A stretch of DNA of 37,903 nt from a virus. Each line of letters starts with the position of its first letter. Within the stretch, counting starts at the first letter, position 1. Under the pieces are notes generated by a model that searched no databases, was not told the origin of the DNA, and saw only the letters and a program-made list of their open reading frames with translations. The position numbers were made by a program, and so were the translations under genes. Of this stretch, positions 1 to 37,903 are shown one piece after another. The stretch is from positions 1 to 37,903 of the IMG/VR virus record IMGVR_UViG_3300042353_000105. One strand, given 5' to 3'.

Positions 1-127
1 TATAAACCGTCAATTATCAATCATGTCGATTTTCTAACAAGAATATTTCGCAAACAGGCGCACAGCTTGGGTTTACGGGATATGCACTTCAAACAACATT
101 AAGCTACCTCGAGCATTTCGGTGGTAA
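1..127. repeat. Terminal direct repeat, left copy
   Basis: These 127 bases are identical to the last 127 bases of the window. They include about 98 non-coding bases and the last 29 bases of the metallophosphoesterase gene. An exact 127-base overlap is typical of a circular contig cut by an assembler with a k-mer of 127, so the unique genome is about 37,776 bp. A genuine short terminal repeat is possible but less likely. Joined to the right end, the roughly 100 non-coding bases lie between two convergent transcription units. I see no clear terminator hairpin in them. Confidence 0.95.
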
Positions 128-1277
128 TCATTACCCTGCCGACAGCTCCGTACTTTTTATGGTACGTGATGGCCCAAGCTGCACGGTCTGCAATCCAGCC
201 GCCGCGCGCAGCGTAGGCGTCACGCGCAGCCAGTGTTGGGTGCTGCACGACAGTGACGCCGTTGTATTCTTTCTCGTCGCGGTGGTGACGGTGGCCGCAG
301 TGTATTTCACGGCGGGTAGTGCGGCCCCACTCTTGCGGGAACTGCGCGGCAAACAACAGCGGCAGGGATTCGTTCTTGACCTTGTGGCCGTGGTGGACGC
401 CCAGCATGGTAGCGCCCCACTCGAATACATAGAACGGCAGGACGCTGTCGTTGACGGTGACGCGCGGCTCATCTTCGTAATGCACCGCGAACAGGTCAGC
501 CAGCCAGCCGCTGCTTTCTACGTCGTGATTGCCTTCAGCTATAATCAGATACACTTGCTGATGGCGCTGCAAACAGACCGTCATCAGTGAGCGGATGATG
601 CGTATCGCTGCGCGGCGTATCTTAGGAAAACGGCTGTCCGCGTCTAAAACGTGTTTACCTGTCGGTGTTACGGGTGTCTTGCCGTCAGTGTGCAGGAAGT
701 CACCTTGGATATTGAGCACTGCTGTGTGTGCAGTTGGGCTTTGATTGACCATCTGTATCAGCGCAGCAATGATAGTTTGTTCTGCTTTGGATACGTTCCA
801 GTCAGCCCCGCCTTCTTGATGCCATGCCAGCATACCAAGGTGGTAGTCGGTGAAGGTATACAGATTGCACAGATGCTCCTGAGAAGCCTCTGGAGCAACG
901 ACAGCAGTTGCTGGCTGTATCTGATCCTTGAAGCCTGCGACTGTCTCACGCATGGCCTCTACAAGCGCCTCATGCGTCAGCGATGCTTTGACCCACTGGC
1001 CTGACGGTTTGCCTTCAGAGTTGTAGTAGGTTGACACACCCTTGGTGACATAGCCTTGCGGCACTGGCCGGGTGAAGTCGTTCTCTGGTGCGTACCCGTG
1101 CATCGCCGCCTTCTTTTTGACTGCAATGTAGGCATCGCTTGCCGCGCCGACATTGATACCTAAAGCAAGTGACGCAGCTTTGGCGCTCCCATGTAAATTG
1201 ACTGCTTCAAGCACCTCGCGCTGGCGAGGCGTAGCGTATGCAAACAACGCTTCGTCTATTTTTAATGGGAAAGCCAT
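99..1277 (-). CDS. HTH-metallophosphoesterase fusion protein
   Basis: A 392-residue calcineurin-like metallophosphoesterase. The order of metal-binding motifs is clear: D144-x-H146 in YTFTDYHLG, GD at 192-193 (IQGDFLHTD), GNHD at 249-252, a HHGH motif around 295-298 and GHRH at 328-331. These bind two metal ions and hydrolyse phosphoesters in this superfamily. Residues about 16-60 (TPRQREVLEAVNLHGSAKAA) look like a helix-turn-helix of the kind found in small terminases and sigma-like regions, so the protein may bind DNA before cutting it or removing phosphates. The start follows directly on the spanin gene's stop. It is the last gene of the leftward late operon. Substrate is unknown; a role in DNA end processing or nucleotide metabolism is inference. 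Confidence 0.88.
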   Translation of the reverse strand: MAFPLKIDEALFAYATPRQREVLEAVNLHGSAKAASLALGINVGAASDAYIAVKKKAAMHGYAPENDFTRPVPQGYVTKGVSTYYNSEGKPSGQWVKASLTHEALVEAMRETVAGFKDQIQPATAVVAPEASQEHLCNLYTFTDYHLGMLAWHQEGGADWNVSKAEQTIIAALIQMVNQSPTAHTAVLNIQGDFLHTDGKTPVTPTGKHVLDADSRFPKIRRAAIRIIRSLMTVCLQRHQQVYLIIAEGNHDVESSGWLADLFAVHYEDEPRVTVNDSVLPFYVFEWGATMLGVHHGHKVKNESLPLLFAAQFPQEWGRTTRREIHCGHRHHRDEKEYNGVTVVQHPTLAARDAYAARGGWIADRAAWAITYHKKYGAVGRVMITTEMLEVA

Positions 1278-1511
1278 TTATTTGCCTTTCGGGCAATCAG
1301 CCTCACAGATACAAATAAAGGCGCTGTTATGCGCCTCTATTTCTCTGACAGTTTCTGATGTGTCTTGCGTCGCGTCGTAACTTATAGGCTTCGCAATAGC
1401 ACAATAGCTATTTACGGGAACGGTCGAAACGGTCGCGCAGCCGTTCGTCACGCTCAAGATCAGGGACGCTAATAGCAGCAGCGCCAAGTTCGATTTGCCG
1501 ATTGATTTCAT
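1278..1511 (-). CDS. Rz1-like outer-membrane spanin lipoprotein (77 aa)
   Basis: A small protein starting MKSIGKSNLALLLL with a short basic N-terminus, a hydrophobic segment and a cysteine preceded by SVTNG, which resembles a lipoprotein signal with an imperfect lipobox. The start at 1511 is chosen because it is preceded by AAGGAAG at good spacing and by a canonical signal-peptide layout; the longer frame upstream has no such signal. It begins inside the preceding gene in a different frame (overlap 1408-1511), the arrangement of Rz/Rz1 spanin pairs in lambda and P2-like phages. Its proposed job is to link the outer membrane to the inner-membrane spanin at the last step of lysis. The assignment rests on architecture and position, not on sequence identity. 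Confidence 0.66.
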   Translation of the reverse strand: MKSIGKSNLALLLLASLILSVTNGCATVSTVPVNSYCAIAKPISYDATQDTSETVREIEAHNSAFICICEADCPKGK

Positions 1512-1623
1512 CGTTCGCTTCCTTGATCGTTTCCTGCCGTCCTTGCTGCCGCAACTTGTTCTCACTCCACGCCGCCCAGAGGCGGTCAAGCAGCGACAGC
1601 AAAGACGAAAGTAATTTTATCAT
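1408..1623 (-). CDS. Rz-like inner-membrane spanin candidate (71 aa)
   Basis: A 71-residue protein with an amphipathic, hydrophobic start (MIKLLSSLLSLLDRLWAAW) followed by a charged, helix-prone body rich in R, E and Q, likely coiled coil. Its ATG overlaps the stop of the holin gene as ATGA (1620-1623), showing translational coupling. The following Rz1-like gene starts inside it in another frame. Location between holin and lipoprotein supports the inner-membrane spanin role. The N-terminal hydrophobic stretch is shorter than in lambda Rz, so membrane anchoring is less certain. It could be an unrelated small lysis-region protein. Confidence 0.6.
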   Translation of the reverse strand: MIKLLSSLLSLLDRLWAAWSENKLRQQGRQETIKEANDEINRQIELGAAAISVPDLERDERLRDRFDRSRK

Positions 1624-1799
1624 GCGGCTGGCGGTGTCTCAGACAAGAACACGGCGGCAACGCCGGCTAGAGCAGCTACTGCTGTGGAGACAGCAGTCCA
1701 TTCGGTAGCAGACAAGCCAAATGCCAGCGCAAGACCAGCGAAGCCTGCATAGGTGCTAGGCTCTTTTAGACGGCTAAGTAACCAAGATACAAAATTCAT
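1620..1799 (-). CDS. Holin (59 aa, two membrane segments)
   Basis: Begins MNFVSWLLSRLKEPSTYAG, followed by two hydrophobic segments at about residues 17-32 and 35-54 rich in Ala, Gly and Val, and a short acidic tail. Length, hydrophobic pattern and place in the lysis cassette match small phage holins that permeabilise the inner membrane and time lysis. The start at 1799 is supported by AAGGAG seven to eight bases upstream; the longer reading frame beginning at 1907 would run back over the HNH gene and lacks such a site. The stop overlaps the start of the spanin gene. No cysteine or other diagnostic motif is present, so the class of holin is open. Confidence 0.75.
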   Translation of the reverse strand: MNFVSWLLSRLKEPSTYAGFAGLALAFGLSATEWTAVSTAVAALAGVAAVFLSETPPAA

Positions 1800-1844
1800 G
1801 TTATTTCTCCTTGCAATATAGTGGGGAACGTATATCATGATGTT

Positions 1845-2396
1845 ATGACGCACCGCACTTGTTTCCGCTGCACCCGTTCTTTGGTAGCTAGTCCAGAGAA
1901 CTTCCACCGCGAAAAATCACGTCCGCTAGGTTTATCATACGAATGTAAGGAATGCCATAGGGATCGTAAGAAAGGCCGCGACCGCCGCAAAGAGCGTTGG
2001 GGCGCGCTAACACCAGAACAGAAGGTATTACGCAAAGCTCGAATGCTGCGGTACGGGCAAACACAGCGCGGACGCGCAACGTATCTACGAAAAGCGTACC
2101 AACGTATCGACGAATGCGATTTGACGGCTGAAGAAATACTGGTCTTTATAACGCAGCCCTGCGCGTACTGCGGCACTGTCACTGACAATCGAGGGTTGGA
2201 CAGAATTGATAATAGTTTACCCCATATAAAGGGCAATGTGCAGACTGCTTGCACAGACTGCAATTTAATGCGTGGTGATAGATTTACCGTAGATGAAATG
2301 ATGATCATTGGTAAAACAGTGTCCAAGGTTAAAGCTCTTAGGGGTAAGACGCTTTTGGCAACTCAAAGTGCGGCCCATCAGGAAACGACCGGCTAA
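1845..2396 (+). CDS. HNH homing endonuclease
   Basis: A 183-residue protein with two zinc-binding regions. The first has CFRC (C6, C9) and CKEC (C34, C37). The second has CAYC (C106, C109) and CTDC (C136, C139) around the HNH core GLDRIDN (from residue 117) and GNVQTACTDCN. Such stand-alone HNH enzymes nick or cut DNA at a target allele and spread as selfish elements. It lies on the plus strand inside an otherwise minus-strand lysis cassette. Its 3' end overlaps the 3' end of the endolysin gene by 59 bases, tail to tail. The start could also be a GTG at 1821; neither has a strong ribosome binding site. Confidence 0.87.
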   Translation: MTHRTCFRCTRSLVASPENFHREKSRPLGLSYECKECHRDRKKGRDRRKERWGALTPEQKVLRKARMLRYGQTQRGRATYLRKAYQRIDECDLTAEEILVFITQPCAYCGTVTDNRGLDRIDNSLPHIKGNVQTACTDCNLMRGDRFTVDEMMIIGKTVSKVKALRGKTLLATQSAAHQETTG

Positions 2397-2769
2397 GGAT
2401 TTTGGCAGTTATTGGCCCATTGATAGCTGATAACAGTTTCCATGTGCCGCCCCAACGTATTGGAACCTTTTCATTTAGGGACGCTGCGCGCATAACTTCG
2501 GCCAGTTTAAGGTACAAACTCCAATCCCAACGCACTTCACCAGCAATCATAGGCGCCAGATCGACAGCGTGTCCAGTGATGTGACGTGAGTTCATCGTCC
2601 GTGATGCGCCTTGGCTGACTAGTTGCTTCTGTCGTTCGACGCTGCGTATACCCTCTAATACAGTAAAGTCAAGGTCTGACAGTGCAGCCGCCTTCTTGAC
2701 TACCCGCACCAGATCAGGGTGGACGCCCTCAAGCCGGGACAGACTACGCTGGCCCAGTATGATAGTCAT
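2338..2769 (-). CDS. Endolysin, M15 family peptidoglycan peptidase
   Basis: A 143-residue enzyme of the VanY/M15 type (L-alanyl-D-glutamate or D-Ala-D-Ala peptidase). The zinc motif SxHxxGxAxD is seen as SRHITGHAVD (H63, D70), and the third ligand region is DGPHFELP (H134). The length matches single-domain M15 endolysins such as that of phage T5. No signal peptide is visible, so it should need a holin to reach the wall. The start overlaps the stop of the upstream small membrane-protein gene as ATGA (2766-2769). The holin and spanins lie beyond the inserted HNH gene. It would cut the peptide cross-links of the host wall at the end of infection. Confidence 0.9.
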   Translation of the reverse strand: MTIILGQRSLSRLEGVHPDLVRVVKKAAALSDLDFTVLEGIRSVERQKQLVSQGASRTMNSRHITGHAVDLAPMIAGEVRWDWSLYLKLAEVMRAASLNEKVPIRWGGTWKLLSAINGPITAKILSRSFPDGPHFELPKASYP

Positions 2770-2948
2770 ACAGCGCCTTTTTGCAGCAGGCTTATTAGTA
2801 TGCCAATCAGCAGCATAATGATTGTACCTGTCGCAGTCATGCCAATACTTTCCAGACGCTTCATCCGCGCGCAGATACTCTCATACCGAAACGCGCAGAC
2901 CTGTTCGTGCGTGTTGAGTTGCGCTTGGGTCTGGTCAATGGTGTTCAT
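2766..2948 (-). CDS. Small membrane protein, XhlA/holin-like (60 aa)
   Basis: The first 33 residues are soluble and helix-prone (MNTIDQTQAQLNTHEQVCAF). Residues about 37-56 form one strong transmembrane segment ending in SLLQKGAV. A soluble N-terminal helix plus C-terminal membrane anchor is the layout of XhlA-type haemolysin/holin proteins. It is coupled to the endolysin gene by an ATGA overlap. It may be a second holin, a holin regulator or a pinholin-like partner of the 59-residue holin at 1620-1799. The precise role cannot be read from the sequence. Confidence 0.65.
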   Translation of the reverse strand: MNTIDQTQAQLNTHEQVCAFRYESICARMKRLESIGMTATGTIIMLLIGILISLLQKGAV

Positions 2949-2950
2949 GG

Positions 2951-5368
2951 TTAGCGCCTCATGGAGTTAGTGTTGCGGTTATCGACGCCCGTAACTTGAC
3001 CGGGTGGAGTGTTCATTGCGTTGAATGTAGAAATTCCTGTCATTGCCTTTGCGCTAAGAAGACCATTGTCTACCATGCGACGGGCTACTTGCGCGCGGTC
3101 AGCAAGAGGGATGGTCAGCAACAGCTTTTCGGCAGCTTCACCGTTACGGAAACCTTCGGCCAGCGTCCGCTGGACTTTTGTAGATAGCCCTGTGTCCGAC
3201 AGGATTTTGGCGAATGTTAATGACGCGCGCCCAGCAGTACTTAGCGCCCCGACCGGCGAATAACGGTGAAAAATATCTTTTTCTTGCGGTGGCGTCTTGA
3301 GCAGATTTTTAGCAAGGTCTTCACCTTGCTCTGCTTGCGTTGCCATTTTCTGACTAAGTTGGACTTCACCTGCAATATTTTCCAGCGCCGGCATACGCGA
3401 GGGGCCAGCAGCGCCGCCCGGCACACCCATCATTTCTTGGATGTCAAAGTTTCTACTGCCTGCGCGGGGGAACGCCGCTTCAACCGTGCCGGTAGTACCG
3501 CGTTGACCGCCGACCGTAGCCGCAAACTGCGCTTGGCCCGCTGGGCCACTCTCAAACATACCTGCAAGCTGATCGGCAAATTGCTGACGCTCTATATCGC
3601 CAGCGCCTGTTGCAAAAGCGGTCTTAGCCGCTGTGTATCCTTTGCCTCCAGCGGTTTCAATGGCGTCATCAATAAGCGGTTTAATCTGGCTTACTACGCC
3701 GGCGGCAGCTTTGTTTACGCTGCCCACATCTAGACCTTGATTAAGCCTTGCAATAGTTACGTTAGCCCCGCGGCGGATAGCATCTAAATCGCCGGCCCGA
3801 ATGATAGGGCCTTGGCTCTCAATCTGCCTAGCTACATCAAGCAACGCTTTTTGCTGAACTTCGCCAGCGCCTTCTGCGCCTGCCATTAATCGTATCTGAT
3901 CCACAAGAGGCCGCGTCTCCAGAGCGCGGATACCCTGCGCGTCCAAATCAGCAATCTGTTGCTGCGCTGCGGCGGCTTCTTCGCGCAAACGAATGGCTTG
4001 CTGCGCCGCGGTTTCGCCGCGTTCTGTCATGGCCCCAGCAATACCGCGGTCCTCGTTAACCAATGCGGGGTTAAAGTTATCGCCTATTCTAGCGTAGAAA
4101 TCTTCTGTTTCACCAAGACGCGTTTCAGCGCGGTTAGCACCAAAAGTCATACGGCGCGCAAGACCTGATTGCGCGGCAGCATCTTGCATTGCTTGCGCGG
4201 TTTGTGTTTCCAACCTAGGAATGACTTGTCCGCCAAGGTTAGCGCGTTCAAATGCGGTGGCTTGCTCGGCGGCATACTGCTGCCCAAGTTCACCCTTGCT
4301 TTGCATCATAGCATTGCGTGCTTCACGTCCCGTTGTGCCGCGCGCCATAGCGTTAAGCACGTCTTGCTGGGCTTGTGTTTCGGCGCGCGCAAGCGGGGCA
4401 TAAATATCCTTGCCGGCGCCTTCTGAAACAGTTTTGAACAACGCTTGAACAGTCGGTTCATTAGGATTTGTTTGCGCCACGACTTTGGCAAACGGTGTAT
4501 CGCCCGTGGCGCTGCGGGCAAGAGCCAACGCTTCTTGTATAGTCATGTTAAAGGAGGCGCGAAAAACGGCGGCGGCTTGCTGAACACCAAGTTGACCAGA
4601 CAGACGCTCCCACGCAGGCAGCAGTACTTTATCCATTGTAGTGCGGAAAGTTGCCGAGCCTACTGTTGGCATAAGCGCGCCTATAATGCTGCCTGCGCCT
4701 ACATCTTGCTCTGAAGCAACAGACATACCCGCCCCAGCAGCCGCACCCGCCGTGCCGCGAAGGGCTAAGTCTACAACTCGCTCAACAAGTTTAGGCGCTT
4801 GTGCCAAACCTTCTTTCACGGCTGCCCGCGTTGGCAGTAGACCTGTCGTAAATCCGCTGGACCCCAGCGCGGTCGCTATAGCCTTACCAGCCCTTGTACC
4901 TTGGGGGATAAGTTTTGCGGCGGCGCCGGGTATTAGCGCGGTTCCAAGAACATCACCTGTAATTTTGCCTGTTGCAGTTGTTATCGGGAACCGTTGCTGC
5001 GACTCGCGCAGACGGAACGTACCGCGTTCACGCTGACCTTTGTCGCCGCCGATACCAAAAAGGTCTAGACCTAACCTAATGGGTGTCGTGACGCCTTCGA
5101 CTAAACCGCTGACAAAACTTTCGCCTTGGCCGGGGGCTTTATAAAATTGATCTGGCGTCAGTTTGCTCAACCGCGTCGCTTCGCGCTGATACGTCATCAT
5201 AGCCGATTTGTTATTGGTACGTTTTGCATCCGCAAGGCGGCCCGCTATGTCAGCTTTAGCGGTAGCTAACGCCTGCTGCGCTTTTGTAGGCGGCGTGGCG
5301 TTTCGACGCGCGCGAACGCGGGCGCGGGCAAGAGCAAGCGCGCGCTGCTGTTCTATTGTCATTGCCAT
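2951..5368 (-). CDS. Large ejection (internal virion) protein, gp16-position
   Basis: About 805 residues, very rich in Ala, Gln, Arg and Glu. Gly/Ala-rich hydrophobic stretches lie at about residues 130-240, and long helix-prone Gln-rich regions are in the middle. This composition is typical of podophage proteins ejected into the cell envelope with the DNA. It is third in a row of three such genes, the place of P22 gene 16. I chose the ATG at 5368 because GGAG lies eight bases upstream; a second ATG two codons later would give an ATGA overlap with the preceding stop. No catalytic motif was recognised. Assignment rests on size, composition and gene order. Confidence 0.7.
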   Translation of the reverse strand: MAMTIEQQRALALARARVRARRNATPPTKAQQALATAKADIAGRLADAKRTNNKSAMMTYQREATRLSKLTPDQFYKAPGQGESFVSGLVEGVTTPIRLGLDLFGIGGDKGQRERGTFRLRESQQRFPITTATGKITGDVLGTALIPGAAAKLIPQGTRAGKAIATALGSSGFTTGLLPTRAAVKEGLAQAPKLVERVVDLALRGTAGAAAGAGMSVASEQDVGAGSIIGALMPTVGSATFRTTMDKVLLPAWERLSGQLGVQQAAAVFRASFNMTIQEALALARSATGDTPFAKVVAQTNPNEPTVQALFKTVSEGAGKDIYAPLARAETQAQQDVLNAMARGTTGREARNAMMQSKGELGQQYAAEQATAFERANLGGQVIPRLETQTAQAMQDAAAQSGLARRMTFGANRAETRLGETEDFYARIGDNFNPALVNEDRGIAGAMTERGETAAQQAIRLREEAAAAQQQIADLDAQGIRALETRPLVDQIRLMAGAEGAGEVQQKALLDVARQIESQGPIIRAGDLDAIRRGANVTIARLNQGLDVGSVNKAAAGVVSQIKPLIDDAIETAGGKGYTAAKTAFATGAGDIERQQFADQLAGMFESGPAGQAQFAATVGGQRGTTGTVEAAFPRAGSRNFDIQEMMGVPGGAAGPSRMPALENIAGEVQLSQKMATQAEQGEDLAKNLLKTPPQEKDIFHRYSPVGALSTAGRASLTFAKILSDTGLSTKVQRTLAEGFRNGEAAEKLLLTIPLADRAQVARRMVDNGLLSAKAMTGISTFNAMNTPPGQVTGVDNRNTNSMRR

Positions 5369-7071
5369 AGTTTGCGCTCCGCGGGTGTCATTTCTTTCCA
5401 TTCCGCCGCCGACACGCCGGGGGGCGCTTTAGTAACAGGCGTAGCCGATTTAGGCGTCTGCGCTTTAGGTTTGGCAGTGCCGGCTTCGTTTAGTTTAATG
5501 CCGTTCTGTTTAGCAAAATTGCGGATAGTTCTTAGGCGTGTTTCGTAAGTAGCGTCAGCGCCGCCAACACCTTTCAAAAACAGCTTTTGTTCTGCTACGG
5601 CGTTCAGCGTACCTGATGTACCTTCTTGAATGATCTGACGCAAAAGCTGAGCCGCGTTTGCCTCAATATTATCTACGCTTGTCTTTTGTGCCGTGCCGCC
5701 CGGCACATATGTGCGGTCACGGCGAAGTTCTATTGCCCGATTTGCAACGTAGCTTTGTTTTTCCGAGACGAGATGGCCTTTTTTCTCTGCTTCTACGACC
5801 GCGTCGTACAAATCTTGGACCGCAGTATCTCGCGCCAATCTCTTTTCTGGTGTAATATCGCCTTTTTTGGGTGCTGGCGGTTTGCCGGGGATTAAAGGTA
5901 TAGGGGCGCCGGGCGGGGTGGCTGGTACACCAGCGCCCGCACCGCCGCGAGGGCCACCTGCGCTTTCGACTTGGATGATCTGATCGCGGACTTGTTCCCA
6001 AGGCACGTTTGTATACTGCCCCGGACGGTTGCTAGGCAGGCCAGCCCAAGTGTCTTTAAGGTTTTCACCTTTGACATCTTCATATATGGCTTTTGCAATC
6101 TGCTCTTGAACGTCTGCGGTAAATGTTGCGTTGCGCCAGTTAGACCCAAGAACTTTTGGCGCGTAATCTTGTAGCGTACCATAAGTAATTTGGTACGTAC
6201 CAACAGCGCCAGTGCCTATACGTGGCCCTTTACCAATTTGACCGCGCGTTTTAGGTATAAGCGTGTTGCGCTGGAAGTCTTGCACTTCACCGATAGACAA
6301 CGTGCTAAGAGGCTTTGACGGCGAACCAAACTCACCAAACCCATACACAACGTCCGCAGTGTTACCGCGCCCCGGCGCGCCTGCGGTTGGTGGCACGCCA
6401 ACGGCAGGAGCCGGCGTATCAAATCCGCCGCCACTCTTGCTAGGCATAGGATAAACAGCGCCGTCAGCGCCTCTGACGTAAGTCATGCCGGGCGCGACTT
6501 GAATACGTGAACCCGCAACTTCTGTCGCGCCGCCGTCACCAAATTTCGGTACGCTTATTAGGCGCTCTTCGGTGCCGGTGGTCTGCTTTATGTATTCTTG
6601 TTCCATTTGCTGCGCCGCTGTTAGCGCTTTAATCCCAGTTTGTTTCCTCCATACATCAAACTGCGCGGGATCAGCCGGCATAGATGCTACGGCGTCTGAT
6701 AGTGTTCCTTGGTATAGCGGCGTTTGAAATTGGGGTGCGTCGGCAATACGTCGTGCAAATCCAGCTACTTGTTCAGGCGAGTTTGCGTTCTTCAACGCCA
6801 TGTAAACATACGCGTTAAATTCAACACCTGTTTTAAGGTCCGCCAACGCAGCTTTAGACCCTGCTTCCGCTAACGCGGGGCCATGCAATTCTACTGCGCG
6901 CGCTTCTTGCGCTTTGCCAATATCCATTGCTTGCTGGGCCTGCTGCGCTTGGCGCTGCGCTGCCTCTGACTGCCGCGCCATATTCATCATATTTGCATAC
7001 TGCGCGGTTTGACGCGAAAGATCGGGAAGCTGTGGGCCGCGCGCTTGCAAGGCAATCATTTGGTTTGGCAT
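5359..7071 (-). CDS. Ejection protein with muralytic-like domain, gp20-position
   Basis: A 570-residue protein. The N-terminal 60 residues are a Gln/Ala-rich helical segment. Residues about 240-350 contain VVYGFGEFGSPSKPLSTLSI, then IGEVQDFQRN and GTGAVGTYQITYGTL; the GxYQ pattern and preceding acidic residues resemble transglycosylase/muramidase-like domains found in virion proteins. Pro-rich linkers follow (about 375-405), then a helical C-terminal part. It likely enters the envelope with the DNA and opens the peptidoglycan locally. It lies between the gp7-position and gp16-position ejection genes and overlaps the latter by 10 bases. Enzymatic function is probable but unproven. Confidence 0.68.
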   Translation of the reverse strand: MPNQMIALQARGPQLPDLSRQTAQYANMMNMARQSEAAQRQAQQAQQAMDIGKAQEARAVELHGPALAEAGSKAALADLKTGVEFNAYVYMALKNANSPEQVAGFARRIADAPQFQTPLYQGTLSDAVASMPADPAQFDVWRKQTGIKALTAAQQMEQEYIKQTTGTEERLISVPKFGDGGATEVAGSRIQVAPGMTYVRGADGAVYPMPSKSGGGFDTPAPAVGVPPTAGAPGRGNTADVVYGFGEFGSPSKPLSTLSIGEVQDFQRNTLIPKTRGQIGKGPRIGTGAVGTYQITYGTLQDYAPKVLGSNWRNATFTADVQEQIAKAIYEDVKGENLKDTWAGLPSNRPGQYTNVPWEQVRDQIIQVESAGGPRGGAGAGVPATPPGAPIPLIPGKPPAPKKGDITPEKRLARDTAVQDLYDAVVEAEKKGHLVSEKQSYVANRAIELRRDRTYVPGGTAQKTSVDNIEANAAQLLRQIIQEGTSGTLNAVAEQKLFLKGVGGADATYETRLRTIRNFAKQNGIKLNEAGTAKPKAQTPKSATPVTKAPPGVSAAEWKEMTPAERKLWQ

Positions 7072-7090
7072 TAAACTATACCTTTACGTA

Positions 7091-7900
7091 TTAAATTAGT
7101 CTGCCGGGATTAGGCGCGAAGGGGTTATATTGCATACTGTTGGCAGGCACACCACCGCCACCGCTGCTACCACCACCGCCCGCGGGGGTACGGTTGTAAT
7201 AATCAATCGCTGCTTTGTTGACAGGCGCCTGCACCATGTAGTTGGTAATACCACCTAAGGCTTGGTTCAGTGCGTTGGATTGACCAATGTAACCTGACGC
7301 GCGGGCTTGGCCGGCGTTATAGATGTTCGACGCTTCGTTCTGGCCGAACTGCCCCACGTTGCCTGTCATTACGTTAGCTGCCGACTGACCAGAATTCATC
7401 AGCGATTGCAGCGGGTTTAGCCTAGCTGCCCGCTCGACCTGAAAGCGGTTGAACGCGTTTTGGTATTCTTGGCTACCCTCGCGCTGCCCAAACCGTGTAA
7501 GACCTTTTAAGGTAGCACCAGATTCCAACATACCGCGCGCGGCTGCCGACCGGTTCACGGCTTTTATACCTTCGTCTACGCGGAACTGATAGCTGGGGTC
7601 TTGCTGGAACTTGTCGCCGCCATAAAGTTCATCAAAAGATTTAGCGAGACTGCCGTAACCGGGGGCGTTCTTGTCGCCGCCGATGCCCAGATACTGCATA
7701 ATCTGATCTTGCGCGGTAAGGCCGCCTTGGCGAAACGGCTCTTGAAGTTCTATCTGCCTATCTAAAGCTGCTTTTTGCGCTGCGCTCGCTTTGTCCGACG
7801 CACGCTCTTGCGTTTTAGCTGCCTTACCAGATGCCGCCATCGACACGCCGCCACCAATGACGGCGGCACCTAAAATGGCTGCTGCGGTAGTAAGTGCCAT
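7091..7900 (-). CDS. Ejection / DNA transfer protein, gp7-position
   Basis: A 269-residue protein with an Ala/Gly-rich hydrophobic start (MALTTAAAILGAAVIGGGVS), then a charged helical body with many Gln and Asn. A conserved-looking middle segment reads PSYQFRVDEGIKAVNRSAAA, followed by RGMLESGATLKG. A Gly/Ser-rich tail ends in PFAPNPGRLI. I recognise this pattern from phage DNA-transfer proteins in podophage tail clusters. Its start codon overlaps the GNAT stop codon by two bases. Together with the next two genes it would form the set of proteins injected ahead of the genome. Confidence 0.75.
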   Translation of the reverse strand: MALTTAAAILGAAVIGGGVSMAASGKAAKTQERASDKASAAQKAALDRQIELQEPFRQGGLTAQDQIMQYLGIGGDKNAPGYGSLAKSFDELYGGDKFQQDPSYQFRVDEGIKAVNRSAAARGMLESGATLKGLTRFGQREGSQEYQNAFNRFQVERAARLNPLQSLMNSGQSAANVMTGNVGQFGQNEASNIYNAGQARASGYIGQSNALNQALGGITNYMVQAPVNKAAIDYYNRTPAGGGGSSGGGGVPANSMQYNPFAPNPGRLI

Positions 7901-8364
7901 CAGTTTAATCCCTTTACAAACGTGCGTTCCGTAGGTGCATACCCTAAACGCCCGTATAGTTTTACCATAGTCTCAACGCGGTCGTTGTCTAGCGCAACCA
8001 TAAACATAGCTGCCGCTTGCTTACCCATACCCCATTTTTCTATTTCTTGAAACAGCAATTTTGATGCTGTGCCACCGCGCGCGTCTGGCTTAATATACCA
8101 CCACAACTCCTGCGCCACTAGCTTTGCGGGGTTGAAGTACATGGGATACGCAATAGCGGCGGTAATGCCGATCAGTTCACCGTCGTCTTCAGCCACCAAA
8201 ATAACCATGTCTTCATTCTCTAGCGCGCCTTCAACAAACGCGGCAGTGCTGTCGCGGTCAAACGGAATTATATGGCTAACAGGTGTTGTCGCAACAAACG
8301 CTTCCGCCAAGTCCATGTAGCTTGGTATGTCATCGACGGTAGCGGCGCGGACTGTCACAGGCAT
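7900..8364 (-). CDS. GNAT-family N-acetyltransferase
   Basis: A 154-residue single-domain GNAT protein. The central strand and loop region reads LVAEDDGELIGITAA, a typical beta-hairpin. The acetyl-CoA pyrophosphate loop is at about 92-100 (KPDARGGTASKLL). The C-terminal part (MVKLYGRLGYAPTE) is the usual LYxRLGF motif of the family. It lies in the virion gene run between a small structural gene and the first ejection gene, with junctions that overlap or abut. It may acetylate a virion or host protein or a small molecule; the substrate is unknown. GNAT genes at this place are seen in other podophages, which suggests a virion-linked job, but that is inference. Confidence 0.9.
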   Translation of the reverse strand: MPVTVRAATVDDIPSYMDLAEAFVATTPVSHIIPFDRDSTAAFVEGALENEDMVILVAEDDGELIGITAAIAYPMYFNPAKLVAQELWWYIKPDARGGTASKLLFQEIEKWGMGKQAAAMFMVALDNDRVETMVKLYGRLGYAPTERTFVKGLN

Positions 8365-8699
8365 TAGCTGACTAGCCGACCTGACGCGCGGATGTTAATT
8401 GCCGACGCCGTGCCAGCGATTGTGCTGATGAAGCCATTGTTAGGTAGCACATGACCGACCAATTCAGGAAACGTATATGTTTCGCTGGCCTGAAGCGTCT
8501 TGGTCTTGACGATCAAGTTGTCGTTACTGGCGGAGCCAGCAGCCGCAACTAAATTGACGCTGATCGTTGCAGCGGTCCCGCTGTAGTTAGTCGCAGTAAA
8601 CTTGTCGATGATCGTCTGCACGCCAGTTGACGTGTACTGTGTTGTCTGGGATGCTTCCGCTGTCTTAGCGGGGATGATGTTACTGATAGATACGGCCAT
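8364..8699 (-). CDS. Small beta-rich virion-region protein (111 aa)
   Basis: Begins MAVSISNIIPAKTAEASQTT and is composed almost entirely of Ser, Thr, Ala, Val, Ile and Asn with alternating hydrophobic residues, so a beta-sandwich is likely. There are no cysteines, signal peptide or membrane segments. It sits between the needle-position fibre gene and the GNAT gene in the tail and ejection cluster, and overlaps the latter. A minor virion or tail-tip component is plausible. I do not recognise a named family. Confidence 0.6.
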   Translation of the reverse strand: MAVSISNIIPAKTAEASQTTQYTSTGVQTIIDKFTATNYSGTAATISVNLVAAAGSASNDNLIVKTKTLQASETYTFPELVGHVLPNNGFISTIAGTASAINIRASGRLVS

Positions 8700-8709
8700 A
8701 TCTGGTTCC

Positions 8710-9423
8710 TTAATATAGCAAAGTGTTAAACGAAGCGGCTTGCATTATAACCCAATTTGTGCCGTTTGACACTAGGGTAGCCCAGTTACCAGACACATCA
8801 GTTAAAATTGCTGTTCCGGCTGCGCCGCCACCTTGCGGCACAACGTCGCTGGATGCAGACACAAGGGTCTGGGCTTGGTTGTTCTGGAACGTGAGATACC
8901 GACCAGAGTACGTTGCAGCGGACGGCAGCGTGACGGTGCAAGTCGATCCAGACTTGTTGTTGATGATCCATGTCTCGGTGGGGGCGACCGTAAAGTCAGC
9001 GGTCTTAGTGACAGGCGCGGTTGATGATGGGTTTAACGCTCGTATAGCTAACTCGTCAAGCGGCGGCGGCGACAAGGCTAATGCTTGGACTTCGCTTTGC
9101 ACAGCCGCTAAGGCTGACACTGTCGCGCCAAGCGGTGTACTTGCTAACCCTTGAATATCGCTTGCCAAGACGGCTTCACCCGATACGCAGCAGTCAGGGG
9201 CGCTTTCGGTAGCCTGTGCTAGTTCCGCCAACATGGCGTCATAGGTAGCCAGCAGCGATATGGCGTCAGGCGCTAACTCGACTTCGTCTTGGTTGGTCTG
9301 CGTAGCTGTCAGCAGCGACAGAAAGAACCGATACCATTCACGGCTAATCGCCCCCGACCGTTCGTCAATAAAGGCGACGCGTGGCGGCGTTAACTGGGTA
9401 GGGTTGATCGGCGCTAACGCCAT
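8710..9423 (-). CDS. Tail needle/fibre-like protein with C-terminal beta knob
   Basis: A 237-residue protein. The N-terminus (MALAPINPTQLTPPRVAFID, then SREWYRFFLSLL) is a probable tail-attachment segment. Residues 45-125 are a helical, Ala/Leu/Glu-rich stalk. The C-terminal part from about 140 is a beta-rich domain with ETWIINNKSGSTCTVTLPSA and GNWATLVSNGTNWVIMQ, a module I recognise from phage fibres. It follows the gp10 homologue directly, the position held by the needle gene 26 in P22, so it may plug the tail and touch the cell surface. Sequence identity to gp26 is not evident. Alternatively it is a short side fibre. Confidence 0.66.
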   Translation of the reverse strand: MALAPINPTQLTPPRVAFIDERSGAISREWYRFFLSLLTATQTNQDEVELAPDAISLLATYDAMLAELAQATESAPDCCVSGEAVLASDIQGLASTPLGATVSALAAVQSEVQALALSPPPLDELAIRALNPSSTAPVTKTADFTVAPTETWIINNKSGSTCTVTLPSAATYSGRYLTFQNNQAQTLVSASSDVVPQGGGAAGTAILTDVSGNWATLVSNGTNWVIMQAASFNTLLY

Positions 9424-10853
9424 CAGGCGCTCGTCCCGCTAATGGCTAGTTCAGCGCCCATAATGTAAATCCGCACAGGGTCTGTGCCAGACACTTCGTA
9501 GACGCGGTCGCGTATCTTCATCGTCGCGCCAAGGCGGCGCCAGATGGTACGCTTTCCGTATTTACCGATAGCACCCATCGACTTCCAATGTTCGTTAGAA
9601 AATGTATGGCCGCCATCATCTGACCAGCGCAGCATCACTTGCGGGTCGCTGCCTTGGCCGCTGTTCAGGCCCACGCCTGTCTCGCAATCAAGTTGCAGCG
9701 CGTGCTGGATCGTGCGTGTGAGGTTGTTAGCGCCTGTCGGCAGCGCGCGCCATGACCGTAGCCATTTCTGCGCCGCACCATCGTCAGCGTACACTTCTAG
9801 ATCAAACGCATAAATTTTGCCGGTCTGGTAGTCGCCAACAACTGTGGTGTCGTTAAAGAACATCTGGTTGTTAGCGCGGTGACGGTTAAACTCGCCGTTA
9901 TTAAGCGAAGCGCGCTCATGCCATGCGCCGGTAGCGACATCGTACACCCATGTGGTGTCGGCGCTAGGGAAGTTGAGGACATAGAAGCTGTGGCCGTCCT
10001 GCTGGTACGTGTATCCAACAGCGTCTGTCAAGTCAGCGTACTCTTGCATCTGCCATTCGATAGCGTGCGTAGACACGCGCTGACCGATGTAGCCAGCGGC
10101 CTTGTAGACGATGCCTTGGCCGCGTGCGTCCTTGCCTAGCCAGTAGACTTGGTTGTCCATCTTGGCGATGCTGTACGGGGCAGCGCAGCCTAGTTCGTTG
10201 AACGCGCCTTGGATACGGGTCAGCGGAAAGTCAAGAAGTCCTGCGTCATACCAGACTTCGGTTGAGTTTGTGCCAAACACCCAGACTTCGCGGTGGTCTA
10301 CAAAGACCGCAACGACATTGTCTGGATTGCCTTCAGCACTAGCAAACTCCAGCGGGTCAACACTGGTTCCGTCCAGTAGCTGCGTAACCCAGATTTTCTG
10401 GCTGTTTGGTTCGTTGAACGTAAAATAGCCGTCGATGTAACCGACAGTGCCGGCGCCGGGGAAGTCAGGGTCGGTGATCTGCTGGAACACGTCAGTGCTG
10501 GCGTTGTAGATGTAGCCTTGCGGGTTAGCCGCAATGAATAGCTGCGTGCCGTTGTCAGCCATGCTGACAGGGCCAGTGCCGCCAACAGTGCCTTTAGCGG
10601 TTGCGTTCCAGCTACTGTCAAGCTGAAACAGTGTTGGGCCAGACACGACATAGCCGTAGATGCCATACGTCCACAGCCCGCGGATAGGGCCAATGCCAAT
10701 GGTAGCAAGAGCAGTCAGCCCCGGCGCGCGCTGAAGGAACGCTGGTTCCTTGCCGCCCTCTGGGACAATTTCAGGAAACAGGTTGACCATGCGGTTGTCG
10801 GCGGCGTTGACGCTTCTAGCGACATACGCCGACCCAAGGATCGGCGTCTTCAT
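9423..10853 (-). CDS. Packaged-DNA stabilisation / tail hub protein, P22 gp10-like
   Basis: A 476-residue protein very close in length to P22 gp10 (472). The N-terminus carries a typical signature of the family: YVARSVNAADNRMVNLFPEI and then a run of WD/propeller-like beta repeats such as GLWTYGIYGYVVSG and DGYFTFNEPNSQKIWVT. In P22 this protein forms the tail hub under gp4 and keeps the packaged DNA from leaking. It lies directly downstream of the gp4-like gene, as in P22, with start and stop codons touching at 10853. Confidence 0.9.
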   Translation of the reverse strand: MKTPILGSAYVARSVNAADNRMVNLFPEIVPEGGKEPAFLQRAPGLTALATIGIGPIRGLWTYGIYGYVVSGPTLFQLDSSWNATAKGTVGGTGPVSMADNGTQLFIAANPQGYIYNASTDVFQQITDPDFPGAGTVGYIDGYFTFNEPNSQKIWVTQLLDGTSVDPLEFASAEGNPDNVVAVFVDHREVWVFGTNSTEVWYDAGLLDFPLTRIQGAFNELGCAAPYSIAKMDNQVYWLGKDARGQGIVYKAAGYIGQRVSTHAIEWQMQEYADLTDAVGYTYQQDGHSFYVLNFPSADTTWVYDVATGAWHERASLNNGEFNRHRANNQMFFNDTTVVGDYQTGKIYAFDLEVYADDGAAQKWLRSWRALPTGANNLTRTIQHALQLDCETGVGLNSGQGSDPQVMLRWSDDGGHTFSNEHWKSMGAIGKYGKRTIWRRLGATMKIRDRVYEVSGTDPVRIYIMGAELAISGTSA

Positions 10854-11563
10854 TAATAGTTCCCAGCGTAGATGTTAAACCGCTGACGTGAAGCAATGAG
10901 GCTGTACGGTATCGACATGATGTCATCAGGGTTGTTGATGCGCTTGATGTTACGCTTCGAGGACATAGCAATGCGGCGAACCTGTGCCGACGGTTCCTCG
11001 CCAAACTCAGGCGCCATTTCGCACGCCAAGTTATAGCGGAACGCACGCAGATAGCCGGGCGGGAAATGCAGTGTAGTCGCCAGCGTTGCAGGCTGGCTGA
11101 GTTCCTCAACCGAAATGAAATGCCATTCCAGATCGCGCGTAGGCCGCGGATAGATGTACATCTCAATGTCGGGGAACGTCATGTTGACAAAGATGACTTG
11201 CGGGTATGTCGATGTGACGGTCTTGACCGCGATGCCGTTATACTGCTGCTGGTTGATGAATTTGATGCCGTAGCTGACGCCAGTGCCGGGGTCTTTGAAA
11301 TACGTGCTGTCATCCAGCAGCACTGGGCGATTGCCAACAAAGTCACCGCTTGGCCCCATCGTGCGTGAAAGCAAACCTGACGGCCATGTGAACACTTGGT
11401 CTTGGGTCGAGTAAACGGACAGGCGCTCTGTGTTCCAGCTATCAATCATCTGGTTCATGGCGCGCAGTGCGTCTTGCGACGTTTCAGCCGATGGAACTTC
11501 GCCTTCTGCCAGAACACCTAGCAGTCTAAGCGAACCGTTAATTATGTCACCAGCAGTTGCCAT
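10853..11563 (-). CDS. Head-to-tail adaptor, P22 gp4-like tail accessory factor
   Basis: A 236-residue protein beginning MATAGDIINGSLRLLGVLAE with the characteristic ALRAMNQMIDSWNTERLSVY segment of the P22 tail accessory factor family. P22 gp4 has 166 residues; the longer form here is common in environmental podophages. It would bind under the portal ring to close the filled head and receive the gp10 hub. The gene lies between the coat group and the gp10-like gene. P22 gp4 has been reported to have muramidase activity; I cannot confirm that here. Confidence 0.87.
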   Translation of the reverse strand: MATAGDIINGSLRLLGVLAEGEVPSAETSQDALRAMNQMIDSWNTERLSVYSTQDQVFTWPSGLLSRTMGPSGDFVGNRPVLLDDSTYFKDPGTGVSYGIKFINQQQYNGIAVKTVTSTYPQVIFVNMTFPDIEMYIYPRPTRDLEWHFISVEELSQPATLATTLHFPPGYLRAFRYNLACEMAPEFGEEPSAQVRRIAMSSKRNIKRINNPDDIMSIPYSLIASRQRFNIYAGNY

Positions 11564-11566
11564 TGG

Positions 11567-11743
11567 TTAGTCTTCCTGCGCTTTGCGGCGGCTTTTGGCT
11601 ACCGGCATTTCGTTTACTGGCGCCTCTACAGGCGCGTTAGGATTATAGCGTTCCCAGCCGAAATCTTCATCACAAATCGCTTCTTCTTCTGAAATAGCGA
11701 CTTTTGCGCCGTGGACTTCGTGAATAAGATAGATGACAGCCAT
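11567..11743 (-). CDS. Small acidic/basic protein between coat and tail genes (58 aa)
   Basis: A short gene with ATG at 11743 and stop at 11567-11569. The protein starts MAVIYLIHEVHGAKVAISEE, has an acidic middle (EEEAICDEDFGWERYNPNAP) and a basic end (KSRRKAQED). A start-proximal AAAGG lies about five to six bases upstream. It lies downstream of a terminator and just upstream of the gp4-like gene. Similar short proteins occur at this spot in other podophages; the function is unknown. Confidence 0.7.
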   Translation of the reverse strand: MAVIYLIHEVHGAKVAISEEEAICDEDFGWERYNPNAPVEAPVNEMPVAKSRRKAQED

Positions 11744-11750
11744 ATAAAAC

Positions 11751-11780
11751 CTTTAAAAATGGACGGCCCGAGAGCCGCCC
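11751..11780 (-). terminator. Rho-independent terminator after 139-aa coat-associated gene
   Basis: Read on the minus strand: stem GGGCGGC, loop of six, GCCGTCC (one G-T wobble), followed directly by ATTTTTAAAG. It lies seven bases past the stop of the 139-aa gene and before the 58-aa gene. It probably attenuates rather than stops late transcription, since the tail genes follow on the same strand. Confidence 0.8.
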
Positions 11781-11787
11781 AAATTAG

Positions 11788-12207
11788 TTAAGCGCAGTGG
11801 ATGATTGCAAAGTTAATCACTACTGCTTCTGACAGCGTACCGCCAGAAATGTTGCGTAGGCTGATGCTGACGGAGCCAGCAGCCAGCGAGTTAGCAAACA
11901 CGTTGTATGATCCAGCGGTCGCTTGACCGCCAGAGATAGTAAGAACAACAGTGTCATTTGCAGAAATGAAGCTGTTGGTCAGCGTGAACGTAGCGTTAGT
12001 AGCAGTAGTCAAAGACGCGTTGTCCATAGTAATGCGACCGGCTGGTTTGTTCAGCGTGACCGCAGTTCCTTTGCCCGACGTAGTTCCCTGTGTAACCGTA
12101 CCTTGTGCTGCGGCGGTGTAGCCGATTTGCTCGTCAGCCAAAATATATTGTGCGCCAATAATATCTTGGTCGAGGAAGGCAACGCCAATAGATTTTGTAT
12201 TAGACAT
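11788..12207 (-). CDS. Small beta-rich coat-associated protein (139 aa)
   Basis: Begins MSNTKSIGVAFLDQDIIGAQ. The body is rich in Thr, Ser, Ala, Gly and Val in alternating pattern (GRITMDNASLTTATNATFTL), typical of an all-beta head decoration or fibre domain. It has its own strong ribosome binding site (AGGAG seven bases before the ATG) and is flanked by terminator hairpins on both sides, suggesting high and tuned expression. Position, two genes after the coat gene, supports a capsid decoration role. I do not recognise an exact family. Confidence 0.66.
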   Translation of the reverse strand: MSNTKSIGVAFLDQDIIGAQYILADEQIGYTAAAQGTVTQGTTSGKGTAVTLNKPAGRITMDNASLTTATNATFTLTNSFISANDTVVLTISGGQATAGSYNVFANSLAAGSVSISLRNISGGTLSEAVVINFAIIHCA

Positions 12208-12220
12208 TGGTTTTCTCCTG

Positions 12221-12248
12221 AAAAGGATGCCCCGACCGTAGCCGGGGC
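12221..12248 (-). terminator. Hairpin, probable weak terminator after 132-aa gene
   Basis: On the minus strand: GCCCCG, eight-base loop, CGGGGC, then ATCCTTTTC. The T run is interrupted and shorter than at the two neighbouring terminators. It lies between the stop of the 132-aa gene and the ribosome binding site of the 139-aa gene, so it may work as an attenuator or as an RNA-stabilising hairpin. Confidence 0.55.
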
Positions 12249-12255
12249 AAACTTA

Positions 12256-12654
12256 TTAGCCAGCGATACGGTACAGGTTGTACGTTTCAGCGCCAGTTTT
12301 AACAGCGCGGAACAATACGCTCTTAGAAGCAACGCCAGCGCCTGAACCAACCAGCGTCCAGCCTGTGCCAACTACGATAGTAGGCACGCCAGTGCTGGTA
12401 GCAACCAAAGCAACATCAAACGATGAGTTTACTTTTGCGCTGCTAAGGTCAGCGTTAACAACGGTGACTGTAGGAAGTGTAAGGTCTGCCGTGCTAGATG
12501 AAGTGTAGACAACAAGGCCACCAGCCAATTCGGCAGTGGTTAGTGTTGCTAGTGCCGTATACGCGGTAGGGATGTTAGAGATTGAAAGTGTAGCTTCGCC
12601 AAGATTGCCGTCACCAACTTGGTAACCGCCAGCGCCATTAGGTAGAATAGCCAT
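12256..12654 (-). CDS. Small beta-rich capsid-associated protein (132 aa)
   Basis: Begins MAILPNGAGGYQVGDGNLGE, followed by a Ser/Thr/Val/Ala-rich body (LVVYTSSSTADLTLPTVTVV) and a C-terminal SVLFRAVKTGAETYNLYRIA. Composition and strand pattern suggest a small beta fold. It follows the coat gene directly, separated from it by a strong terminator, and has its own ribosome binding site (AAAGGA). Such genes next to coat often encode head decoration proteins. No enzyme motif is present. The assignment is positional. Confidence 0.68.
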   Translation of the reverse strand: MAILPNGAGGYQVGDGNLGEATLSISNIPTAYTALATLTTAELAGGLVVYTSSSTADLTLPTVTVVNADLSSAKVNSSFDVALVATSTGVPTIVVGTGWTLVGSGAGVASKSVLFRAVKTGAETYNLYRIAG

Positions 12655-12667
12655 TGTAAAAATCCTT

Positions 12668-12699
12668 AAAAAAGTTTGGCCCCCAGCGAACTGGGGGCC
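12668..12699 (-). terminator. Strong rho-independent terminator after the coat gene
   Basis: Minus-strand reading: a perfect nine-base stem GGCCCCCAG / CTGGGGGCC with a TTCG tetraloop, followed by AAACTTTTTTAAGG. It lies ten bases past the coat stop codon. It likely sets the ratio of coat to downstream proteins and protects the coat message 3' end. Confidence 0.9.
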
Positions 12700-12708
12700 G
12701 TTATTAGA

Positions 12709-13917
12709 TTAACCCCACATCCGAACAGCCATCTGCGGACGGATCGTGCTGTAACCATACAGAACGTCAATACGGCAAGGCATACGGTCGTTGTTGATGT
12801 CGTACTGACGAACAACGCGAAGCGAGATACCGTTATGCACCTGACGCGAAGCCATATCTACGCCCTGTGGAAGCAGAAGGTCGGCTGTTGCGAAGGTGAT
12901 AGCGTCCTTGTGGTATACGAGGTTCTGCGCGTATTGCGTAGAAGCCGCACCGACGAAGGTAACTGCTTTGCTGGTAGCAGGCAAAGAGTTGACGGTAGCA
13001 AGCGCGTGTGCAGCCGAGTAGATCGGTGCAACAGTAATGCTGCCTGCGCCAGAGCCGTTGAGCGTGACATCAGCCAGAGCAACGAACTGGAACAACGAAC
13101 CTGTGCTTTCACGGGTCTGTGGGTTGACAGCAAAGCAAGCGTCTACAGTGAACACGTCGCCAGCCTTTACAGTGCCAGCCGCGCCAGCGCCAGTGATGGC
13201 GATGGTGGTTGCGCCTTCCGACGTGACAGCAGCCGAAGTCGTTCCGCCAGTTGCAGTACGCGAACCAGTGGTGAACTGCTTAATGGACTGCGACATATTG
13301 ATTTCTTCGAAACCAAGTACGCCTGTACCCATCATGCCGTTCTTGAACTGCTTGCTGACAGTGTCGGTTGGGTTGAAAAGACCCTTCATGCCTTCAACCA
13401 AACCAGCGTTTGCGGCTGGGTTGACAGTGGCATAACGTGGCGACATCACGGCAGCATTTTCGTTCAGCTTCTGCTGTGCAGCAAGAAGAACAGCCGAAGT
13501 AGCTGGCGTAGTGCCGGGCGTGCCGACAGTGTTACCGATGGTTGCATACGCATTTGCAACGTCAGCGTCGATGCTGGAAGCAAGCTGCGAGATACGTGGC
13601 TTGAGAACGCGGTCAGCGAAGTCATCCAACTGCATGGTCAATTCAGCAGTCGTGAAGTTAACGCCAATGTGCTTCTGGTTGGCAACGGTCAGAGTTGTGA
13701 ACTGCTCGTTGTCATCCTGTACCTGAAGGGCTGCGCCATCAGTTACAAGTGCGCGGTCTGGAAGACGGATACGCAGAGTTGAACCAATCTTAGCACCTTC
13801 AACAGCAAAGCTGTCATCGTACTGACGGTTTACGTTACGGGTAAGAACTAAGTTGTTTTCGAGAATCTCAAGCGCTTTGCGCGTGATCATGTCGATTGTT
13901 AAAATCGAGTTAGACAT
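12709..13917 (-). CDS. Major capsid protein, P22 coat family
   Basis: A 402-residue protein (P22 coat is 430). The N-terminal segment ITRKALEILENNLVLTRNVN and the following KIGSTLRIRLPDRALV / TLTVANQKHIGVNFTTAELT are hallmarks of the P22 coat protein family. An inserted region at about 230-310 rich in Thr, Ala and Gly fits the accessory I-domain position. It follows the scaffold gene at a short distance with a clear AGGA ribosome binding site, and is followed by a strong terminator. It forms the icosahedral head around scaffold protein. Confidence 0.93.
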   Translation of the reverse strand: MSNSILTIDMITRKALEILENNLVLTRNVNRQYDDSFAVEGAKIGSTLRIRLPDRALVTDGAALQVQDDNEQFTTLTVANQKHIGVNFTTAELTMQLDDFADRVLKPRISQLASSIDADVANAYATIGNTVGTPGTTPATSAVLLAAQQKLNENAAVMSPRYATVNPAANAGLVEGMKGLFNPTDTVSKQFKNGMMGTGVLGFEEINMSQSIKQFTTGSRTATGGTTSAAVTSEGATTIAITGAGAAGTVKAGDVFTVDACFAVNPQTRESTGSLFQFVALADVTLNGSGAGSITVAPIYSAAHALATVNSLPATSKAVTFVGAASTQYAQNLVYHKDAITFATADLLLPQGVDMASRQVHNGISLRVVRQYDINNDRMPCRIDVLYGYSTIRPQMAVRMWG

Positions 13918-13932
13918 GGAAATAATCCTAAT

Positions 13933-14721
13933 TTATCGGTTGCGTTGTGCCTCGTACTTCTTGATCTGCCGTAGCCGTTCTGCTTCAATCCAATCTGACG
14001 TACTCATGGACTTTACTGACCGTGGGTCTGTCGTATCAAATGTTGGCGCACCAGCGGTGCGGGCTGTGACAGGTGCAATCGGTGCCGGGGCGTTGGAGGT
14101 TTTTTTGAATGTAGGTTCGGCTGAAAGCCGCGCCTCAATCATACCAATTTCCCTAGCTTGCAAAATGGGGTCTAAACGCGAAATACGCTGGGCATCTTTA
14201 GTGTTGACACCTAAGTGATAAATCACGTCGGGGCCAACGTCGGATGCTTGTATTGCCATCGCCATCGCGTCGGTGATCGGAAGGTTGGGGTTGTATGCGA
14301 CTTGTTCAAAGTCATCATACTTGTCCCGCGCTGCCTCTTCACGTTCGTGATAAGACTCTAGCATTGCACGTTGCTGGGTATCCCTTTCACGGCGTACCAG
14401 CATTTCTTCGGCTTTACGTTCGGCCAAAACCTCTGCGTAATCCTCGTAAGTCTCAAATTGTTCAGGGGTTATGTCGTGGATCGGCTGCTGCCGGGCCTGC
14501 ACTTCCTCTGCTCTTTGAGCCTGTTCGCGTTCCCATTTACGCTGCTCTCTTGCGAGTCGTTTGCCTACGATGGCGTCCAAGTCTTCTTGTGAAAAAGTCT
14601 TGGGTGCTTCCTGTTCAGCAGACTGCTCTTCCGGCGTCGTGTTTTCTACAGGCTCGATTGCTGCCGTGGCTTCGAGTTCTGGCGCGGAGGCATCCGCTTC
14701 GGTAAAGACATTATCGTCCAT
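13933..14721 (-). CDS. Scaffolding protein
   Basis: A 262-residue, highly charged, helix-prone protein, shorter than P22 scaffold (303). The N-terminal 50 residues are acidic (ATAAIEPVENTTPEEQSAEQ), followed by DLDAIVGKRLAREQRKWERE, a segment typical of phage scaffolds. The middle is a long coiled coil rich in E, R and Q. The C-terminal end is basic (RLRQIKKYEAQRNR), as needed for coat binding in the P22 family. It lies immediately upstream of coat. It would guide procapsid assembly and leave before or during packaging. Confidence 0.88.
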   Translation of the reverse strand: MDDNVFTEADASAPELEATAAIEPVENTTPEEQSAEQEAPKTFSQEDLDAIVGKRLAREQRKWEREQAQRAEEVQARQQPIHDITPEQFETYEDYAEVLAERKAEEMLVRRERDTQQRAMLESYHEREEAARDKYDDFEQVAYNPNLPITDAMAMAIQASDVGPDVIYHLGVNTKDAQRISRLDPILQAREIGMIEARLSAEPTFKKTSNAPAPIAPVTARTAGAPTFDTTDPRSVKSMSTSDWIEAERLRQIKKYEAQRNR

Positions 14722-14741
14722 GTTTAACCCTTAAAGAGTTC

Positions 14742-14796
14742 CTGATGAGCCGCATCAGTACGGTTGGTGGCTAGACTACATCATTTGATGCAGTCT
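14742..14796 (-). promoter_or_regulatory. Two hairpins in the leader of the scaffold-coat genes
   Basis: Between the stop of the 458-aa tailspike gene and the scaffold start lie two inverted repeats. One (14773-14796) has arms AGACT-x-CATCA and TGATG-x-AGTCT; the other (about 14742-14758) is CTGATG, five-base loop, CATCAG. Neither is followed by a T run on the minus strand. They may stabilise the scaffold-coat message 5' end, act as processing sites, or be part of a late promoter region. Confidence 0.45.
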
Positions 14797-14806
14797 GGCA
14801 ATCTTG

Positions 14807-16183
14807 TTATAGGTTGCCCTCGCTTACCCATGTGCCGGGGGTTCCAGCAACCGTGCAAGCCCATCCTTTAGGCGTGCCAACTGCGGGGCTAATGTTTAGT
14901 ACCCTGTCACCTTGCAAATAGGCAAGTGTTGACGGTGCCGCTGTTCCGTAGAATAAACGGCCAAGCGGCCCTGCACCACGCGACCCATATCTTTGAGGTG
15001 TAAGCCCAGTTACTGTCCCCTTTATATTAGCCAACCAAACACTATTAACAGTTCCAGAGGTTACCCAATCAACGGTATTGTTAACAAGAGTAATACCGAA
15101 AAATTCACAGTTATCAGCGTCTTGGATGCGTATACCAGCGGTTATGGAAGTGTTAATAATTCCATCGTTAAATATGTTTGCCCCGCCAGCTTCTACAATG
15201 GAAACATCAAGGCCAATAAAATTAATATTGCTAAACGTGTTGTTTTGGTTAGACGCGCCGATTTCAATTCCGCTTCCGCCTGTGCCAGCAGGCAGCGGTA
15301 ATGATGGCGGGACAACAGGTTGGATCGTCGAATACAACCCATCAAACAGGTTGTTGTTGTTTGACGCGCCGCTGTTGAGTTTAATTAATTTAGTACCAAA
15401 ATTATATGTGCGAATGTTACGGATGATATTCCGTTTGCAACTATTAGCCAACTCCATAATCACAGGCGTGTAGGATGTAAAATCCTGCCGACACGTTACG
15501 TTCTCAATAATGGCGTCCGTTACGCCATTTAAGAAAAAGCAATTCGTTATGGTTTCGCCGTGCGTGGAGTTGGTAAACAAGCCCAAGCTGCACGATCCGA
15601 CCAAATTAAAATCTGTGGTGTTGCGGTAAAACGTAGTATTGTTGACTATGCACTGAACGCCGTCATTGAACGAAATGCCAGTAACGCAAAATTCAAATGT
15701 GCAGTCAAGAACGCGAACAAAGGATGAGGTGTTCTGTTTGTTGATGCCGTTGGTCAAGCCTGCAAACCAACAGTTTATAAGGCTAACGCCGTTCGAGTTA
15801 GCAAAATAGCAACCATCACCACCATAGCTAGGGGGCGCTGTAGTTGGGCCAAAAAAGCCCATGTTTTCGATTACTACTGAAGGGCCATTTGTTCCTGTCA
15901 GGTCAAAAAGTTTGATCAGGCCAGAGCCCGCAATTTCGGAAATGTTAGTGGCTGTTGGGCCAGAACCGCGGATAACAAAAGATTTATTTGGAAAAGTAAG
16001 CGGTGCTGAGATTTTGTACACCCCCGGCGGGAACAGCAAAATGCCTTCAGCGTTACAAATGGAAGTGATTGCAGCTTGCAGCGCAGCCGTATCATTAGTG
16101 ACACCATCACCTTTAGCGCCAAAATCTTTGACGTTACCTACTGGCCCGTTTATTAAGGAATAAGTAGCTTTTGTAAGTGTCAT
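14807..16183 (-). CDS. Pectate-lyase-fold tailspike without head-binding domain
   Basis: A 458-residue protein. Residues 14-45 read GPVGNVKDFGAKGDGVTNDT, the entry motif of right-handed beta-helix proteins of the pectate lyase 3 / glycosyl hydrolase 28 type. Asn/Thr/Ile-rich beta-helix rungs follow to about residue 390. The C-terminal segment (GRLFYGTAAPSTLAYLQGD and GWACTVAGTPGTWVSEG) is a small domain I recognise at the end of many environmental phage beta-helix proteins. There is no P22-type head-binding domain, so it probably attaches through one of the two neighbouring tail proteins. It likely binds or cleaves host surface polysaccharide. Confidence 0.82.
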   Translation of the reverse strand: MTLTKATYSLINGPVGNVKDFGAKGDGVTNDTAALQAAITSICNAEGILLFPPGVYKISAPLTFPNKSFVIRGSGPTATNISEIAGSGLIKLFDLTGTNGPSVVIENMGFFGPTTAPPSYGGDGCYFANSNGVSLINCWFAGLTNGINKQNTSSFVRVLDCTFEFCVTGISFNDGVQCIVNNTTFYRNTTDFNLVGSCSLGLFTNSTHGETITNCFFLNGVTDAIIENVTCRQDFTSYTPVIMELANSCKRNIIRNIRTYNFGTKLIKLNSGASNNNNLFDGLYSTIQPVVPPSLPLPAGTGGSGIEIGASNQNNTFSNINFIGLDVSIVEAGGANIFNDGIINTSITAGIRIQDADNCEFFGITLVNNTVDWVTSGTVNSVWLANIKGTVTGLTPQRYGSRGAGPLGRLFYGTAAPSTLAYLQGDRVLNISPAVGTPKGWACTVAGTPGTWVSEGNL

Positions 16184-16209
16184 AATAAGTCCTTAAAGGC
16201 AAATGTAGG

Positions 16210-17235
16210 CTATACGGCGTAAGTCATGTTGTAGATTACTGACTGCCCGCTCAGCGTTACGTTTGATACAGCCGCGCCTGCTGCGGTGGCAAAATACATA
16301 ACGCCTGCAACATAATATGTCGGCCCTGCCGCTACGCCAGAGTAATACGCGCCAGCGCATTCAGTTGCAGGCGTAAAAGGCAATCCGCCAATGGCAGCGC
16401 CAGCCGCCGATGCTGTAGCAGGATAGGTCACTTTGACTTGAACCGTAACTATGTTGCCTACGCGAGTGTATTTTGCTGAAACAACTGTAATTGATAAACC
16501 GGCACCTGAACCATCTACAGGCGTCCAATTACCTTCTTCATACCAGTTCAGCAATTCGCTGGTCATGCCTGCCGTGCCAGTGTTTGCGCTGAAGTCGATG
16601 CCTTTGGCAGCAGTGCCGATTACGATGTTGCCTGTATTAACGGTTACATCGCCAGCAGAATTAAGACGCATACGTTCTGCTAAATCAGTTCCACCGCCAT
16701 TTGAAGTCCAAAATGCTAAACCACCACCAAAACTACCATCATTAGCTGTTTTTACGCCTGTAATTTGACCAGTTGCAATTACACTTGAGGGCGTGCCGCT
16801 TGCCCAAGATTGAGCAAAAACAAGGCTAGATCCGTGTGTACCTGCTGTGGCTGAAGATGCGGAAGCGTTTACTACAGCGGCGGCGCCCGAAAAAGAAGAT
16901 GAACTAACGCCGCCTGTATTTGCAATAGCGCCATTAATTTGAAATGTAGTGGCGGGTGTGCTAGTACCAACGCCAACTTTTTGAGCACTGTCAACCCACA
17001 CTGCACCAGTACTGTTTGTCGCAAAACCTAAAGTATTAGCGGAAGGAAGATAAACGCCGTTAGCTGGAACAGTAGCCCCACTAGGTGTAAAACTAGTAGC
17101 CGACACTGAACGACCACTAGTTAAATCACTAACAGCTACTTGTTTAGTAACCCCACTTTGAACAATCGGCAAAACTTCCGTACCCGCTAGTGGGGTAGTT
17201 GATGCTGGTAACCCTGATATTTTTACGTCTGCCAT
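16210..17235 (-). CDS. Tail fibre protein
   Basis: A 341-residue protein. The start MADVKISGLPASTTPLAGTE, then VLPIVQSGVTKQVAVSDL, is a common N-terminal anchoring motif of phage fibres. The middle has the shaft motif VGVGTSTPATTFQINGA. The C-terminal 100 residues (GNWTPV, then YTRVGNIVTVQVKVTYPA and GGLPFTPA) form a beta-rich receptor-binding type domain, a shorter version of which ends the neighbouring 683-residue tailspike. It has an AAGGA ribosome binding site and lies between two beta-helix spikes. It likely forms part of a branched receptor-binding set. Confidence 0.8.
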   Translation of the reverse strand: MADVKISGLPASTTPLAGTEVLPIVQSGVTKQVAVSDLTSGRSVSATSFTPSGATVPANGVYLPSANTLGFATNSTGAVWVDSAQKVGVGTSTPATTFQINGAIANTGGVSSSSFSGAAAVVNASASSATAGTHGSSLVFAQSWASGTPSSVIATGQITGVKTANDGSFGGGLAFWTSNGGGTDLAERMRLNSAGDVTVNTGNIVIGTAAKGIDFSANTGTAGMTSELLNWYEEGNWTPVDGSGAGLSITVVSAKYTRVGNIVTVQVKVTYPATASAAGAAIGGLPFTPATECAGAYYSGVAAGPTYYVAGVMYFATAAGAAVSNVTLSGQSVIYNMTYAV

Positions 17236-17245
17236 GATTTATTCC

Positions 17246-19297
17246 TTAAGAAACAAAATAAGTTGCAGTTACAAGAATACTGCTAGCAAGATTTGTGTTG
17301 TTAGGGGCGTATATCCAAAAAGTACCATCGGCATTTACTTGAACTACACCAGCTACAGCGTCAGATACATTGCTAGAAACCCATGTACCGCTACCCCCAG
17401 TTATAGTGACATAAGTTGTAGGCAAACCTGTCCATTTGTAATAACCGCTAGTCGAACTAAAACCAAGGTTTGTTCCAGTAAATTGTATTTGCATGGTAAC
17501 AACATTACCAACTTGAGTCCATTTTCCTGTTCCAGCAGTCCAAGTTCCGCTAACTGCACTAGCTGTACTAGCCGTAGAGGTAAATGTTCCTGAAGATTGT
17601 CTTGCTAAAGAAGTCGCAACCCCTGTGCTTGCAGTTGCAAAAGTACCATAGTTAAGTATCGAATCCAAGGTTATTGAGCAACCGGAGCCAAGTAAATAAT
17701 AATAACCTGTACTTGATTGACCGCTAGCATAACCAATAGCACTATTAACCACGCTAAGGTTTGAATTTCCAAGAATAGTAAATTGATTGCCACTAGTAGC
17801 TACAAACAATGTTGCTGCGTTCATATTTACTTGTGAATCATTATCTACAAGAACTACTGTTGTAGCTAAAGGACTTTCAGAACCTACGCCACTCATATTC
17901 CATTGAGAAAAACGAATATCATATATAGTGCCTGAACAAGCATCAGCAGCCGTATTAATAGCGGTTGAATAAAGGCTTCTTAATTCATAAGCAATTACTG
18001 TAGAAGCAAACACATAAGTATCTTCTAAAAGGACACTTGTGCCTGATGCAGTCATTGAAAACCCTTTGCTTAAAGGAAATGTCCCGCCTGCCCAAATAAT
18101 TTCTCTAAATGTGGATAAAAAAGTGTTGCCTTGAAACTGCGTGCCAATATCTACGCCACGAATATCTAACTTTTCACAACGAATTTGACCGCAAGCATTT
18201 GTAGCTGCAATACCAAAATCTACGGCAGAAGATGTTGCAGCGCCTTGTAAAGATAAATTGCTAATTGCAACATTGTAAACAGTTTGATCGGCGGTAGGAT
18301 AACTATAACGGCCTAAAATAATAACGGCATCAATAGCTGCCCAGTTACTTCCATCAGCTAAAGTTGTATTGGTGGTTTTTTTAATGATTGAAGCATTAAC
18401 ACCATCGCCGTATAGATAGCTAGCAGAACCAGAATAATTAAAACCACCCCATAATACGATTGGTTTAGTAGTTTTATAAATACCTGCGGGTACGTAAACA
18501 GCAGAAATATCATTAGTAAAAGCATAATCTACCGCATTTTGAATAGCATCAGTATCGTCAATAGCGCCATCGCCTACAGCACCGAAGTCCTTAACACTTA
18601 TAAAATCGCGCATTTTGTCTTGCGCGGATCGGGCTACAGCGCCGGTTCCAGATTGTTCAAAGCCGATCCAATCAGACCCGTCGTTATCAGCCAAATCTTG
18701 CACAACGCCGGTCTGACCGTTAAATCCGGTAAAGGTTACGATGGACGCGTCTACAGAGCCAGTAGTTGTCTGGATTGCTGTGGTAAACTTGACTTCGCCG
18801 CCGACGTGTACGCCAGACGTAAACGTTACGGTGTCGCTGTCTGTTTCCAGATAGCTATCACCGACATACTGGTTTACGCCGTCGATGTAGACGGTGAGCG
18901 AGTTCGTGCCGGGCGTGTAGTTGATCGTCGATAGGTTGAACACAGTCTGGTTTGCTGTGGCCGTCTGAACTTCTTCTTGAATAGTGTAGTTAACAAAGTT
19001 TGAGTTAATACCCGTAATGTTGTCGTAAGTGCCAATCAAAATAGCTGTCGCTGTTTCGATGACAAACTTATAGACCAGACCGTCAGTCAGCCAAATCTCA
19101 CCGCCCGGTACGCGTCCTGCGCTATCCAGAATGATAGGGTTCGCGTGCGGCGTAGCGCCAGACGCGCTGGTGTAGACTGCTTGCGGCGTAGTTGTGCCGG
19201 CAGCATAGGTATAAATCTTGCCGCCCGACAGGATAACGCCATTGTTATCAAAAAACTGTGCTGCAAAGCCGCCGATGGGTGAAGGGGTTACTGACAT
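17246..19297 (-). CDS. Tailspike with P22-like head-binding domain
   Basis: A 683-residue protein close in size to P22 tailspike (666). The N-terminal 95 residues match the P22 tailspike head-binding domain (PIGGFAAQFFDNNGVILSGG, then KIYTYAAGTTTPQAVYTSAS and SAGRVPGGEIWL). A neck region (NYTPGTNSLTVYIDGVNQYV) follows. The beta-helix begins at about 230 with FISVKDFGAVGDGAIDDTD. The C-terminal 110 residues form a separate beta domain (TWTAGTGKWTQVGNVVTMQI). It is expected to be the main spike attached to the tail, bearing polysaccharide-binding or depolymerase activity. Catalytic residues cannot be named from sequence alone. Confidence 0.88.
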   Translation of the reverse strand: MSVTPSPIGGFAAQFFDNNGVILSGGKIYTYAAGTTTPQAVYTSASGATPHANPIILDSAGRVPGGEIWLTDGLVYKFVIETATAILIGTYDNITGINSNFVNYTIQEEVQTATANQTVFNLSTINYTPGTNSLTVYIDGVNQYVGDSYLETDSDTVTFTSGVHVGGEVKFTTAIQTTTGSVDASIVTFTGFNGQTGVVQDLADNDGSDWIGFEQSGTGAVARSAQDKMRDFISVKDFGAVGDGAIDDTDAIQNAVDYAFTNDISAVYVPAGIYKTTKPIVLWGGFNYSGSASYLYGDGVNASIIKKTTNTTLADGSNWAAIDAVIILGRYSYPTADQTVYNVAISNLSLQGAATSSAVDFGIAATNACGQIRCEKLDIRGVDIGTQFQGNTFLSTFREIIWAGGTFPLSKGFSMTASGTSVLLEDTYVFASTVIAYELRSLYSTAINTAADACSGTIYDIRFSQWNMSGVGSESPLATTVVLVDNDSQVNMNAATLFVATSGNQFTILGNSNLSVVNSAIGYASGQSSTGYYYLLGSGCSITLDSILNYGTFATASTGVATSLARQSSGTFTSTASTASAVSGTWTAGTGKWTQVGNVVTMQIQFTGTNLGFSSTSGYYKWTGLPTTYVTITGGSGTWVSSNVSDAVAGVVQVNADGTFWIYAPNNTNLASSILVTATYFVS

Positions 19298-19301
19298 CTA
19301 A

Positions 19302-19463
19302 TTACTCCAGTAGCAACAATCCGCCGTCCTCTTGGACGAGGTTGTCTCCAATTTCAGTCAGCAAATTGCCTTGCACGGTCGCGTCAGCGTAGCCAGACAG
19401 AAAGCTAATAATGCTCCCTAATCCTAAAGAGATACCGTTACGAAGCGCGCCGCCAAAGCCCAT
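19302..19463 (-). CDS. Short hydrophobic-centre protein upstream of tailspike (53 aa)
   Basis: ATG at 19463, stop at 19302-19304. The sequence begins MGFGGALRNGISLGLGSIIS, a Gly/Ser/Ile-rich stretch that could form one amphipathic or membrane helix, and ends in an acidic-leucine tail (NLVQEDGGLLLLE). The start lies only three bases past the stop of the 101-aa gene, and its stop lies four bases before the tailspike start, so it sits snugly in the operon. Function unknown. Confidence 0.62.
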   Translation of the reverse strand: MGFGGALRNGISLGLGSIISFLSGYADATVQGNLLTEIGDNLVQEDGGLLLLE

Positions 19464-19466
19464 TTA

Positions 19467-19772
19467 TCAATTCCGATTAATCGGTTTGCAATACACAGTG
19501 CCGGCTGTTGACACTTGTACTGCACTTACGCGCCAAGGAGCGCCCGACGTGTTGACGGTCAGCACAAAAGGAATTGGTGTGAAAGGTGGGATTGGCGTGC
19601 TGGCGGTCGTAGCAACGGCGCCAACGCCGACTTCGATATAGCAAGCCTGATCCGACCAGACAACGACGCCTTGCGCGCCGGCAGGCCACGCGGACGTATT
19701 GCCAGCAGTGCCGGTATACGCCACATTGTACGAAGGATAATCAGCTTTGCTTAAAGGGTTTAAGAGTTCCAT
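19467..19772 (-). CDS. Small beta-rich virion-region protein (101 aa)
   Basis: Begins MELLNPLSKADYPSYNVAYT, then a Gly/Ala/Thr/Val-rich body including GVVVWSDQACYIEVGVGAVA and PPFTPIPFVLTVNTSG. The pattern suggests a beta-sandwich virion protein. It lies between the Dps-like gene and the tailspike group, with tight spacing on both sides. There are two cysteines but no metal or enzyme motif. Likely a small structural or spike-associated protein; family not recognised. Confidence 0.62.
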   Translation of the reverse strand: MELLNPLSKADYPSYNVAYTGTAGNTSAWPAGAQGVVVWSDQACYIEVGVGAVATTASTPIPPFTPIPFVLTVNTSGAPWRVSAVQVSTAGTVYCKPINRN

Positions 19773-19781
19773 AGCGCGTCC

Positions 19782-20144
19782 TTATGCGAGAAATTTAAGT
19801 TTATACAGCGTGCTGTAATACAGGCCAAAAATCTCGTCGATAATGTTTTGTAAAGGGGTACAATCCTTATCGACAACTTTATACCGCATTTCCTCAAGTT
19901 CGTCTACCTGACCTTCAAGAAACTCGACAATGTTGTTAGTCTTCTTAGCTGACATAAGCGAAATAGGGCCAATTAGGCCGTATTTTCCCTGATAAGCCTC
20001 TGCAAATTTGTCCGCCAGTTCGATGACTTCATCGTAAAACGTGTTCAAAGCAGAGTGCTTGGAGAAGCTGCGCGTGTTCAGGTGCGTCGAGTGAGCCACA
20101 TCGCGCGCGAGAAACAGAGTACCTATAAAATCAGCGCAACTCAT
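19782..20144 (-). CDS. DUF5856-type protein resembling Dps/ferritin
   Basis: A 120-residue all-helical protein. I recognise it as similar to small tailed-phage proteins of unknown function filed as DUF5856. The residues H18, H30, N34, D45 and E49 have the same spacing (12, 4, 11, 4) as the ferroxidase ligands H51, H63, D67, D78 and E82 of E. coli Dps, with N34 replacing one Asp. The following sequence (FYDEVIELADKFAEAYQG) also looks like Dps helix B. Dps proteins oxidise iron and protect DNA. The protein is shorter than Dps (about 160) and lacks a basic tail. It directly abuts the portal gene. Function is inferred from pattern only. Confidence 0.75.
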   Translation of the reverse strand: MSCADFIGTLFLARDVAHSTHLNTRSFSKHSALNTFYDEVIELADKFAEAYQGKYGLIGPISLMSAKKTNNIVEFLEGQVDELEEMRYKVVDKDCTPLQNIIDEIFGLYYSTLYKLKFLA

Positions 20145-22378
20145 TACATCATTCCTTCAGGGGCTTGTTCTGGCATTTCCATTGGCATCTCAGGCTGCTC
20201 ACCCATTTCAGGGGCTTGCTGCATCTGTTCGTCCATCTGCGGTACTTCGCGCATTTCAGGTGAACCGCCGATCAAGTCGCCTGTATCCAGCGCGCCTGCA
20301 ATCGTACCCATGACAATATCCTGAATTTGCTCAGGTGTCATGCTGTTTTGTACAGCAGAGATACGCTTGGTTTCAGCTTCGTAAGCCTGCACTTCAGCCT
20401 TGTACTTGTCGATGGAGATTTTCTGCTGCTCTGCGCTGTCTTGGATGTTTTCCATGATGTCAGAGACACGGTTGAGTTCTTGCGACAAGGCTTCGATCTG
20501 TTGCTTGGCAGCCATGATTTCTGGCGATTGGTCGCCTTCTTCCAAGACTTTCGGGTCAAGGATTTTCTTGAACCGCTTCGCCATTTCCTGCGCTCCGGGC
20601 CAATCCATGTTCTTAATGAACAAATCGCCGGCCACAGTCCAAAGCTGCGGGTTTGATTGCAGGATCATCGACATGGCGTCGAGCGCCTCTTGACGCTTGG
20701 TCATGTAGCCGGGGCCAGTAGTGACCATAACGTCGTATGTGCCGATTGACGGGTTGTAGATTTTTTCGATCAAGCCGCCATTTTGGTCACGAATTTCCTT
20801 GACAGGCTCTTGCTGCATTGGGTCCATTTTGACCATGCTGACTTCGCCATCAACGCCGATGATGCGCGCAATACGCTGTGTGTCGTAAATCTTAGGGATA
20901 ATATCGACAAGCTGGCGGGTAATGTGACGGATCGCACGGGCAAGGTTGTCAACATAGTGGTACGTGCCAACATCGCCCTGCTTTTCGCGTGCGGTAATGG
21001 CTTTTGCAGACCGTTCGTTGCCTTGCGCGCCCAAAGATGCGTCATACTGGCCGGTGGTGGACTTGATGTCCTCACCAGCGCCCATTTTAGCCTGTATCAG
21101 ACCTGTTTGCGGCAGCGGGGGCGCTGCACGCTGCGGAAGCGGCAATACGTTCCCAGCGCCGTCTGTAACGTCTGGGTTGACTTCCAAATACGGCCAGTTG
21201 GTCGTGTTGGCAGTCTTCCACTGGTTCTCGTAGCCTTCAAACTGACCGCCATAGGCAATAAATGGTGCTTTTGGAGCCAGCGCAAGCATTTCTGCCTCTT
21301 GGCTGGTCCAGTAGTTGTACATACGCTGCGCGTCTTTGGCGTTCCGCACCAGACCAGATACGTAAATCTGGCCTTGCACTTCAAATTCATTGCCTACGAC
21401 GCGCACGACAGGTATCCAACTGCCCGGCCACTCGCGTTCGTCAAGCACGTCATAGCCATTGGTCTTCATCCACATGACTTTTTTGCGGTCTACTTCGCGT
21501 GTGCGGACAGGTTTGCCGTACATGGCGCGCAATTGCTTATCCATGTCGGTGTTTTTGAACGCAGATACATTATCGGGGTACAGGTTCAGCGTTTCACGCT
21601 TGCGTTTGTAGTAAAAATACTCCGCAATGCGGACAGTGTCTTCATCAAGCCATGCCGACAGGCTTTCATCGCCAACAGCGGTGGACATGATCGACGAAAT
21701 GGGTGACGCGTCTGGAAATTCGCGCTCATACTCGTCTTTAGTCATATCCTGCGTAACAAAGCACCATTCAGCGTCAGAACCGCATGGGTCTTGGATCGTT
21801 GGGTCCATGTAAACACTAAACGAGTTGCGGACGCGCATAATGCGAACGTCTTGGTCAAAGGTTTCTTCGTTACAATATTCTGTAATTAGACGAATGTAAC
21901 CTTCACCATACGTTACTTGGTTGTCGCAGGCGGTGTCGTAGGCTACGTCCGCGTCGGACATATATTCGATGTGCCGCACAACGCCGTCAAAAATAGCTGC
22001 CACTTCAATGTCAGCGTTGTCATCGACGGGTATTACTTTACCGGCTGGGCGGTTCTGACGCTGCTCGTTCGTCACCTGACGGACGTGCTGTGGCAGTTTG
22101 TTGATTGTCAAGCAGGGACGTGCGTTGATCGTCTGGCCCTGCACCGCGCCGCGGGTCGCCAATACGTCGGCTGGCCACTGCCACTGGTTGTCAGGGCTGC
22201 CAGCCATAAACCGCAGATCGTCTAGTTCATCTTCACGGCTGTCTGACAGCGCAGCCATACCCATCTGCATACGATGGCGCATAGTTGCCATTGTATCTGG
22301 ATCGCCCCGCGTGTTCGCTGGATCGCTACCGATGTCAGCTACGTCGCCTACTTTGTTAATACCTGTCGGATCAGCCAT
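20144..22378 (-). CDS. Portal protein, P22 family
   Basis: A 744-residue protein (P22 portal is 725). Family features are clear: an N-terminal region with DDLRFMAGSPDNQWQWPADV, then RPCLTINKLPQHVRQVTNEQ, CDNQVTYGEGYIRLITEY and a long C-terminal helix with repeated Gln and Glu. The very end is a Met/Glu/Pro-rich tail (PEMPMEMPEQAPEG). It forms the 12-fold ring through which DNA enters and leaves the head. It lies downstream of terminase and four short basic genes, and touches the start of the Dps-like gene. Confidence 0.93.
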   Translation of the reverse strand: MADPTGINKVGDVADIGSDPANTRGDPDTMATMRHRMQMGMAALSDSREDELDDLRFMAGSPDNQWQWPADVLATRGAVQGQTINARPCLTINKLPQHVRQVTNEQRQNRPAGKVIPVDDNADIEVAAIFDGVVRHIEYMSDADVAYDTACDNQVTYGEGYIRLITEYCNEETFDQDVRIMRVRNSFSVYMDPTIQDPCGSDAEWCFVTQDMTKDEYEREFPDASPISSIMSTAVGDESLSAWLDEDTVRIAEYFYYKRKRETLNLYPDNVSAFKNTDMDKQLRAMYGKPVRTREVDRKKVMWMKTNGYDVLDEREWPGSWIPVVRVVGNEFEVQGQIYVSGLVRNAKDAQRMYNYWTSQEAEMLALAPKAPFIAYGGQFEGYENQWKTANTTNWPYLEVNPDVTDGAGNVLPLPQRAAPPLPQTGLIQAKMGAGEDIKSTTGQYDASLGAQGNERSAKAITAREKQGDVGTYHYVDNLARAIRHITRQLVDIIPKIYDTQRIARIIGVDGEVSMVKMDPMQQEPVKEIRDQNGGLIEKIYNPSIGTYDVMVTTGPGYMTKRQEALDAMSMILQSNPQLWTVAGDLFIKNMDWPGAQEMAKRFKKILDPKVLEEGDQSPEIMAAKQQIEALSQELNRVSDIMENIQDSAEQQKISIDKYKAEVQAYEAETKRISAVQNSMTPEQIQDIVMGTIAGALDTGDLIGGSPEMREVPQMDEQMQQAPEMGEQPEMPMEMPEQAPEGMM

Positions 22379-22383
22379 TGTGG

Positions 22384-22524
22384 TTACTTTTTACCTTTTT
22401 TAGCGGATTCACGCTTTACGCTGTACGCGATTGCGACCGCCTGTTTAACAGGTTTTCCGGCGTTTACCTCTGCCTTGATGTTCTTGCGGAACGCGGCTTT
22501 GCTGGGCGACTTAACCAGAGGCAT
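22384..22524 (-). CDS. Short basic protein upstream of portal (46 aa)
   Basis: ATG at 22524, stop at 22384-22386. The protein MPLVKSPSKAAFRKNIKAEV continues with NAGKPVKQAVAIAYSVKRES and a Lys-rich end. I recognise this small family (KxxxxKNIxxExxxGKPxKQAVAIAxSV) from many phage genomes, where it lies near terminase or portal. The basic charge suggests nucleic-acid or acidic-scaffold binding. Function is not known. Confidence 0.82.
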   Translation of the reverse strand: MPLVKSPSKAAFRKNIKAEVNAGKPVKQAVAIAYSVKRESAKKGKK

Positions 22525-22525
22525 T

Positions 22526-22828
22526 TTACTTCTTCTTTGTTGGCGTTGGCTTGTACGCAGTAGTGGTGCGAATAATAGCCTGTTGTTTAGCAGGAATAAT
22601 TTTTGCTACCGGTTTAACCGGTTTGGCGGGGGCAACGCGCAGCACTGCTGGGCGAGCGCCGCTTGGGCTTGTCGTACCTTCGCGCTTCATGATCTTTTCA
22701 GCGGCTGCTTTGCGGAGAGCAGCGACGCCGGGGCCTATACCAAGGTCGGCATCTGTTGCGCGGCGACCAGAACTGTCGGTTGGACGCGACGAAATATTCT
22801 CACGCATTGTTGGCTTTTTGCCTGCCAT
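22526..22828 (-). CDS. Basic, disordered protein near portal (100 aa)
   Basis: Starts MAGKKPTMRENISSRPTDSS and is rich in Lys, Ala, Pro, Thr and Arg with low hydrophobicity, so it is probably mostly disordered. One helix-prone segment (GPGVAALRKAAAEKIMKREG) lies in the middle. The end is PTPTKKK. It is the third in a chain of four short basic genes between terminase and portal. It may bind DNA in the head. No family recognised. Confidence 0.68.
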   Translation of the reverse strand: MAGKKPTMRENISSRPTDSSGRRATDADLGIGPGVAALRKAAAEKIMKREGTTSPSGARPAVLRVAPAKPVKPVAKIIPAKQQAIIRTTTAYKPTPTKKK

Positions 22829-22990
22829 TTACTTACCCTTCTTAGCTGGTTTTTTAGCGGTTTTGGCGCTTTCTTTGAAAGCCTTGGCTGTAGGGGCGCC
22901 TTTAGTGCCCGGCTTACGCATTTTTTCGCCTGACCCAGCAGCAATGCGGGCTTTCTTGGCGTGGATGTTGGCATATAGTCCGGGTTTCAT
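22829..22990 (-). CDS. Short basic Lys/Ala-rich protein (53 aa)
   Basis: The protein reads MKPGLYANIHAKKARIAAGS, then GEKMRKPGTKGAPTAKAFKE and a Lys/Ala tail. I recognise this as a common small phage protein of unknown role. The start at 22990 gives an ATGA overlap with the preceding stop; an ATG two codons upstream (22996) is also possible. The next gene's ATG follows its stop directly. Basic charge suggests nucleic-acid binding. Confidence 0.8.
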   Translation of the reverse strand: MKPGLYANIHAKKARIAAGSGEKMRKPGTKGAPTAKAFKESAKTAKKPAKKGK

Positions 22991-23253
22991 GGGCATTTCC
23001 ACCTTCTCAAACTTGCTTTGGCACGTTCGCCATCTTTAGCCTTGGCAGCCACTGCACCCATACGCGCGCAAAATGACGCTTTACGTCCTGCGTCAGCCTT
23101 TGTCTTCGGGCTGGGCGCAGGCGCCTTTAGTTTGCTGCCTGTTGCAGCGTTGTACTTGGCTCTGCCAGCAGCGGTCAGTCCCGCACCCTTAGACACAGGC
23201 AACTTTTCGCCACGGCCTACGGACAACGACACAGATTTTTTCTTGCCTGCCAT
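22987..23253 (-). CDS. Small basic protein after terminase (88 aa)
   Basis: Begins MAGKKKSVSLSVGRGEKLPV, then GAGLTAAGRAKYNAATGSKL, followed by SPKTKADAGRKASFCARMGA and ending RAKASLRRWKCP. This is a widespread small phage protein family found near terminase and portal genes. It has two cysteines (in SFCARM and RWKCP) and a strongly positive charge. Its start codon coincides with the terminase stop region at 23253. The role is unknown; a DNA-binding or packaging-associated part is a reasonable guess. Confidence 0.85.
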   Translation of the reverse strand: MAGKKKSVSLSVGRGEKLPVSKGAGLTAAGRAKYNAATGSKLKAPAPSPKTKADAGRKASFCARMGAVAAKAKDGERAKASLRRWKCP

Positions 23254-24788
23254 TAACTGCCCATCCAGCTTGTAGAAACTCCAGCGGGAGAATACCTGCT
23301 TGGAGAGCGTCTGTCAACGCGTCCTTGTCGAAAATCCTGTGATGCTACAGGAAAGGCAAACGTAACCGCTATGGCGTCCGCTGCGTCAGGTGACGCCAGC
23401 CCGCGTGACTTCATATCTTTCTTGCTTTCGAGGAATAGCGTACCCTTGCTGTCAGGCTTGGTGCGCGGGCTGATAAGGTCTGTTTTCAAGAACCTGTCGT
23501 TGGGCACATGGCCTGTGCGTAGCCAGTCACGCATGGCGCCCCACATCTCTGCGCGCTTGTTACCCCACATGATCTGATTCTTGGCTTTGTTGCCGAAGTT
23601 CACGCCGCGTATCTTGTACCGCTGTTCCTTCAACCTGTCTACGACGCCTGCGCCTAGCCCGCCTTCGTCGATGCAGACCAGTGCAGGCTTGAACTGCTCT
23701 ATGGCGTCAATGACGTAGCCAGCCACTTCCATCGTGTCAGCCCCGCGGTGTCTCCGCAACTCTAGGATGTCCCGGCCCTGCCGTATGGCGATGACGGTGG
23801 CATCCGCCCCAAAGCGTGCCGGGTCCACGCCTATGACAATGGGCGCGCTGTCATCTTTGACAGGTGGCCGTTTCATGGCATCATCAACCAGATTGCTGCC
23901 GATGAACTGGTCGTCACCTTCTGATGGGAAGTTACCGTAGACTTCGACACTGGCTTGGTAGCTGTCTGGCCCGTACTCGTCGATGATGCGCTGGTACAGG
24001 TGTTTGTCTGTACCCTCGACATCGCGGGCGTCGATGACGCGTGTTGACCAGAACGCCCGCTTGCTGTGGAATGTCTCGTAGAAATACCCTGTGTTGCGCC
24101 GCGGGTTGGAGAAAGCCAGATGGAACCGATGTGGTGTATTCTCTGTGAAGAACCCGTCACTCACCGACCAGATGCTGTCGGGGATACCGCTGGCTTCGTC
24201 GAAGATCAGCATTACACCGTCGAAGTTGTGGACCCCTGCGTATGCGTCGGGGTTCTCTTCAGACCACAGCCGCCCCTCGACTGACCAGTAGCGCGTGCCT
24301 TTCTTCAGGTCACGCTCGACCAGTTCCGTCAGCCACTTGGCTGGCATGATGCGTGTGGCAGCTATCTCGAACCAGTGACTGTTGAGTGACATCGCCAACC
24401 ACTTGGTAATTTCTGCCCATGTGACGGAGCGCAACTGCGCCTCGGAGTTTGCCGACACGATGGTAGTGCTGCCGATCCTTGACGACAGCATCCATATTGT
24501 TAGCCAACTGACTAGGGCGGACTTGCCAATACCGCGTCCTGACGCAATCGCCATCCGCGCTGTGCTGAAGTCTATCTTACCGTTGTTCTCTTTGATGTGG
24601 TCACGCAAGTCAGCTAGTATCTGGCGCTGCCATTTACGCGGGCCGGGGAAGTTCTCCAGCGGTGTGCCTGCTTGGCCCCACGGGAATGTGTACAGCACAA
24701 ATGCTAGTGGGTCATCCTTTAGAGATGGACTCCACAACCTTGCCATCAATTCCATTTCTTCCGATGCGCTGTATATCGGTGTTTGCAT
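23253..24788 (-). CDS. Terminase large subunit
   Basis: A 511-residue packaging motor. The ATPase half has Walker A at 82-90 (ASGRGIGKS) and Walker B at 192-200 (VMLIFDEAS). The nuclease half has GVDPARFG with D321, CIDEGG with D373/E374 and SPDAADAIAV with D467/D470, the three acidic metal sites of the RNase H-like domain. Length agrees with P22 TerL (499). It overlaps the small subunit gene by 77 bases and has its own AGAGGA ribosome binding site. It pumps DNA into the head and cuts concatemers. Confidence 0.96.
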   Translation of the reverse strand: MQTPIYSASEEMELMARLWSPSLKDDPLAFVLYTFPWGQAGTPLENFPGPRKWQRQILADLRDHIKENNGKIDFSTARMAIASGRGIGKSALVSWLTIWMLSSRIGSTTIVSANSEAQLRSVTWAEITKWLAMSLNSHWFEIAATRIMPAKWLTELVERDLKKGTRYWSVEGRLWSEENPDAYAGVHNFDGVMLIFDEASGIPDSIWSVSDGFFTENTPHRFHLAFSNPRRNTGYFYETFHSKRAFWSTRVIDARDVEGTDKHLYQRIIDEYGPDSYQASVEVYGNFPSEGDDQFIGSNLVDDAMKRPPVKDDSAPIVIGVDPARFGADATVIAIRQGRDILELRRHRGADTMEVAGYVIDAIEQFKPALVCIDEGGLGAGVVDRLKEQRYKIRGVNFGNKAKNQIMWGNKRAEMWGAMRDWLRTGHVPNDRFLKTDLISPRTKPDSKGTLFLESKKDMKSRGLASPDAADAIAVTFAFPVASQDFRQGRVDRRSPSRYSPAGVSTSWMGS

Positions 24789-25209
24789 TGGAGTTATCCT
24801 CTAGCTGGGGTATCTCTAGATACGTCCCTTCGATGACGCGCTGTTGGGCTTTCTCCAGTGCGCCTGTAATGCTTATCTGTTGGTCGATGTTTACGTCGAT
24901 CTGTTGCTTGGCTACCCAGCCGTGCTGATGCTTTAGTATCTCCAGTGCAGCCTTAGCGTCGCCATCGCGTGCCGCTTCGTACATGGTCTTGCCGGCGACA
25001 TACTCACCTTCGCTGCGCCCCTTGGCTTCAGCCATCTCGACCAGCGGGTCAGACTCCGCCAGCACGCGAAATTGCCGCGGCGTCATGCCGGCTGCCATAG
25101 CGAGGCTATCACCCTTTAGCCCGTAGCGGGCAGCTTCATAGATTGCCTCTAGCCGCGACTCGGTGGCCTGCGTCCGTTCTGGTGTAAATGGCAGTGAGTA
25201 AAATGTCAT
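24712..25209 (-). CDS. Terminase small subunit
   Basis: About 165 residues (P22 small terminase has 162). It begins MTFYSLPFTPERTQATESRL and has an N-terminal helix-turn-helix-like region (EAARYGLKGDSLAMAAGMTP, RQFRVLAES). A helical oligomerisation region follows (EYVAGKTMYEAARDGDAKAA), then ILKHQHGWVAKQQIDVNI and a polar tail that is encoded over the large-subunit start. It recognises phage DNA to begin packaging. A GTG three codons upstream (25218) is possible. I see no Shine-Dalgarno sequence before either start. Confidence 0.88.
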   Translation of the reverse strand: MTFYSLPFTPERTQATESRLEAIYEAARYGLKGDSLAMAAGMTPRQFRVLAESDPLVEMAEAKGRSEGEYVAGKTMYEAARDGDAKAALEILKHQHGWVAKQQIDVNIDQQISITGALEKAQQRVIEGTYLEIPQLEDNSNANTDIQRIGRNGIDGKVVESISKG

Positions 25210-25216
25210 TAGCTGC

Positions 25217-25245
25217 ACAATAATCTACTGGGAACAAATACGCAA
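25217..25245 (-). promoter_or_regulatory. Possible promoter for the terminase operon
   Basis: On the minus strand TTGCGT (25245-25240), a 17-base spacer, and TATTGT (25222-25217). The -10 box ends seven bases before the ATG at 25209, so transcription would start at or next to the start codon, consistent with the lack of a ribosome binding site. The boxes are imperfect; weak evidence. Confidence 0.3.
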
Positions 25246-25484
25246 CAGGCTTTGGTGCAGGGGTGCGATAAGATTTTTACAAATAAAAAAAATTGTTTGC
25301 GTACCGTGACCGTGTCAGCCACGCGGCGCTCGGCCCTGCCACCCCCTACCCCCTGCTCGACGCGTTCTGGCTTTGTTCTATGTGCTGGATTTTGGGTTGG
25401 CCTTTCCCTTATTGCGAGCCGTTAGCATTAAGAAAAACATATTGCGGCTGCTAACGCAAAGCAATTGCAACAATCCATGTGGCG

Positions 25485-25515
25485 GTAGGCTATGTAGGCT
25501 ATGACTTTTCAAGTC
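25485..25515. repeat. Iteron cluster A: two gtaggctat repeats plus palindrome
   Basis: Two tandem copies of gtaggctat (25485-25493, 25494-25502) are followed at once by the palindrome gacttttcaagtc (25503-25515; arms GACTT/AAGTC). The same unit recurs at 25557-25596 with three 9-mers. Confidence 0.92.
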
Positions 25516-25556
25516 GGCGATGAATTGAGAGGTGTGTTACTGTGTTAATACAGCAG

Positions 25557-25596
25557 GTAGGCTATGTAGGCTATGTAGGCTATGACTTTTCAAGTC
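25557..25596. repeat. Iteron cluster B: three gtaggctat repeats plus palindrome
   Basis: Three tandem copies of gtaggctat (25557-25565, 25566-25574, 25575-25583) followed directly by gacttttcaagtc (25584-25596). Same order and orientation as cluster A, 41 bases away. The 9-bp period is not a helical turn, so a protein would meet successive copies on rotating faces. Confidence 0.92.
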
Positions 25597-25647
25597 GCGC
25601 GAAAATAACGCGGCGTTACCGGGGGCGGGCCTAATACGTTTCACCCT

Positions 25648-25690
25648 ATATAGTATATAATATTATTCATTTTATTAATGACTATAACTT
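25648..25690. other. AT-rich tract between direct and inverted iterons
   Basis: A run of almost only A and T, including tatatagtatataatattatt and a TATAAT-like hexamer at 25656-25661. It lies between the direct 9-mers on the left and the inverted copies on the right, as an easily melted element in an origin would. It could instead contain a promoter; no good -35 box is visible at proper spacing. Confidence 0.6.
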
Positions 25691-25692
25691 CC

Positions 25693-25777
25693 ATAGCCTA
25701 CCTAGCCTACCTTATCCGCTAACGCGCGCGCTTAAGCCGTTTCGCGGTAGGCGATCAAGCCGCTTTCCATAGCCTAC
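25693..25777. repeat. Inverted and degenerate copies of the 9-bp iteron
   Basis: The reverse complement atagcctac is found exactly at 25693-25701 and 25769-25777. One-mismatch forms are ctagcctac at 25702-25710 and, in direct orientation, gtaggcgat at 25747-25755. With the five direct copies to the left, the region carries seven exact and two near copies within 300 bases. Confidence 0.85.
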
Positions 25778-25894
25778 CTTTCACCTATTTTCACTGGCAA
25801 TGCATTTTACGCTTGCAAGTGACCTCTTATTCTGCGACGGACGTATTGCAACACAATGTGTAGCGATATCGACACAACATAGGAGTGAGACAAT

Positions 25895-26731
25895 ATGTTA
25901 ATGCAAACTAAATCCGAATTGGCGCTGGCTTATGATATATCCGCGCTATCGTTAGATATCCAATTGCAGATTTTAGGCAACGATCACAACCGCTCGTTAT
26001 TTAGCCGCTTCCCCGATAAATTGCTTGGCATTGATACAAACGCCAAAACGATCAAGGGCGAAAAATACGGTATAAAAACGGCTATACTATATCTAATGCC
26101 AGCAATGGGAAGCGGCGTGCAATTGTGCGCTATGGCGTCAACCGCCGGTTGTGAAGGGCCTTGCCTATTCAAAGCCGGGCGCGGCGCTATGTCTAACGTA
26201 ATGTTATCGCGCCTACGCAAAACGCTATACTTCAATCAATACCGCGATCAATTCATGCTGCAATTGCAAAACGAGCTTATCCGCGAGCGGGCTAAGGCAA
26301 AACGCCGCGGTTATAAGCTTATCGTACGTCTAAACGGTACTAGCGACGTACGATGGGAAAATGTCGGCATTGGCTATGCATATGCAAATATCATGCAAGC
26401 TTTACCCGATATCCAGTTTTACGATTATACAAAGCTTGCCAACCGTAAACATATCCCGGCTAATTACGACCTAACATTTAGCTATAGCGGCGTGCCAGCC
26501 TATCAACCGTTTGTCGCTAAGGCCGTCGCTAATGGCGAGCGGATAGCGGTAGTATTCCGCAACCGCGCTATCGTTGAAGCAATGCTAGCCAATGGCGATA
26601 CGTTTTTAGGGCTTCCCGTCGTTGACGGTGACGATACGGATATCCGCCATTTGGACCCTAAGGGCGCTATCGTTGCGCTATACGCTAAAGGCCCGGCACG
26701 CCGCGATCAATCCGGCTTTGTTGTCGGCTAA
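25895..26731 (+). CDS. Gene product 88 (GP88) family protein
   Basis: A 278-residue protein with the marks of the phage GP88 family: a cysteine motif (C78, and GCEGPC with C86 and C90) followed by GRG, then RLNGTSD at 145-151 and FYDYTKL from 175. The function of this family is not established; the cysteines could bind a metal or cluster. It is the first gene of the rightward early operon and directly follows the iteron region. The start at 25895 has a strong AGGAGTGA site. Codon use differs from the late genes (frequent CTA, TTA, ATA, CAA). A role as early regulator or replication factor is a guess based on position. Confidence 0.83.
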   Translation: MLMQTKSELALAYDISALSLDIQLQILGNDHNRSLFSRFPDKLLGIDTNAKTIKGEKYGIKTAILYLMPAMGSGVQLCAMASTAGCEGPCLFKAGRGAMSNVMLSRLRKTLYFNQYRDQFMLQLQNELIRERAKAKRRGYKLIVRLNGTSDVRWENVGIGYAYANIMQALPDIQFYDYTKLANRKHIPANYDLTFSYSGVPAYQPFVAKAVANGERIAVVFRNRAIVEAMLANGDTFLGLPVVDGDDTDIRHLDPKGAIVALYAKGPARRDQSGFVVG

Positions 26732-26758
26732 CGTTAACTTAACTTGAAAGGATATATC

Positions 26759-26923
26759 ATGATTAACAATTGGACGGCTTGGGCAATCTTAACAGACGGT
26801 CAAAAAATAGCTTGGCCTAAGCTTAGGCAAGGGCAAGCCAAATGGCGCTTTGATTTTCTCAAGCGCGGTATGCTTTACCGCGGCGTCGCAATTAAGAAAT
26901 GCGGCTATCTGCAAAACGATTAG
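26759..26923 (+). CDS. Small early protein, Trp/Lys-rich (54 aa)
   Basis: ATG at 26759 with AAAGGA upstream; stop at 26921-26923. The protein begins MINNWTAWAILTDGQKIAWP and ends VAIKKCGYLQND. It is basic and rich in tryptophan, resembling a small beta domain. Its stop codon forms the first three bases of a long hairpin. Function unknown; the good ribosome binding site and position in the early operon support it as real. Confidence 0.68.
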   Translation: MINNWTAWAILTDGQKIAWPKLRQGQAKWRFDFLKRGMLYRGVAIKKCGYLQND

Positions 26924-26970
26924 CGCCATATTAGCCGCGCGACCGTTACCGCGCGGCGTTTATGGCGCTA
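26921..26970 (+). other. Long two-part RNA hairpin between early genes
   Basis: Outer arms TAGCGCCATA (26921-26930) and TATGGCGCTA (26961-26970) are perfectly complementary. Inside, GCCGCGCG (26934-26941) pairs with CGCGCGGC (26950-26957) around an eight-base loop. There is no T run, so this is not a standard terminator. It may be a processing site, mRNA-stabilising element or protein-binding structure. Confidence 0.72.
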
Positions 26971-27004
26971 ATGCCAGCAACAGTACAGTAAAGGACAATA
27001 TATT

Positions 27005-27241
27005 ATGATACGATCAATTGACACTATCGCGCGCGATATTAGCCGCGACTGGACCAAGCCATATTTCGGCGCGGTGCCCTATCTGGACGCGATGCATAGC
27101 CTGCAATCGATCCGCGACAAATACTATTACGACGACGCCGAATCCGTCGTACGCTATTTTCTAGCTAATGCCACGACGTGGAAGGGTGAAACCGCCCGGT
27201 CGATCAAAGCCGAGCTTAAAACGCTATTGAAGGGCGCCTAG
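27005..27241 (+). CDS. Small conserved early protein (78 aa)
   Basis: Begins MIRSIDTIARDISRDWTKPY, then FGAVPYLDAMHSLQSIRDKY, and ends with a basic, helical tail (SIKAELKTLLKGA). It is mostly helical. I have seen similar proteins near GP88-family genes in environmental phages. It has an AAAGGA ribosome binding site. The role is unknown. Confidence 0.78.
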   Translation: MIRSIDTIARDISRDWTKPYFGAVPYLDAMHSLQSIRDKYYYDDAESVVRYFLANATTWKGETARSIKAELKTLLKGA

Positions 27242-27244
27242 GCC

Positions 27245-27334
27245 ATGATAGCGCATATTATCGCCCTAATAGGCTTTGGCGCCGTTCTGGCGCTATCGAT
27301 AACCGCCATAATCATTACGTTAAAAGGACAATAA
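27245..27334 (+). CDS. Very small membrane protein (29 aa)
   Basis: ATG at 27245, stop at 27332-27334, three bases after the previous gene. Nearly the whole sequence (MIAHIIALIGFGAVLALSIT and AIIITLKGQ) is one membrane helix. No strong ribosome binding site of its own, so expression probably depends on translation of the gene before. It may be an inner-membrane peptide acting on the host; real but unproven. Confidence 0.5.
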   Translation: MIAHIIALIGFGAVLALSITAIIITLKGQ

Positions 27335-27337
27335 ACT

Positions 27338-27568
27338 ATGACACAGGACAGAAATTATTTGCGTATGCTATCGGATAGCGAATTAGTCCGTACGGCATTA
27401 GACCGTAACCATGAGCTAGCGGTAGTGCTAGCCGAACGGCTTAGCGAATTGCTAAACGTCGAAACGGAATTAGACGATGCGAAAAAGCTAATCGACGAAT
27501 TAAGCCACCGTTGCGATACTTGGCTTGCTGAAACGGTATCCTTGCAAGCGCAATTAGCCGCTAAATGA
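27338..27568 (+). CDS. Small coiled-coil early protein (76 aa)
   Basis: Starts MTQDRNYLRMLSDSELVRTA, then a leucine-rich heptad pattern through LAERLSELLNVETELDDAKK and LIDELSHRCDTWLAETVSLQ, so a coiled coil is likely over about residues 10-75. An AAAGGA site lies 11 bases upstream. Its stop overlaps the next tiny gene as ATGA. Function unknown; possible dimeric regulator or host-factor binder. Confidence 0.75.
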   Translation: MTQDRNYLRMLSDSELVRTALDRNHELAVVLAERLSELLNVETELDDAKKLIDELSHRCDTWLAETVSLQAQLAAK

Positions 27569-27624
27569 CGGCGCTATTAGCAGGCGCCGCACTATTCCTA
27601 TTAACCTTAATATTGGATGATTGA
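27565..27624 (+). CDS. Candidate 19-residue membrane peptide
   Basis: The frame MTALLAGAALFLLTLILDD starts in an ATGA overlap with the preceding stop and ends two bases before the next ATG. It is entirely hydrophobic until the final DD. The tight fit between two genes argues for translation by coupling, but it is too short to call with assurance. Confidence 0.35.
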   Translation: MTALLAGAALFLLTLILDD

Positions 27625-27626
27625 TT

Positions 27627-27782
27627 ATGTCACATGAACAAATTGCAATTGTTGCCTTGCTATCCTTGCAAGCCGTTACGTTAATCATTTTATGGCGGAC
27701 ACATTTGGATCGTGAATGGTTCCGCATGGCATGGCTACGCGAAGGCACCGAATTGCTAACCCTCAAGAAAGGGCAAGACTAA
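27627..27782 (+). CDS. Small single-pass membrane protein (51 aa)
   Basis: ATG at 27627, stop overlapping the next ATG at 27782. Begins MSHEQIAIVALLSLQAVTLI; residues about 5-23 form one membrane segment, followed by a charged tail (RTHLDREWFRMAWLREGTEL). It may be an inner-membrane protein with its C-terminal part in the cytoplasm. It is part of a set of three tiny hydrophobic gene products in this operon. Function unknown. Confidence 0.62.
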   Translation: MSHEQIAIVALLSLQAVTLIILWRTHLDREWFRMAWLREGTELLTLKKGQD

Positions 27783-28120
27783 TGGAATATTCACTGCGAA
27801 AACAAATCCAACACTTAGCTAGTTATATAAGCGATAGGAGCGTGATTGCTGCCTATATCAATAATGAGCACGGCTTGAACCTATCGACAGTCGATATAAT
27901 CGAAGTGACGGCGGATAACCGGCGGCGCTTCTACAGTCCAGATCATAAACCTATGATGCCATCGCCGCTGATCGTGACGCACAAGCGCAAAGGATATGAT
28001 GACCTAGCTATGGCGCTATTCAAGTACCATGCCGCCCGGTCATTCGGGCCGGAACAAAAATATTGGCTTGAACGGCTAAACGACAAGCGCGCCAAACCTA
28101 TAACAACAGTGGAGCTATAA
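27782..28120 (+). CDS. Conserved early protein with HTH-like start (112 aa)
   Basis: Starts MEYSLRKQIQHLASYISDRS, then VIAAYINNEHGLNLSTVDII, a pattern like a small helix-turn-helix used by phage regulators. The remainder is charged (KRKGYDDLAMALFKYHAARS). I start the gene at 27782, where the ATG overlaps the stop of the preceding gene, rather than at an upstream GTG. It could control early genes or bind the iteron region; neither is shown by the sequence. Confidence 0.7.
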   Translation: MEYSLRKQIQHLASYISDRSVIAAYINNEHGLNLSTVDIIEVTADNRRRFYSPDHKPMMPSPLIVTHKRKGYDDLAMALFKYHAARSFGPEQKYWLERLNDKRAKPITTVEL

Positions 28121-28121
28121 A

Positions 28122-28256
28122 ATGATTAAAATACCACAGCAAGCTGCGCCACTTGGGCGCAAATATCGCGTTTCGTCCGACAGTGCATGGCCGCTGCGCG
28201 GGCTAGACGGAAAAACGTTCGCAGAGCGCCGTAAAGAACGGGAGCAAGGCAAATGA
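28122..28256 (+). CDS. Small basic early protein (44 aa)
   Basis: Begins MIKIPQQAAPLGRKYRVSSD and ends KTFAERRKEREQGK. The start lies two bases past the previous stop, and its stop overlaps the next ATG (ATGA). GGAG lies seven bases before the ATG, inside the previous gene. Basic and short. No recognised family. Confidence 0.62.
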   Translation: MIKIPQQAAPLGRKYRVSSDSAWPLRGLDGKTFAERRKEREQGK

Positions 28257-28438
28257 GCCGCCCGATGTTCTACCCAATGGGAACGATGGCTGTAGGCGAT
28301 AGCGCGACTATGCCAGCCTCCAACAAGGGCGATGCAAAGCGGACAAGCCGCAACGTGTCGCAATACGGCATACGCAACGGCAAAGCCTTCAAGTGCCGCA
28401 CTGTGGGCGGCGTAACCTTCATAACTAGATGGATGTAA
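28253..28438 (+). CDS. Small early protein (61 aa)
   Basis: Begins MSRPMFYPMGTMAVGDSATM and ends KCRTVGGVTFITRWM. Ser/Arg/Lys rich with a likely beta hairpin in the C-terminal half. The start overlaps the previous stop by ATGA, and GGAG precedes it at good distance. Function unknown. Confidence 0.68.
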   Translation: MSRPMFYPMGTMAVGDSATMPASNKGDAKRTSRNVSQYGIRNGKAFKCRTVGGVTFITRWM

Positions 28439-28442
28439 GACA

Positions 28443-28622
28443 ATGACAGACCAAAACGGATATATGAAACTAACGCGCACCCCTGCGGTGCGGTCGCCTA
28501 GAGACCCAAACACTTTTACCAACCACCTTACCACCGAAAGCGGCGGGGTAGGCGAAAGGGTGACAGACGAAACCGCGACGCACTATCTGGTGCATCACTT
28601 TTGGATCGAAGAAAAGAAATGA
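28443..28622 (+). CDS. Small early protein (59 aa)
   Basis: ATG at 28443, stop at 28620-28622. Begins MTDQNGYMKLTRTPAVRSPR, then ERVTDETATHYLVHHFWIEE at the C-terminal end. The final region has clustered aromatic and histidine residues. Its stop overlaps the next start (28619). Codon use here returns to that of the late genes. Function unknown. Confidence 0.65.
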   Translation: MTDQNGYMKLTRTPAVRSPRDPNTFTNHLTTESGGVGERVTDETATHYLVHHFWIEEKK

Positions 28623-28885
28623 CGGACAAAATACCAGTCTACGTTCACGCCGCACGACCAGTATGGCGGGATGACCCTTGGCCGGATAACGGGTTCATAG
28701 ACCCCGCCGACATACGCTACCGCATCGACCCCAAGACAGGAAAGCCGCTACATATTTATGGCGACCTAGCCGTTTTGCTGAATGATGACGGAACTACCAT
28801 AACCGAACACTGGGGCGAAGATGGCAGACTTCACATGACCAGCTATCGAACAGTCCCCTATCCTAAAGATTGGAAACCAGAATGA
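28619..28885 (+). CDS. Small acidic early protein (88 aa)
   Basis: Starts MTDKIPVYVHAARPVWRDDP at an ATGA overlap with the previous gene. It has NGFIDPADIRYRIDPKTGKP and a beta-hairpin-like segment AVLLNDDGTTITEHWGEDGR. Rich in Asp, Pro and aromatic residues. No family recognised. Overlap with the next gene is again ATGA (28882-28885). Confidence 0.7.
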   Translation: MTDKIPVYVHAARPVWRDDPWPDNGFIDPADIRYRIDPKTGKPLHIYGDLAVLLNDDGTTITEHWGEDGRLHMTSYRTVPYPKDWKPE

Positions 28886-29034
28886 CCGACATTGAACAAA
28901 GGGCGCTGGTGGACGCCATTAAAGAATGCGACGATGGCGCATATTGCGAAACTGTGGTTGAATACGCAGACAAACTCCGCGCCGCACTGGAATGGCGCGG
29001 GCTGGAGATAAGGAGTATGAACGATGACCGATGA
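28882..29034 (+). CDS. Small acidic helical protein (50 aa)
   Basis: Begins MTDIEQRALVDAIKECDDGA and continues YCETVVEYADKLRAALEWRG; mostly helical and acidic, with two cysteines. It overlaps the previous gene by four bases and the next gene by eleven. A good part of the operon by layout; function unknown. Confidence 0.62.
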   Translation: MTDIEQRALVDAIKECDDGAYCETVVEYADKLRAALEWRGLEIRSMNDDR

Positions 29035-29203
29035 AGAAGCAGAAGCCTTTGAGGACTACGACAAGCGCGCAGAAGCTACGCTGGCCTATCGCCTGTTGGA
29101 GCATCTTGCCTTTCGGGGTGTGTTGACTGATGACGAAGTATGTCATTTGCGATACCCACCCTGCGAACTGATCCTAGACGCAGAAGCAGTGTGGGAAGAA
29201 TAA
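29024..29203 (+). CDS. Last gene of the early operon, acidic (59 aa)
   Basis: ATG at 29024, stop at 29201-29203. Begins MTDEEAEAFEDYDKRAEATL, then AYRLLEHLAFRGVLTDDEVC. Strongly acidic and helical. AAGGAG lies about eight bases upstream of the start, inside the previous gene. It ends just before a strong terminator. Small acidic phage proteins often block host enzymes or mimic DNA; no evidence for a target here. Confidence 0.66.
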   Translation: MTDEEAEAFEDYDKRAEATLAYRLLEHLAFRGVLTDDEVCHLRYPPCELILDAEAVWEE

Positions 29204-29241
29204 TAAAAAACCCCCGGCGGAGTGAGGACGCCGGGGGTTTA
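29204..29241. terminator. Bidirectional terminator between convergent operons
   Basis: A perfect 12-base stem, AAACCCCCGGCG (29208-29219) and CGCCGGGGGTTT (29229-29240), around a nine-base loop, with an A-run on one side and a T-run on the other. It separates the rightward early operon (ending 29203) from the leftward replication operon (ending 29299) and can serve both. Confidence 0.93.
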
Positions 29242-29298
29242 ATCAGGTTAGCGGAGCATTGCCAACCCTAACAGTATATCATCGCTATATATCAGATG

Positions 29299-31647
29299 TC
29301 AATTCCTGCCGATGTTTGGCATTGTGCCGGACTTCGGTAATTCTTCAGCCATATGACGCAAATCTGACTTGTTATATTTTGAAAGCACATCCGGCGCGAC
29401 AAATATGTGTTTCTTTGTGGCATAAGCCTTTGATCCGATCCGCCCCATATCAACCCAGCCAGATTCCTTTAACGCATGAAGCAGCGCGGCTGGGGGAACC
29501 TTCACGCCAACAGGGATAAGCGGCGCAAGCGCATCGCAGATACGGTGGAACGGCCCCCCGATGACACCTTCAGCAAACACACCCGACCTTGCACGCATCA
29601 AGTCTACCAGATAGCTTTCTGCTACGCTCATACCATGCTCGACCATGTTTAGCTTCCATTCGGTCACTGGCGGCGTTGCGGCAGGGTTAAACGCCGACAC
29701 GTCGCGCTGGTGCAGCCAAGCGGCGCACTTTTCATAGCCGCCGTTCTGATACCAGCCCCACAGCGCATTAGCTGCGGCTGGCGTCATGCGCGGCGCGCGT
29801 GTCCAGACGCAGAACCAGCGACGATCCTGTGTAGGCAGTGTGATCGGCAGCGGGTCATTCGTGTAGGCGACCACCATCAGGCGGTTGACCAACTCATAGG
29901 GGTGCATCCCCTTACGATTGACGGACAGCGTTTCAGGTGGTGCAGCAATCAGCGGCTTTAGCTTGTTAGCCATCGCCCGGCGTTCTCTTGCCTCTGGTTC
30001 CTTCAACTCGTTCAGGATGACCACTTCAGCTTCCAACGAGTAACCCCATTGGCTATCCAACCCGCCGGCCTCAATGACTGACCTGTTGCGCCAATGCTTA
30101 CCGCCAAGCGCCCAAAGGAACGGCTGGAACATACTGTCCTTGCCCGCGCCTTCATCGCCGCCGATAAGGATTGCATGGTTTATCTTGATCGTTGGGTTCT
30201 GTATCTTGAACGCCATAGCGTCAAGAATGTGATCCAACTCTGTATCGTCCGACACCAGATTGCGGCAATGTCCCAACCAAGGCTCGACATCATGATCCGC
30301 GATTGTGTCGCTAAGGGCTACATCAGGGCGGGCGTTTGTCCACCTGTTGCCGTAGACCAACCCGTCGCGGGTCACCAGAACGTCATCGCCAGCGGCAAAC
30401 GTCACCGCTGCCAGCGCAGGGGCGCCGCGATCTTGACGGCGCTCGTCAAAATAGATGGATGACTGCACGCGCTGCGTCTTCTTATGGATGGAGCGGCAGT
30501 CAACGTGACGGAACAAGGCGTTGAAGACGTTGCGGGCTATCTCTTGGCGCGTCACCATGTCGAAATAGCAGTCATCAGACTGTATATAAGCGAAACGCTC
30601 GAACCACTCGCTTTGTTCCAGCCGCCCTGCTTCTTTCTTTTCGACCTCACGCACGCGCGCTGCGGCTTCGTCAGGAAAGGCTTCCGTTGGCGCTATCTTG
30701 TCATACATGGATGCCATACGTTCAGCGATTAACTCGTCACGCAAGCCGGGCGTTACCTTTGGCCCGCCGTTAGCAGCCACCCAATCAAGGAACGTGCGGC
30801 TGTCTAAGTCTTGGCAGTGTCCATGATAGCAGCAGAACGAACGATCCAGCGGCTTGTAGCGCGCCTCTATCATGCCATCGCTGTGGTCTGCATGGTTAGG
30901 ACAGACGATAGCACACCAGCCGTCATTGTTCAGCGTGCTAAGGACTAGGCTCTTTTCGTTTAACCATGTCAGGACGTTGTCCAGCCCACTGTCGCGCAAC
31001 TGCACAGCCTTAAACTCTGCGGTGTCGCCTTCGGCTGGCGTAACGTCTAGCGCACTACAAATCTGTGCTAAATCGTATTCGCGCTCTGGGTGAAACTCGA
31101 CCAGCCGCGCAGGAAAGCCACCACGCCCCCGCTTCATGTTGACGCTGCCGGGGATACGACAGTTGCGGACAGCGTTAGTCGCGCCCGGATCAGTGTAGCC
31201 AGCATCTGCAATAGCTTTGATGGCAGCGCAGAAGTCGCCCTTGTTTGGCTGTTCGTTGAACGCATAGCCCCACTGGAACGAACCTTCGCTGGTTTCTAGT
31301 ATCCATGTCGGGTCAAGCGGCGGTGTCTTTGACTTTGTGCCGATGTCATCCAGCATCATGAACAACACGAACTCGACGTTGCTCGACTTGGCAGCGGGCT
31401 TGCCGTCTACAAAGCGGTCAACGATGAACGATCCTGTGTTGACATACCAAGCCTCGCCTTCTTTCATGCGGGCCTTTTCTGGCAAGAACGCAGGAAAGGT
31501 TGCCTTCGGTGCGCCGTCTGCGTGGTATATCAGGTTGCCATCGCTGTCATGCGTGGGCTTCTGACGAACGACTAAAGCTGTTTCGCCCACTGTATCAGCG
31601 GCCAATCCAGTTATGTAGTCGATGAACTTAATGCGATCCTCACTCAT
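29299..31647 (-). CDS. Primase-helicase (RepB-type primase, zinc finger, SF3-like helicase)
   Basis: About 782 residues with three parts. Residues 90-190 form a primase-polymerase type domain with the acidic pair in MLDDIGTK (D100, D101) and later RIPGSVNMKR. Residues 249-278 form a Cys/His cluster (CPNH ... CCYHGHC), a zinc finger as in DNA primases. Residues 480-640 form a helicase of the DUF5906/SF3-like type with Walker A GGDEGAGKD (496-504) and Walker B VVILNEL (542-548). The start at 31647 is chosen because GGAG lies seven bases upstream; a longer form from 31668 is possible. It would unwind DNA and make primers for the adjoining DNA polymerase. Confidence 0.87.
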   Translation of the reverse strand: MSEDRIKFIDYITGLAADTVGETALVVRQKPTHDSDGNLIYHADGAPKATFPAFLPEKARMKEGEAWYVNTGSFIVDRFVDGKPAAKSSNVEFVLFMMLDDIGTKSKTPPLDPTWILETSEGSFQWGYAFNEQPNKGDFCAAIKAIADAGYTDPGATNAVRNCRIPGSVNMKRGRGGFPARLVEFHPEREYDLAQICSALDVTPAEGDTAEFKAVQLRDSGLDNVLTWLNEKSLVLSTLNNDGWCAIVCPNHADHSDGMIEARYKPLDRSFCCYHGHCQDLDSRTFLDWVAANGGPKVTPGLRDELIAERMASMYDKIAPTEAFPDEAAARVREVEKKEAGRLEQSEWFERFAYIQSDDCYFDMVTRQEIARNVFNALFRHVDCRSIHKKTQRVQSSIYFDERRQDRGAPALAAVTFAAGDDVLVTRDGLVYGNRWTNARPDVALSDTIADHDVEPWLGHCRNLVSDDTELDHILDAMAFKIQNPTIKINHAILIGGDEGAGKDSMFQPFLWALGGKHWRNRSVIEAGGLDSQWGYSLEAEVVILNELKEPEARERRAMANKLKPLIAAPPETLSVNRKGMHPYELVNRLMVVAYTNDPLPITLPTQDRRWFCVWTRAPRMTPAAANALWGWYQNGGYEKCAAWLHQRDVSAFNPAATPPVTEWKLNMVEHGMSVAESYLVDLMRARSGVFAEGVIGGPFHRICDALAPLIPVGVKVPPAALLHALKESGWVDMGRIGSKAYATKKHIFVAPDVLSKYNKSDLRHMAEELPKSGTMPNIGRN

Positions 31648-31657
31648 CGCTTGCTCC

Positions 31658-33613
31658 TTATTTTCCATAACGATCCATGATAGCCACTTCAGCGTTCAGG
31701 GGAAGCCCTGATGCCCAAGGTGGCGGCGTACACATTGTCTGCACCAGCCGCGCTGCGGCAGCCTCTGCATCTTCTTCTGGCACTTCCAAAACGATTTCAT
31801 CGTGGATGTGCAAAACTACATCGTCCAACTGCCGCAAGGCGTAGCGCAGCAAGTCGTTGGCGACAGCCTGTGTGATGTTTTCACACGCTAGACCGCGCCA
31901 TAGCCGCGCCCTTGGCCACTCCTTAGCGTCGGCTGCGGGCTTCCAAGAAGCCTTCGCGTAGGTCAGGTCACCTTTCTCATCGAAACGGGCGAAAGGATAA
32001 CATAACACACGGCGCGACGGAAGCGCATACCAAAGATGCAATCCGTCAAATAAATATGTAACGCGGCCAACAGTGAACTCGCGGTTCTTATTCCGCATGG
32101 CACGCATATAGGTGTCTTCAAGGCCCGCCCAGTACGGCACGGCCCACTTGTTAGCCCTGCGCCATGCGTCCACCATGCGCTTTGCATCGCTCTCTGACAT
32201 CAACAAGCCGTAGATGCGGCCCATGCTGGCAAACGCACCGACGCCGCCGGCAAAGCCGCAAGCCAACTCTTGCACCTTACCGATCTGGCGCTGGTCTGTG
32301 TTGACCTCGCCGTAACCGACATGGAAGGTTGCCATAGCGTTGTGCTTGTACACGTCCTCGCCCTTGGCAAAGATGTCCAGCTTGGTTGCGCCGGAGGCAC
32401 TGTTGGATGCCCACGGCGTCACACGCGCTTCAATGGCTGCCCAATCGGCAACCACAAGCCGCTTGCCTTTGCCCGCCATCAGCGATGGGCGCAGCATACC
32501 TTTTAGAACGTCAGTTACGCGGCGGCCATGATCGGGAACAATTTGATGCCCGCGCACCATAGCCTGCCGTACTAATGCCGGGTCGGCTGCACACTTGCGT
32601 GGGAAGTTATGGACTTGAAGCCCAAATGATGAAGCACGGCCAGTAGCACTTCCTCCTGAAAATACGAACGCTCCTCTAACCTTATGATCCTCCTCGTCAG
32701 CAAGCGCCGCCGCACGTTGGAATTTAGCAACGGACGATGCCCACAGATCGTCCGCGCACTGGATGACTTCCGCAACTTCCGATGGTACTTCATCTGGATT
32801 TTCCTCCGCTAGTATTAGCAGTTTAGCACGTACATTCTTATCCATCGACATCTTTTCAACGCCGTCCTTCATGACTTTCGCCAGTTCAAGCGCCTGCGGC
32901 CCTATCCTGTCCAGCACCCAATTCTTCATCTTGGGGCTGCGGACGGTCTTAATCTCGCCGTCTGTTATCTCTGCAACGATGTCTTGTATCTCAGCCTTTT
33001 CTTCTTCAGCGTAGCGCACGGCAGCCAGCGCCAATGGCCGGTCAAGCAACACGCCGCGGTCGTTGATGCGCTCGTTGACATGATAGTCTGCCAACTCTTC
33101 GTCAGACAGCGGACGCTGCGCCTGCGCTATGGCACGCATGGCCCGCACGTCCTGTTCGCAATAGTCAACCATCTCCTGCATCAGCTTGGCGTCTTCGCGG
33201 AATGTGCCGTCGCCTTGCGGGATGGATAGCGCGCGGATCAGTTGTCCGCCGCGGTGGTCTTTTTTCATGGTGGCGCCAGCGAAGCGACCCACATCCTCAA
33301 GGCTGCCCGGCGCGCAGTTGCCGCGGGCTTGTGCTGCGGTGCAATAAAACTGCTCCAGCTTAAACTCGACCTGTAGGACATACCAGAATATCAGGCGCTC
33401 AAACGCTGCGTTGTGCGCGTACACCAGCCCCATATGATCTTTGACGGCTTGCGGGAAAGGCTCACTAGGAAGCCACGTCCGCACGTCTTCGTCATCAAAT
33501 GCGTATGACATACACAGCACGTCGGTGCTGGCGTCCTGCGCGTAGTTGTACACGCCGCGGCTGCGTAAATCGCAACGGCTCCTAGTTTCGAAATCACACC
33601 ATAATTTAGACAT
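31658..33613 (-). CDS. Family A DNA polymerase with proofreading domain
   Basis: About 651 residues. The N-terminal 3'-5' exonuclease has LWCDFETRS (D7, E9), AHNAAFE (N68) and YCEQDV (D155). The polymerase has motif A VVADWAAIEARV (D390), motif B RQIGKVQELACGFAGG (from R442) and motif C HDE (604-606). There is no 5'-3' exonuclease domain, as in other phage polymerases of this group. The start at 33613 (MSKLW) puts the exonuclease motif at the N-terminus as in relatives. It copies the phage genome and lies between the primase-helicase and the ssDNA-binding candidate in one operon. Confidence 0.94.
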   Translation of the reverse strand: MSKLWCDFETRSRCDLRSRGVYNYAQDASTDVLCMSYAFDDEDVRTWLPSEPFPQAVKDHMGLVYAHNAAFERLIFWYVLQVEFKLEQFYCTAAQARGNCAPGSLEDVGRFAGATMKKDHRGGQLIRALSIPQGDGTFREDAKLMQEMVDYCEQDVRAMRAIAQAQRPLSDEELADYHVNERINDRGVLLDRPLALAAVRYAEEEKAEIQDIVAEITDGEIKTVRSPKMKNWVLDRIGPQALELAKVMKDGVEKMSMDKNVRAKLLILAEENPDEVPSEVAEVIQCADDLWASSVAKFQRAAALADEEDHKVRGAFVFSGGSATGRASSFGLQVHNFPRKCAADPALVRQAMVRGHQIVPDHGRRVTDVLKGMLRPSLMAGKGKRLVVADWAAIEARVTPWASNSASGATKLDIFAKGEDVYKHNAMATFHVGYGEVNTDQRQIGKVQELACGFAGGVGAFASMGRIYGLLMSESDAKRMVDAWRRANKWAVPYWAGLEDTYMRAMRNKNREFTVGRVTYLFDGLHLWYALPSRRVLCYPFARFDEKGDLTYAKASWKPAADAKEWPRARLWRGLACENITQAVANDLLRYALRQLDDVVLHIHDEIVLEVPEEDAEAAAARLVQTMCTPPPWASGLPLNAEVAIMDRYGK

Positions 33614-33674
33614 AGAAGTTCTCACTCTTCCGCTACTCGCCGGAGCGCCCAACACGCCCCGGCTTTCACGCCCC

Positions 33675-34337
33675 TTAAACTACGCGACGCCGGCGACGCG
33701 CACCTTCAGCGGCTTCAGGTTCAGCGGCGACTTCCAATTCCGCATCCTCTGTCTCTTCAACCGTATTTGCATCCATAGACACCCAATCGGCAATATCAAA
33801 AATAGGCGTAAGCACCTTGCCATATTTCTTGTGCATATAATGCTCGACCTTCAGTTCGATCAGCGGCACAGGCTTGGTCGGGTCTTTCTCGACCTGATCC
33901 GCAACGGCGACTGCCAAGGCTTGCACTGCACGCTTGCCGCCAACTGATGTAGCGGTGAAGCGTGCCTGCATACCCTTGTCTTCGCCGTTGGTGCATACAA
34001 GCATCATGCCAACTTGCATTTCCCAGCCGCGTTCTGCACCTGATGGTGCTGGCTCTAACTCTGGCAGCGGCTCTGACACCGGCACTAGCTTTTCAGCCAA
34101 CACTTCGCCAGTACCCCAAGCAATGTAGCCGTGGACGAACGAGAATGGGTTAGCGGCCCAGAGGCTGCCTTCCTCAATTTCGGTCTGGTCTGCACCGAAA
34201 ACCCAATGGCCTGTCTTGTCCATCTTGAGGATGACTGTGCCTGTTGGCCCAACTTCCGTCTGGATGGAGCGCAGCGCGCCAGAGAGCGATTGAACGGACG
34301 GCAAGTTAGCGCCGCCAAATGTAGTGATATTCGACAT
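33675..34337 (-). CDS. DUF2815-like ssDNA-binding protein candidate
   Basis: A 220-residue protein with a beta-rich core, including KMDKTGHWVFGADQTEIEEG, SFVHGYIAWGTGEV and ERGWEMQVGMMLVCTNGEDK. I place it among phage proteins of the DUF2815 / single-strand-binding type, which occur next to a DUF2800 nuclease and polymerase. A long acidic tract (EETEDAELEVAAEPEAAEG), as in ssDNA-binding proteins, ends unusually with a basic RRRRRVV. It would coat single-stranded DNA during replication and recombination. Confidence 0.72.
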   Translation of the reverse strand: MSNITTFGGANLPSVQSLSGALRSIQTEVGPTGTVILKMDKTGHWVFGADQTEIEEGSLWAANPFSFVHGYIAWGTGEVLAEKLVPVSEPLPELEPAPSGAERGWEMQVGMMLVCTNGEDKGMQARFTATSVGGKRAVQALAVAVADQVEKDPTKPVPLIELKVEHYMHKKYGKVLTPIFDIADWVSMDANTVEETEDAELEVAAEPEAAEGARRRRRVV

Positions 34338-34355
34338 TATATTGTACCTTTTCTG

Positions 34356-35477
34356 TTACTGGATTTTGGCCATAGCTTTGGTAAGCATCTGACCGATTTG
34401 TAAAACCGCTGGCCGGGAATCATTTTCCGGCGCAAGGGTTGAACCACTGGAGACAGCGACGATTAAGTCCGCTGGCAATTCTATCTTGGCTTTCTTCAAA
34501 GCCTTTTCCGCTTGTGCAGGCGACAGCGGCTTGGGATCAGCCCATGCCTCTACGCCAGCAGCCGACATGAAGGCTACAGCTTTATCCTCGTTTGTCCACT
34601 GCCTTGTTGCACGTTTGTTGACCAGCTTCCAGCCGGGGACTTTCTGTCCCGCTTCCAAAAGACCATGCGCCAACTGCTGCAAATCCTTAATGAACGCCTC
34701 AATCATGGGCGCCTGCTCCAGATAGTGCGCTATCTGATCGACAGGCAGTGCTTCCATCTGGACTTTCAGCGCACGGTCTACAGCGCCGGTCATGACAGGG
34801 CAGACAGGCTTGGCCGCGCACCACTTGCAATGATCGCCTGACGCCAACGGTGCGTCTGGCTGCATTGCAATCTTGACGGCAGTGGCAAGTTCTTGCTCAA
34901 ACGCATCGACGCGGTCTAGCGTTGTCACCCACCGCTTAACAAACGGTGGTTGTACAATGATTAGTTCTACTTCTTTGGCTCCGTCAAAGGCCCACGCCGT
35001 TTCCGCCGTTCGCCTAGCTGCCGCAGCGTAGAAGAGTAGCTGGCTGTTTTCCTCGACTTCGACAGCCACGCCATCGCCAAACTTCCAATCCAGAACGACC
35101 GCTCTATCACCAATGCGGCCAAGAAGATCGGTAGAACCAAAAACGTCAGGCAGAAAATCACCAAAACCAACCCGGCTCTCAACAGCATAAGTCATCTCCC
35201 CCTTTGGGTCTATCTCGTCCAGCGCACGCAGCGCGGGAACCAGCTTGTCATCCACCAACGCTTCGGTCAATACGCTATCAGCGTATGTTGTGCCGACCAT
35301 GCTATACGGATCAACGTCACGTTCTAATATAGAAGCTATAGTGTCATGCAGGAGCGTGCCTTCGTCGGCGTAGCTGCTGCTGGGCTTTGGTGGGACTGTG
35401 TCCACAAGCGCCACGCTGCCGGGGCAGGCTATGACGCGCTTGGCGGTCGAACCGCCGACTATCTTACTATGTTGCAT
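34356..35477 (-). CDS. DUF2800 PD-(D/E)XK nuclease with Fe-S type cysteines
   Basis: A 373-residue protein of the RecB/Cas4/AddB-like nuclease type. H44 (GTLLHDTIAS), D117 (GSTDLLG), D130-x-K132 (VVLDWKFG) and Q146 (QLLFYAA) are the expected catalytic residues. C18 together with C217, C220 and C226 (HCKWCAAKPVC) forms the split four-cysteine layout that binds an iron-sulphur cluster in AddB and Cas4. The start at 35477 has GAGG six bases upstream; a longer frame reaches into the promoter region. As first gene of the replication operon it is probably a recombination exonuclease that works with the ssDNA-binding protein. Confidence 0.86.
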   Translation of the reverse strand: MQHSKIVGGSTAKRVIACPGSVALVDTVPPKPSSSYADEGTLLHDTIASILERDVDPYSMVGTTYADSVLTEALVDDKLVPALRALDEIDPKGEMTYAVESRVGFGDFLPDVFGSTDLLGRIGDRAVVLDWKFGDGVAVEVEENSQLLFYAAAARRTAETAWAFDGAKEVELIIVQPPFVKRWVTTLDRVDAFEQELATAVKIAMQPDAPLASGDHCKWCAAKPVCPVMTGAVDRALKVQMEALPVDQIAHYLEQAPMIEAFIKDLQQLAHGLLEAGQKVPGWKLVNKRATRQWTNEDKAVAFMSAAGVEAWADPKPLSPAQAEKALKKAKIELPADLIVAVSSGSTLAPENDSRPAVLQIGQMLTKAMAKIQ

Positions 35478-35574
35478 ACTGTACCTCACTTTACTGTTTG
35501 AGTGGCCGGTATAGACTGCAACATTTTTTAATGCAAGCCTTGAAATGCAAAAAATTTTGTAGTAGCCTTTTGGC
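35478..35574. promoter_or_regulatory. Divergent promoter region between replication operons
   Basis: Leftward candidate: TTGCAT (35536-35531), 17-base spacer, TATACC (35513-35508), 31 bases before the nuclease start and upstream of its ribosome binding site. Rightward candidate: TTGAAA (35540-35545), 17-base spacer, TAGCCT (35563-35568), six bases before the VRR-NUC start, which has no ribosome binding site. Both are imperfect matches. Confidence 0.45.
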
Positions 35575-35850
35575 ATGACTGAGAAAGAAATAGAGCGGTA
35601 CTTCTGCAAACGTGTGCGGGCATTGGGCGGCTTTGCTTACAAGTTCCGCAGCGTTACGCAGATAGGCGTTGCCGACCGCATAGCTTGTATGCCTAACGGC
35701 GAGGCTTGGTTTGTAGAAATCAAGCAGCCCAACGGACGCCTGTCTGCGTTGCAGCGTATATTTTCAGACGAGATGGCACACACCAAGCAGCATTACGCGT
35801 GCTTGTGGTCAGTAGAGGACATAGATGTATGGCTCAAACGCTTCAGCTAA
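35575..35850 (+). CDS. VRR-NUC domain nuclease
   Basis: A 91-residue single-domain VRR-NUC (PD-(D/E)XK-like) enzyme, about the standard length of phage versions. Visible motifs: an early Glu (MTEKEIERYF), GVADRI with D34, EIKQPNG with E48 and K50, and LSALQ with Q60. Such enzymes act as junction-resolving or structure-specific nucleases. Its 3' end overlaps the helicase gene by 22 bases, a pairing common in phages. There is no obvious ribosome binding site before the ATG; a leaderless start is possible. Confidence 0.92.
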   Translation: MTEKEIERYFCKRVRALGGFAYKFRSVTQIGVADRIACMPNGEAWFVEIKQPNGRLSALQRIFSDEMAHTKQHYACLWSVEDIDVWLKRFS

Positions 35851-37142
35851 GGCCGTACCAGCAGCAGGCGGCGACGTTCCTGTACGAACGTGACCGCGCC
35901 ATGATCCTTGCGCCTGTTGGCGCTGGCAAGACGGCCATTACATTGACGGCGATGGATGAGATGCTGCGCGACGGCATCGTCAACCGCTGGCTGGTGGTAG
36001 CGCCCAAGCGTGTCTGCACTGATGTCTGGCCGGTGGAAGCACCCAAGTGGTCTAGCATTGTCCCCGCGCTGGCTGTCGGCCCGCCGGCGCAGCGCGCAGC
36101 GGCAATCGCAAGCGGCGCCAGTGTGGTGGTCATCAACTATGACAATCTGGACAAGTTAAAGGATTTATCAAGTTTTGATGGGGTGGTGTTTGACGAACTG
36201 ACGCGGCTGAAGAACCCGTCAGGCAAACGCTATAAGGCGATGGAGAAAATTATGTCAACGATGAGGATAAGGTGGGGGCTGACAGGATCGTTTACGTCGA
36301 ACGGGCTTGAGGATGTCTTCGGCCAATGCAAGATAATCAACCAAGAGTTGTTGGGCCGTGCCAAGGGTGCGTTCCTGCAACAGTATTTCATCTGCACCAA
36401 CCGCGACTTCGGCCAATGGGTTCCAGCAGCCGGCGCGCTTGAACAGGTGATGGCCCGCATCCGCCCTGCGACGTTCGTGCTGGAGCCGGGCGAGTACAAG
36501 GACAAGCTGCCGCCGTGCCATGTCACAGAGGTGCGGGTTCCGCTGGATGACCGCGCGCCATACGAAAGAATGAAGCGGGACTATGTTGTGCGCTTTGGCG
36601 AAGACCAGATCGTAGCGCAGAACGCAGCGGCGGTAACGACCAAGCTGCAACAGATGGCGTCTGGCTTTGTCTACAACCGCGACGCTGGCCCCGGTTCGAT
36701 ATGGTTCAGCAGCCACAAGTTTGACAGGCTAGAAGAGTTGCTGGCGGAGAACCAGCGGGCAAACACCATCGTCGCCTACACCTATCAGGAAGAGTTGGCT
36801 GAACTGAAGCGCCGCTTTCCGCACGCGCAGACGATGGATGACCCCAACATCATCGAACGCTGGAACCGCGGCGAGGTCGAGTTGCTGTTGGCCCACCCTA
36901 AGTCGGCAGGGCACGGGCTGAACCTACAACATGGCGGATGCCACATGGTATTCCTGTCGCTGCCGTGGTCGCTGGAGTTGTACGAACAGACTGTCGGGCG
37001 CCTGCACCGCAGCGGCCAGACAAAGGATGTCTGGGTCTATGTGATGCTAACCGAAAAGAGTATTGATGAACGCATATGGGCAGCGTTGCACGACAAACGT
37101 GCGGTGTCTGACATAGCACTAGAGGAATTAAAAAATGAGTAA
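35829..37142 (+). CDS. SNF2-type DEAD/DEAH helicase
   Basis: A 437-residue superfamily 2 helicase. It begins MAQTLQLRPYQQQAATFLYE (a Q-motif-like start), followed by Walker A APVGAGKT at 28-35, DELT at 122-125 (VVFDELTRLKN), GLTGSFTSNG (motif III) and a C-terminal lobe with HGLNLQHGG and EQTVGRLHRSGQ (motif VI). I place the start at 35829, where the family's N-terminus begins, 22 bases inside the VRR-NUC gene. It likely translocates on double-stranded DNA and works with VRR-NUC in recombination or repair of replication intermediates. Confidence 0.93.
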   Translation: MAQTLQLRPYQQQAATFLYERDRAMILAPVGAGKTAITLTAMDEMLRDGIVNRWLVVAPKRVCTDVWPVEAPKWSSIVPALAVGPPAQRAAAIASGASVVVINYDNLDKLKDLSSFDGVVFDELTRLKNPSGKRYKAMEKIMSTMRIRWGLTGSFTSNGLEDVFGQCKIINQELLGRAKGAFLQQYFICTNRDFGQWVPAAGALEQVMARIRPATFVLEPGEYKDKLPPCHVTEVRVPLDDRAPYERMKRDYVVRFGEDQIVAQNAAAVTTKLQQMASGFVYNRDAGPGSIWFSSHKFDRLEELLAENQRANTIVAYTYQEELAELKRRFPHAQTMDDPNIIERWNRGEVELLLAHPKSAGHGLNLQHGGCHMVFLSLPWSLELYEQTVGRLHRSGQTKDVWVYVMLTEKSIDERIWAALHDKRAVSDIALEELKNE

Positions 37143-37326
37143 ACTAAACTGGCGGTCGATGATTGCCGTGCTGTCCGACCTTACGGAAGACGAACTGAAG
37201 CAGGCGCTGGACGCTGAACTGAAGACGCACAAGCGGCCAGCCATCGCCCGGCGGCTGCATCAGCGGTACTCTGCTATGCGGACGGCGCGGGAGCGCGTTC
37301 AGATTATGAAAGGACTAAAGAAATGA
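37135..37326 (+). CDS. Small basic helical protein (63 aa)
   Basis: Begins MSKLNWRSMIAVLSDLTEDE, followed by ELKQALDAELKTHKRPAIAR, and ends RERVQIMKGLKK. Helical and basic in its second half. I have seen like proteins after helicase genes in other phages. It overlaps the helicase stop by eight bases and the next gene by four, so it is translated as part of the operon. Function unknown. Confidence 0.82.
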   Translation: MSKLNWRSMIAVLSDLTEDELKQALDAELKTHKRPAIARRLHQRYSAMRTARERVQIMKGLKK

Positions 37327-37583
37327 TTGATGACAAGAGCGACGCTGGATCGTGGGCAGAGGCTATGCAGTTCAAAGCCGCTGTCGAGCCTGACCATTAC
37401 AAGGCGGGCGGCATAGAAGCCATCGACTACATTCAGGCGAAGCTATCGCCGGAAGAGTTTGCCGGTTACTGTCGCGGCAACGCCCTGAAATATATCAGCC
37501 GCGCTGGACGCAAGGACGCTGTCGGGCAAGAGATACGCAAGGCTATCTGGTATCTTGAGCGCTGGTGCAGCAACGTTAAGTAG
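37323..37583 (+). CDS. DUF3310 protein
   Basis: An 86-residue protein with the DUF3310 pattern: PDHYKAGGIEAIDYIQAKLS, then GYCRGNALKYISRAGRK and IRKAIWYLERW. It is widespread in phages, often near nucleotide-metabolism or replication genes; its role is not known, although it has been suggested to act in nucleotide kinase contexts. The start overlaps the previous stop as ATGA. Confidence 0.93.
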   Translation: MIDDKSDAGSWAEAMQFKAAVEPDHYKAGGIEAIDYIQAKLSPEEFAGYCRGNALKYISRAGRKDAVGQEIRKAIWYLERWCSNVK

Positions 37584-37594
37584 GAGCAAAGCAA

Positions 37595-37774
37595 ATGATG
37601 ATTGAAGTAGACCCAAACCAGTTAGACGGCATAGTCCGCGCATGGTTGAAGGAAACACTGGAGTCAGTGCAGCACAACGCAGCCTCACTTTACGTTCACC
37701 CAGAAGACGCCAAAACGTACAAGAAAGACGTTAAGGCGCTGAAGTGGTTGCTTTATTATATTGGTGAAGATTGA
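37595..37774 (+). CDS. Small protein at end of rightward operon (59 aa)
   Basis: ATG at 37595 (a second ATG follows), with TAGGAG eight bases upstream; stop at 37772-37774. Begins MMIEVDPNQLDGIVRAWLKE, continues TLESVQHNAASLYVHPEDAK and ends with a helical LKWLLYYIGED. I have seen similar short proteins beside DUF3310 genes. It is the last gene before the circular join and faces the metallophosphoesterase gene across about 100 bases. Confidence 0.78.
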   Translation: MMIEVDPNQLDGIVRAWLKETLESVQHNAASLYVHPEDAKTYKKDVKALKWLLYYIGED

Positions 37775-37776
37775 TC

Positions 37777-37903
37777 TATAAACCGTCAATTATCAATCAT
37801 GTCGATTTTCTAACAAGAATATTTCGCAAACAGGCGCACAGCTTGGGTTTACGGGATATGCACTTCAAACAACATTAAGCTACCTCGAGCATTTCGGTGG
37901 TAA
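37777..37903. repeat. Terminal direct repeat, right copy
   Basis: Identical to positions 1-127. The last 29 bases (37875-37903) duplicate the 3' end of the metallophosphoesterase gene on the minus strand and are not a separate gene. It shows that the contig is circular or has redundant ends; it should be trimmed before counting genes. Confidence 0.95.

Follow-up and report, generated by a model that had tools for sequence, protein, structure and literature searches.

Iterons of changing word and a covarying primase-helicase at a candidate replication origin of freshwater tailed phages

The window, that is the whole stretch of DNA that was analysed, comprises 37,903 bases from a freshwater phage with P22-type head genes. 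Its two ends overlap exactly over 127 bases (positions 1-127 are identical to 37777-37903), as is typical of an assembly overlap, and similar end overlaps of 114-127 bases occur in several records of relatives. The record is classed as linear, but with this exact overlap the genome is probably complete and circular, with 37,776 bases. The minus strand holds a late block with the TerL, portal, coat and head-closure genes, and further genes for the primase-helicase, a family A DNA polymerase, a nucleotidyltransferase-like protein and an exonuclease. A SNF2/DEAD helicase gene is found on the plus strand, as is the early gene GP88 (25895-26731), and further small early genes are present. Two more genes bear on the analysis:

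24712-25218: probable TerS (small terminase) gene
27716-28120: gene for an HTH-like early protein

An array of 9-bp repeats occupies the intergenic region between 25218 and 25895. As the initial annotation had described, it separates the minus-strand late genes for TerL, portal and coat from the adjacent plus-strand early gene GP88, and the repeats themselves are real: GTAGGCTAT occurs in seven exact copies within 293 bp and in eight in the whole window on both strands, the copy away from the array being a lone one at 16205. The expectation of less than one chance occurrence per genome was borne out by dinucleotide shuffles, which average 0.19 copies with a maximum of 2 and reach eight in none of 100 cases. 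Five copies are direct (25485, 25494, 25557, 25566 and 25575) and two are inverted (25693 and 25769), and both of the near copies that had been reported, matching in eight of nine positions, are present, namely CTAGCCTAC in inverted orientation (25702-25710) and GTAGGCGAT in direct orientation (25747-25755). The region is organised as follows:

25485-25502, plus strand: left direct iteron pair, two exact copies of GTAGGCTAT, with a homologous half-array in relatives
25510-25516, plus strand: conserved box CAAGTCG following the left half-array and forming the right half of a palindrome
25557-25583, plus strand: second direct iteron array, three copies of GTAGGCTAT, from exact matches and alignment
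25591-25597, plus strand: conserved CAAGTCG box after the second half-array
25631-25690, no strand: AT-rich tract (80% AT) that separates the two iteron sets, a candidate site of strand opening
25693-25701, minus strand: inverted iteron, exact copy of GTAGGCTAT
25702-25710, minus strand: inverted iteron, near copy (8 of 9), pairing with 25693-25701; the inverted pair is conserved in relatives
25747-25755, plus strand: direct near copy (8 of 9)
25769-25777, minus strand: outer inverted iteron, exact
25801-25860, plus strand: conserved block from the array to the first early gene, from alignment

Each direct array had also been said to end in the same 13-base palindrome, and GACTTTTCAAGTC is indeed found exactly twice, at 25503 and 25584, but it does not hold as a conserved element. 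Its left half varies in relatives (GCGTTTT, GAGATAA, CGGTTTT, GACAATT) and only the right half, CAAGTC, is kept; it follows the final repeat of either direct half-array at a constant distance, also in relatives with a different repeat word. The 13-bp palindrome is thus incidental. In some relatives, for example G014, the stretch corresponding to the conserved block at 25801-25860 appears to contain a sigma-70-like promoter, TTGACA...ATATAA. In G014 and G019 the early promoter region with this motif also contains repeated GAGGG words just to the right of the array, possibly a separate operator.

We then asked of the relatives, nearly all of them uncultured contigs, whether the same array stands at the same place, a check that had been proposed with the initial annotation. 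Most do have a repeat cluster at this position, upstream of TerS, and the word differs. Twenty-eight further contigs were read, all of them with TerS, TerL, polymerase and primase (primase 58-95% identical), and their repeat words include TAGGCTAT, TGGGTCAT, GACGTCAT, TGGACAAT, GGCGGTTTAGGCTAT, GTAGGTCAT and GTGGACAAT, among others. Even close relatives combine a different 9-mer with the same layout: two direct half-arrays, each succeeded by about 7 free bases and CAAGTC, then the AT-rich tract, the inverted pair, the outer inverted copy and, ahead of the first early gene, the conserved block. When clustered 8-mers were searched for without guidance, the best or near-best cluster of the genome lay 230-490 bp upstream of TerS in most full-length relatives. 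Clusters were weak or displaced in G020, G024, G025 and G027-G031; in G020, G024, G027, G028 and G030 arrays were found by reading the sequence despite the weak scan, and in the distant relatives G025, G029 and G031 they are weak or unclear by both approaches. MW202483, a relative with 60% identity in the polymerase and 52% in the primase and with an annotated P22-like coat and portal, has an 11-copy cluster of GTTTACA at the equivalent place. Among bacterial genome assemblies, relatives were limited to a few short contigs in binned assemblies. When the array region was compared with phage records at the nucleotide level, only chance matches came up, and the exact double 9-mer was found in four stretches of viral contigs, a count not used as a measure of conservation since relatives carry changed words.

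Some arrays show further peculiarities. In G014 (L168) and G016 (L172-L173) the spacer between the half-arrays contains interchangeable palindromes, CTTTACGTTAACGTAAAG, TGTGTTACTGTGTTAATACAGCA and GTTTACAATTGTTAAC; close relatives have different ones, as though they had been shuffled. G026 (L190-L191) has a stretch of the origin core, AT tract and inverted repeats included, twice in tandem upstream of TerS, and G028 (L194-L195) has a 21-copy cluster of GCCGTAGC 5.3 kb from TerS, apart from its origin-like array.

The tract at 25631-25690 is the most AT-rich 60-bp window of the whole record. In 21 of 29 genomes, the window included, the top AT-rich 60 bp fall inside the array region, where 0.7 genomes would be expected. 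Exact DnaA boxes, TTATCCACA, number 12 in the 29 genomes, and eight of these fall in the array region of 1 kb. For this 71-fold enrichment the binomial p-value is too small because the genomes are related. These boxes are distributed over 8 of the 29 genomes, and the array of the window itself contains no exact DnaA box. A check of the GC skew, which had also been suggested, revealed no turn at the array: the minimum of the window is at 35320, and the mean of 23 relatives likewise turns elsewhere. Note that gene direction confounds GC skew, so that it neither supports nor refutes an origin. The GC-skew minimum lies at the second divergence point, 35320-35706, between the exonuclease and helicase genes. 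An AT-skew minimum at 25833 was discarded as an origin sign, because gene direction changes at that point and the GC skew turns elsewhere.

The protein that emerges as the candidate initiator is encoded about 3.6 kb from the array, as measured from the 3' end of its gene:

29299-31668, minus strand: 789-aa primase-helicase gene, proposed initiator
29398-29454, minus strand: codons 739-757, predicted beta-hairpin wing and proposed iteron-reading part, from structural models
29434-29436, minus strand: codon G745, tracks the iteron core word
29428-29430, minus strand: codon K747, tracks the first iteron base (K/R with G)

Its chain consists of a RepB-type primase domain (aa 102-200), a DUF5906/VapE-like helicase (aa about 480-624) and a predicted C-terminal winged helix. 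Both Pfam RepB_primase and DUF5906 score above the cut-off in the one chain, which corresponds to an AEP primase fused to a D5/SF3-like helicase. The C-terminal 150 residues were modelled as a winged helix with a mean pLDDT of 74, and of 76-88 over the domain, with helices at 707-717 and 726-735, strands at 739-744 and 753-757, and a loop between these strands, the wing, that contains residues 745 and 747. Structure comparison returned weak matches, the best with a Z of 5.7 and none with a Foldseek E below 0.07, that were mostly winged helices and included residues 619-718 of the NrS-1 helicase; a fold search with the winged helix gave no close match among the families listed. By sequence, the NrS-1 helicase (PDB 6k9c, 6k9e) is the only solved relative, over the helicase part.

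To look for the protein that reads the repeats, loci were labelled by their repeat word, from word counts and, for G020, also from reading the sequence, and all columns of 12 core proteins were compared with these labels. Among 4414 columns, residue 745 of the primase is the sole one that predicts the class completely over 33 loci, with glycine in 19/19, asparagine in 6/6 and alanine or histidine in 8/8. The immediate surroundings are nearly invariant (W738, D740, G742, R743, S746, K752, H754). Placed on a tree of primase residues 1-700, the word labels require 11 changes, as compared to 12.6 for shuffled labels, and with the labels scattered in this way the association of residue 745 with the word can hardly reflect shared descent. 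A rule fixed beforehand, by which G745 predicts TAGGC, N745 GACGTC and H745 or A745 TGGGTC, was applied to 29 new contigs and agreed with 17 of the 18 that were callable. The single miss, L268, has the loop IACVDHP, of a type already known with mixed arrays. In the table of 65 loci there are three class-A loci without G745, and N745 goes together with GACGTCAT in seven of seven independent pairs (p 0.016).

A second residue of the loop follows the first base of the repeat. The window, with K747 and GTAGGCTAT, and its sister G001, with T747 and CTAGGCTAT, form a near-identical natural pair, and the rule for residue 747 arose from their comparison; having been found on part of the same data, it is less independent than the rule for residue 745. 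Lysine or arginine at 747 coincides with G at position 1 of the repeat at 24 of 24 loci and at none of the other 41, that is without exception over 65 loci. None of the other columns among the 4738 of the 12 core proteins separates this trait outside the GACGTCAT class, whose position numbering depends on an alignment of the words by their CAT end. It switches 14 times on the tree of primase residues 1-700, and all nine independent pairs on well-supported branches agree with K/R747 (p 0.004). Two contigs from bacterial assemblies, L312 and L313, both with R747, have repeats that start with G as read by eye only. Residues 745 and 747 thus change in step with the letters of the repeat, which makes the primase-helicase the likely reader. 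Of the three binders named in the initial annotation, it is this protein, by the covariation of its C-terminal end with the repeats, that appears the plausible one. The other two were not retained: most array-bearing relatives lack GP88 and have other small genes in its place, and the HTH-like protein shows no class structure, its best column being only partly informative.

An association of this kind might also arise by linkage rather than recognition, if recombination swapped the repeats together with the primase C-terminus as one block. The two lie some 3.6 kb apart, and in relatives the intervening early region has often been replaced, which would suit such an exchange. In sister pairs of different class most of the primase gene is 85-97% identical; identity falls to 71-88% in its last 300 nt or so and is lost at the array, but the pieces in between are often 80-96% identical again, in an alignment that is patchy in the often replaced early region. 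In the G014/L092 pair stretches between primase end and array reach 90-96%. The intervening early genes do not follow the repeat word, and together with the recovered identity this makes a one-block exchange an unlikely explanation; as moreover only wing columns are fully associated, through at least nine independent switches, we give it very little credence.

Recognition of the repeats by the primase-helicase, as supported by covariation with repeated independent switches, also bears on readings in which other proteins are the binders. The array adjoins the probable TerS gene in relatives, and the 114-127-base end overlaps, which look like assembly overlaps, suggest a circularly permuted genome, so that the repeats might be a pac site bound by TerS to start headful packaging, in the manner of the P1 pac hexamers. 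TerS was rejected as the reader, however: its sequences are about as identical between repeat classes as within them, and none of its columns tracks the repeats. A pac site would moreover need neither an AT-rich centre nor DnaA boxes, and we regard this function as highly improbable. It seems just as improbable that the repeats are an early operator regulating divergent promoters through a small regulator such as the HTH-like protein. The position at the late/early divergence point, beside the early promoter, would agree with this, but the protein, in addition to lacking class structure, is not detected in many array-bearing relatives, and the covarying residues belong to the primase-helicase. 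The latter may itself exert an operator role or autoregulation on top of an origin function. Covariation points to recognition and not to what follows from it, and the primase-helicase could bind the repeats as an autoregulator, or as a priming or helicase-loading site for a fork started elsewhere, with which the absence of a GC-skew turn at the array would be compatible. We consider this unlikely, since an AT-rich maximum flanked by iterons of opposite orientation is in keeping with strand opening, as are the DnaA boxes found in relatives, and since sites of this kind serve as origins for related self-loading helicases.

With high confidence we therefore interpret the array as the replication origin of the phage, loaded by its own primase-helicase, the C-terminal winged helix of which would bind the 9-bp iterons. 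From the earlier proposal of a candidate origin or early operator, the origin is upheld by the conserved layout and place and by the covariation with the primase-helicase, while the palindrome and the GP88 and HTH-like binders are not. In the mechanism we propose, the wing loop would contact the iteron, with residue 745 reading the core and residue 747 the first base. Copies of the protein would gather on the two opposed iteron sets that flank the most AT-rich tract, where the helicase domains would melt the DNA and encircle the strands; the primase domain would then start synthesis, to be continued by the phage's own DNA polymerase. Iteron binding by a C-terminal domain is known from SaPI Rep and Cch2 (PMC7581432), and two sets of iterons around an AT-rich region from PICI origins (PMC6092414); it is from such related systems that we infer physical binding, melting and initiation in the phage. 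The more far-reaching proposal, a recognition code of two wing residues in which K/R747 reads G1 and G, N or H/A at 745 choose the core, within a PICI-like origin of repeatedly switching word that is widespread in freshwater tailed phages, is one that we favour with moderate confidence.

From sequence alone, an uncultured freshwater phage group is thereby assigned a probable origin and initiator, together with the loop that is likely to read the DNA. The natural pair of K747 with GTAGGCTAT and T747 with CTAGGCTAT makes the proposed code directly testable by changes of one residue and one base. If it is correct, word switching would create groups of replication specificity and may separate co-infecting phages, or satellites that borrow an initiator. 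The frequent switching raises the question of what selects phages to change their own origin word; for PLE satellites, origin-cutting nucleases appear to select such changes (PMC8263062).

In PICIs and SaPIs the initiator is a self-loading helicase, in some cases fused to a primase, whose C-terminal domain reads iterons (PMC6092414, PMC7581432), and two iteron sets flank an AT-rich region in an origin layout described as common to all PICIs studied and to no other known bacterial replicon (PMC6092414). The phage initiator would likewise read its iterons by a C-terminal domain, as judged from covariation and a predicted winged helix. In contrast to these satellites, the present genome is that of a complete tailed phage, which encodes its own polymerase and has the TerL, portal, coat and head-closure genes. 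While their origin is directly downstream of rep, the array adjoins the terminase and is separated by 3.6 kb from the gene of the initiator. A layout described as satellite-specific is thus placed in full phages. Cch2 of SCCmec is a D5-type helicase whose C-terminal domain specifically binds short direct repeats (PMC7581432). The likeness extends to the helicase type and to C-terminal repeat reading, here a proposed binding, but the Cch2 repeats are three copies of the five-base AAGTG, and its primase is separate. The NrS-1 primase-polymerase resembles the present protein by sequence in the helicase part, and its end (619-718) weakly matches the winged helix, but the present protein has a RepB-type primase at its N-terminus; we know of no iteron origin for NrS-1. 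The lambda and related P22 origins also combine iterons with an AT-rich tract, but there the initiator gene itself contains the iterons, and the proteins that bind them are O-like, whereas the present array is intergenic and the proposed binder a primase-helicase. P4 alpha binds short iterons of ori and crr and resembles the present case in its fused primase and helicase and in the short iterons, but P4 is a satellite and its repeats and two-site arrangement differ from the present array. The fusion in alpha has been described (PMC7145576). Our literature search, in which few subscription journals were covered, retrieved no paper on this phage group or on the recognition loop. Initiator domains covarying with iterons are found in PLE RepA, where specificity swapping has been linked to escape from an origin-cutting nuclease (PMC8263062), and in geminivirus Rep, where the iteron-related domain was found by comparison (PMC10653810). 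These initiators, RepA_N and rolling-circle Rep, are unrelated to the present one. Covariation of initiator and iteron is thus already known from PLEs and geminiviruses.
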